A DNA stretch of 64,000 nt from Hyaloraphidium curvatum (GCA_025558095.1 JAIVFI010000005.1:1-64000); one strand, 5' to 3'. Counted from the first letter of the stretch, positions 1 through 64,000 are shown. Notes: generated by a model from the letters alone, not told the origin. Numbers and translations: made by a program.

Positions 1-1903
1 ACAGCGGGTCGCCCTGGATGTTGCCCTCGTACATGGTGATCCGGAAAAGGAGCTCCGCCGAGCGCCGGTCGCGGAAGTAGGCGTGGGAAGGGCGCGAGTA
101 AACGAGGTTGTAGTACGGGATAAGCTGAGGCACCTGGCGGACCACCTCGCGCGCGAAGAGGCGGCGCAGCGTATTGAAGGCGTTCCTAGAGTCGACCTTC
201 ATGACGACGTGGTCGGGGAAGGCCGCCAGCCACGCGTTCACCGCGTGGGCGGTCGCCTCCGCGCCCCCGTCCACCCCGTGACCCAGGTCCTCCTGCTGTT
301 GGAGCTTCCTCAGAAGAGCCTTGTGCCGCACGGCCAGGTACGAGCCCGCGAGCCGCGTGATGCCCTCCATAATGCCAATCGGCCGGAGCCCCCCCTCCGG
401 CTTGAGCAGAGGGACGAGGATTTGATCCGTGAGGAGCGGCCGGAGCATGGGGGTGTCGAGTCGGCCAGTGCACACGCCGTGCACCATGGCCGCCAGCGGG
501 CGGAGCTTCCGTCGCGTCGCGTCGTTCTCGCAGTTGTGCACGATGAAAAGTTTGGCCATGCTGAAACCCGACATGCCGGCCCCCACGCCGTCCTTCTTCC
601 GGCGCAACCGGGCCCAGATGTCCTCCAGGAAAGCCGCGTCCGTGTAGGCAGGGCAGGGCGCGGGCGCGTTGGGGGGCAGAGACAGCCGACACAGCGGCTC
701 TCCCTCCCGCGGCCCCGGGTACAGCTCCTCCAGTTCCGCCTGCAGCGTGGGCGTGAAGCCAGCCGGAACGGCCTCCCCCGAGAGCGCCGCGGACGCAGCA
801 CCAGGAGCGCCCTTCAAGGCGGCAAGCACGATGGCCTTGAAGAGCTGGTAGTTGAGCGGCCGCAGCCCGTCCCGCCGCGCGCCCCGGTTGACCTGACGGG
901 CGGCGAAGTAGTTCTGCTCGTACATGTAGTCCCCCGACATGACGTAGCCGCCAAACGCAAGGTAGGCGGTGAGAGTGCGGTGCAGGTCGGTTTCCGGTGC
1001 CGCCGGGTCCTCGTAGGCCCGTTGGAAAGACTCGCTGGCCCGGAAGGCGAGCGTGCTCCAGGTGGTGGTCCGGTAGCGGTGCTTCAGCGGCTCCGGCGGC
1101 GGCGCCCCCGCGCCCCCGCCCGGCGGCGGATCAGGCCCGGGACCCCCGGGTGGACCACCGTCGCCTGGGTCGCCCGGATCACCGCCGTTGCCGTGCCCGC
1201 CAGCCGCGGCGTTGCCGCCCGGCGCGCCGTCGCCGCCTGGGGGATCACCGCCGTCCGGGGCGGCACGCGCCGCCGCCGCCGCCGCCGCCAGCGCCGCCCG
1301 TTGCGCCTGGACGTCCTGCGGGGCGTCGGCCGCAACCCGGGCGGCCGCAAGGGCCGCCATCAGCGCGGGCGCGGGTGGCGAAGCACGGGGAGATGCCGAC
1401 GATGCCGCCGGTGACGCCGGTCCCTCCGCGCGTCCCGTGGCAGCCGCCCGCTCGGCACGCACGCGGTCGAGGAACTCGACGAGATCGGGTGGAAGCGAAG
1501 CTAAAGAGACGCCGAGTGGCGGGTTAGCTGCGTCCGGGTTGCACGAGGTGTGCTGTCCAGAAACACCGGCACCAGAGGCGTTTGCGGCGTAGGGACGCCG
1601 GCAACCCCCGCACCGCGCGAGCCCCATGGCGCGCAACGCATCGGCAGACAGGCGCTGCATCGCCAACCAGTGCTCCGGGCTCCGTGTGACCCGAAGATGA
1701 CCGTCCCGTTTGTTTTTGTTTGGAGTTGGCTGGAAGCGGCAACCATCAACCGGGCACGCATGGAGGCCGGGTTCAGCAGGCGCCTCCGCCATCGGCACAT
1801 CGCCGTCGATGCAAGATTGGTGATGAAGAGATAGAGCTCCGATGTTGGCGAAAGCTGCCGCGCAGCGGTGGCAGCTGTAAGGCAGGAGCGGCGTGCGGCT
1901 CAT
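1..1903 (-). CDS. Non-LTR retrotransposon ORF2: zinc fingers plus reverse transcriptase, cut by window start
   Basis: The frame is open from an ATG at 1903 to the window edge (634 codons, no stop). The N terminus has C2H2-like zinc fingers (SCHRC with a following HH, then CPVDGC with a later H, then CGGC), then an Ala/Gly/Pro-rich linker at about residues 150-270. From about residue 480 it is a clear reverse transcriptase: the fingers motif LKPEGGLRPIG, motif A VKVDSRNAFNT with its catalytic Asp, and motif B GNIQGDPL at the very edge. The YxDD box and any endonuclease lie outside the window. N-terminal zinc fingers ahead of an RT resemble the R2/NeSL-type non-LTR elements, so a restriction-like endonuclease is expected downstream (inference). 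The start ATG overlaps the stop of the preceding ORF as ATGA, suggesting termination-reinitiation. Confidence 0.85.
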   Translation of the reverse strand, partial: MSRTPLLPYSCHRCAAAFANIGALSLHHQSCIDGDVPMAEAPAEPGLHACPVDGCRFQPTPNKNKRDGHLRVTRSPEHWLAMQRLSADALRAMGLARCGGCRRPYAANASGAGVSGQHTSCNPDAANPPLGVSLASLPPDLVEFLDRVRAERAAATGRAEGPASPAASSASPRASPPAPALMAALAAARVAADAPQDVQAQRAALAAAAAAARAAPDGGDPPGGDGAPGGNAAAGGHGNGGDPGDPGDGGPPGGPGPDPPPGGGAGAPPPEPLKHRYRTTTWSTLAFRASESFQRAYEDPAAPETDLHRTLTAYLAFGGYVMSGDYMYEQNYFAARQVNRGARRDGLRPLNYQLFKAIVLAALKGAPGAASAALSGEAVPAGFTPTLQAELEELYPGPREGEPLCRLSLPPNAPAPCPAYTDAAFLEDIWARLRRKKDGVGAGMSGFSMAKLFIVHNCENDATRRKLRPLAAMVHGVCTGRLDTPMLRPLLTDQILVPLLKPEGGLRPIGIMEGITRLAGSYLAVRHKALLRKLQQQEDLGHGVDGGAEATAHAVNAWLAAFPDHVVMKVDSRNAFNTLRRLFAREVVRQVPQLIPYYNLVYSRPSHAYFRDRRSAELLFRITMYEGNIQGDPL

Positions 1904-2751
1904 GGCGAATACGGTGGCGGCGGCGATGCCGGTGTCCCGCCGCCAGGATCAGCTACCGCGGACGGTGCTTTGTCCGACGAGATATCCCAATCGTCGAGCG
2001 CATGTGTCCGCATCCAAACCTCCTGTGACTCGGTCAGGTCGCCCCCCGCCCTGTGCCAGGCCGCAAGCGCCGACCACGCGTCACCGATAGCATCACGGCC
2101 GCCGTCATCGAGGAGCTCGGAACCTGGCCATTCGAGGTGCGCCGGCGAACCGGGCTCCGTGTGAGCATACCAAGGAGGCAAGGTGCGCGTCGGAGTGGAT
2201 ACTTCCGAGGAGCTCTGCCCCCCCCCGGCCGTTGGTGCCGGCGGCGTGCCGGGGGTTGTGCGGGGCGGCGCAGGCGGCAGCTGCAAGCTCGGCACGGCGG
2301 TTGCAGCTGGGGTTTCCCACGGAGGATGGCCTGGGTGCGCCGGGAGCATGGAAGCGGCCGAAGCCGGGGCATCAGCGATCAAGATCGGCGATGACGAGGA
2401 GGGAGATACTTCCGAGCGTGCCGCCCCTTTCCCCCCCGCTGGTGCCGGCAAGCGGGAGGAGCCGCGGGGCGGCGTGGGCAGAGTGTGACCCTCGGCCAAG
2501 CTAGGCACGGCATTTGGCCGAGGGGCCCCGGGGGACGCGGGGTCAATGTCGGAAGTCTCCCCTGCTGCCGCGAACGGCCTCGGAACTCGGTGAGACGTTG
2601 TAGATAGTGGTAGTTGGCGTACCGGTGAAGACTGCAAAACAGCAAAAGATGGAGGGGCTGACCGCGCCCGGGAGGTATCCGGACGAGCTCGGCGCCGAGA
2701 AGAGCAGCCCACTACTCGGCGTTGCCACTTGCTTGGTGGTGTTTTAGGCAT
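1900..2751 (-). CDS. Pro/Ser-rich ORF of the retrotransposon
   Basis: This 283-codon ORF lies between the Gag-like ORF and the RT ORF. It begins at an ATG overlapping the last codons of the upstream ORF, and its TGA overlaps the RT start codon (ATGA). The product is low-complexity, rich in Pro, Ser, Ala and Thr, ending in GGGTPASPPPPYSP, with no motif I recognise. Overlap on both sides argues that it is translated with its neighbours. It could instead be a spacer read through by frameshifting. Family unknown; confidence comes from the compact context rather than from the sequence itself. Confidence 0.5.
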   Translation of the reverse strand: MPKTPPSKWQRRVVGCSSRRRARPDTSRARSAPPSFAVLQSSPVRQLPLSTTSHRVPRPFAAAGETSDIDPASPGAPRPNAVPSLAEGHTLPTPPRGSSRLPAPAGGKGAARSEVSPSSSSPILIADAPASAASMLPAHPGHPPWETPAATAVPSLQLPPAPPRTTPGTPPAPTAGGGQSSSEVSTPTRTLPPWYAHTEPGSPAHLEWPGSELLDDGGRDAIGDAWSALAAWHRAGGDLTESQEVWMRTHALDDWDISSDKAPSAVADPGGGTPASPPPPYSP

Positions 2752-4882
2752 TCAAGGACGGTGAGCCAGGAGCCGGCAGCAGGGATCCGGTTGACATGGA
2801 GGCGGCCTTGGCCTGGGGGGAGCCGGGCTTGCGAGCGGCCGCCTTGGCCTTCCGTTCCGCTTTGGCGGATTTGACGTCGATTTGCTGATACGGCTTGGCA
2901 ACCTTGTCCGGGTTTGTCCCTGCCACATCCTCCACGGGACGGCCCTTGCCTGCGTGCTTGGGGCCTGGGGCCATCGTAGGATCACCAACCGCGGATGCCC
3001 CAGCGGCCTCATCGGCCGTGTGCATGTCTTCGCTTGGTGCCTCCGAGTTCGAACCATCGCCCTCAGCAGAGGCTTCGGAGGCAGCGTCGTTTCCACCCGA
3101 GGCCTCAGAGCCGGTGGCATCCTCCTCCATCGCAGATTCCGTGCCCTCCATTGCGGGAGCAGCAAGCTCCAGATCCTCCAGCGCGGTATTGGCTGCAACC
3201 TGCTGTGCAGCACTGCTGATGGCGTTCTCAGCGGCCAGCTGGTCGGCACCACCCATGTCCTCGTCCCCATCCTTGTCAGCCGGCTCCAAAATGGGAAGAC
3301 CATGGAAATCCATCTTTTCGGCGGCGTCAGACTCCCCCCAATCGACCGAAGCACCGGCACTACCACCACCAAGTGCCGAAAACCGGTTGTGGGACGCCTT
3401 GGCCACTGGCTGGGCAAGAGCTGGGGGCGCAGAGCCTGCGCGCTTGCCGGACGGCCCAGCTGTAAGCCACTCGTCGGCCGCAGGGGCGGTGGGGGAAGCC
3501 AGATGCCGAGGAACGACCTCTTCCCTCAGGGGGGGCAGCCGTGGGGTCGTGGCGGGCTCCACCGTTGGGGGAGAGAGCCGTACGTTGGCCGGGTTGTGAA
3601 TGCAGTCCGCCTCGTGTGCACGGCGTGCTTGCGGGCTGGCAAAGGCGCCGGGATTCATGCGGTTGAGACCGTCTGGGCAGTAAGCACAGTTGGTGCACGT
3701 GGCATCGTCACCGACGTGGCCGCCCGTGCGCTTGCAGTGGCCGCACTGTCCGTTGCTACTGTCATAGCGGACAGCTGGGCGAAGGAGCTTGTGCTGGAGG
3801 AGCGTCCCCCACGAGTCAAGGAAGCAGTACGAGGGTGGGCCAATGCGTGCTGCGCGGTCAAAGAAGGCATCAACCCCGCACTGCGAGACGTCGAAAGTGA
3901 CCCGCCAGAAGGCGTTGCTGTCGGTGCCCGAGATGGGAGCCGCTTCAATGACTTGGCAAGGGGCCCCATAGTGGTTCTGGAAAGTCGCGTAGAGGCGGGC
4001 CCACCAGTCCGGGCACTCGTGCACCGAACCAGGGACGATCATGGGCCCGATCTTGAGCTCGGCGTGCGTGTCCTTGAAGACAGGGTGGATGCGCAGCCGA
4101 CGCGTCGGTCCGTTTGGGAACTTGACCTCCAGCACCCCCTGCTCCACCAAGGCGTTGATAGCGTCTGCCCCGTCGACAGCACCAACAACACAGAAGAGGT
4201 CCAGTCGCGAGTAACGCGGGTTGTAGCCTCGCGTCTCGGTCGTGAAGACGGTGGTGGGGAAGGTCGCCTTCGCCACGGCTTCGGCGACGACGCGCCGTCG
4301 GTCCTTTGGCACACCGTTGAGGTCGATGAGGCAGTGGGGGACAGGCCCAATGAAGGCCGGCGTGTAGCCCCGACCGTTGGCGTGCGGTTGCACCCGATCG
4401 ATGAGCTTGGCGTAGTTGGTGGGCGCCGAGAAAGGCATGGCAGAAGCCAGATGCTCCGCCATCGCGCCGTCCGTGACACGAACAATCGGGCGGTCGGGCG
4501 AGGTGCGCGACGTTGCTGCGGCGAAAGAGCGAGACCCCAGGCGCGTGGCGGGGGCGGTTGCTTTCGGGAGACGATTGTGCTGAGCCGGCTCCTCCCGGGC
4601 GCCGCCGTTGGCGGACGCGGGGCGGATTTCAGTGGTCGATTCAGCAGCGTCCTCCTTAGAACCTGTCAGCTGAGCCGTAGCACCAGCGGGGGCCGGCGCG
4701 GGCTCCTCTGCCGCGCCAGGGAGGCGAGGAGAGGCAGCGACGCCGGGAGCGTGGGAAGAGTGGACGGGATTCGCAAGCGCCTCCGAGGAGGCCGCGGCGA
4801 GCGCAGGGGAGACCTTGCCATCAGGCAGGACCACGGGAGCGGCCGCATCATTGGGCCCCTGCCCTGTGTCAGGGGGGTCCAT
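2744..4882 (-). CDS. Retrotransposon ORF1, Gag-like protein with Cys/His cluster
   Basis: A 712-residue ORF. The first 140 residues are low-complexity Ala/Pro/Ser. A folded central part (about 140-380) follows, then a Cys/His cluster near residue 390 (CGHCKRTGGH, CTNCAYC, later H and C) resembling a zinc knuckle, and finally an acidic Ala/Glu/Ser-rich tail with Lys-rich stretches. Length, nucleic-acid-binding cysteines and the position upstream of an RT fit an ORF1/Gag-like RNA-binding protein of a non-LTR element. Its stop overlaps the start of the Pro/Ser-rich ORF by 8 nt. The long plus-strand frame over the same bases (2882-5095) is an antisense shadow. Confidence 0.75.
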   Translation of the reverse strand: MDPPDTGQGPNDAAAPVVLPDGKVSPALAAASSEALANPVHSSHAPGVAASPRLPGAAEEPAPAPAGATAQLTGSKEDAAESTTEIRPASANGGAREEPAQHNRLPKATAPATRLGSRSFAAATSRTSPDRPIVRVTDGAMAEHLASAMPFSAPTNYAKLIDRVQPHANGRGYTPAFIGPVPHCLIDLNGVPKDRRRVVAEAVAKATFPTTVFTTETRGYNPRYSRLDLFCVVGAVDGADAINALVEQGVLEVKFPNGPTRRLRIHPVFKDTHAELKIGPMIVPGSVHECPDWWARLYATFQNHYGAPCQVIEAAPISGTDSNAFWRVTFDVSQCGVDAFFDRAARIGPPSYCFLDSWGTLLQHKLLRPAVRYDSSNGQCGHCKRTGGHVGDDATCTNCAYCPDGLNRMNPGAFASPQARRAHEADCIHNPANVRLSPPTVEPATTPRLPPLREEVVPRHLASPTAPAADEWLTAGPSGKRAGSAPPALAQPVAKASHNRFSALGGGSAGASVDWGESDAAEKMDFHGLPILEPADKDGDEDMGGADQLAAENAISSAAQQVAANTALEDLELAAPAMEGTESAMEEDATGSEASGGNDAASEASAEGDGSNSEAPSEDMHTADEAAGASAVGDPTMAPGPKHAGKGRPVEDVAGTNPDKVAKPYQQIDVKSAKAERKAKAAARKPGSPQAKAASMSTGSLLPAPGSPSLNA

Positions 4883-5045
4883 ACTCTCGGGGCGGGGTGT
4901 TCGGGTCAGGGGGGTCCGGGAGGCATTAGCTACACTCTCAGAAACTGCTACTGTGCCCCCTGTGCCGCAATCCTTTGCGGCCTAGCAGCAATGTTCATCA
5001 TCGAGCCTGCGAATAAAAGGCGGTCCCTGACGGACTCCACCTCGA
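4883..5045. other. Junction between retrotransposon 5' end and Fanzor-gene 3' end
   Basis: Only 163 bases separate the Gag-like ORF start from the stop of the giant transposase-Fanzor gene. In TnpB systems the guide RNA is encoded at and beyond the 3' end of the nuclease gene, so a Fanzor omega-RNA and the element's terminal repeat would be expected here, together with the retrotransposon 5' UTR. I could not identify a terminal inverted repeat or a clear hairpin by eye. Confidence 0.35.
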
Positions 5046-8000
5046 TCAAGCAAATGCAATGGCGCCCACGCGGTGCATGGCACGCCAACTTGTAACTGTT
5101 TCCGCGGCCAGGTCAGCTTGCCGGCTTGAGCTTCTTGACCGACCCATTCGCGGCGCTTGCGGCCGTACGCTTGCGGCCTGTGGCGGCACCTGGAGCTCCC
5201 GGATCAGCTCGGGATGACGCTCGGGATGACCGTCGCGAATGCGAGCGCGCTCACCCGCGGACTTGCGCGGCGCTGCACCAGTCCCAGCTCGGAGCTTGGG
5301 CTGCGGCTTCGGCTTCCTGGTGTCCGGCCTGAACGGCCAGGGGCGCTCCCCTCCGGTGATGAGGCCGAACCAGAAGAGGTGCTCCATGGAGTGCACACTG
5401 TTCACGTCGCGCATCCAGAAGCGGCGGCAGAGGGGACAGTATTTCACCCCGCGCACCTCGCCCTTGGAGCCGGGGTTCCGGATTCCGACGACATAGGTGG
5501 TCTTGCAGCTGGAAAGGACGTCAGGCGAGTCGGATGATCACGGCGGTTGCCGCACCAGCTGCACATTTGGGACGTGAGGTACTCGTTGACCAAGACCATG
5601 ATCCCGGCCTTGGCCAGCTCCGCCCTGAAGCGAACGATCCGGGAGGCCGGGCCGCCCTTGCTCGCATGGCCGAATCGCGCGGCGCCGTATGCGATGGTCG
5701 TCTGTGGATCGTACTTGCCCGAATACGGGTTGCGACACATGTCGCGACAGATCCAGCTGAGGACCTCGCGGCGCCGGCGAATCGTGCGCACACGATCCAG
5801 GCTGCAGGATGCGTGAGCGAAGTCGTTGCCACAGGGATTGGCTTGCCCACCTCCGTTCTCCGGAACAGTAGACGTCCAGGATGCGGTCGAGTTGTGGCAG
5901 CAGCGCCCTCGTGTAGTCCGAGAAGGCTGCACTGTTCGTTGTGCGTTGAGAGGGCAGGTCGCGCTCGAAATCGTGGAGAGACTTCTGCACAGGGTTGCCC
6001 TCGCAATCGTTGACGTCCAGCATGGTGGTCCGCTTGGTGGCATTCAGACGCGCGGCCGCCTTGTCGTAGCCGCACAGGCGGCGGTCGAGCTTGGCCGGAA
6101 CACCGAGGATGAGCTCCGGCAGCGCCGGGGTCCCCGCACGGCCGGCACCAGCGACCTCGCCCCACAGCTTGGCACCAAACTCGTCCGTGCAGCCGCCAGG
6201 GGTCGGGAACAGTTCGATGTTGCGCCGAGCGTGCTTCTCCGCCTTTGCAGCGTCGTTGGGGCGCGAATCGGGCGCCGGCGGCTTGAACTCCGAGATCTTG
6301 GGCTCCCAGAGCGGGTGGTGTCTGCACGCTCCAGCGGCAGGCGGCGACGGACCGAAAGACCTTGCGATCCGCTTAGTATCGGAGCAGGAGTGCTCTAGGT
6401 GGAAGCCGACGATCCTCCCGAAGCTGACGGAACCGTCGGCCTTGGACGGGTTCGCCCGCTTCGGCACGTAGTGCGACTTGGTGCCGTCGGCATTGGTCAC
6501 GGTGATGCGCTCCGTTGTCCCCGGCAGATGACTGTTGGCGAAGTCGTAGCGTCCGTTCGGCCCGGGGTTCAGGCTCTTGGCAACGAGCCGCACGTCGACG
6601 CGGCGGTTGGCAACAGCCAGAAACCAGCGATTCGGATCCACGTCGACGACCCCGCCCTCCACTGGCTCGCCGCGCTCGGCCCGCTCGAACATTTCCGCCT
6701 GCGTCGGCATGTGCAGGAGATTGGGTGCCAGCACGGACACATGGTCAGGGCGGCTGAGGTAGTAGACGGGAATGCCAGTCTTGAAGTCGACCGGGGGCCG
6801 CGGCAACGGCTCGGCAGAACGCGGCGGGAGCGGAACCGGGGTCGGGGCCAGCTGAGGAGGTACGGGGGCAGCGAACTTGCCCTCGACCGTTACCGTCGGC
6901 GGCGACGGTTCGACCGCGCAAACGACGACTTCGGGAGGGAAGCAAGAAAGGAAGGGGGAAGGAAGTGGCGGCGAGAAGTCGGGGAAAGGAAGGGCCGCGC
7001 ATGGATGCACAGAAGTCTCGGGCACCGAGTCACCGGGCGAGACAGTCGCGCAGGGAGGGTCGTTGTGCCCCGAGCTCAGGGGCGCGAACACGTTGGGCGC
7101 ACAGTCCACGGCCTTGCAGGCGGCATCTTGACAGCACGAGCACGGGTCGTGCACCCAATGCGGGGGCGGTTCCGGGGGAATGGAGGCAGGGAGAGAAGTC
7201 GAGGCTGGTGGTTCGACGAAGGAGTTAAAGGGCGGGGGTTCCGGCGGGACCGCGGCGGGGATGCCGCAGTCCGCCGGAGGCTCGGAAGGCATGGTGGTGA
7301 AGTTAAGGTTGCTGCTGGCACAATAAGAGGGCTCCCAATCCATCGGGACCGATTCGTCCCCTTGGGCCGTCGCCTGCAGGTAGTAGACCATGCCCCCATG
7401 CCAAATCCGATTCTGGCCTGGAAAAGTGAGGATCCGATCAGCCTCCGAACCCGTGCGTCACTGAGCAAAATGCCCACCATCGAAGACAGCCATGTCGCAC
7501 GGCGGGTCCGGATCGCCGTTTGGCAGCCATGGACCGGTGTAGAGCGGCGGGTAGGGATCCATCGGAACATCGCGAGGGAACGAAACATCCACTTCGAAAG
7601 CAGCAAGACCGGCGGGCACATGAGCTGCGGCGGGAACGGAGACGGTGGGCCGAGTTTGAACAGGAGGAGCCGGCGCGGCTGCTGGCGAATGCGCTGCGCG
7701 CTTTGGCGGCTCGACGTCCTGTGTCGTGTTTTGCCGCTCCTGCTGCTGCGACTGCTGGAACGAGACCTTTTCCACGAAGGAGACTTCTTCGTTAAGAATG
7801 CCCAGGGTGCTGCCGCAATGATAGATGCCCCGGACGCCGGAGTACCTCAGAACGTCCGCGGTGCGACGATAGATGGGCTGCGTGGCGGCGGCATGGCCCC
7901 TGGCCGAGACTTTGCCCTGCTGACGGAGGCGGAAGAGCCGGTCCTCGTTGACGAGTTGGTTGCCGCCGTTGAGCAGGTGGCCGAATAGGTAGTCCGAGTC

Positions 8001-11000
8001 AACGCGCGAGGTGTCGATGCCAGGCGCGACCTCCACGCCCAGCTTGGACAAAAACTCGGGCAGATCCGAGGCCGAGATGTAGACGGTCACGGGGGACAAG
8101 CTGATTTCGGCGACCGCAGCCCGAAGCTTCCGCCGCGCCCACGAGGCTGCCTTTTCCTTGCCGGTCTGGGCGGCGCCAAGCCCCGCCATCGCGGCGGCGG
8201 CGGCCGCCTTGCGCTCCCGCCGCTTCGTCTCCATGGTCTCCTTCTTGGCGAGTCCCTCGGGCCCCGGCTGCGGTCGGCGCTTACGGAAGCTCACGACGAA
8301 CCCGTGCCATCGCTTCGGGGAGCCATTCTTGCTGTAATGCCGCTTCTCGACGCGGTGCGGCCGCCACGTGTTGCGGGCCCTCCTGGTCTTGTTCGAAGCC
8401 TCCCTGTCCTTGACCGGAGCAGTTGAAATGGTTGGGAAAGTTGGGGTTGAATCGGGGTCCCTGGCGGTGCTCGTCCTCCGCGCCGTTCCAGGTTCCGGCA
8501 GTGCAGCAGCCGCGGACGCGGCCCTCTTCTTCAGCGCCTCGTCCTGCTTTTCGAGCTCGTGCAGGGCGATGAAGCACATCTGGAAGCCGAAGGCTTCGTC
8601 CGCGGGGTTCGTGGATGAACGACACTTGTCGAGGTCATACTCGCTCATCCGCGCCACCAGAAGCTTCTCGCTTTCCCAGTGGGGCCGGTTCTGCCCCACC
8701 AATGCCGCCGCCGCCGCCTCGTTCATGTCCTCGGCGTGCTCGGGGACCCAGAACTTGGGTTTCTGCTCTGTCGACCGAATCGTTGCCGTGGTCACGGCCG
8801 GGTAGCGGAAGGGGATGCTCCGAAGCTGTAGACGGTTTGCAACCACCCAGTCCCTCAGCTCCTGCAGCTCCACCTTTCGCAAGTCAGCCTTCTCCGCAGG
8901 TGAGGCCCGCGGCAGCGTCTCCCAAATGTTCTGGAGGTAGCTGCGCACCGCCTCCGTTTCCGCGTCGACCTTTCCGCGCGGCTTGCCCTTCGGCAGGTTC
9001 ACGGTTCGCACCGCGGCCGCCACGGGGTTGCCCGCCTGCTTGTCCTGCAGGACCCGAGCGATAACCCTCCGCTGCGAAACGGTTGCCGGCACCGGCGGCT
9101 TCTGTTTTGAATCCCGGAGGTCAACGATCCGGTTCAGCTGCAAGCCTCTGAACGGCCGGAGGAGCCTCCCCAGCCCGACCCTGAGCTCCGTGGCCTCGGC
9201 GAGACCACAGCCAAATGCGCTTTCGAACGGGAAATTGGAGAAGTCGTCGTCCCCATATCCGAGCTTTGCCAGAGCGTAGCTGAGGATTGGGCCAATCCGC
9301 CTCCGGCCGACGCCCGCGTTCACCTCCCCGCGTAGGAAGCGACGGATGAGAACCTTGAGCGCAGTCAGCAGCCGCTGCGGCACGCTTCGAGCTCGGTTGA
9401 AAGCGACCTGCTCGGCATAGCGGAGCAAAGGTCCCTGCACGAAAAGCGGCCTGAGCTTGTCGTACGTCTCGCCCACAAGTTCCCGCGCCTCTGCAAACGC
9501 AGCAACGGCCGCCTTGCGGACAAGCTTTGCCGCTGCGTTGTGCTCCGCGACGGTGAGAACGGACGGTGCGCCCTGATCAGCAACCTGCGAGAGATCGGGG
9601 GTGTCCTCAGCCGTAACCAAGTCCTCGTCCTCAATCTGATCCAGCTCGCCGTGCAAGAAGTCGGCCAAGATCTTGGCGCCGGCCTGGTCCTCGGCCATCG
9701 CGTCGTCATCGTCCTCGAAGTCAACGTCCTCGAGCACCTCGTCTCGATCGTCGTCGTTGGCTCCGAGGTCCGGACCGCCGTCCACAAGCTGCTCCACTCC
9801 TGGCGCCCCCGAATGGCCCGAGTATCTCGCCCCAGCACCGAGCCCGGCCGACTTCTGCTTTCCCGCGCGGCGGGTTCCAACAGCGGCGGACATCTGGCCG
9901 GCACCAAGCACGGCGTGGATGGCAATCTTTGCGACGTAAGACGGGGGAAAGCTGGCGAGCATGTCCTGCGTGACGGATCCGTCTTGGTCCGGGAGCTCTT
10001 TGTTGTGGATCTGCAACAAGATCTTGGTCCAGATGATCTTGAATAAGATGGCGGCGAGGGTGCAGGCCTTGGTGATGAGGGGCCCGACTTGCTCGTACGG
10101 GCCCCGCGCCCATGGGTGGCACACCTCGGCCGCCGGGAACCACTCGACGGCCAGCTCCGTCATCGTCTTGTATCGCTCGTGCTGGGGGTCGCCAAGTGCG
10201 AGGAAGCCGTTGAGCGCGACCCACCGCCGCTTCGGAGAGCACTCCTGCCGGTGCCTCCCGCCACCGGCGAAACAGAAAGGGCAGGACGAGCCGCCGAGGC
10301 CCGTAGGAATGTTGGCTTTGAGGTTTGTCGACGCGAACGGGACAATGTAGTGTGCGTTGGCAATGAACTGGCCGAACGACGTGGTGAGATTCCTTGGGGC
10401 GACCAAACTGTCCGCGGCGGCGGTCAGCTTCGCATCGGTCCCAGGCATGCATGGAAAGCGCGGTGCAACTCACGCCCCACGGTGGTTCTCCTCGACATGC
10501 TGCCGGAACTCACTCTCGAGGTCGAACTGATGTCCCTTCCCCGGGCACGCTCTGCAGGTGAGGTGCGCACCCTTGACGTGGTGGAGGAGCCGAAGCTCGG
10601 CGTCATAGACACGCTCCCGCGCAGCTCCGTCAGCCACCATCCCCGACGCCGCGACCTTGCGCCGCCGCCCAGCCTTCGCCGGGACTTCGCCTTCCACCTG
10701 CACACTGAAGGAACAGAGCGGACAATCCCGCTTCTGGATACGGCCGAAGTCCAGCAGTCCAACGGATTCCGCGAGGAAGTGGAGCTTGGCGTCGAGCGCG
10801 GTGCGCGCGGCCTCCTGCCGTGCTTCGGGGTTGCTACCGCGCACCAGCGCGGGCATACCGCACAAGTCCAGGGTAAAATCGCGCATCTTGGGCCCCGACT
10901 CCAGCAGCCGCAGCGTCACCATGGAAGAGTGTTCCCACCCGAGCTGCTCCGCCTTCAGGAACAGGGTTGCCAGCAGCTTATCGCCCTCTGCATCCAGTCC

Positions 11001-13418
11001 AGGTACGCCCGGGCTCATCTGGAAAAGGCCCGGGAACGAAAGCAGCTGCCGGGGCAAAAATCAGTTTGGGATTGCGGGGCTGCTCGACAGGAGATTGCAC
11101 ACCAGCACGGGAACGGAACCCGGATTCTCGATGGCGAGGGCCTCCTCGTTGGCCGCCATCGGGTTCCACACCGCCCAATCGAAGAATCTCTTGCGCCCTT
11201 CCGCATTGCGACTCGCCACACTATCCGGCAAACGCGCCGCCATGACTATCTTGCATCGCTGCGGGAGGGAGAGCGAAGCAAGGAAGTACTCCAGGCCGGG
11301 CGACGCATCAAAAAGCGAGCGGCCCTGCTGGTCCTTCTGCGTGCGGCACGCTTCCTCCAGTATCTGCCTAAGGTTCCTTGGCAGAGACTCGGTCGAAGCC
11401 GCGCGTTCGAGGTACTCCAACCGACAGACCTTCGAAATGGGCTGGTGAACATAATGCAGAGCACGACGTGCTGTCTCGGATGTTTCGAAGCTGTCCATGC
11501 GTGCCCTCCCGGCCGGGCCGAGCTGTCCCCAGAGAGAAACAGCGAGCGCACGTAGCCATTCTGGTCCACGACCGTTTCGTACAAGGCCCGATAGGAGGAT
11601 GGCGAACCTCTCGTCCAGCACGGTGTCGTTTGCAAGGGCTGAGAGCGGAAACAGCTGTTTCAACGCGGCGCGGCTGGCTTTCTTGAACGAGACGTTAAGT
11701 TCCGGTGGGACGTCGGCATAGCGGGCGAGGTTATCCAGCTGGGAGATGGAGACGTCGGGGGCTGACGGCGGTCCCAGATCCGCGCCATCGTCCGCGGGGC
11801 GGAAAAAGGGAGGTGCCGGTGCGTCTGGTCCGATCAGACTGGGGGCGACCCGGCGCCGCCGGGCGACGATGTTCCGGAGGCGCGCGACGAAAAGCTCGCG
11901 CTCCAGCTTGTACCCCCGACCCGATGCCACCCGCTGACAGATGAACTCAAAAGGAGCTTCACCGAGGTTGGAGAGGCCCCCGAGGACGTCCGCAGCGTCG
12001 AAGCCCGCGGTCCTTTGAGCGGAGTCCGTGAAGTCGTTCCACGGCCCAAAGAATTCCCTCGCCGAACCATCGACGTGGAGAACTTCCCTCAGGGTCAGCA
12101 AAGTGTGCTTTTGGTGCGGGTTGATGTGGGCGACGCCGAGGTTGCGAGCCTGCTCGGAGTGGGCGTTGTCGTGAGTCAGCGCGGTCTGCATGCCCGATGC
12201 GCAACCGTCATGGCAGTCCACCTCTTCAGCGAGCCGCTCGGCCGCGTTTGCTTCGGTCTGGGTCGCTGCTGCGCCCTCCATCGCGGAAGGGCACGTCTGA
12301 GGAGCCGGAGAAGCAAAGGCAGAGATCTGACCTTGTAGTGTGACCTTCCGCGCCACACATTTGCCGGCGGACGCGGATTCCGCGATGCGCACAAACTCAG
12401 CCTCGCTTAGCTTCAAGCAGTGCCGGAACGTCGCCATCAGATCGCCGTGGCCGACGATTTGAATGGCCCTCTCGATGGACCGGACGAGATCCGGCACCGT
12501 CCTGGGGCAGTCCCGCCTCACGAGGTTCTTGATCGTGGCAAACACGTACTCGGTCGGGTTAAATTCCGGCGATCTCGGTCGCAGGTAGATGAGGCTCAGA
12601 TTGTTGGCCTTTGCTACGGCCTGGACCGCAAGGAACGACTTGCCCGAGAGGTTCTTTATTATTGCCGTGCCGTCCGTGGTCTTCCTTGCCCGCAGAGGAG
12701 AGCCGTGGAAACCCGCATTGTCCAGGATAACGCCCAGGGACTCGGACCCACAAGCCCCGGCGCGAATAGTCTTGAGAAAAGCACAGAACCTCTCGGTGTT
12801 CATGTTGCCGCTGTAGATCTGGTACGAGATCACGTTTCCAGTGTGATTACCGGGTCGCGGAGTGGGTGAGATGGCGAGGCAAAGGGTCACCTTGGGGCCC
12901 CGGTTCCCTGGCAGGTATACGACGGCGGGAGTCCCCTTCTCCGAGTAGCCGAAGCGCCCCGGATCGTTGAGTTGGAATGAGGACTCGTCCAAGGCACCTA
13001 GGCGCCCCAAATCAAAGGAAGTGACCCTCTCGTGGAACATGCGGTGCCGCTCGGGTTGTTTCAGGGCTTCGGCGCTCTTAATGGTGAGCTTCTTCCTCGT
13101 GACCCTGTTGGCCTTCAGCAGCCGCGAGATATGCTGCTGCGACACCAAAACGCCAAACTTTTCCGCCAGGTCAGCAGCGAGCTCCCTTTGCGTCACGCGG
13201 ACGCGAGCTTTGGCCTCGTCAACTACGTGCCGGACCATTTCCTCGGACACCTTGCGGAAGGCCTTGCGGGGATGGTCCGGAACGGTCTGAGCCCCACATC
13301 GGCGGATCCAACGGAAATACGTCGTTCGGTGAATTGCGAGTACAGCAGCAATCTCGTCCGGGCCAAGCTTGCCGGTCTGCTTGAGCCGAACCGCGGTTTC
13401 TGGCCCGCTCAGAAGCAT
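5046..13418 (-). CDS. Giant DDE transposase-Fanzor fusion gene (6 exons, about 2697 aa)
   Basis: Exons (minus strand): 13418-11103, 11045-10474, 10407-7478, 7417-5851, 5801-5556, 5508-5046. Introns are 57, 66, 60, 49 and 47 nt, all GT-AG, most with CTGAC/CTGAT before CAG. Each in-frame TGA (at 11061, 10470 and 7458) falls in one of the first three, and the last two repair both frame changes in the nuclease. Residues 1-340 are an IS630/Tc1-mariner transposase: N-terminal HTH, then D144 (LDESSF), D233 (ILDNAGFH) and E290 (SPEFNPTEYVFATIK). The middle (about 340-2140) is unrecognised, with C/H clusters near 890-960 and 1000 (CPFC..H..C) and an acidic patch. The C terminus is Fanzor-like: RuvC-I D2200 in DVDPN, a YGAARF motif, E2535 in NEYLTS (the relocated catalytic Glu typical of Fanzors), a CxxC...CPLC zinc ribbon and D2578 in RDVNS. 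The Fanzor call is firm; single-protein fusion is inferred from splicing. Confidence 0.7.
5300..6800 (-). mobile_element. Fanzor (eukaryotic TnpB-like) RuvC nuclease domain
   Basis: This is the region of the giant gene that carries the nuclease. The Asp of RuvC-I is encoded at 6636-6638, the Glu of NEYLTS at 5582-5584 and the Asp of RDVNS at 5406-5408. The zinc-ribbon cysteines lie either side of the 47-nt intron (5509-5555) and in CPLC just before RDVNS. All residues expected for catalysis and zinc binding are intact once the 49-nt and 47-nt introns are removed. Fanzor proteins are known as RNA-guided DNA nucleases carried by eukaryotic transposons. Activity and guide RNA here are not shown by the sequence. 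Confidence 0.85.
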
Positions 13419-14127
13419 GTTTTGGCCGTGCCGTTCCCCGATGCGACGCAGGAGGCACCACGCGCCTTTTGCGATGGAGACTGTGCTCTAGCGGTTGCAA
13501 ATTCGCACGCGGCGACTCCGGCAAGCTCGAGTAGCGGGACCTGTGTGTGAAACGAATTCGATCGCCCGGCCTTGTGGTGATTCAGCCCCTCCCCAGCGGG
13601 CTGCGCAGGGCCGTTCTCGCAGCTGGCGAAACCGCGATCCCGCTGTATGCCGAGAATGCGAATGCGCCTTGACTAGTCGCTGTGAGAGGGAGGCGCGGCC
13701 GGTGCGGAAATCGCCAAGGGCAGGCCCGGGCGGCGGAACGCGCTGGGCCTTGGGCCCACACCAAGAACAGTTTCTATGGCGCGGCGAATGCAAATGGATC
13801 GATTCTAAAAGCCATCGTAGGCGCGCCCGAAAGGTCCAGGCACGCCTCAATGGTGGTAGCGTGGGGCGGAAAGCGATCGCCCCAACGCCTCCACACGCCC
13901 CCCCCGCCATCACGGTTGCAGTCGGGGAAGGGCGTCACTCGGATCATTTTCGAGGGCACTGCGTTTCGCGGGCAGAGGGCGGCTCGGTGGCGGGACGGTG
14001 CGGGATCGGCGTTGATCGGGAAGGGGGAGGGGACGGTTGACGCGGTCGGCGCGGGGTCTCGAATGTTCGCGATTGCGGGCTGATGTACGCGGTTCAAATA
14101 TGAGTCCCGAGGTCCCGTCGGGTTGCA
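13419..14127. other. Intergenic region upstream of the transposase-Fanzor gene
   Basis: About 700 bases with no credible coding sequence; short frames here lack family motifs. It must hold the promoter of the giant gene and, if the gene is part of a DNA transposon, the end of the element. A direct visual comparison with 4883-5045 did not reveal a matching inverted repeat. Confidence 0.4.
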
Positions 14128-15540
14128 TCAATCGAATCCCTGCACGCGCTGCAGGTCCACCCCCGACCCCTCCTCCTCCTCTTCCTCCTCCCCGTGGTCC
14201 GCAGCGCCGGCGCCGGCCTCGGCTTCGGGCGCGGCTTCCGCGGGCACCGCCCCCGATTTTGCCGGCACCAGCTCCTCCTCCTCGGCTTCCTTAGCCTCCT
14301 CCTCCTTCCTCGCCTCGTACGGCGGCAGCCCGCCCTGCTCCCCCAGCGGGAGGTACTCCTTCGCATCCGGCTTCTCCGGCACCGGCGGGGCCTCTTCGGA
14401 GGCGCCCGGGGCGCGGGGGGAGGAGAGCAGCGCGAGCGGGCGGAGGAGGCACGAGGAGATGGTGAGGAGGGCAAAGGCGGCGGACCCGACTGCCGGAACG
14501 GGAGGGTCGCGTCAGCGCGGAACCGGAGGCGGGGACGGCGGGAGGGAACCCACGCGCAAGGCCGGGCCCCGATGAGCGCGATTCGTACGACCACAGGTGC
14601 GCCGCCATGTCGTCGCCCATCCACGCCGCGACGGCAAACACGGGCAGGTAGGTGGCCAGCGCGGCGGCGCCGAGGACGAGGCCGACGACCGGGTCGCGCG
14701 CGACGAAGAGGCACGCGAGGGTGGCGAAGGCGAGGGTGCCGGAGATCACCTGGAAGGCGGCGAGGACGGCGAGGAGGGAGAGGGGGTAGGTTTTCTGTCG
14801 TCGGGCACGGGCGCACGGGGCATCAGCTTGACTCGCATCCGTGGAGACCTGGGGAGGGGAACTCACGGCCACGAAGGGGTCCTCCCCCGTGCCGTAGTAG
14901 AAGCACGAGGCACCGCCCCTGCTCCACTCGATCTTGGCGTTCACGGCCACCTGCACCTCGGTGGTCCTGTTGATGTTGGGCACCGGCCCGCCGTGCATGG
15001 GCATCCCCTTGGGCCTGCGGTCGTCGTCGTCGGCCCTCTGCCCCGCGGGGGGGTACATCCGCGGGTGGTTGGGCGACCGCGACGCGGCCATGCCGCCCTC
15101 GACGGGGGCGATCGAGACGCTGCCGAGGGGCTGCGCGACGCCGGGCCCGGGGCGGTTGTTGATCGCCGCGGGCCCGAACGTGGCGCGCATGCGGCCGACC
15201 TCTGTGCGGCACGAGCCGAAGATGCCGGTGGAGATGTTGAACCTGCGCGTCTCGTCGGCCGGCCGGGCCTGCATGGGGGCGATCCGCGGGTTGCCCTCCC
15301 ACGGCCCCATCTGCGCGCCGTTGTACCGCGTCCAGAAGATGCCCGGGATGAGCAGCGGGCCGGCGGCGGCGAGCGCCATCAGGATGAGGAACACTGCCGA
15401 TTATATGGAGGACAAGGTCAGGTTGGGTGCGGCGGGAACCCGGGCGGCCCACGGAGGTCAAACACCGCGGCGGCGGCGGTCAGACGCCCACGCCGCGTGG
15501 GCGCGAGCACGTTGTGGCGGAAGGTCGACTCGAGCGACAT
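14128..15540 (-). CDS. Four-TM membrane protein (SUR7/PalI-like topology)
   Basis: Exons: 15540-15492, 15393-14867, 14794-14554, 14489-14128, giving 392 aa with every junction phase-consistent (introns 98, 72 and 64 nt). A short N-terminal segment (MSLESTFRHNV) precedes TM1 (LFLILMALAAAGPLLIPGIFW). A roughly 150-residue extracytoplasmic loop with several Cys follows, then TM2 (LSLLAVLAAFQVISG), TM3 (VVGLVLGAAALATYLPVFAV), TM4 (GSAAFALLTISSCLL) and an acidic Glu-rich cytoplasmic tail ending VQGFD. The 72-nt intron preserves frame and would otherwise be translated. One large loop, four TMs and a charged tail resembles the SUR7/PalI eisosome or pH-sensing family, but I see no diagnostic motif. 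Confidence 0.7.
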
Positions 15541-15823
15541 GGCGAGGGCCGCGATTGGAGCGAGGCTACACTGTTCAGGTCGCGGGCGGTGTGGCGCGCG
15601 AAGGCGCTGGTGCTCCGAGGCCGCCCGTTAGACGGCCCGGGAGGGACAAAAGGATATAAAGCTCTGCGGGGAGAGCGCGCAAGAGCGTCCCGCAGCCCGC
15701 GATGGGTTCCTGCGACGCCGACTTGGGACGGGACGCGTAGGGACCTGAGGGATTTCCTGAACTCGGGGTCCCTAGACGATGTGTCACCGATCGCACGCCA
15801 TCGGCCGCCCTCGTTCGATTCGC
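15541..15823. other. Short intergenic region
   Basis: 283 bases between the start of the four-TM protein gene and the stop of the next minus-strand gene. It should contain the four-TM gene's promoter. No repeat or RNA gene seen. Confidence 0.4.
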
Positions 15824-17513
15824 TCACGGCCCAGGGCACACGCTCTGCACCGTCAGCACCACCCCACCCGCCCGCAGCACGCTCCACAGCCCGACCCCCA
15901 GCGTGAACAGGGTGACGAGCACCGTCCTCACGACTCCGAAATCGACCGCGAACCCGAGGAACCTGGCCCTCCGCCCCTCGACGTCCGCCAGCGAGCCCAG
16001 CAGCGATTCGTGCGCGAGGATGCCCGCCGGCGGGAAGGCACCGGGCGGCAGGGAGGCCAGCATCGCGCGGAGGTCCGCGCGCGCGAGGTGCAGGAGGCGG
16101 CCGATCGAGAGCACCTGGGCGTTGTGCTCCGCGAGGGTGACCAGGTTGGCGAGGAGCGTGGCCAGTTGGGTGGAGACGAAGAGCAGCTGCCATGCGGGGA
16201 TGCAGTTGCCCGTCGACTGTCGCGGGAGGGCGGTCAGACGGTCAGCTGGGCAGAGCACACAACAGCGCGGGAACCCACGACGTAGATGACGGCGACGACG
16301 AGCTGTCCCGCGAGGTTGAACGAGATGAAGACCTTGTCGTACAGGGAGGGTTCGACGGCGACGGCCCAGGAGGCCGCGAGCAGGCTGTGCAGCCGGAAGT
16401 GGAGCTCCGCGCGGGCGTCGGGCGCCTCTGTTCCTTCCTGAGGGGTCGTTAGCGCGCCGTCCTTGGCGCGGAACCGTAGCTCCGCCCCGCACCGCCCGAG
16501 GAACGACGAAAGCGCCAGCCGCATGGCGCGGTGCTGCACCCTCACCGCGAGCCCGACCGACGCGACGTTGGGCTCGACGTTGCAGAAGAAAAAGGGCGCG
16601 AAGTTCGCCGCCGTCACGCAGAACAGGGCGACCAGCGCGATGCCCCAAGCTGTGGCGGCGAGCTGCGGGCCGTAGTGCACCAGCGGCGTCCAGATGATGA
16701 AAACCTGCACGAGCGAGACGACCAGGGCGAGGGTGCCGCGGTAGCCGGCCTGGATCCACGCCGCAGAGCGCGGGAGCTTCCCCGCGCACTCCGGGAGCCC
16801 GCACGGGCAGCTCGGGTCGTCAGCGTCGTGGGCGACCAGTTGCGACGCGGTGCCAGCCTCGGCGTCCCCAGCGCGGGAAACGAGCTGCAGCCATCGCGCA
16901 ATGCCAGCCCAGGCATGCAAATCCAGGTCCGAGGGGTAGCCCATGCCGGTGCCGGGGGTGCGCGCGACGAGGAGGAGCGGCCCGAGGGCGCCGACCAGAT
17001 ACGTGAGGATGACGGCGACCGTCCCTGCCCCGACGGCCGTCAAACGGCGGCCTACCATCCGGCCAAGGCATCACGGGACCCACCTGCGACCATCTGTCGC
17101 CGCCCGAACGCGTCCCCTGTAACATCCCCGCCCCAGACCCACATGCTCCCCAGCAGCGCGTAGATCGCCACGATCTGCGCCGACCCCCGCAGCAGGCTCC
17201 TCCGCGTCCACGGCCGCGCAAACAGCTCGAACCTGAACACCGCCAGGGGCAGCGGGCGGCCGGCCAGGGACGCGGCGAGCGCGGCGGCGGTCAGCGGGTC
17301 CGCCTTGCGCGCGTCGGCCGCCGGGTCGGGCACGCGCCGGGCGGCGGGGTCCAACGGTCGGGATGCCGGGGCGCGGAAAGGAAGAATGGCCAGCCACTCT
17401 TCGGGGGAAAAGTCGAGCAGCGCAGGCGCGGGAGGGCGGGAGCTCGTTCCCGGGCTCACGGGCTCCATATGGAGCAGCGCGGGCTCCATATGGAGCAGCG
17501 CGTCGTCCGACAT
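15824..17513 (-). CDS. Paralogue A of an unrecognised multi-TM family (FSPEEW / CPC-x4-CAG)
   Basis: Exons: 17513-17084, 17024-16279, 16216-15824; 522 aa, introns 59 and 62 nt with TTTGAC/CTGAC branch points. The cytoplasmic N terminus contains DFSPEEWLAILPF and an Ala/Asp-rich stretch ending ARKADPLT. About seven hydrophobic segments follow. Between TM2-3 and TM4 is the family signature LVAHDADDPSCPCGLPECAG. The last exon starts STGNCIPAW and ends with two TMs and VCPGP. Same architecture and same last-intron position as the genes at 29611 and 31647, so the three are paralogues. No characterised family recognised; the Cys motif could bind a metal or form disulfides (inference). The N terminus carries a doubled ALLHMEP. 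Confidence 0.75.
17461..17502. repeat. 21-bp direct repeat x2, each with a 12-bp palindrome
   Basis: The unit GGCTCCATATGGAGCAGCGC plus G occurs twice in tandem, in frame inside the N terminus of paralogue A, encoding the doubled ALLHMEP. Each unit contains the perfect palindrome CTCCATATGGAG. It lies within 55 bases of the start codon. Confidence 0.9.
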
Positions 17514-17781
17514 CGGATCGCGGTCGGGCCGCCGGGAAAGCGCAGGAATCGGGTATTTGCAGCAAACTCGCAGCGTTCGCGCCGCAATGGGGAGACAATG
17601 GGCAGCGGGGAAGCAAATGCCGTCCGGGCGTCTCCCAAGGTCGACGCCGGTCCACCGTCGATCGTCGCTCCTCCCGAAGCTCTTGGCTTGCACCCGATAC
17701 GTCAGTACGGATCATCGTGTTCGCAACAGCTCTATGTACTCTTTACGATGTCGTACTCTAATGCGCCGCCCCCCCAGAGCC
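17514..17781. other. Short intergenic region
   Basis: 268 bases between the start of paralogue A and the stop of the monooxygenase gene, both on the minus strand. It contains the paralogue A promoter; nothing else recognised. Confidence 0.4.
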
Positions 17782-20436
17782 CTACAGCCTTGCCTCGCCC
17801 CCCCGCCCGGGCAGGTACTCGATCCGGAAGCCCGCGAGGTCGTTGCGCGCCACGTACTCGTAGATCTTTTCCCGGTAGAGGAGCGGGCCGCCCATGTAGG
17901 GGACGTTGCGGGACGGCCCGCCGAGCGCGCGCTTGGGCATCTTGCTGATGATGCCCTCGCCCTGGGGAAGGAGGCGGCGGTCAGCGATCGCGTCCGGATC
18001 CGCCGCAAGAACCACGAGGTCTCGAGTGAACATACGCACGTTGTAGTAGCCTGCACCGAAGGCGGAGAGTCAGAGACCGAATCCCACGCCCAACGCCGCT
18101 ACCCACCTGGCGTGCAGTTGACCGCGTACTCCGGGTTCCTCGGCACCGCCGCCGCGGCCCTCAGCACCTCCGCGACCCACTCCTCCTCCGCCTCCCTCGT
18201 CACCTCCACCGTCCTGATCCCCCTCCTCACGGCTTCCCCGACGACGTGCGCGATCCAGATGCCCATGTCGTTGAAGACGCTGGGGAAGTTGACGGACCCG
18301 GCGGCCTGCATGGAGCCGAAGTTGAAGTAGTTGGGGAAGCCCGAGGTGGCGATCCCAAAGACGGTGGCCATGCCGCCCTGCGAGGCCCACTTCTTGCGTG
18401 CGGGGATGCCGTCCCGGCCGAGCACGCGGTAGTCGTGGTAATCCGCCCCGGGGAGGGTGAATCCTGGCGGTACGAGACGCGCATCAGCGATCGCGCCACC
18501 CTTCCTCCAAACGCGCGCCCTACCGGTGCTCCATATGATAACGTCGACCTCGTACTCCTTGCCGCCGACGACTATGCCCTTGGGCGTGATCCGCTCGATG
18601 CCTTTGGACACGGAGGCGTCGACGAGGGTCACGTTTGGACGGTTGAAGGTCGGGAGGCTGGGGAGGCGAGAGGCGGTGAGCAGATCGTCGGGCAGGGCAC
18701 CGCGGAGCGACGCACTAGGTGTCCGAATAGACGGGCCGCTTGCAAAACAGATTGTACCACGGCTTGAGCAGCTCCGCGGTCCGCTTGTCCTTGACCACCT
18801 CGTCGCACCTCCGCCGGACTGTCCGACCGTCAGCCCCCCTTGTACCCGGCCCCGGGGAGGTCACCCACTCGACTCCATGATCTTAAAGTCCGCCAGCTGC
18901 CTCAGCTCCGCATCGCTGTACTTCTTCCCCTCCCCAAATTTGCGCTTCCTCTTGACCAGCTCCGCGAGCCCCGCCATGGACCGGGAGAACCCGTCGTCCA
19001 GCTCGATCTCGGCGTCCTCCCCCGCGGCGTTGGTCTGGAACGCCTTGTCCCTCTCGAGCTGCCACCCCGGCTTCAGGGAGGCCCACCACGCCGGGTCCGT
19101 GGGCCGGTTGTCGCGCACGTCGACGGCCGAGGGGGTGCGCTGGAAGACGTACAGGTGTCCGGCGGATTCGCCGAGGAAAGGGATCGCCTGGACGGCGGTG
19201 GCGCCGGTGCCGACGATGGCGACGCGCTTGTCCTTCAGCTTGGTCATGTTGAAGTCGAGCTTGAGCGGGTCGCCGCCCGACTTTTCGTAGTTCCAACGGC
19301 CTGCGGGATCCGGTCAGCCCCTGCCGGAAGGCGTCGCCCGGAGCGTGTCCCACAAGTGTGCCACTCATCCCCCTGGAACGTCTCGATCCCCTCCACGTCC
19401 GGCAGATGCGGGTGCGAGATGGGGCCGCCGCACGTGACAAGGAACCGCGCGGCGATCGTGTCCCCCCGGTCCGTCTGGCCGCGCCACACCTTGGCCACGT
19501 CGTCCCAGCGGAACTCCTTGGCAGAGGTCTGGAACAGCGTGTGGTCGTACAGGCCGAAGCGTCGGGCCATGCGCCAGCAGTGCTGCGCGATCTGGCGGGC
19601 GGGCGGCGGTGAGACCCGTGGTGGCGGCGCCCGAGACGGAGACTCACTTCAGTGCCGGTCACGTACTTCGACGTAGGCATGTATCCCATTTCCTCGAGCA
19701 GGGGGAGGTACCCGTAGGCCTCCGAGTCGCAAGACGCTCCGGGGTAGCGATTCCAGTCTGTCCTCGGCGCCAGTCATGGGATCAGCCGCAAGAAGGGAAG
19801 CGGCCGGCAAGGAACCTACACCACTAGACAGGGATCATGGGAGCAGGAAGGAGCGGGGTGGGCAGCGTGGCGGGAAGCGTGAAGGTCAGCGGAGTCAGAC
19901 GTCCGTGCCGCACGGGGCCCCACTGTGCCGCCAAAGTCACCCGCCCGGTCTGCCCTCCCGCGACGAATCGTCAGCTCCTCACTCGGTCGAACCACACGCA
20001 ACCGCTGCCCCACCCATGATCTTGAAGTCCGTCACGCCGTAGTTCTTGAGCTGCCTCCCGACCTGGATCCCCGAGAACCCGGCGCCGACCACCAGCACCG
20101 TGGTCTCGATGTTCATCGCCGGCCGCTCGATTCGCGGAGTCCAGGGGTCGTTGAGCCAGTCCGCGTACCTGCGGCGACGGCGGTCGGCCGACGGTGGGGC
20201 GGAACGGCCGCGGAGGGACCCACTTTGCCCCCTTGCCCTCGCCGACGGTCACATATTGCGCCAAAGTGTCGCTGCGAAGGCGCTTGTCCCTCTCCTCCCT
20301 GTAGATTTTGAGGAGCTGTCGCGGGAGGCCGTCGCCGTGAGCGGGCATCGGCGGGGGGGGGGGGGGCGCGGCGCACCGCCTGGGCATCGAAGTCGAAGCG
20401 CCACGGGTCGCTCGCAAGCGCAGCGTGAGTCGGCAT
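17782..20436 (-). CDS. Flavin-containing Baeyer-Villiger-type monooxygenase, 13 exons
   Basis: Exons: 20436-20377, 20315-20224, 20168-20014, 19949-19924, 19823-19820, 19757-19648, 19591-19354, 19300-18869, 18818-18716, 18657-18524, 18463-18107, 18050-18040, 17961-17782; 633 aa. All phases close. Family motifs appear in order: [15 protein letters not shown] Rossmann [49 protein letters not shown] Rossmann [15 protein letters not shown], the FCKRP region, an IIWSTG box, CTPGYYN. Length is normal for cyclohexanone/phenylacetone-type BVMOs, which insert oxygen next to a ketone using FAD and NADPH; substrate unknown. Introns are 50-100 nt. Two microexons (4 nt and 11 nt) are needed to restore the GGTWYWNRYPG and TPGYYN motifs. 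A 14-base C run lies in intron 1 (20316-20376). Confidence 0.85.
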
Positions 20437-21030
20437 CGCGGGACGGGCCGAAGAGGGCGGGAAAGAGGGGTGGCCGTCGGAGATGTCGCCCAGGTTGTTG
20501 GCGCCGCAGGCCCGTGGCGAATGGCGCCGAAACCGTTCACCCGCATCCCGGACGCCAAGGGCAAAGTCGGTCCGAAGGAGGGCAGGAGTAAGCATTGACC
20601 TGATGACGAAACGTTCCTTTGAGCAGTAACGGCACTTATTGTGTCCTTGCGGCGGCCTCCGTGACTGGTGCAGTCGACCACAGGTTGCACCTTGGCCCGC
20701 CCACTCAGGAGACAAGTTTACAGAGCGACGCATAAAGTGGATTGTCAAGTGCCCAAATTGTCTCTGGAGGGATGCGTTAAGCCACAGCCTTGGCCAGATT
20801 GGGTGACAACAGGAACCGGCGAGTGAGGGAGGGCATGCTTTCCGCCCTGGCTGCTCTCCGATTCGCATTCTCTCGGCATCCGGACCAGTCCATGACGCAA
20901 TCCCAAATGCCGCCTCCGTAGAAGAACGGTTTCGGTGTGGAGAAGTACTCGGCGAAAAATGGTGACTCGACAAGGGTCATCCCCAAACCGCAGCACCGCC
21001 ACGCGCCTCAGGACCAAATCCAAACACGAA
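20437..21030. other. Divergent intergenic region
   Basis: About 590 bases between two genes transcribed away from each other: the monooxygenase (minus) and the EGF-repeat protein (plus). It should hold both promoters. No repeat or RNA gene is evident. The plus frame stays open upstream of the chosen start of the EGF gene, so a longer N terminus is possible. Confidence 0.4.
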
Positions 21031-23616
21031 ATGATTCACGCGCAAACGAATAGCAGCTGCGGCGATTTCCGCCGCACCAATCGCAGAGCCCTGTGTGCGG
21101 CACTGGCGGCGGTGCTCGTGGCGGGCGCCGCCGCGGCGGAGCCGCAAGGGATCCGCGAGAGGACCTCGCCGACGTGCGTCTACTACTACTACCAGAACTT
21201 CACGGAGCCTGCCACCGGCGCCGCCGGCTGCCGGGTTTACCAGGGCGGATGCCAGTACCTTACCCCGACGGGTACCTGCCCCGGCGAGTCGTGGTACTGC
21301 CCCGAAAGTTGCGGGGACCCGGCCCGGCGGCTGCCCAACTCCTGCGAGGACCCCAACGGCAGGAAGACGTGCGGCATCCCTTCGAACGGCCTCGCGATTT
21401 CGACATGGACGGCCAACACCACCGTGGAGGAGGACGGCGGGAGGTGCTTCCTCAAGGAAGCGTGGAGCCTGTACCGGGGGCCTCCGTATTCGCGGAGCAT
21501 CGACTACAAATTGAACTGCAACTCGACGGCACCGTGCCGGTGGGACCTGCTCACCGCTTCGAGGAGGGTAACAGCGAAGCCCGGGACTTCTACGTGGGTC
21601 CTGGAAGCGTCGCACCTCCTGACGGACCCCAAGGTCTCGGACGCAAGCATGGCCGGCGCTGCTGCCTGCAGGGCCGCCATGGCGTGCCCCCCATTTTTGG
21701 CGGGCCTGCTCCGCTCGGCCGCGGAGGTGGACTACGGCGGCACCGGCTTCGTGTGCCTTCCCGGCGATGCCGGGTTCAAGGACGGCATCCTGGTCAAGCG
21801 CGACGCCATGGGCCGGGCTGCCTGCCTCGACGACGGCACCGGATCCTGCATGGTGCTCCCAGGACCCTGCTGCGATGTCCTCGGGCGGAGCACCGCGGCC
21901 GTGTACGGTCTGCGGCCCACGATGTGGCCCGCGGTCCCGTGTCCCGCCGGCGCATCCTGGTGCGCCCGCGCGCTGGCCGCCACCGCGGAACTCCCTGGCT
22001 TCAATCCGATGCTGGGGTTCAACTGCACGTTCAACGCCTTTCCCGGACCCAACCGCAACACCTTTGTCGAGACCGCGCACGACCGCTCGGCGGGCCCGTG
22101 GACGGCCGTGAGGTCGGACCACCACAACGTGGACCCGGACCGGGTTTCGAAATCGACCTACTCCTACCGCATCCTCCGTCGTACCGGTACGCGTGCCATA
22201 GCCTGCATGGGCTACAATTTTGCCGGACAATCAGGCACCTGCCTCGACGCCGCCATCACCGATCCCGGCTGCGCCGCCAACCTCGCCCGCACGGTGCCTT
22301 GGAACATATACTGGCAAGTGCTGGACCGGACGGAACCTGTCTACGCCGACCGGGACGCCCTGCGGCGCCTAGGCCTCGATCCCTCGCAGCCCGTTCCCGC
22401 CGTGGCCCCCGATCCCCCGCGCCCGCCGCCGCGCGGCCCATGGACCTGCGTGCAGCTCTGCGGCGAGGGCGGCGACCGCATTCTAGTGCGGTACCTCGGT
22501 TCCGGTGGGGGGGTGCAGTGCAAAGGCCCTGACGCCGGGAGGTGCTCCCTCTTCCGGGGAGCGGACTGCGCCTCGCTCGCGCCGAACGAGCCGGATCCGC
22601 ATGCCTCGGGCGAGGTCGGGTACATATGCAGCGAGGAGGACCAGAAGGTGGGGTGGTGTGCCCGCGCCGCCGCTGCGGTCGTGCCGTGGGGCAGCGGGGT
22701 CGCCGACTGCCCCGCCGCCGACATCAAACCGCCGTGCAACGGCACGTGCTCCCCGTCGGCTTCTTGCATCCGCGAAGGCACCCGTTCGTTCTGCTCGTGC
22801 AACGACGGCTTCTTCGGCGACGGTGCGACGTGCGCGCCCGATCCCTGCGCGGCAAACAACGGCGGCTGCCCCTCGGCCGCCATGTGCACGCCCACCGCCG
22901 GCGGGCCCGTCTGCACCTGCCTGATCGGCTACGTCGGGGACGGGAGGACGTGCCTGCCGGACCCGTGCGCCGGCAACGGCGGATGCTCCCCCCACGCCTC
23001 GTGCACGCGCACGGGCTGGAGCTCGAGGACATGCGCGTGCCTGGCCGGGTACGCCGGGAACGGCACGCACTGCAGGGAGGAGCCGTGCGCGGGGACGACC
23101 TGCGGGCCTCACGCCGCGTGCATGGTCAGCGCGGGCCTGCCGTACTGCATGTGCCTGGGCGGCTACACGGGCAACGGATACGATTGCAGGTCCAAGTGTT
23201 TGACCAGGAACGGCGGGTGCTCCGCCAACGCGGTGTGCTCCATCAAGCCCGGGGGCCGCGCCGTCGCGTGCACCTGCAAAGCGGCGTACTACGGGAACGG
23301 GGTAACGTGTAGGGCAAAGGGCGCCGTCAGGCTCTCGCTTTCGGTCCCCGCGAGCTCCCGCCGCGGGAGGGCGGTGGCACTGTCGGCGAAGGCCTTGAAC
23401 GCCGCGGGCAAGGCGGTGCCCAGCATCGTAATTTCCTTCCAGATCGGCTCTGGTGCGAGGGTCAACGCGACCACCAACGCCGGTGGGACGGCGTCGGTCA
23501 GATACTGGCTGCCGGCGAAGGCGGCCCTGGGCAGGACCGCCGTCGTCGCGCGCTTCCTGGGCACTGGAACTCTGCTGCAGACCTCGGCAACGAGTACGCT
23601 GACTGTAGTGAGGTAG
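21031..23616 (+). CDS. Secreted EGF-repeat protein
   Basis: Single-exon, 861 aa from the ATG at 21031, chosen because a secretion signal follows (ALCAALAAVLVAGAAAA, cleavage near AAA-EPQG). The N-terminal 530 residues are Cys-rich with no domain I recognise. Residues about 565-760 hold five to six tandem EGF-like modules of the C-x-C-x(4)GYxGDGxTC type. The C-terminal 95 residues form a Thr/Ala/Val-rich Ig-like (Big) beta domain. No TM or GPI signal is obvious, so it is probably secreted or wall-associated. EGF tandem arrays are common in animals and protists but unusual in fungi. An in-frame ATG at 20959 is an alternative start. Confidence 0.85.
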   Translation: MIHAQTNSSCGDFRRTNRRALCAALAAVLVAGAAAAEPQGIRERTSPTCVYYYYQNFTEPATGAAGCRVYQGGCQYLTPTGTCPGESWYCPESCGDPARRLPNSCEDPNGRKTCGIPSNGLAISTWTANTTVEEDGGRCFLKEAWSLYRGPPYSRSIDYKLNCNSTAPCRWDLLTASRRVTAKPGTSTWVLEASHLLTDPKVSDASMAGAAACRAAMACPPFLAGLLRSAAEVDYGGTGFVCLPGDAGFKDGILVKRDAMGRAACLDDGTGSCMVLPGPCCDVLGRSTAAVYGLRPTMWPAVPCPAGASWCARALAATAELPGFNPMLGFNCTFNAFPGPNRNTFVETAHDRSAGPWTAVRSDHHNVDPDRVSKSTYSYRILRRTGTRAIACMGYNFAGQSGTCLDAAITDPGCAANLARTVPWNIYWQVLDRTEPVYADRDALRRLGLDPSQPVPAVAPDPPRPPPRGPWTCVQLCGEGGDRILVRYLGSGGGVQCKGPDAGRCSLFRGADCASLAPNEPDPHASGEVGYICSEEDQKVGWCARAAAAVVPWGSGVADCPAADIKPPCNGTCSPSASCIREGTRSFCSCNDGFFGDGATCAPDPCAANNGGCPSAAMCTPTAGGPVCTCLIGYVGDGRTCLPDPCAGNGGCSPHASCTRTGWSSRTCACLAGYAGNGTHCREEPCAGTTCGPHAACMVSAGLPYCMCLGGYTGNGYDCRSKCLTRNGGCSANAVCSIKPGGRAVACTCKAAYYGNGVTCRAKGAVRLSLSVPASSRRGRAVALSAKALNAAGKAVPSIVISFQIGSGARVNATTNAGGTASVRYWLPAKAALGRTAVVARFLGTGTLLQTSATSTLTVVR

Positions 23617-24035
23617 CGCTTTGCCCTTTCGGGCACATGTACAGCATGGGATTTCATCTTCTTCCTCCTGTCGCCGCGCAAGACCGCAGCGTTGACCCGC
23701 ACGGTTCCCAGTCCGCCGCCGCGCAGCACAATCCCCTCCTCAACCCACCAAGCGATCCATCTCGCCCCAGAGAACTGCTATAGATCGACCCTGGCCAGGC
23801 CGCGTGCCAACGGCGAAGGCGGTAGCTCGGAGCGTAGTGCCCCCGTGCTGCCCCATCGCGCGTCCCGTAATCCCGGCTGGTGGATGACGGGCTGCAGCAC
23901 TTCATCGTGCACGGGCTCTCGCAACGCTACAAATAGCGCTGGAGGAGGCGGGGCAGGGAGGGCAAGCTGGGCATCTGAACGGCACGGGAATCGGCGAGCT
24001 GCATCCACGGAACGCGTCGCGCGCTAGCTGTGCGG
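23617..24035. other. Convergent intergenic region
   Basis: About 420 bases between the 3' end of the EGF-repeat gene and the 3' end of the following minus-strand gene. It holds both 3' UTRs; I see no gene in it. Confidence 0.4.
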
Positions 24036-24572
24036 TCACGACGGCCCATCGCCGTCGTCCTCCGGATCCGAATCGCAGTTCGGCAGGCAATCCAGGTCCA
24101 ACACGAACCCGCCAGGGTCCACGAACAGGTGCTCCGCCGAGGGGTCCTCGCCGGGGCTCCTCAGGGGCCCGAAGGCGGGCAGCGCGCCCTCGGCGGCCAA
24201 TGCGTGCCGGCCCAGCAGCGCCGGCCTGTCCAACGACCCGTCCGAGGTGTACCGCGGCAAAGGAAAGCCGTTGGAGGTGTCCGACGGCGGCGACGGGTAG
24301 TCGTCCGCGAAGCGCACCGTCTTTCTCGCGTGGCCGTGGGCGGGGACCGACAGGTGCCCCGATCGGAGGCACGGCGGCCGCGCGGGGGCCGGGGAGGCAG
24401 CCAGTGCCGCCACGCACAAAAAGCAGTATCCCTCGCGGAGGGCCGCAAAGTCGCAGTGTTCGCAGGCGGCGCCGGCGAGCAGCGGCAGGGACGCTCGCCG
24501 CGGTACGGCCAACGGCGTGGGCGGCGGCCGGCAGGCAGGCAGCGGCGCCGGCCGCAGGTGCGCGCTTTCCAT
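24036..24572 (-). CDS. Hypothetical protein with PP1-docking-like KTVRF motif
   Basis: Single ATG-initiated ORF of 178 codons. The N terminus is Pro/Ala-rich with a CEHC...CFLC cluster at about residues 37-53 that could bind zinc. Near residue 85 lies RKTVRFADD, which matches the [KR]-x-[VI]-x-F docking motif for protein phosphatase 1. The C terminus is acidic (DSDPEDDGDG). No family recognised. Composition and the conserved-looking motif suggest a regulatory protein, but coding status rests mainly on frame length, a normal ATG and lack of a better reading on the other strand. Confidence 0.45.
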   Translation of the reverse strand: MESAHLRPAPLPACRPPPTPLAVPRRASLPLLAGAACEHCDFAALREGYCFLCVAALAASPAPARPPCLRSGHLSVPAHGHARKTVRFADDYPSPPSDTSNGFPLPRYTSDGSLDRPALLGRHALAAEGALPAFGPLRSPGEDPSAEHLFVDPGGFVLDLDCLPNCDSDPEDDGDGPS

Positions 24573-24921
24573 GACGTGCGGGGGGCAGCGAGCGGAGTTC
24601 GTTGTGCGCTATCGGGGGTTCAGGACGCGGCGGGGGAATGGGCGGTGAGCGGTTTCTGCCCGTTGGGACGGCCGACCAAGATCTTGGCGCACAGCACGGC
24701 CACGCACGGCCAAGCCAAACTGATTGCACCGTGATTCCGTACAAAGATGCGCGAAATGCCGTGGGTTCCTCCGCTTCAGATGCCTCCATCGGCTGAATAC
24801 GTGGGATGCGACGCGGGACGAAGATATCTGCGGATGCACGTCCCACCCTGCGGCGGACCCGCGGTCTGGATCTCCCCCTTCTATTGCCGCCGATCCTATA
24901 TCGATCATCGGCCACTCTCAT
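24573..24921. other. Intergenic region
   Basis: About 350 bases between the hypothetical minus-strand gene and the end of the LPMO-like gene. Contains the promoter of the former. Nothing else recognised. Confidence 0.4.
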
Positions 24922-26602
24922 TCAGGCGCCCGGCACCGGCACCTGGTAGGTCGCCCCGCCGACGGTGACGCTCCACTCCGAGGTCGCTGCGAAACACATC
25001 GTCAGCCCGCCCCACCATGCCACCGCCCGCCGCGCGCATGCACCCACCGGACCCAATCAAGCCGTTGCTCTGCCCCGTCTGCATGTAGAGGTACATCCCC
25101 GGCCCCCTGATCGACCCGCCTGGCGCCGCGCGGGCGTTCCAAGCGCCGGGATTGACCACGCACGTGGCGGTGCGGTTGTTGGCGGCCGACGGGTAGGCGA
25201 TGGAGTTGCAGTTCCAGATCCAGCCGCTGCCCGACTGGGTGCTAAAGTCAACCGGGTGCGCGGGACTGGGGAGCCGCGGGTCCCACCTGCCAGCCCTCGT
25301 TGACCTTCCAGCGAATCGTGTACCCGTTGATCGCCGTCGTGCCGAGGTTGTGCACGGCGACGTCGCCCGAAAGGCCGTGGGTGTCGAAGCCGCCGAGCGT
25401 CCAGCCGAGGCGGACGGGGGAGGAGCCGGGGGGAAGGGCGACGGTCGTGGTCGTCGGCGCGGGGGCGGGGGCGGTGGTGGTCAAGGCGGGGCGGGTGGTG
25501 GTGGGCCCCTGCTCCGTGGTGGTGCGGGTGCGGGTCGTCGTCGGCGGTGGGGCGGGAGCGACTGGATCGGGGAATGAGATGAGCTACGGCCGGTCCCGGC
25601 AACGAAAGACCAAGCCCACCTGTCGTGGTGACCTGCGGAGGCGCAACAGTGGTCGTCCGCCGTGCCGTCGTCGTCGCCGCGGGCGTTGTCGGAGGCACCG
25701 CTGTCAAGTCATTCGCTCGGGCGTCAGCATCCTTGTCCTCACGGCGGAGCTGACGAAGAGAACCCACCGGTCCCGGTCGGAACGACAAACTCCGTCGGAT
25801 CCGGCGCCGGTGCGCCGCTGCCCACCGTCGCGTCCCAGCAGGTGTAGTACACCAGGTCGGTGTGGAAGTGCCAGCGCCAGCGGAAGACGTACTCGCCCGG
25901 AGCGATGTCCGCGGGGAGGCGGAAGCACTGCGAGCAGAAAGCCGTGGCGGATTGGTCTCCAAGGGGGAACACGCGGCCTGGCGGGTTCACGGATGGTCAG
26001 GCATCTTCCGGGGATCGGAGAAGCGGAAGCAACCCACCGGTTCCGGATGGATCAAAGTTGGGGCAGTTCTGGAATCCCGGCCTCGGGAAAGCCGGGTTGA
26101 ACTCGAACCCCCTCGAGCTCCTCCCGAAATCCGCCGCGAGCGTCCAGTTCCCCCCCGCGAGCGGCTGCATCTCGACAATCACCCCGTTGTCCTCCTCCCA
26201 CCTCGAACCGCCGGGCAGGTCGCTGTTGACGTGGTTCTGAGCGGACCAGGCGAGGCAGGCCATCTGACCCGGGGCATAGCGTGCCACGGGGAAGGTGGGG
26301 TTGACGTCCTTGGGCCGGCACACGGGGGTTTGCAGCTGGTACCCCGTGTTGGCGCCGAAGGGCTGTCCGACGATGTACCAGGGTGCGGCCTCGCGGGGGT
26401 AGCCGTTGCACTTGGCGGGGTCCCAGAAGTACCCGTTCTGCGCGGAGGAAGGAAGGGGGTGAGATGGGCACGGGGCAACCGGGATGAAGCCGCAGACCTT
26501 CTCGCGATAGTCTGTGCAAGCGACCCAGGAGTGGGCTTCGGCACCGCGGAGCAGGGCCAGCGCAGCGACGGCGCAGATGGCGGCGACGGTGGTGGAGCGC
26601 AT
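24922..26602 (-). CDS. Secreted LPMO-like copper enzyme with Thr/Pro linker and CBM2-like module
   Basis: First exons 26602-26038 and 25977-25768, then two linker exons, the CBM exon and a last exon ending at 24922 (about six exons). A signal peptide (VAALALLRGAEA) is followed directly by HSWVACTDY, so cleavage exposes an N-terminal His, as in the histidine brace of lytic polysaccharide monooxygenases. A second His is in CLAWSAQNHV and an aromatic residue in the closing WRWHFH...YYTCWDATVG segment. A linker rich in TTT, APAP and PPTTT follows, then a beta-sandwich (GWTLGGFDTHGLSGDVAV...INGYTIRW...WIWNCNSIAYPS...EWSVTVGG) resembling a family 2 carbohydrate-binding module. Probable extracellular oxidative cleavage of chitin or cellulose (inference). 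The exact AA family is not assigned. Confidence 0.7.
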
Positions 26603-26981
26603 TGCGAGGTGTGCGGTGTCGTTCGTTGCTGAGTTCCCCGCGGTTTCCGGGGGCGCTTATATCCGGGAGCGGCACAGCCGGCACAGCCCGCGAAATGATC
26701 CGCCGGGATCGTCCCGCACTCACTCGCCCCGGTCCCGCACCCAAAAAAAAGGGGGAACCCAAGTTGAACCGCTCCTGACCCGCGTCAGAGCGCTTGCCCT
26801 AGCAAAGCGGCACAGCCAGGAGAATGGGAAAGGGCCGCAACGGAGGCCGAGACGCTTGGACACCACAGTCCGTCCGCGGACGGCGCTCCGAAAGCCGAAA
26901 CACGTTTCCCTGTATCCCAAAGACCCCGATGATAAGATGCTGCGGTCATCCGATCCCGCTCCCCTGCCCCGCACCCCCGCC
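26603..26981. other. Intergenic region
   Basis: About 380 bases between the LPMO-like gene start and the end of the M20 peptidase fragment, both on the minus strand. It contains an eight-base A run near 26743 (CCCAAAAAAAAGGG) and should hold the LPMO-like gene promoter. Confidence 0.4.
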
Positions 26982-28050
26982 TCACCCCGCCGTCCGCGCC
27001 ACCACCCCCGCGTAGAACGCGCACATCCTCGCTAGGTTGTCCACCGCGATCCGCTCGTCCCTCCCGTGGAACATGCCCACCTCGTGCATCCCCAGCTCGG
27101 TGGGGTTGTGCCTGTAGATGTCCTCGGCCAGGTTCCAGTACCACCGCGTGTCGGTGTTGCCGACCATGAGCGCCGGGGCGACGGCCAGGGGCCCGGCGAA
27201 CACGGCGCGCGACGAGGCGGCGAGCGCCGAGAAGGCCGGGGAGGAGGTGGAGGAGACGGGGGCGGGCTCGAGGGTCTGCATGGCGCGGGTGGTGACGGGC
27301 AGGCCGCGGAGGAGCTCGTCGTAGCGCTTCTGGACGAACGACACCGACTCGTCGGGGTGGATGCGGTGGTTGACGACGGCGGTGGCGAGGGGCGGGAGCA
27401 CGTTGGACTTGTACCCCGCGCGGGCGATGGTGACGGCCGTGGTGGTGCGGACCATGGCGTTGGTCGCCGGGGTCAGGCCGAGGAGGCGCTTGAGGAGCGG
27501 GCCGAACAGCCAGGTGTTGGAAAAGAGGTAGGCCAGGGCGGCGGGCATGTCGGGGATCAGCGCGTCGAACAGCCGGGCGGCGGCAGACAGGTGCGCCGGG
27601 AACGGGTTCTCCTCGATGATGCGCACGGCGCGGGCGAGGGTGCCGATGGAGGAGCTCTTTGGCGGGGCCGACGAGTGCCCCGCGGGCTGCCGCGCGACGA
27701 TCTCCATGTTGACGTGGCCCTTTTCGGCCACGCAGACGGCGGCGACGCGGGCGGCCATGCCGGGGATGAACCCCGAGAGGATGAACAGCCCCTCGTCGAG
27801 GACGAACGAAAGCGGCTTGGCGCCGTGCACGGCGGGCGGCACCAGCTCCGCGGCCTTTGCGGCGAGCGCCTTGGCGCCGTCGTACCCGCCGATTTCCTCG
27901 TCGTGCCCGAACAGCAGCAGCACGGGCACGGCGGGCTCGAAGCCCTTTGCGAGCAGCCCCTCGACGGCCTCGCAGATGGCCACGACGGCCTGCTTGTCGT
28001 CGATGGCGCCGCGGCCGTTGACGTAGCCGGTGCCCGAGACCAAGGAGGGG
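26982..28050 (-). pseudogene. M20 (carboxypeptidase S-like) peptidase, 5'-truncated
   Basis: About 350 codons match the M20 metallopeptidase core from GYVNGRGAIDDK (metal-bridging Asp) through HDEEIGG (catalytic and metal-binding Glu), GHSSAP, NTDTRWYW and HEVGMFHGRDERI (metal-binding His near the C terminus). The first 100 or so residues of the family, including the HxDVVP metal-binding motif, are absent. Upstream of about 28050 the minus frame stays open but reads only as antisense to a plus-strand coding sequence. The cyclase gene occupies the next minus-strand space, leaving no room for missing exons. The copy therefore looks truncated at a rearrangement point and is probably inactive. 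Confidence 0.7.
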
Positions 28051-28866
28051 GTGCAGCTGGAGGTCAAGACCGGGGGCTTGTTCGGGACGCTGGGTGTGAA
28101 GGTGGCCCCGTGCGACGGCGGGGAAGCCGATGCCGCGGCGGCGGCGAGGTGGCGGGCGGGCCTGGCGGACTTTTTCTTTGCGCACGCGGCGGGGCAGCTG
28201 GATGCCGCGGTGGAGGCGGTGATCGCGTGGGGGTTCTGGGACGTGGGCGCGATGGTGAAGGCGGCGCTGGAGCCGTGGAAGAACAAGGGGGCCAACGCGG
28301 TGGTGCGGACCTGGAAGCGGGTGGTCAGGGAAAAGTACCGCCAGGGGACACTCAAGCGGGCGGAGCCCGCCGATGCCGAGGCTGAGCGGCTCGAGGAGGC
28401 GCTCGAGGGGGCGCTGCAGACCCTGGACGGCGCCCTGGACGTGCTCTTTTCCTCTCTTTCGCCGGAACTGAGGCACTCGGTGCTCCTTCGTGTCTTCGAC
28501 GCCCTCTGCTGGCGCATCGCCGACCTTCCCGTTCCCCCCGTGGAGCCCATCCCCGGCTTCGCCTCGGACAAGCGCAACGCGTGGGAGGACGCCCGCGTCG
28601 AGGCGCTCGGAGGGGCGCTCGAGATCCTCCGGCTCTTCTTCCACGCCGACGGGGAGGGGATCCCGCTCGAGGTGCTGGATGCCGGGGAGGGGTTCCGAGG
28701 TGCGTCGGCGTTGCTGGCCGCTTACGGGATGGGGAAGAGGGAGCTGCGGGAGGCGCATGCAAGGGAGGGTCCGTCGCCGGAGAGGATCGCGGTGCTGCGG
28801 AGGCTGAGGTCCAGGGGCGAGGGCGAGGCCGTGGAAGAGGAGCTGCGGAGGTGGTGCGCCTTCTAG
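28030..28866 (+). CDS. MUN/MHD2-like domain protein fragment
   Basis: A 278-codon frame with no ATG at its start (stop just upstream, first possible codon GTG), possibly entered through an acceptor GGTGCAG at about 28058. Helical, with an LRHSVLLRVFDALCWRIADL segment and the phrase LRLFFHADGEGIPLEVLD, which resembles the MHD2 end of Munc13/Ync13-type (MUN) proteins involved in vesicle priming or cytokinesis. Only the C-terminal part is present. It is transcribed away from the truncated M20 gene, and both lose their 5' ends at the same place. An AATAAA lies 25 bases after the stop. Assignment is tentative. Confidence 0.5.
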   Translation: MPETKEGVQLEVKTGGLFGTLGVKVAPCDGGEADAAAAARWRAGLADFFFAHAAGQLDAAVEAVIAWGFWDVGAMVKAALEPWKNKGANAVVRTWKRVVREKYRQGTLKRAEPADAEAERLEEALEGALQTLDGALDVLFSSLSPELRHSVLLRVFDALCWRIADLPVPPVEPIPGFASDKRNAWEDARVEALGGALEILRLFFHADGEGIPLEVLDAGEGFRGASALLAAYGMGKRELREAHAREGPSPERIAVLRRLRSRGEGEAVEEELRRWCAF

Positions 28867-28890
28867 CGATCCTTGGTTGCAGGAGATGAC

Positions 28891-28896
28891 AATAAA
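28891..28896 (+). promoter_or_regulatory. Polyadenylation signal AATAAA
   Basis: Perfect AATAAA 25 bases after the stop of the MUN-like reading frame, in an otherwise GC-rich region. It supports transcription of that frame. Confidence 0.6.
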
Positions 28897-28924
28897 GTGC
28901 TTTGAAACGAACGTTCATTCAGCT

Positions 28925-29524
28925 TCACACACCATCCGAAACTGCGTACGCTTCGATGGACAGCCCCGAGATGCTGTAGGTCCGCCTCTCGACCTTCCAC
29001 CCCGGATCCGGCACCAGCCCCTCCATCGCCTTGGCCGTTACCAGTATCTCGTCCCGCTCCGCAACGTCCTCGCCCAGCTTGGACGCCACGTTCACCGCGT
29101 CGCCGAACATGTCTGTGCCCGGAACGAGCAGCACCCTCCCGACGTCAATCCCGATCGACACGTGTATGTCCCTCGCGTCGTCCGTGTCCTCGTTCAGCCG
29201 GCGGAACTCGGCGACGACGGCCAGCGCGGCCCCGACCGCGTCCTCCGCCCGCGGAAAGACGGCAAAGAGGTTGTCGGCCTCGTACTTGAGGTGCTCGCCC
29301 CCGAACCCCTGCACGATCGGCCTGGTGACTTTCTGCATCCTGCGGATCATAGCCAGGTAGTGCACTATGCCGAAGCGGCGGACCAGCCGCGAGAAGCCGG
29401 ACATGTCGAGGACGAACGCGGCGCGCTCCACGCCGAGCTCGTTCCATATTCGTGCTTCAGCGGCCGGCAGTTCCTCGGCGGGGGAAGAAATGTACGCGTC
29501 CAGGAGATCATATAGGTGGTCCAT
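28925..29524 (-). CDS. Class III nucleotidyl cyclase domain protein
   Basis: Single exon, 199 aa, ATG at 29524. A short N-terminal helix (LYDLLDAYISSPAEELPAAEARIW) precedes a cyclase fold: FVLDMSGFSRLVRRFG with the first metal Asp, EADNLFAVFP with the second, then IGIDVGRVLLVPG and DMFGDAVNVASKLGEDVAERDEILVT. This is the usual order of class III adenylate/guanylate cyclase motifs. No membrane segment. Substrate choice cannot be read here. The start lies only 86 bases from the divergent start of multi-TM paralogue B. A broken copy of this gene lies in the same relative position next to paralogue C. Confidence 0.8.
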   Translation of the reverse strand: MDHLYDLLDAYISSPAEELPAAEARIWNELGVERAAFVLDMSGFSRLVRRFGIVHYLAMIRRMQKVTRPIVQGFGGEHLKYEADNLFAVFPRAEDAVGAALAVVAEFRRLNEDTDDARDIHVSIGIDVGRVLLVPGTDMFGDAVNVASKLGEDVAERDEILVTAKAMEGLVPDPGWKVERRTYSISGLSIEAYAVSDGV

Positions 29525-29610
29525 CTGGGCTCGGACACCTCGGCAGGCTGTAGGAAGCGGAAGCGTCCCCGCACCGCAAGGGATTGTTTGTGTGTGTTCC
29601 AGTCTCCGAT

Positions 29611-31143
29611 ATGGACACACGCGGCGCCGACTTCTCGCCCGAGGAATGGGTTGCCCTCTTCCCGGGGCCGCTGCCCCCGCTCGGCTGCTTCAGCGACATC
29701 GAGGCGCGCAGCGGGCGCACCGACGACGACCCCGCAGCGCCAGCGCGGGAGAAACGCCCCCTGACACGCGACACGTTGCGGCGCGACCTATCCGGCACCC
29801 CGCTCGTGGCCGGGGCAGTCTTTTGTGCGCACAGGCTTTCCCTCTCCCCGCTCGGCTCGTTGCGAGCTTCCATCGTTTCTTACTGCTTCTCGGTTGCGCT
29901 GCTCGGATTGGCGGTGGCCTGGAGCGACGGCCTCTTCGGCACCGTGCAACTCGCGATGGGGATGCTGTTCAGAATTCTTTGGCTGGCGATAGGAGTCATT
30001 TTCGCGTTGTTCGTTCACCGGTCGGTAAGCGGCTGGACAGCCACTACCGTGGACTTCGAGCCATATGCGGGACTAGCAAGATGGCTCGAGCTGGAGGAGA
30101 GCCGCCGCCCGCGCCCAGCCGAGCTTCCCAAAGAGTCTTCGGGTCAACAACATTCGACTGGACTGCTCGACCACGATCCCACTGACAGCCTTTGCCCGTG
30201 CAGCGCGGCATCATGTGCCGGCACCGCGCCTCTGAAAGCGGGTGTCTTTGCGTGGTTGGACTACTCGTACTGGATTCTTTTCCAGATTTCGGCGGAGACT
30301 ATGGTCTGCTACTCCACATTCGTGACCTTTGGACCGCGTCTCTTCTCCTCCTGGTGGGGCTGCCTGCTGTTCGCTGGTTTCCTTGCCAGCACGTTGTTCT
30401 ACAGTCTTTTCATTGGACTCGCTAGGCTCGCAGTCTTCGGCAATGTGGGCTACTACGGGTTGGAGAAGCGTCTGCATCATCGAGCCATGCGCATTGCGCT
30501 GGGCCAGGCATTGGGTGCGGAATCGGCCCCCGTTGCAGCAGAAATCGATCCGTTGGCCAACAGTGGATCTCGTCCGACGTCGTACCTCTATGTGCGCCTC
30601 TATTACCTTTTGATGAGGCTTTGGAATCAACGTGGAGTGCTCGAAGCAAGTCTTGTCAGTCAAATCGTCATTCTCGTCTTCATTCCTGCTCTTCTGGTCT
30701 TCGGCGTGCTAGCTATGGTGGGTGCGCGGTAGTACACACTTGAGCCATTCTTTACCGCTTTCCTGCAGGCAACGGGCCGTTGCGTCCCCGCATGGATCCT
30801 CCTGCAGCTCGCCCTCTACAGCATCTACGTCATGATCAACATCGTCAACCTCGCCGCGCGCAACGCCGCCATTTCCTCCATTACAGCGCTCTTCCGCGAC
30901 GCCCTCCGCGAGATCCGCGTCAACGCCCGCGCGGCACCGGCGCTGAAAGAGCACGAGGCGACACTTGTCTCGTTCCTGGATGTCTCGGGCTTCGAGGGAC
31001 GCGTGTTCGGGTTCGCCGTGACGTACGGCTCCGCGCGGGCGCTCTTCGTCACGGTCGTCACGCTGTGCGTTGCCCTCTGGAGCGTGCTGAGGGGCCTCGG
31101 TGTCTTCATCACTCCGGAGAGCTTCTGTCCATACGTTGGATAA
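29611..31143 (+). CDS. Paralogue B of the multi-TM family (FSPEEW / CPC-x4-CAG)
   Basis: Exons 29611-30717 and 30769-31143 (intron 51 nt, phase 0); 493 aa. N terminus RGADFSPEEWVALFPG; the signature LLDHDPTDSLCPCSAASCAG follows the first TM group; the last exon starts ATGRCVPAW and ends CPYVG. About seven hydrophobic segments, including YSYWILFQISAETMV and VSQIVILVFIPALLVFGVLAM. It lacks introns present in paralogues A and C but shares the last intron exactly. Its codon use is visibly less GC-rich than neighbouring genes in the middle of exon 1. Function unknown; probably a membrane protein with a conserved extramembrane Cys site. Confidence 0.75.
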
Positions 31144-31374
31144 CTGTGTAGTCTGATTGCTACGCGATTCCCGATCTTGTCCGCACGTCCGGCGGTCCTG
31201 CGGAAGAAGTCCACGCCACGGCTAGGTTCAAGAAAGACGCAAGGGTCACTCCATTCGCCGACTAGACGAGTGTCGTCGTTCAGGGCGCCAGCAAGTGCCA
31301 TCTCGAACAGCAGGTCCACGACTTCGCTCTCATGCTCGAAGCAATGGCGCTGTCCTGCTGGAGTTCCAAGCTGC

Positions 31375-31536
31375 GGATCATGACCAGGTAGTGCACAATG
31401 CCGAAGCGGCGGACCAGCTGCGAGAAGCCGGACATGTCGAGGACGAACGCGCGCTCCATATTCGTGCCTCGGCGGCCGGCAGTTCCTCGGCGGGAGAAGA
31501 AATGTACGCGTCCAGGAGATCATGTAGGCGTTCCAT
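31375..31536 (-). pseudogene. Dead copy of the nucleotidyl cyclase 5' end
   Basis: The minus strand from the ATG at 31536 repeats the cyclase start almost exactly (LHDLLDAYISSPAEELPAAEARIW), then loses about 18 bases after ARIW relative to the intact gene and shifts frame. Downstream it still matches the cyclase DNA through the MSGFS, LVRRFGIVHYL and MIR segments before homology fades near 31375. The metal-binding and later motifs are gone. Together with paralogue C it forms the second unit of a tandem segmental duplication. Confidence 0.8.
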
Positions 31537-31646
31537 CGCGGCTCGGAGACCTCCGGCAGGCTGAGAAGCGGAAGCGGAGTGGATCAGGACCTTTCGTCCC
31601 CCGCAAGGGACTGCTTGTGTCCCCAGCGGCAAGCGAGTGGCGTATT

Positions 31647-33358
31647 ATGGAGGACGCCGGGGAGCCGCTAGCGGCGGCAACGCCCTGTGAAGGACCGGAC
31701 TTCTCTGCTGCGGCGTGGTTGGCGCTTTTTCCGGCGGCTCCTCCGCGGCCGGGACCGTTCGCGGATGAGGCCGCAGAGTTCTCGGACCGGGCCGCCGAGG
31801 CGCGTCGAGCAGACCCGCTGACTTCTGAAATGGTGCTCCGGGAGGCGTATTACTCGATGCCGTTCTACTACCTCATGTTCGCCTACTTCCGGGTGAACCT
31901 GTACCTCGTTTTCGCTGGCCTCTTCAAGACAACCGTGACCCTCTTCGACGCCGGGGCCAACCTGATCTACACCGTCTGCGCCATGGTGCTCGCCGGCCTG
32001 GCCGCCTCCTTCAACGACGGCCGCTTCGGGCGGCAGCAGCTCTCCGCGGGCCTTGTCGCCGTGTTCCTGGGGACCTTCGTCGACGCGTTCATGCTTCAGG
32101 CTGTGCACGAGTTCCTGGACCGGCGCGAGCGGAAGAAGCGGAGGTTCTCACCAGATGAGCCGCCTTTCGCGGGGGTCGTGAGGTGGATCCAGCTGGTCCG
32201 GCACGAGTCGGAGAGGCGGGATGACGACCGGCTCAACGGAGGACTCGAGCACGACGAATCTGGCAAGCGCGACGAGTCCGGAACGAGCAATCCGGTCCCG
32301 TGGACCCTTCTGGAGCACGATCCCAACGACGAGTACTGCCCTTGCCCTGCGGACAGCTGCGCCGGGGGCATTCCCGACACCGTGGCGTGGTGCGCCGCGC
32401 TGGACGCGCTGACAAACGTGGTTCTCGTGGGCGCGATCCAGGTGCTGCTCAACTGGACCGCTTTCTTCACCTTTGGCGCGTCGCTTTGGTCGACTTGGTG
32501 GGGATGCCTCCTCGGAGCCATCACCAGTGAGTCTCGGCATGTCGGTCTCACGCACTCCGTGCTCACCTCTCCTTCAGTCATCGCAGGTCTGGGCTTTGCC
32601 GGCCAGGGTGTCTGGCGAATCGGCCTCGTCGGCATCATCCCCTACTCGGACCTCGAACTCCGCCTGCAGACCCGCGCCGTCACGCTTGCCCTGGGTTCCG
32701 TCGTCTCGCGCTACCGTTCCGCGCTGCGCGACAGGGCGGCTCCGCCCCCGCCGAAAGGGGCCGAGCTGTACGTGACGCTTCACGGGCAGCTTGCGGCCAA
32801 GTGGGCGCGGAGGATCGGAGGGGACCAGGACCTGCTTGGAAGGCTGTTCCTCGTCTTTGGCGTCGTCGTGAACCTCGTCATCCCCGTCATCACCATTGTG
32901 GGTGGCCAGTCCCCTGCTGGCCGAATTGAACTGACGCTGATCTCACTCTCCATCAGAGCACGGGCTCGTGTGTGCTGGCCTGGCAGCTCCTTTTTGTCTT
33001 TTTCTTCCTCTTGTGGTACACAATCGAGACCATCAACCTCGCCGCGCGCAACGCCCAGCTCGTGCACGTCTCGGAGCTGTATGCCGAAGCCCGCACCGAG
33101 CTGCGTTCCATGTCGCTCGCCGCCTCCGCCGACCCCGCGCTCGGCAACCTCACCACGCAGTTGAGGGCGCACGACGCGGAGCTGGCGGCGTTCGAGGAGG
33201 TCGAGCGGCACAGGGCGCGGATGCTGGGGTTCCCGATTTCCTACGGCGTCGTGAGGACGGTCGTGATAACTGCCTTCACCCTCGCGGTCGGGCTTTTCAG
33301 CGTGCTGAGGGGCGTGGGGGTGTTTGTGATGGTCGAGACGTTCTGCCCACTGCAGTAG
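31647..33358 (+). CDS. Paralogue C of the multi-TM family (FSPEEW / CPC-x4-CAG)
   Basis: Exons 31647-32526, 32578-32897, 32957-33358; 533 aa, introns 51 and 59 nt, all phases consistent. N terminus GPDFSAAAWLALFPAAP, then ARRADPLTSEMVL as in paralogue A. The signature is LLEHDPNDEYCPCPADSCAG. About seven TM segments (for example NLIYTVCAMVLAGLAASF and LLGRLFLVFGVVVNLVI). The last exon begins STGSCVLAW and ends VETFCPLQ. It ends 51 bases before the stop of the convergent kinase gene. Its 5' flank carries the dead cyclase copy, so it arose together with paralogue B by tandem duplication. Confidence 0.75.
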
Positions 33359-33409
33359 GAGGCCCTCTTCCCCTCTCTCTCTCTTTTTCGGCAAATACAT
33401 GTATCGATA

Positions 33410-35068
33410 TCACAAGCTTTGGTACCATGCGCTCCCCCTCACAAGCCTCAGATCACCCCTCTCCGCATTGGCAGACGCCAGCATCCGCCTGACCACCTCC
33501 TTATCCACCGCCGCGGCATCTAGCCGCTCCGCGACCCCGGCCGGCCACGTTCCCTTCTCCGCCCAGAGCTTCCATGCCCGCTCGCTGGACGTCGCCGAGG
33601 CCCAGGGGTGCGGCAGGCCGATGAGGATCAGGAGGAGGATGCCGAGGGAGAAGACGTCGGTCGCAACGGGGTCGTGCTCCTCGTCTGCGACGGGCCGGGG
33701 CGCCGGTCAGCAGGACGATCTGGGACCATGGGACTGTGCGGAGACCCACCAAGGAACAGCTCCGGCGCCATGCATGGGTTCGTCCCCACCCTGCCTCTGC
33801 AGGTCGCGACGCGCACGTCGGCGTTGGCTGGCCTCCAGGGCGGACACGCGTCGCACTCGGCCGCGGCGTGGCCAGGGTGACCCCGGCCGGAGCACCCGGC
33901 CGTGCCAAAGTCGATCACCTTGACGCGGCCCTCGTGGAGGACGAAGTTGTGTGGCTTGATGTCGCGGTGTGCAAAGCCCATCTCGTGCTGCAAACCACGG
34001 GGCGTCAGATACGAGAGGCCACCTGAGCCTGCCGTCAACCCACCATGTGCGCGATTCCCTCAACGGCCTCCTTCCACATCCGCAGCCTCTGCCTGAGGCA
34101 CTTTTCCCCGTCCCTGGCCAGCCAGTCGTGCGCGATTCCCTCAACGGCCTCCTTCCACATCCGCAGCCTCTGCCTGAGGCACTTTTCCCCGTCCCTGGCC
34201 AGCCAGTCGTGAAGGTTCCCCCCCGCCGCCAGATCCATGATGATCAGGTACCGCCCGCAGCGGTCGTCCAGTATCATCTCGTGGGAAGCGATCACGTTGG
34301 GGTGGCGAAGGGAGGAGGCGCAGAGCCATTCGCGGCGGCACCGCATGGAGTAGGCTGCGAAGCTGGGATGATGGTTGCTGGATCGTGAACAGGGTTAGCT
34401 TCGGCGCAATTGGAAGGACAGGTGCGCTGCCCACGGATGACGGCTGATCAGCTTCGCCGCGAGCAGCTTGGTCGGGTCTACGTCTGGGAGACAGTGGGTC
34501 GGCAGGAGACGGACGGCGAAGAGACGTCCCTGAGTGAAGTGCGGGTGAGCATCCCGACGTTGCGACATTCAATCCCCTTTCCGCTTACCTGAGCTCCCTT
34601 TTTCTGCACCTTGCCGCCGCAGGCGAGGTCGTACAGCTTCGCAAACACCCGGTCCGGGTCTACGGTAACCGCGCCTGCCGGATCCATCGTGGCCGAGGAT
34701 CCAATTCTGCGCTTGCCGGGGGCTTCGGGGGCGGCAGGAAAGTACGTAGAGCTCGGAGGCGGCTCCGAGGCCGAAGGAACCTCTGCGTCCCCCCTTTCCG
34801 CCGCCGGAGTCGAGGACTGGGCGCGGGGCCCAAAGTAGTCCTTCGTCGCCCCCGGCGAGTCGGCCCGCGGGGAGCCGAGCGCAGTCGGCGTAGGCACATA
34901 GCCTTCCGCGGGAGTGCCGCCCGGAGTGCGGCGGTCGCCGGGGCTCGGAGTTCCGTCCTGCCGGAGCGACGGGCGGCGGAAGGCGAGCGACCAGCCGGAG
35001 GGGAGCTTGAACGACGGACGGCGGCGGCCGGCGTCGCCAGTCTGCGGAGTAGACTCCATGACGGTCAT
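33410..35068 (-). CDS. Serine/threonine protein kinase with internal 27-aa duplication
   Basis: The last four exons are clear: 34354-34044, 33987-33750, 33684-33410, preceded by N-terminal exon(s) starting near 35068 (MTVMESTPQTGD..., Ser/Pro-rich). Motifs: YLIIMDLAAGGNLHDWL (hinge), HRDIKPHNF (catalytic loop), KVIDFGTAG (DFG), GTNPCMAPE (activation segment end, Cys in the usual Tyr position) and DVFSLGILLLILIGLPHPW (C-lobe). The glycine loop and VAIK lysine are not clearly visible and would lie in the poorly resolved exons around 34400-34600. A 27-residue segment just before the catalytic loop is duplicated. Small C-lobe, and a substrate cannot be inferred. Confidence 0.65.
34047..34208. repeat. 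81-bp perfect tandem duplication inside the kinase exon
   Basis: Two copies of 81 bp, 34047-34127 and 34128-34208, appear identical by eye. Being a multiple of 3 they preserve the frame and double the segment HDWLARDGEKCLRQRLRMWK and onward through GIA, which corresponds to helix D/E before the catalytic loop. Such perfect identity implies a very recent event or an assembly artefact. Confidence 0.9.
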
Positions 35069-36025
35069 GATGGTGCCGCACGGGGTCGGAGAATGGCCGC
35101 AGGTTTGAAAGTGCGTCCCAGGGGTCACGGTCCCTTCGATCGTGCGTCCTGGCCCAGGCTTCAGGCGCCACGTCCCCTTCCACGACTATTGTTGGGCACT
35201 CTCGGCGAGACAAACTCCAGCAATTTCCCGTATCAACTTCGAGGTGTCCAACACATGAAGTCCCGAGAGTTTGGTAGCTGGGCAAGCACGCTACGGGATT
35301 CAGGAAGCACCTCAGGTTGGCCACGGCGGGACTGGCGGCGGCCGCTCGCCGCACCCCGCCGCACCCCAAACGGGGACCGCAATGAACCTAAAGGGAGTAA
35401 GGCATTAAATGGATGGAGCTACGTTATGCTCTAGGAAGGCCATCTGGCAACGCAACGGTCTAACGGAGCAGCGAAGACGATCCGGTTGTCCGCTACTCTG
35501 TGCGGCAAACCTGTGAGAGGCGCTGCTAGGCGGTGGATTGCGAGATTGCACCGCACTACATGTTTGAGGATGGCGGATCCCGGCGCAGGGCGAATCGCTG
35601 GTCCGAAGTGCCAACGCCGAGAGCATCTTGCCGACGTCCCATCCAGGCGGGGGGGGCAAGCATCAGAAGGCGGTGCCAGGCGGTGGACTGCGGCATCTCA
35701 CGACATTGCATGTGAGACGAAGAGAGCTACTAAACGGCGGTGCGGCGCGGATTGGAAGTTCCACCACCAATGGCGACCTCGATGACGTCCGAGGCGGGCC
35801 GGTATTTCCATCCCATCGGGCGGTGCCAGGAGGCGATTCACAGACCACGCAATTCTAAAGAATGCTCGGGAACTGACCGGGATGTGCCTGTCTGAAGCCA
35901 CGGGTGTGCATTCTTCGCCACAGCGCCAATCGGCTAAACCTCCTGATCTGATCCGCCGATCCCCGCTTTTCCAAACCACCTTCTCGCCGCCGCCTCCGTT
36001 CCCTCCGCGACCCGCGCCCTGCACT
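35069..36025. other. Divergent intergenic region with diverged short repeats
   Basis: About 950 bases between the kinase gene start and the alcohol dehydrogenase start. No convincing gene. It contains related direct repeats: a segment at about 35527-35565 (AGGCGGTGGATTGCG then CACTACATGT) and one at about 35678-35713 (AGGCGGTGGACTGCG then GACATTGCATGT), with further GGCGGTG pieces near 35733 and 35820. It also holds the promoters of both flanking genes. Confidence 0.45.
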
Positions 36026-37318
36026 ATGCCGTTCACCGTCTCCGCGTGGGCCGCGCCCGCAGCCTCGGCGCCGCTCGCCGCGACCACCATCGAGCGTCGC
36101 GACCCGCGGCCGACCGACATCGTTATCGACATCCTCTTCGCGGGCATCTGCCACTCGGATATCCACCAAGTGGGCGAAAAATGGACGCCGTTTCGGCACC
36201 GCTGACCAGATGCTGTGCTCAGGTCCGCGACGAATGGGGCGGGTCCAAGTTCCCGATGGTCGGTTGGCGCACTCTTCCCCGGTGCCCTTTCTAACGCGCC
36301 CGAACAGGTCCCCGGGCATGAGATCGTCGGGCGCGTTGTCCGCGTTGGTTCCGAGGTCAAAAAGTTCAAGGCGGGGGACCTCGCCGGGATCGGCTGCCTG
36401 GTCGATTCGTGCCGGTCGTGCTCGCAGTGCAAGGGAGGCGACGAGCAGTTCGTGGGTTCTCGCTCTGGCCGACTCGAGTCGAGAACATCTTCTCACTGTT
36501 TTCATCCTGTCTCGCAGTGCGAGAAGGGCTCGGCCGGGACCTACAACTCGTTCGAAATGGACAAGAAGACGCCCACCGTGAGCACGTCTGCCCACGCCCG
36601 ACAAACGCACCCGCTGATCTGTTCCCATCTCCCCACATAGTACGGCGGCTACTCGACGCAGATCACCTGCGACGAGGCCTTCTGCCTCCGCGTCCCCGAG
36701 AACCTGGACCTCGCCGGCGCTGCCCCCCTCCTGTGCGCCGGGATCACGACCTACTCGCCTCTGAGGCAGTGGAACTGCAAGGCCGGCGACAAGGTCGGCG
36801 TGGTCGGCCTCGGTGGGCTGGGCCACATGGCCGTCAAGATCGCGGCAGCCATGGGCGCCGAGGTCACCATGTTCTCCACGACGCGCGCCAAGCAGGCCGA
36901 CGCGGAGCGCCTGGGGGCCAAGAGCTTCGTGGCGACCACCGAGAAGGGCGCCATGGACGGGCTGAAGGGCAAGTTCGACCTGATCATCGACACGGTGTCG
37001 GCCGAGCACGACTACGGGGCGTATCTCGCGCTGCTAAAGCCCAAGGGCACCATGATCCTCGTCGGGGCGCCACCCACCGCGGTGCCATTCCACGCCTTCA
37101 CGCTGATCCCGGGGAACCGCCGCCTGGTGGGCAGCATGATCGGGGGGCTCGCCGAGACGCAGGAGATGCTCGACTTTTGCGGCAAGCACGGCATCGTGTC
37201 GGACGTGGAGGTGATCCCGATCGAGAAGGTCAACGAGGCCTACGACCGCGTCGTCAAGAGCGACGTCCGGTACCGCTTCGTCATCGACATCTCGACCCTC
37301 AAGAAGGAGGAGGATTAG
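36026..37318 (+). CDS. Zinc-dependent alcohol dehydrogenase (CAD/YahK-type MDR)
   Basis: Exons 36026-36169, 36223-36258, 36308-36451, 36518-36577, 36641-37318; 353 aa, every exon a multiple of three. Catalytic zinc site: GICHSD and GHEIVG. Structural zinc site: [14 protein letters not shown] joined by splicing to C of CEKG, restoring C-x2-C-x2-C-x7-C. NADP-binding [14 protein letters not shown]. This order and length match the cinnamyl-alcohol/aldehyde-reductase branch of medium-chain dehydrogenases (NADPH-dependent aldehyde reduction). Cytosolic, no targeting sequence. Introns 49-66 nt. Substrate not determinable from sequence. Confidence 0.9.
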
Positions 37319-37429
37319 ATGGGTTGGGAAGGAGGCATAGACCAAGACTAGATCTTCTACGACAGGTTGCAACATAGAGCCCCATTGTGCAAAGAACAGC
37401 CTTCACAAAGAACAGCCTTCACAAGACTT
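37319..37429. other. Convergent 3' region with a doubled 15-mer
   Basis: Short gap between the convergent dehydrogenase and CCCH/F-box genes. It contains the direct repeat AAGAACAGCCTTCAC twice in tandem near 37390-37422. Confidence 0.5.
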
Positions 37430-38954
37430 TCACGGGCATTGATCCCTGGAGTGCCCCTTCAGGCGGCACCGACCGCACGCAGCCATCTCCTCGACCACCA
37501 CGCCGCGTCCTTCGCGCTCCAGTTCCTCGAGTTCGTCGAGGACCTGAAGACGATGGTCGGGCTCGCTCTGGTAGTGCCGCCACAAGCTCTTGAGCCGGGA
37601 GAAGGACATGTAAACGCGGTAAAGCCGGATCTCAACTAGGCCCTTGTTCTCGCCGCGGCTGGGCTCGACAATGAGCACGACGCGGAGGTGCTGGTCGAGG
37701 CCGACGACGTTCTGCGGCGGTGACATCCCAGTCAGGGCGCTTCGACGCAATGGCAGGCCCGCTCTCTCCCCACGGTGATGACTTGGTGCCTTGGGTTCCC
37801 TTTGCTGTCCCAGAGCAGCTTGCGCGGGAGCTCGAAGGTGGCCTTTGCGTCTGGACCCACGCGCATCGTCCGCCACGCTTCCTCGTAGGCAATGTCGAGG
37901 TTCAGCATCAGAGCCAGACGGATGCCGCCCTGCTTCAACGCCGCGGGACGGATGGCCACGCCCGGAAGGCTCTGGTAGAAAGACGGCCAGTCGTGATCCG
38001 AATTGAATTCGTCCGCGTCGTCGGAAGCCCCATCATCAGACCGAAAGGCATTGGGCAAGTCCGTTTCCGGATATCCCGCCAACTCGTACTCGTCCAACAG
38101 AGGGCCGTCGAAGGTCACGGCTGATCGACCATCGGACCTGCCGTCCTTGTCGAAGCGGTCCCTCGCCAATTCGCTCGAAGAAACAGAACTGGGTGTCGTC
38201 CAGCACGCGGGCCTCGTGGCTCGAGACGGTCTTGCCGTGGCGATCTCTGTGCAGCCACAGGTCAGCGTGACTGAGCTGCAGTTCCAAGGCGGAACGCAAA
38301 CATCCAGGGCAGATCGAGGACGAGAGATGCCGCCACTTCCAATCTGTTGTCGTCGAAATCTGCCACGAAATCCTCACGCCTTGCCTCGGCAATGCCGCGG
38401 ACCTGCTTCCCGAGTGCCGCCCATGCCCGGGAGCACGTGCTGGCAAGGCGGGCTAGCGATGTGTCGTCCAGGCGTTTTGAAAAGAGCAGGAGCAGCTCCA
38501 CCGGCAGCCCGGTGAGCGTGTTCCCCGGCCGCTCATGCACAATCGGGCACTTGTCGCCGTTGACGCACGATCCCCTGGCAAAGAACTTGCAGACCGGCGG
38601 CCCGTCCTTATACTGGCTTCGCGCAGGCCCCTGAACAGCGCCTCCGCGGGCGGAAGCGCTCGGTTTCGAGTGTCCGACCGCCCGCTCGACCGCTGAGGTG
38701 GCCCCGGCACGAGCCGTCGCCCGCTCCGGACCCCCGGCGGGGACCTCCGTCTTGGCGTGGTCGAAGCGGCATTGGTCTCCGAACTTGCAGCGGCCCTCGG
38801 CAAAGAACCTGCACGGCGGTTTGGCGGCCCGCCGGGGGTCACTCGGAGCAGAGGGCGGAGCGGGCGCGGCGACGTGCGGAAAACGGCACGCGTCGCCGGC
38901 CCGGCAGGTTCCTTGAGGAAAGAAGCGGCACGGCGGGCGCTGCGATGAGGACAT
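37430..38954 (-). CDS. CCCH zinc-finger and F-box-like protein
   Basis: ATG at 38954. Three CCCH fingers: CRFFPQGTCRAGDACRFPH, CRFFAEGRCKFGDQCRFDH and CKFFARGSCVNGDKCPIVH (C-x7-8-C-x5-C-x3-H), typical RNA-binding modules. They are followed by an F-box-like stretch (LTGLPVELLLLFSKRLDDTSLARLASTCSRAW) that could recruit an SCF ubiquitin ligase. Later coding segments lie in different frames. They join through plausible introns of 55 nt (CTGAC branch point, LPW to DRHGK), about 50 nt (GRQ to YELAGY) and about 50 nt (VIT to NVVGLD), ending DQCP at 37430. The combination of CCCH fingers and an F-box suggests RNA-linked protein turnover (inference). Confidence 0.6.
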
Positions 38955-39386
38955 GATGGGTCGCAGCTTGTCAGGGGGTCAGGAAGCGCGACGCGTTGTT
39001 GTGCGGTTCCAACGGCGATACCAACCCCGAGGCATTCGATGCCCTCGCCTCTTGTGAAACGCGAGCTCGGAGCTGAAGCTATTCCGAGCAATCTATGTCT
39101 TCAAATTCCCGGGCGGATTCGTCATGAGAGTTCAGATTATTCGAAGTTGCGCAGGACTCGCGGGGCACGACTCGATTGTCTCGTTGATTCGTTCCGGTGC
39201 CACTGCGGGGCAGATGATCAGGAACCTCTAGCTTCAGGGAACCACACTAAGCAGAACTCTCCAGAGGCCGGAGAAGCTTGCCGGGCTGGGACCTCGATCC
39301 GCAAGGGGCGAAAAGCACGTGCAAATCGATGAACTCCGCCGACGCTCCTTCCTGCCCACCCAAACAACGAACAACTAGACGCCGAA
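38955..39386. other. Divergent intergenic region
   Basis: About 430 bases between the CCCH/F-box gene (minus) and the hydrolase gene (plus). Slightly more AT-rich than flanking exons, as expected for a shared promoter region. No gene seen. Confidence 0.4.
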
Positions 39387-40908
39387 ATGCCCGGCGCCGA
39401 CCCCGATCCCGCGTTCCGCCTCCGCCGCGCCAGCTCCGTCCGCCCGCCCATCCGCCCGCCCGGCATGCTCGCGCTGCTCCCGCTCTCCGCGGCCGCGCTG
39501 ATTCCCGACCGGTTCGCGCCCGCCGTCTCGAAGGTGCTGGGCTACGTGGTGCCCGCGGCGGACCGGGTGGCGCACGCGCTGGCGCACGAGGTGCTTCCCG
39601 ATTTCGCGGGGGAGGAGACCGAGAGGGTGCCGCACGAGAGGGGCGAGGACGGACAGGAGTGGCCGACCGACCCGAGGGAGGTGCGGCCCCCGAGGGTCCC
39701 CTTGCCCGAATCCCCGGAGAAAGAGACGATGTTTGGGATGCCGGAGCCGTCGAGGCGCGTGGTGGAGCTCCCCATGGAGCGGGGGACGGTCGACGCCGAC
39801 ATGCTGGTCTGGGAAGGCCGCCCCGACAGGGGGCCGGTCACCGACGTCCTTATCATGATCTCCGGCAGTGGGTTACTCGCCTTCGGTTGCCCTTCCGGAA
39901 CTTGCTGACCGCGTTCTTTGCCCAGACCCCGGGATCCCCGACTTCTACACGCCCTTCCTCACGCACCTCCACAAGCTCCTGCACAAGCGGCCCGCCATCC
40001 TCTCCGTGGGCCACATCGGCCACACCACCGTGCTCCCCGCCCCCTCGCGCTCGGTGTTCTCGGGCTCGCTGGAGGAGCAGACGGCCGCCAAGGTTGCCCT
40101 GGTCAGGCTCGCGCTGGCGTGGTTCCCGGCCGCGAGGGTGTTCCTGGCGGGGCACTCGATCGGCGCGTGGATGGCGACGAAGGTAGTGACGGAGCTCGAG
40201 GCGGAGAAGAGGATCGCGGGGTGCTACCTGCTGTTCCCGACCCTGGAGGAGATCGCCGCGACGCCCAACGGCGTCATGTTGGCTGTGAGCCTGGCCGGCG
40301 CTGCTCCATCTTCTTGTCACTCACTCACGCTTGCGTCGCAGCCCGCTCTCCGGCTCCCATACCGCCACCTCCTCTCCCTCCTCGTCTCGGGCGTTCGCCT
40401 GGCGCTCCCCCAGCCGCACCTAACCTCCCTCGTCGCCCACGTCTCCTCCCAGGCCCGCGACACGGCCTCCCTCGTCGCCTCGCACCTGCTCACCTACTCC
40501 ACCTCCCTCGCCGCGCTCCGCCTCGCGGACGACGAGATGCGGCTGGTCCGCGACCTCGACTCGTCCTTCCTCTTCCGCAACGCCTCGCAGATCCGCGGGC
40601 TGTACTCCTCCCGGGACTTCTGGTGCCCCGTGTCGCACCTCCGCCGGGCGCGGGCGGCGATGCCCGAGGAACACCGCGGCCGCTTGGAGGCCGACGAGTG
40701 GCAGGTGCCGCACGCGTTCGTGCTCGAGGAGGGGGACGCGGAGTGGGTCGCGGGGTGCGTGGCGAGGTGGATGGCGGCGGATGGGGCCGAGGTTGGGGCA
40801 AGGAAGGAGAAAGAGGCGGTGGAGGAGGTGAAGGTCGTGGAGGCGGTGCAGGGAGACAAGGATGCGTGGGGATGGGACAGCTCGTTCGTGGGGTACACCA
40901 CGGCATAG
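39387..40908 (+). CDS. Lipid-droplet-associated hydrolase (LDAH) homologue
   Basis: Exons 39387-39867, 39926-40284, 40342-40908; 468 aa, introns 58 and 57 nt. After a hydrophobic N-terminal segment (PGMLALLPLSAAALI) and a spacer, the alpha/beta hydrolase core begins. Splicing creates ISG-NPGIPDFYTPFL, matching the family motif (I)PGNPG..DFY. The nucleophile elbow is GHSIGAW with Ser, the catalytic His is probably in QVPHAF near the C terminus, and the Asp/His pair sits in a C-terminal alpha-helical region. LDAH proteins (DUF2305) act at lipid droplets in neutral-lipid or sterol-ester turnover. The C-terminal tail is Glu/Lys-rich and extends the usual family length. Confidence 0.85.
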
Positions 40909-41064
40909 GCAGTTGCTACGGGTGCGCCATACTGCTCCTGGGTTCCAGATGAACTACTGTTCCGCAAACTCTGTTTGATCGAGAAGACTGTTCCGCGAAT
41001 TCTGCTAGGTCGAGGGCGGTGCGCGTTGAGTCACACCAACCCGACCTGTGCAACCGACCCCACG

Positions 41065-41998
41065 ATGCTCGCATCTCTCGGGCCGCTGCTGGGCAAGGCA
41101 ACCTTAGCCTCGGTTCGCCCTCTTTGGCCTCGCACGGCGTCTGGCGCCGTGTCCGCCGTGCGCGGCGTCTTCCTGCCGGCGGCGTGGTCAAGGCCGCGCC
41201 AACTCAGCTTGCCGCTCGCCTCCGCTCGGGCCAAACCCTCCGGAATCTCCTTCTTCGCGACGGCCGTGAGTCAGAACAAGATCCCCAAGGACGCCGCGGA
41301 CGGGGATGGCAGCGTCTCGAGGGGACGACGCCGCGCGAAGCATCCCCGCGGCTGGAAGCCCAAGCCCCGCCTACCCTGGCCCGGCCGCGCCCGTCCCGCC
41401 CAATGGATCCACGCACCGCGCTTCTGGGTGCCTCCCGGGGACGACAACGCGCCGGGCGAAATCACCTTGTTCTCCGAATGGGTCTACGAGGGGTGCCGGA
41501 CGGCGCACGAGATGGTCAAGGGGACGGAAGCGCAGATCGCCTACCTTAGCCAGAAGCAGGGAGGGATACGTGGTGCACAGGGTGGCCAAGAAGTGGTGCA
41601 CGCTGGTGCCGAGGGACAGGGTGCGGTTCTACGACCAGAAAGGGCTCCATCTCGCCCGCGAACGGAAGCGCTGCAGCCGCAGCGACGAGAACCACGCCAT
41701 CGTCGAGACGTCCGAGGACGACTGGAACGCGCATATTACGGACGAGGAATGGGATGAGATCTACGGCGGGGACATCACGGTCCACGGCGCGTGGCTCCAC
41801 TCGTGCGACGACACCCTGGGTGCCATGATCCGCACCGTGCGCAGCGAGAAGGGCTACCTGGAGGGCCTCATCAGGCGGGGCTTTGAGCTTGAGGAGCCGG
41901 CATTTCCCGATACGTTCCATTTCACGCACAAGGTGCTCAAGGACGGGGCGGCGAAGCAAGAGGATGAGGGTGGGGCAGGAGGTGGAGACGGGACCTAA
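41065..41998 (+). CDS. Conserved-looking hypothetical protein, probable mitochondrial presequence; frame change inside
   Basis: The ATG at 41065 opens an Arg/Ala/Ser-rich amphipathic N terminus (about 60 residues), fitting a mitochondrial targeting sequence. It is followed by WIHAPRFWVPPGDDNAPGEITLFSEWVYEG. At about 41545-41575 coding moves to another frame, which continues GYVVHRVAKKWCTLVPRDRVRFYDQK and ends GGDGT at 41998. Either a 67-nt intron (donor GTGCCG at about 41496, acceptor AAGCAG) joins the halves, or one base is gained or lost in the GGGAGGG run. No family recognised. Two Trp-rich halves on one strand with a shared boundary argue for one gene. Confidence 0.5.
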
Positions 41999-42281
41999 GC
42001 GACGGAAACGTCGTGTTCAGGGACCCGGCGGGGATGGTCTGTGGCTGCCGATCACACGTTGTTGTGCGACGAGCGCGGATCGAGCGGCGGAGGCGGTAAC
42101 CTTTCGGGAACAATCGATCCAAGCTTCCAAATCCGGGAGGTGGGAAAGAGGGGCCGGAAGATGATAGCAATTTCCGCAACCGGCCAGCGCGGTGGATACT
42201 GGTATAGGCGTTCGTTGATGAGAGAAGAAGTAGGCGTGACTCGTTGGCAACGACGAATCTCAGTTTCCTAATCCGAAATCG
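41999..42281. other. Intergenic region
   Basis: 283 bases between two plus-strand genes. More AT-rich than the flanking exons and presumably the pantothenate synthetase promoter. No gene seen. Confidence 0.4.
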
Positions 42282-43571
42282 ATGGGAATTCAGGGCTCGA
42301 TGCGCAATCCGGTCGGATTGATGCCGGATCGGCGCGTAGAACGGTGCTGGGCAGTGCAGACTTCGAGGAGCGCTGGCATGACGCCGCCAGCGTTGCAGCC
42401 CCACGTAAACAAACGCGTCATGCTAGCTGCCAAGGCCGTCAGTGGTGCCGCCCGGCCCTCGGCAGCATTACCAAATATGTTTCTCGCGGATTTGCTCGGC
42501 CCCGCGGCGGCAGCGTCGCTCAGAGCCATGCTGGCCGGACCTGCTCCACGTGGCGCCTTCGCCTCCCGCCGGGCATTCCCGGCTCTGCGGGGGCCTTCGG
42601 ACGCGTTTCCCACACGGAGCTCCCTTAGCAGCCTTAGCAGGACGGCTGCATTGTCCTCTGAGTCAGTGTGCCTTGTTCCGCAGTCGCGGTCGTACCCGAC
42701 GTCGCGGAAGCCCAATGCGGACATGGCGGTGCTGAAGAGCCCCGCCGAGATGGCCGAGTGGGCCCGCAAGCAGCGACAGCGCGGCTTGACGCTCGGTCTC
42801 GTGCCGACGATGGGCGCACTGCACGGCGGCCACCTCGCCCTGTGCCGCGAGGCGCGGCGCCACGCGGACCTCGTCGTCGTCTCCGTGTTCGTCAACCCGC
42901 TGCAGTTCAACTCGGCCGCGGACTTTTCCGCGTACCCGCGGCCGATCGACGACGACGTGGCCATGTGCCGCGCAGAGGGCGTCGACGCCGTGTACGCGCC
43001 CACCGCCGCCGCCATGTACCCCCCCGGCTTCCAGACCCACGTCGAGCCCGGCGCGCTGGCCGCCAAGCTCGAGGGCGAGCACAGGCCGGGGCACTTCAAG
43101 GGCGTCGCGACGGTGGTCACCAAGCTCCTGTGCGCGGTCGGACCCGACGCCGCGGTGTTCGGGGAGAAGGACTTCCAGCAGCTGGCCATCATCAGACGGA
43201 TGGCGCGGGACCTGGACCTCGGGGTGGAGATCGTGGGGATGCCGACGGTGCGGGAGCCGGACGGGCTGGCGATGAGCAGCAGGAACAGGAGGCTGAGCCC
43301 CGAGCAGCGCGCGGCCGCCGTCTGCATCAGCAAGGGGCTGCTGGCGGCCAAGAGTGCGCTCGCGGAGGGCGAGCTGGATGCCAAGAAGCTCGCGGACACC
43401 GTGGCTGCGGTGATCAACGCCGAGCCGCTGGCCAGGCTCGAGTACGTCGAGGTGGTGGACCCGGACTCGCTCGAGCACGTGGACGCCGTCGACACCAAGG
43501 CCTGCGTGCTCGTCGCGGCGTGGTTCGGCGAGGTCCGGCTGATCGACAACATGGTCATCTCGAGGGCGTGA
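42282..43571 (+). CDS. panC: Pantothenate synthetase with N-terminal extension
   Basis: Single exon. The core (from about 42723) has the whole PanC order: GLVPTMGALHGGHL (HIGH-like nucleotide site), VVSVFVNPLQFN, the pantoate region ADFSAYPRPIDDDV, RPGHFKGVATVV, FGEKDFQQL, the AMSSRN motif and the C-terminal LARLEYVEVVD. It condenses pantoate with beta-alanine using ATP, the last step to vitamin B5. About 145 codons precede the core, rich in Ala, Arg and Ser, with in-frame ATGs at 42282 and 42378. They look like a mitochondrial presequence or an upstream extension; the real start is uncertain. It is convergent with the enoyl-CoA hydratase gene, stops 61 bases apart. Confidence 0.9.
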   Translation: MGIQGSMRNPVGLMPDRRVERCWAVQTSRSAGMTPPALQPHVNKRVMLAAKAVSGAARPSAALPNMFLADLLGPAAAASLRAMLAGPAPRGAFASRRAFPALRGPSDAFPTRSSLSSLSRTAALSSESVCLVPQSRSYPTSRKPNADMAVLKSPAEMAEWARKQRQRGLTLGLVPTMGALHGGHLALCREARRHADLVVVSVFVNPLQFNSAADFSAYPRPIDDDVAMCRAEGVDAVYAPTAAAMYPPGFQTHVEPGALAAKLEGEHRPGHFKGVATVVTKLLCAVGPDAAVFGEKDFQQLAIIRRMARDLDLGVEIVGMPTVREPDGLAMSSRNRRLSPEQRAAAVCISKGLLAAKSALAEGELDAKKLADTVAAVINAEPLARLEYVEVVDPDSLEHVDAVDTKACVLVAAWFGEVRLIDNMVISRA

Positions 43572-43632
43572 CATTCCTGGGCACAGAACCAGCGTTTCCA
43601 TGTGCATTTGGCAGAATCCATCCCCTTCCATC

Positions 43633-44709
43633 CTAAAGCTTCCCGGCCTGCTTCTTCTTGGCCTCCAGCTCCGCCTGCCGCTTGGCGAACCCGTTGCTCG
43701 TGTCCGACCCCGCCGTGACGGTCCGCGCCACCTGCCAGTAGGTCTCGTCGATGATGGCCGTGCGGAGCGCGTTGCGGACCGGGTTGCTGGTCCGCCATGT
43801 CAGCTGCCGTCTTCTCCCTGCCCGCAGTCGGTGCAGACCCACCGGATGAGCGACTTGGCCTCCAGCATGGTCGAGTGGTTGAACGTCTCCACCATCTGGT
43901 CGAGCATCTTCTTCGCCTCGTCGCGGAACACGGCGTCGGGCCACAGGCGCTGCACGCCGCCGACGGTGTGGAGCTCCTTGGCCGTGACCTTGCGCCCGGT
44001 GAGCGCCATGTCGAGGGTGAGGCCGGCCCCGATGCGCCACTGCCTGTGCGTGCCGAGTTGGGAAAGATCGGTAAGCAACCAAGATGCCGACCGAGTCCCC
44101 GCCGCGAACGCACCACGCCATGCTCGCCCCCGCCTCCAGCATCGCCCCCAGCGTCACGAACGGCATGTACACGTAGCAGCTCTCCGCGGCCAGCAGCAGG
44201 TCCCCCGACGCGATCCAGCACGCCGGCCAGCCGATCGCGGGCCCGTTGAGCTCCATGATGGTGATCTTGGTGTGCTCCACCAGGGCGAGGGCGGCGCCGC
44301 CGGGGCCGGACCACAGCATGCGGTGCTGCTCCTCCTGCGCGTCGTAGCGGGAGGTGAAGCCGCGGTTGCGGGGGCTGCTTTCGGCGATGTCCTTGAGGTC
44401 TGCCACGAGCGGGTCAACGGGTGCCCATGTCGCGCCCCGGGGAGTCGGGGACCCACCCTGCCCGGCCGAGAAGAACCTCCCTTCTCCAGTGATACGCGTG
44501 AACACCACCACCGGCAGGGTATCGATGAACCGCAGCGCCTTGATCAGCTCCGGGTAGCTCCCGTACTGCGTCAGCGAGTTGAGGCTCTTGGGCCGGTTCA
44601 GGACCAGGTTCGCCACTTTCCCGCCGTGGGAGACAGAGACGACGATGTCCTTGAACTGGGGCATCTCCTTGAGGAGCTCGGTCTGGAGGGCGGCTTTGGC
44701 GGCGTCCAT
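43633..44709 (-). CDS. Enoyl-CoA hydratase/isomerase family protein
   Basis: ATG at 44709. First exons 44709-44457 and 44399-44080; the later exons join across short introns around 44040-44079 and 43803-43850, ending KKKQAGKL at 43633. Crotonase motifs: LVLNRPKSLNSL, FFSAGQ (oxyanion-hole strand, completed by splicing to DLKDIAESS), MELNGPAIGW and the GA.lE.G segment. C-terminal Lys-rich helix. Length about 280 residues, near normal. It could act in beta-oxidation as hydratase or delta3,delta2-isomerase; the C terminus AGKL is not a canonical PTS1 but is close. Divergent from prephenate dehydratase with a 153-base shared promoter. Confidence 0.8.
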   Translation of the reverse strand: MDAAKAALQTELLKEMPQFKDIVVSVSHGGKVANLVLNRPKSLNSLTQYGSYPELIKALRFIDTLPVVVFTRITGEGRFFSAGQGGSPTPRGATWAPVDPLVADLKDIAESSPRNRGFTSRYDAQEEQHRMLWSGPGGAALALVEHTKITIMELNGPAIGWPACWIASGDLLLAAESCYVYMPFVTLGAMLEAGASMAWCVRGGDSVGILVAYRSFPTRHAQAVAHRGRPHPRHGAHRAQGHGQGAPHRRRRAAPVARRRVPRRGEEDARPDGGDVQPLDHAGGQVAHPVGLHRLRAGRRRQLTWRTSNPVRNALRTAIIDETYWQVARTVTAGSDTSNGFAKRQAELEAKKKQAGKL

Positions 44710-44862
44710 GGCGGGCGGAACGGGATTCGGAGGGGCGGAACGCGCCTTTGGTGGGCGGCGCCGCGAGATGCCGGAACTGGCGTCGCTTCCAAGCCCTTGT
44801 GCTCTGTTTACCCTCCCCTCCGACGCGTCTTCTGCAGTTCGCTGCTCGATCCCGGCCCAGCA

Positions 44863-45881
44863 ATGTCCCGCCTTGCGTATCTCGGCCCACCGGGCACGCA
44901 CTCCCACGCCGCCGCCCTCGCCTCCTTCCCCTCGGCCACCTTTGTCCCCGCGCCCTCGATCCCCGGCCTGTTCGACGCCCTCCGCGCCGGCGACGCCGAG
45001 TACGCCCTCGTCCCGCTGCAGAACTCGCGCAGCGGCGGGGTGGCGCTGTCGCTGGACGCGATTGTGGCGTCGGTCCGCCGGGGGGGTGTGAGGGCGTGGG
45101 CGGACGCGTTCGTGGAGGTGCACCACTGCCTTCTCGCCAACGGACCGGACGGGCAGCCGCCGGACCTTTCGAAAATCAGGAAGGTGTACTCGCACAACGA
45201 GGCGCTGGCGCAGTGCGCCGGGTTTCTGGCGAGGAGGTGCCCGGGGGCGGAGCTGGTCCGGGTGGACTCGACGGCGCGGGCCGCGGAGGTGGCGGCGAAG
45301 GAGGAGGGAAGCGCGGCGATCGCGTCGGGGACGTGCTCGGATATCTATGGGATAGATGTGATGGAGAGGGACATCGAGGACGCACATGGTGGGTCCATGC
45401 ATTGCCGAACGGTTTCACGGTCCTCGGTGCTGACCCGTCCGACACGTCTCCATCAGACAACACGACGCGTTTTGTCGTCATTTCCTTGCCGTCGGCACCA
45501 CCACCACCCTTCCTCCCCTCCCAATCGCCATCTAGCCCTCCCTCCTCCCCCCAAACAGCCCTCCTCCTCCTCCTCCCCATCCAACCCCACGCCGCCACCT
45601 TTGACCCCCGCACCGCCATCGCCGGCACCACCAACTACGCCCTCAACCTCGGCGCCACCGAATCGCTCGCCTCGATCGTGGAGGCGCGCGCCGCCGTGCG
45701 CAACATGTGGAGCCGGCCGCACGTGGCGCCCGGGGGGACGGGGGCGGGGAGGTTCAGGGAGTGGTGGGTGGTGGAGTGCTGGCTGCCGCCGGGATGGACG
45801 GCGGAGAGGTTGGGGGAGGAGATTGAGGGGAGGGGAGGGTGCGAGGAGGTCGTGGTGCTGGGTTCGTGGGCGGCGGAGTGA
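44863..45881 (+). CDS. PHA2: Prephenate dehydratase (phenylalanine biosynthesis)
   Basis: Exons 44863-45388 and 45457-45881, intron 68 nt; 316 aa. It starts with MSRLAYLGPPGTHSHAAA, then LVPLQNSRSGGVALSLD, VHHCLLA, VYSHNEALAQCAGFL and the catalytic region IASGTCSDIYG. Across the splice comes DAHDNTTRFVVIS, the family's D-N-x-T-R-F motif with catalytic Thr. The C terminus (TTNYALNLGATESLASI...) is the ACT regulatory domain, modified with a long Pro/Ser insert just after the TRF motif. The enzyme converts prephenate to phenylpyruvate, and the ACT domain normally gives feedback inhibition by phenylalanine. Yeast PHA2 is the functional counterpart. Confidence 0.9.
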
Positions 45882-46068
45882 GGCGGCGCGGCGGATGGAG
45901 ACGACGTTGCTTGGACCTGGACGATGAGCAACGTAGTACTAATCAACTAGATGAACTCAGAGTTAGTTTTGAAGTAAGAGGCGGGAAAACCTAGAGAGGG
46001 GACGGCGGTGGCGAAGCACCTCCGACTTTTGTTTCCGCCCTCAAAGACTGCCTGTTCTTCTCGCGAAG

Positions 46069-47286
46069 ATGGGCGGCCTCGTGGTCGGAAAAGCGCCACC
46101 CGAGAACTTCCTCGACGACCTGTCGTGGCTCGTGGAGCACCTCAACGCGCAGTCCGCGGCGGGTGCCCGCGCCACCGCGGCGTCGCTCGCCGACTTCAGC
46201 GGGCAGGGCGGGCTCAACGCGCAGATGCGCAAGCTGACGGTGGCGTACGACGACGGCACCGACAAGAAGTTCGTCCTCAAGACGATGCTCGAGGCCGAGC
46301 TCGGGCGGTCCAAGGCGCTCGGGCTCGCGCGCGAGTGCTTCTTCTACGCGCAGCTCGCGCCCGAGCTGCGCAAGCACGGCGTCGGCATCGCCGAGTGCGT
46401 GTACGTCTACGGCGACATCTCCAGCGGGAAAAAGACGATCGTGCTCGAGGACATCTCGGAGCGGTCGACGCAGTCGGGCTACTTCTTCGGCCCCGGCTCG
46501 CCGCACAACTGGGGCAAGGACCTCGCCGCGCTCACGGCCCCCAAAAACGGCGGGCCCGCCGCCACCGTGCTCGACGTGGCGCGGGACGCCTTCAAGACCG
46601 CCGCCAGGGTGCACGGCACCTACTGGATGGACAAGGACGCGCTGCTTGCCGAGGGCCGCGAATGGCTCCGCGGCGCGCGCCTGTACCGCCCCGGGGGCGG
46701 CGGCGAGGACGCCTGGACGGCGGCGCAGAAGACCGCCTCGGACATGTGGGCGGCGTACAAGGCCCAGCCCGGCGAACAGACCGCCAAGTTCGACCCGAAG
46801 CTGGTGGAGCTGATCGACGCGGCCATGGCCAAGGTCTCCTACCCGTCCTTCCTCGCCGAGCTCGAGACGCTGCAGTGGACCATGGGACACGGCGACTTCC
46901 ACCCCGCCAACGCGCTGTGGTGCTTCCCCGGCACCGTGCTCGTGGACTGGGAAATGGTCGGCGTCGGGTCCGGGCCGCAGGACCTGGCGCAGTACCTCAT
47001 CTCGCACATGGACCCCGCCGTCAGGCGCGAGAACGAGCGGGAGCTCCTGGAAGGCTACTACAAGGAGCTCCTCGCGGCGTCGGACGGGCGGATCACGGCC
47101 GAGTCGTACCCGTTCGAGGCATGCATGCGGGACTACGTCCAGGGCGGGGTCGCGAGGTGGGTCTGGATGCTGCCCATGTGCACGCGGCTGCCGGCGCCGC
47201 TGGTGCAGTACTTCCAGGACCAGCTGGCGGCGTTTGCGTTCGACCACGGCGTGACGCCCGAGAACGTGCCGATGCCGAGGTTCTAA
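46069..47286 (+). CDS. APH/choline-kinase-fold small-molecule kinase
   Basis: Single exon of 405 codons. N-lobe: KFVLKTMLEAELGRSKALGLARECFFYAQL with the ATP-binding Lys and helix-C Glu; IVLEDIS at the hinge. Catalytic loop GHGDFHPANALW (H-x-D-x4-N) and metal-binding VDWEMVGVGSGPQDLAQYL. This is the aminoglycoside phosphotransferase/EcKL (DUF1679) type, which phosphorylates small alcohols or amines; the substrate is unknown. The long reading frame on the opposite strand (45991-47448) is a shadow produced by GC-rich codon bias. Confidence 0.85.
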   Translation: MGGLVVGKAPPENFLDDLSWLVEHLNAQSAAGARATAASLADFSGQGGLNAQMRKLTVAYDDGTDKKFVLKTMLEAELGRSKALGLARECFFYAQLAPELRKHGVGIAECVYVYGDISSGKKTIVLEDISERSTQSGYFFGPGSPHNWGKDLAALTAPKNGGPAATVLDVARDAFKTAARVHGTYWMDKDALLAEGREWLRGARLYRPGGGGEDAWTAAQKTASDMWAAYKAQPGEQTAKFDPKLVELIDAAMAKVSYPSFLAELETLQWTMGHGDFHPANALWCFPGTVLVDWEMVGVGSGPQDLAQYLISHMDPAVRRENERELLEGYYKELLAASDGRITAESYPFEACMRDYVQGGVARWVWMLPMCTRLPAPLVQYFQDQLAAFAFDHGVTPENVPMPRF

Positions 47287-47454
47287 GCGGGCGTACGAAT
47301 GCCCGGGTTCCGGGGCGAGCTTGTCTGTAGCACGTAGCGCGCGCGGAATGGATTGCTTCGGAACCAACTGCCGACCGACGTCCACGTCTATGTTCAGCTC
47401 CAATGCAGATCTCGCTATGTACATGGCCGCATGGCCAGCACGCTCCACCCGGCA

Positions 47455-49461
47455 TCACTTCCGGCACGCCGGCGTCGCCGTCTCCGTCACCGTGACGAAC
47501 TCGCGCACCGTCACGGTCGCGGCGGGGATCTCCAGGTCGTCCCACGCCCTCCGCTTGAGCGCACAGGGCACCACCGTCGCCCGGGTGCACATCTTGCGGC
47601 TCGTCGTCTTCCTCCTCTTGGTGGTCGTCTTCCTTTTCTTGGTCGTCGCGGCGACGAGCTTCTTGGTAGTCGGGACGACGGCCCGAGCGGTGGTGGCCGG
47701 CGGCGGCGGGGGCGGAGGGGGCGGCGGCACCCCGCCCGGCACGACCATCGCGTTCGACGTCGCGCCCGCCTGGAACAGCCCCATCACCCCCCCCGTCCAG
47801 GCCGGAAAGTCGGGCACCGGCACCACCAGCACCGCCGTTTCCCCGGCGTTGATCGCGTTGTCCCTCAGCAGCTGCGCCTCGTTGCACGTCGGATTGCTGT
47901 TCGGGCACCCATCCCCGATACCGAGCGGCATGTCCGACCCGCCGTTCTGCACGAGGTTGCCCCGTATCACCAGCCCGTCGTCCGAGAGCGCGGGGTTCGG
48001 CACCCCCGTCACCCCCGTCACGGGCGTGCTCGGCCCGCGCACGGCAAAGTGCTGCCACTGCGACCTGAACGGCGCCGGGTTGACGATCCTGTTGTTGACC
48101 ACGTAGACGTTCAGGTTGGGCACGAACTCGCCGCCGTCGTTGGGCCCCGCCCATCCGCCCGAGGGCGGGCCCCACCCGCCGAGGGCGCGGTTGGCGGTGC
48201 ATTTGGCCGAGTCGCCGTCGCAGGAGCGGGAGCCGGGGACGAACTCGAGGGTGTGCGAGCGGGAGCCCACGCGGGTGCAGTTGTTGTAGGCGAAGAGGGT
48301 GTAGGCGCAGCCGTTGCATCCGAAGCAGGCTCCGACTGTTCCAGAGGCGGGAACCGACGATCAGACGGGGCGAAAGAAGCCCGCGACGAAAACCCACCGG
48401 TGTCGTGGATGACGTTGTTGGTGAACTTGATGTCGACCGCCTCGTAGAAGAGCCACGGCGCGACCATGTACTCGAACCCGGTCCCCTGTCCGGCCGTGAA
48501 CCCCCCGGTCCCGCAGTTGTAGAACTCGTTCCCGTGCACGCGGAAGTAGGCCGATCCGCCCTTGAGATAGGCGCACCAGTCATCCGCATCGAAGAATTTC
48601 GAGTTGATGATGTGCCCGCTGTGCACGGCGACGTAGTCCAGCGCGTTCTCGTACGACCCCGAGAGCTGGCACGATTCGACAAAGACCATGGAGCACTGGT
48701 TGGCCTTGAGCGTCTCGTGTGCCGCCCCGCGGCCGTTGGCGCGCAGGTTGCGCATGAGCAGGTAGTGGCACTGCTCGAAGTGGAGGCAGTCGCCGGCCAC
48801 GTCGATGGCGAAGTCGAGGAGGTAGAGGTAGCGGCAGTTGAAGACGTTGAGGTCGCCGTTGAGGGTGACGGTGCCGGGGGTGACGGCCTGGATGACGGTG
48901 GGGTATTGGTACGTGCCCACGGCGTTCTCCATCTGTGGTGCAGGTAGAGGTTACTACGGCGTTCCAACAAGCAACCCTGGCGGCCGAGAAACCCACGTAG
49001 TTGGGAAGCTGGCTCTCCGGGTACGTCCCCGGCATCAGGTAGACCCTGTATCCGGTCGTGCGGGTGGCGTTGCTGCCCGTGCGGTGGACGAGGTCCCGCC
49101 AGGCGCGGGCAAAGGTGGTCGGGGTCGAGGGCGAGGCGCCGTCGGCGGCCTCGGAGCCGGAGGGCGAGCAGTAGATGTCGCGGAGGACGGGAGAGCCCAT
49201 GTCGTAGGGGAGGGTGTTTGTCGACATGCTGTTTTTCGAGTGGTTAGGCGGAAGAAGTCAGGGGAGGCAGCGGTTTTCCCACAGGTTGGGAGCAAGGTGC
49301 GGCGGCGCCAGCTGGGCGTTCGCAGCGGCGAACAGCGCCAGCGCTGAGAGACAAAAGGCGAGGGCGGGGAGGCGGCGCGGGCCGCGGGGGGCGCGGAGGC
49401 CAGCGCGGTGCGCGGCGGGCATCGCGGGTGTCCGGCGGGGCAAAGCGGGTGCGGCGGTCAT
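47455..49461 (-). CDS. Secreted right-handed beta-helix protein with poly-Pro/Lys-Thr tail
   Basis: Exons 49461-49283, 49228-48997, 48932-48398, 48335-47455; 608 aa, all phases close. N-terminal signal segment LPALAFCLSALALFAAANA. The body has repeated short strands typical of pectate-lyase-like parallel beta-helices (GTVTLNGDLNVFNCRYLYLLDF, SMVFVESCQLSG, HIINSKFFDADD, NVYVVNNRIVN). It is followed by a run of ten Pro, a Lys/Thr-rich stretch (TTKKRKTTTKRRKTT) and the tail TVTVREFVTVTET. It probably acts outside the cell on polysaccharide or as a wall component. No catalytic residues could be assigned. The cationic linker is unusual for a lyase. Confidence 0.7.
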
Positions 49462-49938
49462 CGTTGCCGGCTCCGGGGGATCACCGGCGTTTTATCTCCG
49501 AGCAAAGGCACAGCGGGGCCCCTCAGCATGGTCCCCTGGGGTCGATGACGTTCGGAGCTGTGCAAGGGGGTGCGGCAACGTCCCAAACTCAGCTTTTCGC
49601 CACACGACCAAACGGGCAGCGCGGGCTTCAGGTGACCTTGCCACCGAACAAGAAAGCTCGATTAGTCTACAGTGCTGACGGTATGTGGTCGTTGGACGGG
49701 ATTCGCCCGCTCCGGCCGGGATCGCATCCGACAGTCATCCTCCCTGGCTGTGTCGGGTGAGGCAGCCGACCTCCGACCGCGGCCGGCCCAGCATCCCAGC
49801 ATCCGCACAGCCAATAAGTCCGACCTGCAGTTTACTGTGTCTAGATGGATATGTACACGGCATCCGTCCAAGAAGCGAAACCGGAATCCCCGTTAGCGAC
49901 GCCGCCGGAATAGCACCCGCTGCTGCTCCACGACCACC

Positions 49939-50412
49939 TCAGATCATTCCGAACGCGCGCATGATCATCAGCGTGTCCATCAGGTCCCCTCCCCGGCCCT
50001 TGCCGCCCCTCCCGCCCCTGCCGCCCCGCCCGCCGCGCTTGCCGAAGCCTCCAAAGAGGCCGCCGAGGGAGCCGCGGGACCAGCGTTTCTCGCACTTGGG
50101 GCACTCGAAGGTGCTTGCGGTGCCGGCAAAGTAGTGCCCGCCGCAGGCGGTGCAGTGCGTGTTGCGGACGTCGCCTGCCCGTGCCGGAACCGCCACGCCC
50201 GGTGATCAAGCCACCGTGCGGCAACCCACCGATGCAGGTCCCGTGCCCGGGGCACTCCCCGCAGTGATTGTGCCATTTGCCGCTCGAAATGCGCGGGCGC
50301 CCGGTGCAGCGGTCCGTCACGTAGTTGCCGCAGCCGCAGCCCTCGGCCTCCTCGTCGTCGGGGTCGCCGCCGCAGGGGGCTCCGCCGGTCTCGTCGCCGA
50401 AAGTGCCTCAGA
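49939..50412 (-). CDS. Small zinc-ribbon, Gly/Arg-rich protein (5' end uncertain)
   Basis: Two exons are visible: an upstream one up to about 50412 (GCGCGNYVTDRCTG...CGECPGHGTCIG) joined by an intron of roughly 60-65 nt (GTGGGT donor, GGGCAG acceptor) to DVRNTHCTACGGHYFAGT...ECPKCEKRW, then a Gly/Arg-rich tail with GGRGGRGG repeats ending at 49939. The four CxxC pairs imply two zinc sites; the RGG tail suggests RNA or protein binding. The first exon with the start codon is not resolved. No named family recognised. Confidence 0.5.
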
Positions 50413-50555
50413 AAAACGAACTGCTCCCTGCCGAATCACGATCCGACGTGTGCGTGGCCCGCTCCGTGGTCCCATCTCCATCATCCTCCCCCCGTCTCCT
50501 TTGGTGTGACGGAGCGCCCGACGCGCGGAGCGAGGCCGGTGCCAAAAGTATCGAT

Positions 50556-51400
50556 TCACCAGTACAGAAACTCCGAGCCGCATCTCGGATCCAAAACCCC
50601 ACTACTCGTCCAAATACTCTCGCTTCCAATCCGGGCCAGGAGCCTACCTCCTGCCGACCTTGGTCGACGTGACCGTGACGGTCGCGACGCCCACGTGGTG
50701 CGCGTCTTGGTCAGCGTTGGGATCCACACTGTCGTCCCCTTGCCAGAGAGGATCACTTTGGTCGAGGTCGTCGTGAACGAGATGGTGGTGGCCTTGGTGG
50801 CAGCCGGCACAGTCGTCGTCGTCGAAACAGTCTTGACGCGGAACGTGGTGGAGAGGCCCCTGAGGAGCGTGCTGGTCGTGGTTCCCAAAGACTTGGTCAC
50901 CACGCTGGTGACGGAGATGGTGCCCAGGGTCTGCCACCGGCGCCGGTTAAGCTTGTCAGAGCTGGCGTGGAGGCGCCTGCTCACCTTGACGCTCCCCACG
51001 TTCGTCGTCGAAAGGGCAGTCGACGTCACAGTGATCGTGGTGGTCGTCGGCACCAGGACGGTGGACAGCAGGGTCGTCGTCGCCGTGACGGTTGTGAACT
51101 CGTTCGCGGTCACCTGGACCTGGAGACGGGGATCGCGATCAGTCGCGTCCGGGAGCGCAGGGCGGCGATCCCACCCCCGTAACGGTGATCGTGGTGCTGA
51201 GCGATGTCGTGGTGGAAACCGTCGTGGTCGAGGTGACGGTTTTCGTCACCGTGGGGGTTGTCTGGCGCCGGCCGAGGACGTGGAAGGCTGGGCGGACGTC
51301 GCGGGGGTTCGGCACCCGTGCCCCGTTCCCGGACCGAGCGGCACACTCACGTCCGGGCGAGAAGATGTCGCCTGCCAGGGCCCGCCGGGGGCCCGATGCC
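50556..51400 (-). CDS. Thr/Val-rich surface protein 1 (TVTVT repeats)
   Basis: Two segments join at a phase-0 intron (donor GTGGGA near 51180, acceptor CTCCAG near 51124): RRQTTPTVTKTVTSTTTVSTT...TVTG then VQVTANEFTTVTATTTLLST..., continuing with alternating Thr/Val strands. The C-terminal end is ambiguous: the frame ending at 50556 loses the Thr/Val pattern, while another frame ending at 50644 keeps it (ATVTVTSTKVGRR). Low-complexity Thr-rich beta-prone sequence like this is typical of wall or surface adhesin-like proteins (inference). The N-terminal exon(s) upstream of 51400 are unresolved. Confidence 0.4.
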
Positions 51401-51599
51401 TGATCCCCCCATGCGGGACCGGCCAGCGCGCTCGCCCGGCCATCGCCGGTTCTTGAGTCTGATTGAGACTGCGGTCCAGTTTCTACAGCGTCTCTGAGAA
51501 CAAGGCGTTTGCGAAAGGTGCGCTCGGCGGCAGGACCGCCATTCCGGAGTTGCCTGATCACCTTCGACGGCAGCCTGGATCCAGGCCTTTACCTGGGCC

Positions 51600-52721
51600 C
51601 TGTTCAACCCTCTTTTGGGCCGACCTGGTTACATCTACGTGCTCGAAGACCGCGACAGGTGCCCCGCCTGCGCCGTCACCCCGGCAGTCAGCTGACGTAC
51701 GAAACAGCTTTGTCTCGTTCGACGACCTGAACCAGACCTCCTTCCTGCCCAAGGCCGGCGCGACCATCAGGAGCATGAGCACAGACACCCCGCTTAATGA
51801 CGCCACACACTCCCTGGTGGGTTTCGTTGGGGTCGCTCTGGAGGATGACGGCCCCGTGACGCTCCCCGACGCAAAGAACACCGTGCCGGGCTCCGTCCAG
51901 AATTTCTACCCGGACTTCATCAGGAACTGCACCTTCATATCCGGACCCACGATCGTCTGCACGATGCTCAGGCTGCTGGGCACGGAAGCCTCCGACGCAG
52001 TGTGGGTGGAAGCCCGGCACCGTCTTGCGAGCTCACTCTGACCCAAATCGATTCGATTGTTCCAGGTGGAGCCGCATCTGGAGGTACCCAGTTGACGGCG
52101 ATTGGACCCGGATAAACGCGGCCTCCTACAACCCGACGCTGAAGCAGATGACCTTCACGCTCGCCGGGAACGCCCGCCCGGGGACGTGGGAGATCTACCT
52201 CACGGGCATCGGCACCGGCGCGCGGTTCGACGTTCCCGGCGCGACCGTCACGGTCACCTCGACGCAGGCTGCGACGGCCACGGTGGTCAAGACGCTCACG
52301 CAGGCCAGCACGACGACGTCGGTCCCGCCTGCCATCACCACAACACACGTCGACGAGCTTCAGCACGGCGTCGTCGGTCACCACCGTGCCCTCGGTCGCG
52401 ACCATCATCCGCTCCGCGACGACCACCTCGGTCTCCACCATCTCGCAGGACGCCTTCACCCTCGCGACCAAGTCGCTGGTGTCCACCGTGTCCGTCTACA
52501 AGGCCACCAAGACGACGCTCAAGGTCGTCAAGCTGCAGACGGTCAGCAAGACGGTCAGCGAGACCAAGACGGTCAAGTCGGGGACGAAGTCGACCACGAC
52601 GACGCTCTCGTTCGTGAGCACGGTCAAGAGCACCAGCTTCCGGACGACGGTGGTCAAGTACAAGAAGACTACGACCAAGACCGTGCTGGCAACGACGGTC
52701 ACCGCAACCGTGTTTGTTTGA
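51600..52721 (+). CDS. Thr/Val-rich surface protein 2 (TVTVT repeats), 5' end unresolved
   Basis: Exon pieces: GYIYVLEDRD near 51630, then ADVRNSFVSFDDLNQTSFLPKAG to ARH at 52020. A 45-nt intron with TCTGAC follows, then WSRIWRYPVDGDWTRINAASYN...RPGTWEIYLTGIGTGARF and a long Thr/Val-rich tail (TVTVTSTQ...TTVTATVFV) ending at 52721. In the tail the frame changes near 52350, within a repetitive ACC/ACA stretch. The folded N-terminal part looks like a beta-rich extracellular domain. It shares the TVTVT style with the neighbouring minus-strand gene and the tail of the beta-helix protein, suggesting a local group of surface proteins. Confidence 0.5.
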
Positions 52722-52963
52722 TCGCCCGTCCCCGAGGGAGAAGCGCGGCGCGGCGATCGGTTGCGGATGGGCGGCGGAGCGATCGGACGGGAAGCACCGA
52801 GATCGATTTGGACACTCTTTCACGCGTGTATGGTCGAACAATTCCTCATCGAATTTTGGGTAATGAGGAGCTGTCAATCCCATCGTACGGCCGCGTCGGT
52901 GCACAGCTGAAGCCAGTGTCGGAGCCGGGCCGCGACGCCAAGAAGCCAGGCATCATCGTCCCC
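52722..52963. other. Convergent intergenic region
   Basis: Short gap between convergent genes. More AT-rich near 52800-52870. No feature beyond 3' UTRs is evident. Confidence 0.4.
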
Positions 52964-54664
52964 TCATCCCTCGGGCCTCTGCAGCCCCTCGGCCTCGACG
53001 ATCGCCCGCAGCCTCTCCGGCAGCTCCTCGCTGGACGGCCGCTTGGCCGGATCCGAGTCCCAGCACGCCTCGATCAGCCCCCACAGCGCGTCGGGGGTGC
53101 CCTCCTGCCGGGCCGGCCGCTCCCCCGCGGAGAGCGTGTCGAAGATCTGCGCGCAAAGTAAGGCGGGCGGTGAGCCTCCCCCGCATGCGCGACAGCCGGC
53201 CGGGTTCCCACCTCGCTGCTCCTGACCCGATCCACCGTCCCCGCCGCGCGGAACGGCTGCCTGCCCCCCGCGGTCACCTGGTACAGCATCACCCCCCATG
53301 CGTACACGTCCGCGCTCGGCGCCTTGCGGTACGGCGCTCCCGCATTCCCCATCTCGAAGACCTCGGGCGGCTGATACATGGCGGTCGCCCTGCCGTAGCT
53401 GTTTCTCGAGGAGGACCCGCGGAGGGAGCGGAAGCGGGCCATGCCAAAGTCCGTGATCTTTGCGCGGTGCGAAGAGATGAGGACGTTGCTGGGGGTGAGG
53501 TCGCCGTGGATGATGCCGCTGCGGTGGGCGTGGCGCAGGCCGAGGGAGACGTCGTGGAGGAGGTGCAGGCCGCAGGCGAGGAATTCCTTTTTTAGAGAGG
53601 GTGAGGTTCCTCCGGCAGGTCTGTTTGAAGAGGTAGGCGACGAGGTCGCCGCCGTCGGCGATCTCCGAGGCCATCAGGCACGGGTCGAGCGAGAAGGCGA
53701 GCAGCCTGTGGATGTTTTTGTGCTCCAAGGCCGCCCAGATGCGGACCTCGCGGAGGAAAAGCCGCTCCAGCTCGGGCGACTGGTGCTCGATCATGACCTT
53801 GACCGCCGCCGGGGTCCGCGACACGCCGTCGGGGCCCACGAGGTGGCCGCGGTAGACGTACCCGAACCCGCCTTCGCCGAGGAAGGTCGAGTCGTCCCTC
53901 CAGTTGTACACGATCCGGGTGGCGTCGACCTTGAGCCTGTTGAACCCCTGCGCGACGACCTCCTCGAGCAGCACCGCCCGCAGCACCCCGCTGCACGCGT
54001 CTCGGGGGGGCACCCCGCGCGCGTCGGGTTTGTTGACCTCGACGCGGTCCTGGTGGTTCAGCATCAGCCTGACCACGGCCTCGGAGCCGGACGCGCAGGC
54101 GTGCCAGAAGGCCGTGCGGCCTTCATTGTCCGTCGCGTTCAGGTCGACGGGGTGCTCGGGGCTCAGGAGCTCCTGGACGATCTCGAGGAGGTTCAGCCTG
54201 CACGCGTGCATGAGCGCCGTCGTCCCGCCGCGGTCCTTCTTGTTGACCTGGTCCGGCGTGATCCGCTTCGGGTGCTCCAGCAGGATCCGCAGGGTCTCGT
54301 ACTGGTTGTTGATGCACGCCGCCATGAAGGCGTTTGAACCGTCCGCCGCCTCGAGTCCGTAGCCCACGGCGCCTTCGCGGGGAGGCCGCGCGACGAGCTG
54401 CCTCACCACGGCCTCGCGCCCCTCCCTGCAGGCCAGGTCGAACCCCGACTCCCCCGCGGCATTGCGCGCGTCGGCGTCCGCGCCGCGCTCGAGCAGCATC
54501 GCCGCGAGGAACAGCCCGCCGCGGGCGCACGCGGCCGCGAAGCACCGGTCGCCCTGCGCGTCGGGCGCGTCCAGGCGCGATGCGTGGGCCGCGATGAACC
54601 GCCCTACCAAGCGAGGGTCGTCGCTGGCGCAGGCGGCATCGAAGGCGCGCTCGTAGTCCGCCAT
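52964..54664 (-). CDS. Ankyrin-repeat tyrosine-kinase-like (TKL) protein kinase with a frame break
   Basis: ATG at 54664. Residues 1-220 carry about five ankyrin repeats (for example GDRCFAAACARGGLFLAAMLLERGAD and GGTTALMHACRLNLLEIVQELL). The kinase follows: FLGEGGFGYVYRG (glycine loop), AAVKVMI (Lys), LLAFSLDPCLMASEIADGGDL, HGDLTPSN (catalytic loop) and ITDFGMAR. After it come the YQPPEVF segment and DVYAWGVMLYQVTAGGRQPF, and a last exon joined by an intron at about 53147-53211 (IEACWDSDPAKRPSSEEL). Between hinge and catalytic loop the frame moves +1 at TCTAAAAAAGGAATTC (about 53590). Everything else is intact, so this is either a sequencing or assembly indel, a real lesion, or recoding. Confidence 0.75.
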   Translation of the reverse strand: MADYERAFDAACASDDPRLVGRFIAAHASRLDAPDAQGDRCFAAACARGGLFLAAMLLERGADADARNAAGESGFDLACREGREAVVRQLVARPPREGAVGYGLEAADGSNAFMAACINNQYETLRILLEHPKRITPDQVNKKDRGGTTALMHACRLNLLEIVQELLSPEHPVDLNATDNEGRTAFWHACASGSEAVVRLMLNHQDRVEVNKPDARGVPPRDACSGVLRAVLLEEVVAQGFNRLKVDATRIVYNWRDDSTFLGEGGFGYVYRGHLVGPDGVSRTPAAVKVMIEHQSPELERLFLREVRIWAALEHKNIHRLLAFSLDPCLMASEIADGGDLVAYLFKQTCRRNLTLSKKGIPRLRPAPPPRRLPRPAPRPPQRHHPRRPHPQQRPHLFAPRKDHGLWHGPLPLPPRVLLEKQLRQGDRHVSAARGLRDGECGSAVPQGAERGRVRMGGDAVPGDRGGQAAVPRGGDGGSGQEQRGGNPAGCRACGGGSPPALLCAQIFDTLSAGERPARQEGTPDALWGLIEACWDSDPAKRPSSEELPERLRAIVEAEGLQRPEG

Positions 54665-55139
54665 GGCCGCGATTCCTTGTGCGTCGGTGATTCCGCCTCA
54701 GTTCGCGGGATGGCGTTCCAATCAGTTCCGAACTGATTAGAATCCAGGGATGGCAGGTCGCATGACCGAGCAGCCCTGCAATGGGTCTCGGATGGGACCA
54801 AATTCCATCTGAATCCATTGATATCTTCCGCCTAGGCTCGCGGTTGGGAGCTAGGAGCGCCGGCGGCATTGCGCACCATCGTGCCTTGTTGACGGCTGGA
54901 GCGGCGCTCCGCCTCACAGTGCTGAGGAGACGACGCGGGGTCAGCAAACGGCCCTGCGACCGCGCAGGCTCGCCTTAGGAGATCTCATTGTCTCCTCAGA
55001 GCGCCGCTGACGGGATTCGCCGCGGAACCCGCGATTTCCGGCACGCGCCGACGGCACAGCTTGTTGTGCCCATCAGATCTGAGCCCGCGTTTCGACGCCC
55101 GCGGCATTGAATCCCGCCTTTCGGCCCCCGCGGACAACA
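54665..55139. other. Divergent intergenic region
   Basis: 475 bases between the ankyrin-kinase gene (minus) and the membrane-anchored hydrolase (plus). It should hold both promoters. More AT-rich around 54780-54830. No gene seen. Confidence 0.4.
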
Positions 55140-57544
55140 ATGTCGTCGTCGACAAACAAGCGGCCGCCGCCGCCGCCCCCTCCCAAGCCGCCCACGGCGG
55201 GCGGCGGGTCGCCCACTGGAAAGCGGAACCCGCCTCCTCCTCCGCCCGGGCCGAGACCGACCTACGTGCCGATGGACACGATGGCCTCATCGCCGACCTC
55301 GTCCTCTGACGAACCTATCCTGTACCCCGGGGAGGAGCCCGTGGTGACGGCGCCCGCAGTGACGGCACCTCCGGTCACCAAGCGCCCGCCTCCTCCTCCC
55401 CCGCCCGTGGCCAACCCCGTGGTTGCCTCCTCTCCCGCCTCCTACACACCGACGACCGCGTACGGCTCGTACGGCTCCACCGGGACCACCCCCCTGGCCC
55501 CGGCCGCCGACACCGCGCTGGCCTACTCTTCATCCAACGCCTCGCGCACCACCACCGCCTCGACCGCCGCCACTTTGGTCTCCACCGCGGAACCCAAGGA
55601 CCCCTACAAATCCGCGTACATCGACCTCGAGGGCCCCACCGACCCGCTCAGCTCCGGCACGGGCAAGCCCAAGAAGCAGCAAAAGAAGTGGCTCGGCCTG
55701 TACTGGTGGATCTGGCTCATCATCGGCTCCGTGGCGGCGCTGGCGCTGGCGATCGGGATTGCCGTGGCCGTGGTGAACAGCAAGAACGCACAGCAGTCGG
55801 CTGCGGCCGGCGTCGGGAGCGGGGCGGGGGCGACGACAGGGATCGTGCAAGCGACCACGGATGCGGCGGCGTCGAGCAGCGCCGTCGCAGCGACGACCAC
55901 CCGCGCGACGAGCGCAGCGTCGCCCGTGGCAACCTCGCCGGCGGTGAGCTCGGCGGCGGCGACTTCGGCGGCCCCCTCGCGGACCACGGCCCTGGCGACC
56001 ACCCCGCTCGCCGTCACCTCCGCCTCGCGCACCGCGCTGGGAACCACCTCGGCCCTCGCGACCGGCACCACCTCGGCCCTCGCGACCGGCACCACCTCGG
56101 CCCTCGCTACCGGCACCCGCGCTCTTGCCCCCCCGACCATCGCCACCGTGACCCCGACGGACTTTGTCGCACCCCTCGTGCTGGGACCGCGTGCGTTCCC
56201 CACGGCGAGGGCCGTCGCGGACGACGGGACCAAGTGGACCGTGGAGGTCGGGGAGTACGGCCTCGTTCCGAACAACTTCGGGGAGCTGGACGACTTTTTG
56301 CACACCGTGCCGGATTCCTTCGTGGGTTGCTGGAACGTGCCGGTGTTTTGCATTCTCTGACCCGCATGCAGACCCCCGCGCTTCCCTCGAGCAACCCCCA
56401 ACCCGGCCAATCCCACTTCTTCATCTACTCCGAGTCCTCCAACCACCGCTCCGTCGGCACCGGCCCCTTCCCCGAGAACCAGACCCTGTTCGCGCCCTCG
56501 CGCCCCGGGGGCTGGTCGCAGATCATCTTCGGCGGGCGGAACGAGAGCTCGCCGCTGCCGACCAACGGGGGCGCGTGGCTGATGGCCGTCGCGAGGCATC
56601 CAATCAAGGGGGGTTCGAACCTGGTCGGATTCTACCACGCGCAGGGTTCGTCTTCCCCGTTACGGGTCGCAGGCGCCCGCTCACCGTTCCCGTTCGGCAG
56701 ACCACATCTTCGGGGACCCGGCCAGGGGCAACGCGACCATCACCGACGCCGCCGGCGAGGCGTGGAAGTTCGTCGGCGTGGCGTATTCCCCCGACGACGG
56801 CGTCACCTGGACCGACGGCGGCATCATCCTCTCCTCGGTCGTCCCCAAGCCTTCCGTGCCCACCTGGGGAGGATTGGGAGACTTTGGCGCCGTTTGGGAT
56901 TGGAGGGCGCAGCACTGGAAGATCTACTTCAAGGAACAGCAGAAGATCGGCGTCGCGATTTCGACGGACCCGGATGCCCGCAACGGGACGTGGTACAAGT
57001 GGCGCTGGATGGGTTCCAACCTCGCCGAGCCCGACGTCTCGGACTGGCCGCTGGGGCAGAAGGAACCCCCGGGCCCCGAATGGAACAGCCCCGGCCTCGG
57101 CGGGGTGTACACGGGCCTTCCGGGGATGACCGACGTGCCCGGTGCCAACCCCGGCTGCCACTGGAACACCTACCTCGAGTCGTGGGTGTGCATATGGAAC
57201 AGCTGGGACACGACGGAGCCGGGGATCGTGCCGCGGTCGCTGTACATCGCGTCGTCGCTGGACGGGCTGCACTGGTCCGAGCCCAGGCTGCTGGTGGGGC
57301 CCAAGTGCCCGACGAGCAAGGCGTGGCATGCGACGGTGATCAGCGAGGAGGGGGGCAGCGAGTTCGCGGGGAAGAGGGCGAGGCTGTACCACTCGGATTG
57401 CTGTGAGTTGCCGGTCGGGTGCGGTGGCTTCGCCGGTGCTGACTTGGTTTTCGATCAGGGGTCGCCGATACCGGGGTCGGCCGCTTCAGGGACGGCCGCG
57501 AGTGGGTGGCCAGGGATATCGAGTTCACTAGGACGGACGAGTAG
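55140..57544 (+). CDS. Type II membrane-anchored extracellular hydrolase candidate (beta-propeller glycosidase-like)
   Basis: Exons 55140-56321, 56372-56645, 56701-57402, 57459-57544; 747 aa, all phases close. The N-terminal cytoplasmic part is poly-proline-rich (KRPPPPPPPKPP), followed by one TM (WWIWLIIGSVAALALAIGIAVAVV) at about residues 190-215. A Ser/Thr/Ala stalk includes a triplicated TTSALATG. The C-terminal 350 residues form a compact domain with beta-propeller-like phrases: FFIYSESSNHRSVG, GVAYSPDDGVTWTDGG, RSLYIASSLDGLHWSEPRLL and RDIEFTRTDE. The repeated S.DG..W blades resemble GH43/GH32/sialidase-type propellers, but no family motif is certain. Probably a wall-facing enzyme anchored in the plasma membrane. 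Confidence 0.65.
56043..56114. repeat. 24-bp tandem repeat, three copies, in the hydrolase stalk
   Basis: Unit ACCACCTCGGCCCTCGCG followed by ACCGGC, starting at 56043, 56067 and 56091; the third copy has one change (GCT for GCG). It encodes TTSALATG three times in the Ser/Thr stalk. Confidence 0.9.
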
Positions 57545-57760
57545 GCGGCCGCCGGGACGCGGTCGGGCTGTTTATCGCTAGTGTATGCCGTGCTGTTGGA
57601 ATGCGTGATTGGCTATGAAGCTTCGAGAGCGATGGAGTCTTTGGGTGGTGTGGACAACAGCGGCTGGCGCGGACCATCGCGGGCGACAGTTTGCCCCGCC
57701 GAACAACTGCTCGGAGCGTCTCGAGCAGCGAATCGCGCCCTCCGACGCGCGTTTCCCGCC

Positions 57761-60376
57761 ATGGACGGTCTCATGAGCAACGTTCCCTCGCTGCTCGGCG
57801 GCATCCTGACCTCCCGGGCGGCCACACTCGGGGTCGGCGGCCTCCTCGGTGCAGCATACATCGACGCCCGGCTCGGCATCTCGCAGGATGTTCGGACCGT
57901 CGTGCGCGGCGCCAAGGTCGCCAAGATGCTCGAGGCCATCGCCAAGTCGGGCCGGTGGAACCCGTCGTACCGCTGGTCCGAGTCGGTCGCGCAGTGGCCA
58001 GACCGCCCCGCCTTCCGGACGCCGGCGATCGAGGAGGGCGACCCGGGAAGGACGTGGACCTACGCCGAGGCGGACGCCGCCATCGACAAGTACGCAAAAT
58101 ACCTTAAGGAGGAGGTCGGGGTCAAGTTCGGGGACCGCGTCGGACTCGTGTTCGAGGTGGGACTCCCGGCGCGGTCTGCCGAGTGTCTCCCCAACGGTTG
58201 CCCCGCAGAACACGGTCCAGTACCTCATGCTGCTGCTAGCCATTCAGAAGCTCGGCGCGATCCACGCGCCTCAGGTGCGCTTGCCGTCGTGGACTGGGCT
58301 GGACCGGAAACTGACCCGACTCCGGATCACGCGAACTTGACCTTCTGCCACATCAACGCGACTTCCGTCGCCCAGAACTTCTCCCTTCGCGGCAACGGCT
58401 TCATCCACTGCGTCTCGATCGTCTCGGCCTCGGCCGTCATCTTTGAGGACAAGTTCTCGGTGATCTTCGACGACGAGGTCGTCTCTGCGCTCAAAAGCAA
58501 GAATGTCCGGCTCTACTGCTTCGACTTTAGCGGCGGGCGGAGCAAGGTCGGCGTGCCGGTGGACGGCACGTTCAGCGAAGCGGAGCTCGAGCGGCGCTAC
58601 CCCGGCCGCGTGGAACCACCGAACGAGGAGGAGGGCAGGAAGCTCACGCAGGCGGACAGCACGTGCCAGATCCTGTACACTTCAGGGACCACGGGGCTGC
58701 CCAGCGGGTGTTGCAGCTCTCATGTGCGATGGTTCTGGCGCCCTGACGGAGCTCCGCTTCCCAGAGGGTGCCAGGCACCAGGCTTTCTACCTCGACCGGA
58801 TCTGCTACTCGTTCGCCGAGATTTTCCAATGCTTCAACACCCCGGAGGAAGTCACCATCTGCGTGCTGCCGCTGGTTGGTCGCTCGCTTGTGCCGCACAG
58901 TGGCGGGCTCCGGCTGACGTCCCGCCAGTACCACGCCCAGGGGCTCGGGTCGTTCTACAACACCATGACCCACGGCGGCTGCTTCATCGTACGTATCCTT
59001 CCCGGGTGTTGAGAGGACGATCTGGCTCACACTACTTCGTCGAAAGCCGGTTCGCAAGTTCTCGGCCCGCCGCTTCTGGTCCGACTGCGTCCGCCTGGAC
59101 GTCACCGCGTTCATATACCTCGGTAGGGACCCACGGCAGCCGGTGTTTCGGCTGCACCTCACCGTCACGTACCCGCAGGCGAGATCATCCGCTACCTCAT
59201 GGCCGTGCCCCCTTCCCCCGAGGAGAAGCGGCACAAGGTCCGCCGCATCGTCGGCGCCGGCATCCGCGGAGACATCTTCGCGCAGGTCAAGGAGCGTTTC
59301 AACCTGGACCGCATCTCCGAGTTCTACGCGGCCTCGGACGGCACCGCCTTCACGGGATTTACGTGGTGGGGCGGGCAGGACGGCGTCGGTGCCGTGGGTC
59401 AGAGCGGCTGGCTGGTTGAGAAGCTAGGGGCGACGCCAGTGATCGTCAAGTACGATCCGATCAAGGAGGAGCTGGTGAGGGATCCGGCGACGGGGCTGTG
59501 CATCAAGTGCAAGAGGGGCGAGATCGGGGAGGTCATCGGACAGTGTTAGTCACTACCGAGGGCGTCCGCTCACGTTCCTCGGTGACTTCTTGTTCGATTG
59601 CGATTGCAGACGATCCTTCGCTCCCCGGGCAACCGCACTACTGGGCGAATCCCGAGGCGGTGGAGAAGAAGGTGTGACAGTCTGTTCGTTGGCCTTCGCT
59701 GGCCTGACGCGCAATGCTCTTCCAGATCTACCGCGACGTGCTCAAGAAGGGCGACATGTGGTGGCGATCCGGTGACCTGATGATGCAGGACGAGAACGGG
59801 TATTACTACGTGGGTCCTCCCGCCTTCCGCCGTCCCCAGCGCTTTGCTGACTTCATGACGCTTGATGGCAGTTCATGGACCGGATCGGCGACACCTTCCG
59901 CTGGCGCGGCGAGAACGTCAGCACGTTCGAGGTCGGCAACGCCATGACCGAGTTCCAGCCGCTGCAGGAGGCCAACGTCTACGGGGTCAAGGTTCCTGGC
60001 GCCGAGGACGGGCGCGCGGGGATGGCCATGGTCACCCTGCGCGACGAGTACAAGGGCGCCGACGTGGAGGCGCTGATGCGCGAGCTTGGGAGGCACACGG
60101 CGAAGAAGCTGCCGCGGTACGCGGTGCCGATCTTCATCCGGCTGGCGGACGAGATGGAGATCACAGGTCGGCGTGGTCGTCCTTTGCCGCGGGCTTGGCT
60201 TTACCGAGACTCCCTCAGGAACCTTCAAGCACCGCAAGGTCGAGTACCAGAAGGAGGGCATGGACCCCTCAGTCATCAAGGAGCGGCTTTTTTGGATGCC
60301 GCCGGGCAGGGACGAGTACGTGCCGTTCGGCAAAACGGAGTACGCCTCGCTTTCGAGCCTCAAGGGCAAGTTGTAA
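57761..60376 (+). CDS. FAT1/FATP-like very-long-chain acyl-CoA synthetase / fatty acid transporter
   Basis: ATG at 57761; about ten exons separated by short introns. Order: a hydrophobic N terminus (GGILTSRAATLGVGGLLGAAYI), YRWSESVAQWPDRPAF, GRTWTYAEADAAIDKYAKYL, then IQKLGAIHAP spliced to NFSLRGNGFIHC and the AMP-binding motif ILYTSGTTGLPS. VLPL spliced to YHAQGLGSFYNTMTHGG is the usual PLYH..G motif. EIIRYLM, FYAASDGTAFTGF, IYRDVLKKGDMWWRSGDLM (adenylation A8-like) and FMDRIGDTFRWRGENVSTFEV complete the FATP signature, ending SSLKGKL at 60376. It would activate and import very-long-chain fatty acids at ER, peroxisome or plasma membrane. The conserved Lys after SGTTGLP is not seen (Ser-Glu at the junction). 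Confidence 0.85.
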
Positions 60377-60534
60377 CGCGCTCGCGAACCAATTGTGTAT
60401 CGCATTGGCTTATGGATACATTTGACTCCCCGCCGGTCAAGATCCATCTTCTTCGTTTATCGCACGGTGACGCAGGTGGCGCGGCAACCACGGGGAAAAC
60501 TCCGGCTGCCTCCCATCGCTTGCCACAAACAAAC

Positions 60535-61596
60535 ATGTCCACCGGGAAACGGCTCTCGAAGCGCACGCAGTCCATTGAAGGCAGAGTGGCCTTGGTCACG
60601 GGCGGTGCCAGCGGGTGGGAGTCGCCGGAATGCGTCGCGAGAAGCTCGAAAGACTGACCCGTCTCGCTCCGCCGTCCGGGGTGTTTCAACGCGTCTAGCA
60701 TCGGCCGCGCGGTCTGCCACGTTCTCTCTGACTACGGAGCCAAGATTGCAGTCGTCGACTTGGGCCAGGAACGGTGCGACGTGGTCGTCAAGGAAATCAA
60801 CGACTGCCACGGAGCCGGACGCGCCAGAGGCTGGCACTGCGACGTGCGCAGCACGGCCGAAGTGCAGAAAGTCACGGACGAGGTCGCCTCCGCCTTTTCC
60901 CGCATCGATTTCCTGATCAACTGCGCGGGCATCGGCGGACAGCGTGCCAGTCTCGAAAAGAGCTCGCTGGACGAATTCCTCAAGTCGCTCGAAGTCACCG
61001 TGGACGTAAACCTGACTGGCACGTGCCGTTTCATCGCGACTTGCACGCCGTACCTCGTCAAGGCCGCTGCCGAGAGGCCCGAGGGCGTCGGACCGGCTCC
61101 GGATGGCACGTCTCGGATCATCAATATCGCCTCTGTTGCCGGTCTCTTCACGACGGGCGGATACGGCTACGATGCCAGCAAGCACGCCGTCGTCGGAATC
61201 ACCAAGACCGCATGCGCCGAGCTCGGCCCGAAGGGCATCACGACAAACTGCATCTGCCCGGGCCTGGTCAAGACGGGAATGACGGCCGGCGCCCACGACC
61301 TGTTTGACGACATGGGCAAGCTGACCCCGGCCATGCGTGCTGCGGATCCCGAGGACATTGCCCAGGTTATCTACCACCTGTGCACTCCGGCTAGCGGGTT
61401 CGTCAACGGCGTGAGTTGGAGTGCCTCCCGCGTTCTGCTTCGGCTGATCGAAGTGGCGCAACAGGAATGGATCTGCGTCGACGGAGGGTGGACCAAGATC
61501 TTTGCGGCGAACTGGCCCTATGTCAATATCAACGGGACGTGGGAGGAGAGAGGAGCCTCGTTCGTCAACCGCGGAGGTGCTACCGGTTCGTCTTGA
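60535..61596 (+). CDS. Short-chain dehydrogenase/reductase (SDR)
   Basis: ATG at 60535. Exon 1 ends in TGGASG; after an intron of about 90 nt (donor GTGGGA, acceptor GTCTAG) exon 2 continues with IGRAVCHVLSDYGAK, completing the TGxxxGIG cofactor site. Then CDVRS, NCAGIGG (NNAG-like), INIASVAGLF with the catalytic Ser region, YDASKHAVVG (YxxxK), and CPGLVKTGM. A second intron (donor GTGAGT, acceptor GCAACAG) joins FVNG to EWICVDGGW. C terminus ends GATGSS at 61596. About 300 residues. Classical NAD(P)-dependent oxidoreductase; substrate unknown. Confidence 0.85.
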
Positions 61597-61599
61597 GCT

Positions 61600-61740
61600 C
61601 GGCAAGGCGGAGTACGGCCGACACCGGCCGCCTGGGCACGGCCACGAGCGCCGCTCGCGAGCCTCAAGGGCAAGTTGTGACGCTTACCCGATCGAACCGT
61701 GTATCGTACTGCTCATGACTACATCCGTGACCTCGTAAGA
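61600..61740 (+). pseudogene. Remnant of the acyl-CoA synthetase 3' end
   Basis: This stretch repeats the end of the gene at 57761-60376. GAGCCTCAAGGGCAAGTTGT (encoding SLKGKL and stop) occurs at about 60355 and again at about 61661. The flanks also match: the sequence coding for FGKTEYAS upstream, and GTGTATCG plus ATGACTACAT-like sequence downstream. Only the last 16 or so codons and some 3' UTR survive. Confidence 0.75.
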
Positions 61741-61765
61741 GCCTTGGCTGAAGACCGCGTCCTCG

Positions 61766-62803
61766 CTAGGCCGCCTCCGCGGGCCTGCCCTTCCTCGCCT
61801 CCGCCAACTTTCGGCAGATCTCCTTGTGCTCCGGCCAATCCCGCTTCTGGCATTCTTTCGAGCAGTACCTCGCCATGCGGCACGCAGAGCACCGCATCAG
61901 GCCTTCCTTCTCGTCGGCAGCCGCGACCTTGCACCGCCAGCACTCGCCGGGCTTCTCCGTGCGCCCTCGCATCGAATTGGTTCGGGCAATCGCGGCTCGT
62001 ATACGGGCCTCAGCTCCGCAAGGCTCGATCATCGGGTCTCCGCAGATCGGATACAGCTCCGCCGTGAGCATGGCAACGGAAATGTCAGCGTCCTCGAAGT
62101 TCGTAGCTGCACTGCCGCTACCGGCTCGGATGCCGATGCCTCCTGCGTAGACGAACTCCTTGGCAATCTTGGAGCAGGCGAAGCATTTGAAGGATCCGGC
62201 GCGGAAGAAGCGATCGACGGCGACGAACATGTCCGGATCGGCCAACTGCGTGAGGATCTCCAAGTGCACGGGCGGCTGCAGCGCCATGGCGCTGACCATG
62301 ACCGGGACGTAGGAGATTTCGTTTGAAGGTATCACGGTGATTTGGAGGGGCATCTCCTGCTTCTCCATGGCCTTGCCGGTCGCTTCCGGCCCGAGTTTCA
62401 AGCTCATGTTGGCAGCAATCTTCGTCTGCTTCACTGCCGTCTCCAGGCACTCTTCTCTTTCCTGGCAGTAAGGATGCGAGACAACTTGGAGAAAGAACTG
62501 GTCGGTCTTCCCGCGGCCGGTCGGATCGCCGAGTCCCATAGCGATGATGTCCGCCGAAAAGGCGGTAGGCCTGCGGCAGCCCGCGCGGCAGCACAACGCC
62601 TTCCCCGTATTGGCGACTGATTTCTTCCAAGCCTCCACTTCGGGCAGGTAGTCGAAGAGCCTCCCCTTCCCCGTCGACCCGGCTTCGTGGGCGGCTGCGG
62701 CGGCAGCCCTGGGCACCCGGAAGAGGCGCTCCGCGACCGTGGGAGCCCCGGAGCCATCGGGAGAGTTGCCGGCGACGATGACGCGGGCCAGGAGGTCCTC
62801 CAT
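61766..62803 (-). CDS. MYND zinc-finger protein
   Basis: ATG at 62803, single exon, 345 aa. N-terminal 270 residues have scattered Cys pairs (CCRAGC, CFACSK) but no domain I recognise. The C terminus is a complete MYND finger: CWRCKVAAADEKEGLMRCSAC, then ARYCSKECQKRDWPEHKEIC, with the C-x2-C...C-x2-C...C-x3-C...H-x3-C spacing. MYND fingers mediate protein-protein contact and often occur in regulators. The frame stays open upstream of the ATG but lacks another ATG. Divergent from the GST gene with 93 bases between starts. Confidence 0.8.
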   Translation of the reverse strand: MEDLLARVIVAGNSPDGSGAPTVAERLFRVPRAAAAAAHEAGSTGKGRLFDYLPEVEAWKKSVANTGKALCCRAGCRRPTAFSADIIAMGLGDPTGRGKTDQFFLQVVSHPYCQEREECLETAVKQTKIAANMSLKLGPEATGKAMEKQEMPLQITVIPSNEISYVPVMVSAMALQPPVHLEILTQLADPDMFVAVDRFFRAGSFKCFACSKIAKEFVYAGGIGIRAGSGSAATNFEDADISVAMLTAELYPICGDPMIEPCGAEARIRAAIARTNSMRGRTEKPGECWRCKVAAADEKEGLMRCSACRMARYCSKECQKRDWPEHKEICRKLAEARKGRPAEAA

Positions 62804-62896
62804 TGGGCAAGTTGGACCGCCACGTCGTCGCACGAAAGCCTTTTGGATATGGCGCGCGGCCGGCTGCGTCGATCCGCGGGAGTTGAGCCGCACCTT

Positions 62897-64000
62897 ATGA
62901 AACAGGCTCACATCGCGCTCGAATCGCTCCGAATCGCGACTGCTGCCAGCGGCTCTCGTCTCTCCACTTCGTTCTCTTCAGCTCGCGGGCCCTTCCGTCC
63001 GCTCCCCCGCGTTCCGCGTCGCCCCGCGGCCCCGGCCACCTCGCGCTTTTTCGGATCTTCCCGGCACCTCCTATCCAACGACCAGCCCTCCGACAAACCC
63101 TCGAGCGACGAAATGGCCTCCAACCAGTGGATCCCGCCGCCCAAGATCGAGGACCTCTACGCCGCGACCGCCGGTGGGCCTGCCGCCCGCAACGTCTCCC
63201 ACGCCAATTACTCACCCGTTTATTGCCCTCCAACCTGGCCGTTTCCCTTCTGGTCACTGCCATTGCCAACGGCTTTCGTCGCCCCGCCCGATTCCCTCGC
63301 AGGCAACAACTTCAGCGCCATAAACGCGCCCACAGCCGGCTCCCGCGTCGAGCAGGAGCTCCCCCGCGGCGCCGCGCCGTTCCAGCTGTACTCGCTGAGC
63401 ACGCCCAACGGGCAAAAGGTCGGGATCATGCTGGAGGAGCTGGGGATCGACTACGACGCCCACGGTGGGATCTCTGCGCCGATGTGTCGCGGTTCGGGCT
63501 GACGATGGCCGGCAGTGATCAACATCGGCAAGGGCGACCAGTTCCAGTCGGGCTTCGTCTCCCTGAACCCGAACTCGAAGATCCCGACTGCTGTCGACTA
63601 CGCGCCCAAATCCGGCGGCGACCCAATCCGCCTGTTCGAGAGCGGCTCCATCGTGATGTACCTCGCCGAGAAGTACGGGAAGTTCCTGCCCAAGGACGAG
63701 CACTTGAGGGCGGAAATTTTCAACTTTGTCTTCTGGCAGATGGGCAGCCAGGGCCCGATGTCTGGTGGGCCGACTCCCCGTTTCATCTTGCCCCCATTGC
63801 TGACGACCCTTCCCATTCCAGGCCAGTTCGGCCACTTCTTCGTCTACGCCCCTCCGGAGAAGCACGAAACCCGTGCCTACGGCTCGGCGCGCTACGGCAT
63901 GGAGGTCCAGCGGCTGTGCGATATGCTCGACAAGCACCTCTCCGGCTCGCTCCCCGGCTCCAAGGGCCCGCGGAAGTACCTCGTCGGCGAAGAGTACACG
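62897..64000 (+). CDS. URE2-like glutathione S-transferase, mitochondrial-type N terminus, cut by window end
   Basis: Exons 62897-63173, 63303-63464, 63516-about 63764, then a fourth from about 63823 running off the window. The first 70 residues are Arg/Ser/Ala-rich (SLRIATAASGSRLS, PRVPRRPAAP), fitting a mitochondrial presequence; an inner ATG at 63112 would give a cytosolic form. The core is URE2/YfcG-like: WIPPPKIEDLYAATAG spliced to NNFSAINAPTAG, FQLYSLSTPNGQKVGIMLEELGIDYDAH to VINIGKGDQF, LNPNSKIPTAV (cis-Pro), LFESGSIVMYLAEKYG (ESGSI glutathione site), then the helical domain GQFGHFFVYAP. Disulfide reductase or conjugating activity expected for the family. Confidence 0.85.

Follow-up and report, generated by a model that had tools for sequence, protein, structure and literature searches.

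The locus described here raises the question of whether a DDE transposase and a Fanzor-type RNA-guided nuclease can be encoded as one polypeptide. It lies in a 64,000-nucleotide stretch of Hyaloraphidium curvatum DNA (the window), which forms the start of contig C5 in a genome of 31.9 Mb and 55 contigs and has a G+C content of 61-71% in 2-kb pieces. Ordinary host genes occur elsewhere in the window, encoding an EGF-repeat protein (20935-23613), a prephenate dehydratase (43600-45924) and an ankyrin-kinase (52967-54664). A first-pass annotation of this DNA had proposed a covalent fusion of the two enzymes in a single 2697-codon reading, and had noted that Fanzor genes on mariner and other eukaryotic transposons are separate ORFs. 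The literature agrees on the latter point, as Fanzor1 and the Tc/mariner transposases that accompany it are separate proteins (PMC3627910); Fanzor associations with mariner, hAT, Crypton and Helitron elements are also on record (PMC10711439). No DDE transposase/Fanzor fusion was found in the literature consulted, where only separate ORFs are described, although coverage was incomplete and Repbase was outside the scope.

The minus-strand frame that begins at 13418 contains in-frame TGAs at 11063, 10472, 7460 and 5540 and is thus not one uninterrupted ORF. A related transposon family in the same genome, family B (five copies, 8,653 bp), was used for comparison with that of the locus, family A. 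The tblastx alignment of A and B exhibits coding conservation along most of the element length, and introns with GT-AG boundaries were placed at the short gaps where this alignment changes frame. The spliced reading of A comprises 2,653 residues, not 2697, with six introns of 47-66 nt and a stop codon that ends at 5113; that of B comprises 2,685 residues with eight introns of 49-61 nt and aligns with A end to end. All internal in-frame TGAs of A fall inside introns, and donor position 5 is a G in every intron placed in the two families. Decoding of TGA as a sense codon was ruled out because B requires frame changes at these places. Third codon positions differ between A and B more than first and second positions in every segment from transposase to nuclease, the excess being only marginal in residues 1500-1720. 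The two families are about 66-71% identical as DNA in their longest conserved blocks and about 30-65% identical as protein, depending on the region, with the same domain order and matching introns. The features of the family A element are collected in Table 1.

Table 1 Features of the family A element and its flank, in window coordinates.
Feature	Position	Strand	Basis
Complete family A transposon, 8,629 bp	4927..13555	-	boundaries common to nine copies with differing flanks
Target-site motif in flank, consensus AAGGG.TT, -34 to -25 from left end	13578..13587	-	outside element; ten-copy comparison
Imperfect inverted repeat at left end, TCGTTTCACACACAG (four copies have TAG..)	13541..13555	-	comparison of copies
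Right imperfect inverted end CTGAGAGTGTAGCTA	4927..4941	-	comparison of copies
Putative fusion gene from ATG to stop, with 2,653 codons and six introns	5113..13418	-	full-length alignment of spliced reading with family B
IS630-type DDE transposase domain and N-terminal HTH, residues 1-345	12384..13418	-	DDE_3, NF033545, A/B identity
Transposase C-terminal extension, residues 346-772, remainder of exon 1	11103..12383	-	coding-type A/B conservation, 33-38% amino-acid identity
Junction intron 1, 57 nt, GTGTGC..CTGAT..CAG	11046..11102	-	intron at corresponding place in B, C, D
Linker zinc cluster 1, CxxC..H..CxxC-x15-H-x4-H, residues 880-962	10474..10724	-	same pattern in B and C
Intron 2, 66 nt	10408..10473	-	matched in B
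Exon 3, linker and probable N-terminal part of Fanzor module, residues 963-1940	7478..10407	-	A/B 28-38% amino-acid identity
Linker zinc cluster 2, CxxC-x6-H-x3-C, residues 1005-1019	10239..10283	-	pattern shared by B, with a variant in C
Intron 3, 60 nt	7418..7477	-	matched in B
RuvC-I Asp D2200 (VDVDPN)	6636..6638	-	invariant in A, B, C
Intron 4, 49 nt	5802..5850	-	matched in B and C
RuvC-II Glu E2535 at the alternative position, six residues ahead of first zinc Cys	5582..5584	-	ExxxxxxCxxC in A, B, C
Intron 5, 47 nt	5509..5555	-	matched in B
RuvC-III Asp D2578 (RDVNS)	5406..5408	-	invariant in A, B, C
Intron 6, 65 nt	5190..5254	-	matched in B
37-nt block at 3' end of element, hairpin-capable, candidate guide-RNA scaffold (no guide RNA demonstrated)	5015..5051	-	92% identical A/B

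Two further families, C and D, are each represented by a single copy, both on contig C2, and share about 31-35% and 30% identity, respectively, with the Fanzor part of A. The junction intron that follows the transposase is 57 nt long in A and 59 nt, at the same place, in B; in A a second possible donor site (GTGCTG), located 6 nt upstream, would also keep the frame. In C and D the introns of 60 and 59 nt follow an FVP that matches the VP of A and B, and their lengths preserve the frame. The similarity between C and D is strong before this intron (z 7.1) and weak after it (z 1.6), and the correspondence of A and B to C and D is based on domain order and the subsequent zinc-finger pattern. The Fanzor part of D sits in a 2,066-codon open frame. 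As the transposase readings of C and D are each split over two frames, these single copies may be damaged.

The same junction would be read differently if the transposon carried two tandem genes, the transposase ending at the intron 1 TGA and a second gene having its own downstream start, as in known Fanzor elements. The transposase frames of A and B do stop at a matching place, the intron 1 stretch is somewhat alike at the protein level (VCNLLSSSPAI and VSNVLASSSSI), and a methionine common to A and B lies about 50 residues downstream. However, only about 15 nt separate the TGA from the point at which conserved coding sequence resumes. At the junction, all four families have GT, CTGAY-like and CAG signals, and the A/B coding similarity resumes right after intron 1, upstream of the first shared methionine (z 6.3), a residue that is absent from C and D. 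Two tandem genes are regarded as quite improbable. A single gene that encodes transposase and nuclease together is the preferred reading, to which we assign a probability of roughly 0.88 on the genomic data, no cDNA being at hand. The fusion is very likely, and not a one-off, since B has the same order and matching introns, C and D share the order and the junction intron, and D retains its long open frame. The architecture put forward in the first-pass annotation thus gains support from the related families. Copies in which the two parts are unlinked, which it had named as a refutation, were sought as well; A, B, C and D all keep the order, the strand and a spacing of ~7-8 kb.

Four more A-like transposases, at C23:297272-315232, C13:321470-344212, C15:359140-378740 and C3:874428-890442, each have a match to the Fanzor C-terminus on the same strand, 16-22 kb further downstream, pointing to larger relatives of the element. 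More distant Fanzor-like frames, with 28-29% identity and 666-1,230 open codons, were seen at C1:1444944, C7:693716, C2:359426, C31:259618, C2:417432, C34:485560 and C14:724628, the last with a DDE_3 match 4 kb upstream on the same strand. A search for relatives in viral contigs and phages yielded none that was convincing.

Profile searches, which the first-pass annotation had proposed for both termini, matched the N-terminal part to DDE_3 (PF13358, E 5.7e-15) and to the IS630 transposase profile NF033545 (123 bits; cut-off 100). The catalytic triad D144, D233 and E290 is present in A and also in B, with 57 residues, not about 34, between the second Asp and the Glu, and the transposase parts of the two families are 63-66% identical in amino-acid sequence. 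A match of the transposase to an L7Ae chain in the PDB (E 9e-4) was regarded as chance. The proposed IS630/Tc1-mariner label holds as far as the catalytic domain is of IS630 type; 'Tc1/mariner' is too narrow, as the TA target site duplication is not met in B.

At the C-terminus, the nuclease residues that had been taken for a complete Fanzor RuvC set (D2200, E2535, the C4 ribbon and D2578) were found, like the triad, at the positions claimed. The RuvC-I motif reads DPN, not DPG, in A, B and C. A glutamate at the alternative position marks Fanzors (PMC10711439), and the corresponding ExxxxxxCxxC sequences are NEYLTSQMCSCC (A), NEYLTSQMCSKC (B) and NEHGSSANCSDC (C); the C4 zinc ribbon followed by RD (CxxC..CxxC..RD) is likewise present in all three. 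The TnpB/Cas12f zinc ribbon profile PF07282 matches A at the gathering score (E 8.6e-6), B just below the cut-off and C above it (30.2 bits). Amino-acid identity between A and B in the RuvC part is 50-62%. The Fanzor spacing of 125-275 residues from D to [TS][TS] (Bao and Jurka 2013, PMC3627910) is not met, the distance in A being about 337 residues, and a PDB sequence search returned only TnpB-like L79 and LaTranC, weakly, over the E-C4-RD region. The element is classed as an IS630-type transposase/Fanzor-like nuclease fusion and not as a standard member of either Tc1/mariner or Fanzor, because TA duplication and DPG were both tested and not met.

Between the two enzymes lies a linker of ~1,800 residues with acidic and proline-rich stretches, probably unstructured, and with 28-41% amino-acid identity between A and B. 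Its two Cys/His clusters, noted in the first-pass annotation, are zinc-finger-like and are both kept in B, and the spacing of the first across families is CxxC..H..CxxC-x15-18-H-x4-H. Exon 3 has no match among Pfam and NCBIfam profiles, and single-sequence AlphaFold models of exons 1 and 3 (pLDDT 39 and 38) were unusable for assigning a fold. So long a linker of this composition would suit a polyprotein that is made as one chain and then cut into transposase and nuclease; no protease domain was found in the Pfam and NCBIfam searches, and such processing is considered unlikely. The only NPGP sequence, a candidate for 2A-type cleavage (residue ~2222), lies inside the RuvC part, has no 2A context and is missing from B.

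When the 3' part of the element was used for DNA searches, nine further copies were detected that end at the corresponding position or within a few bases of it. The ten family A copies in the genome, that of the window included, are 99.7-99.9% identical by alignment, and their flanks are unlike, which indicates independent insertions. The full in-frame reading is retained in eight of the ten. Of the nine others, six show no frame-breaking change relative to the copy in the window, while the remaining three carry an in-frame 171-bp deletion, a 1-bp deletion, and a stop together with a lost 5' end, respectively. In family B, four of the five copies are intact. Judged by their copies, families A and B have spread recently. 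Three A copies have 5' ends that are shortened or different just inside the terminal ~15 bp, so the left-end sequence is variable within the family. A repeat at window positions 4500-4900 adjoins the element and is found at about 19 other places, one of them at a distance of about 1 kb from a contig end with terminal TTAGG repeats.

Imperfect terminal inverted repeats of ~13-15 bp are present in both families. The TA duplication expected for IS630/Tc1-mariner elements is not seen, as family B lacks TA at its right junction; the A copies have TA at the right, and at the left in only 4/10. Exact empty insertion sites were sought and none was found.

Insertions occur at a fixed distance downstream of a family-specific motif, 25-34 bp in A and 21-30 bp in B. 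In the left flank of A, position -27 is a T in all ten copies and the consensus AAGGG.TT spans -34 to -26. The 10-column block totals 7.8 bits, whereas none of 5,000 randomly shifted sets exceeds 4.7; the block of B at -30 to -21, GCGTCGATC, exceeds all 5,000 shifted sets. The motifs are degenerate, and AAGGGGTTTCCC occurs five times in the genome, twice at A insertions. These observations were made after the fact on 10 (A) and 5 (B) sites, with an offset that repeats at unrelated sites. Most insertions are placed shortly upstream of an ATG, which lies no more than 51 nt from the right end in 13 of the 15 copies, as might be seen if host factors chose the site, with insertion favoring promoter or transcription-start regions and the motif being a host promoter element. 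The B motif GCGTCGATCAC is also over-represented, with 79 genomic occurrences against 6 in the reversed control, three of them at B insertions, and may be a host regulatory motif. The A motif AAGGGNTTTCC, however, is not (39 against 44 in the control), and the A and B motifs differ, so that choice by host factors remains possible but doubtful.

A constant distance between insertion and family-specific motif, in an element whose protein has a nuclease of RNA-guided type, also recalls CRISPR-associated transposons, in which case a guide-loaded Fanzor would bind the motif and the DDE domain would insert at a set distance. The degeneracy of the motifs speaks against such RNA-guided insertion, and a DNA-binding domain explains the offset equally well. 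No convincing guide matching the target motif was found inside the element, a target-motif 8-mer being absent from B and from the 3' end of A, and no guide array was detected. RNA-guided insertion is given slightly less weight than the tandem genes.

The account favored here, which we hold to be probable though far from settled, is that of an autonomous DNA transposon whose sole gene would yield one long spliced protein composed of the IS630-type DDE domain, the zinc-finger linker and the Fanzor-like nuclease. The DDE domain would excise and insert the element at its inverted ends. The family-specific linker fingers, by inference only, would bind the target motif and direct insertion about 25-30 bp downstream, in 5' leader DNA. 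The Fanzor part may bind RNA from the 3' end of the element, the guide being derived from the right flank, and may cut the donor site again once the element has left it; repair off a sister copy would then put the element back, a role already proposed for TnpB. The conserved 37-nt block fits a guide RNA from this end, but folding of the whole 3' end is no more stable than that of shuffled controls (z -0.3 and -0.9). In a fused protein both activities would be held together on the same ends. Gene structure, domain order, conservation in related families, multi-copy spread, catalytic residues and fixed-offset motifs are read directly from the DNA; production of the full-length protein, guide-RNA binding and DNA cutting are inferred, in the absence of transcript or protein data. 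A wider proposal, that one polypeptide selects its site through the linker fingers or an RNA-loaded Fanzor, inserts through the DDE domain and defends its copy by guided recutting, is speculative and rather unlikely; if true, it would describe a single-protein eukaryotic counterpart of CRISPR-associated transposons. The fusion itself, if true, would be the first case of a DDE transposase covalently joined to a Fanzor/TnpB-type nuclease as far as the literature found extends. With both activities in one protein, the question of what Fanzors do for transposons would become directly testable, and the fixed-offset target motif makes the element a candidate for site-directed integration in eukaryotes.

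IS607/IS605 elements with TnpA and TnpB and Tn7-like CRISPR-associated transposons likewise combine a transposase and an RNA-guided nuclease relative in one mobile element, and the Tn7-like systems insert at a fixed offset. Unlike the present element, they use separate proteins and other transposases. IS630 family transposases (NF033545, DDE_3) share with element A the HTH and the DDE core, at a score above the family cut-off; the element differs in the 57 residues from the second Asp to the Glu and in the 2,300 further residues that follow. Fanzor1 and Fanzor2 (PMC10432273, PMC10711439) share the RuvC-I Asp, the alternative Glu six residues ahead of the C4 ribbon and the RuvC-III RD, whereas here DPN replaces DPG, the D-E spacing is 335 residues and the nuclease is fused behind a transposase. 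The closest parallel in overall content is Fanzor1 in the Tc/mariner elements PGv-1 and PUl-1 (Bao and Jurka 2013, PMC3627910), which likewise pair a Fanzor-type nuclease and a transposase of the Tc1/mariner superfamily within a single eukaryotic or viral DNA transposon. In those elements the enzymes are separate proteins and the copies are flanked by TA, whereas element A is read as one spliced gene with a ~1,800-residue linker and an offset target motif, and family B lacks the TA duplication.
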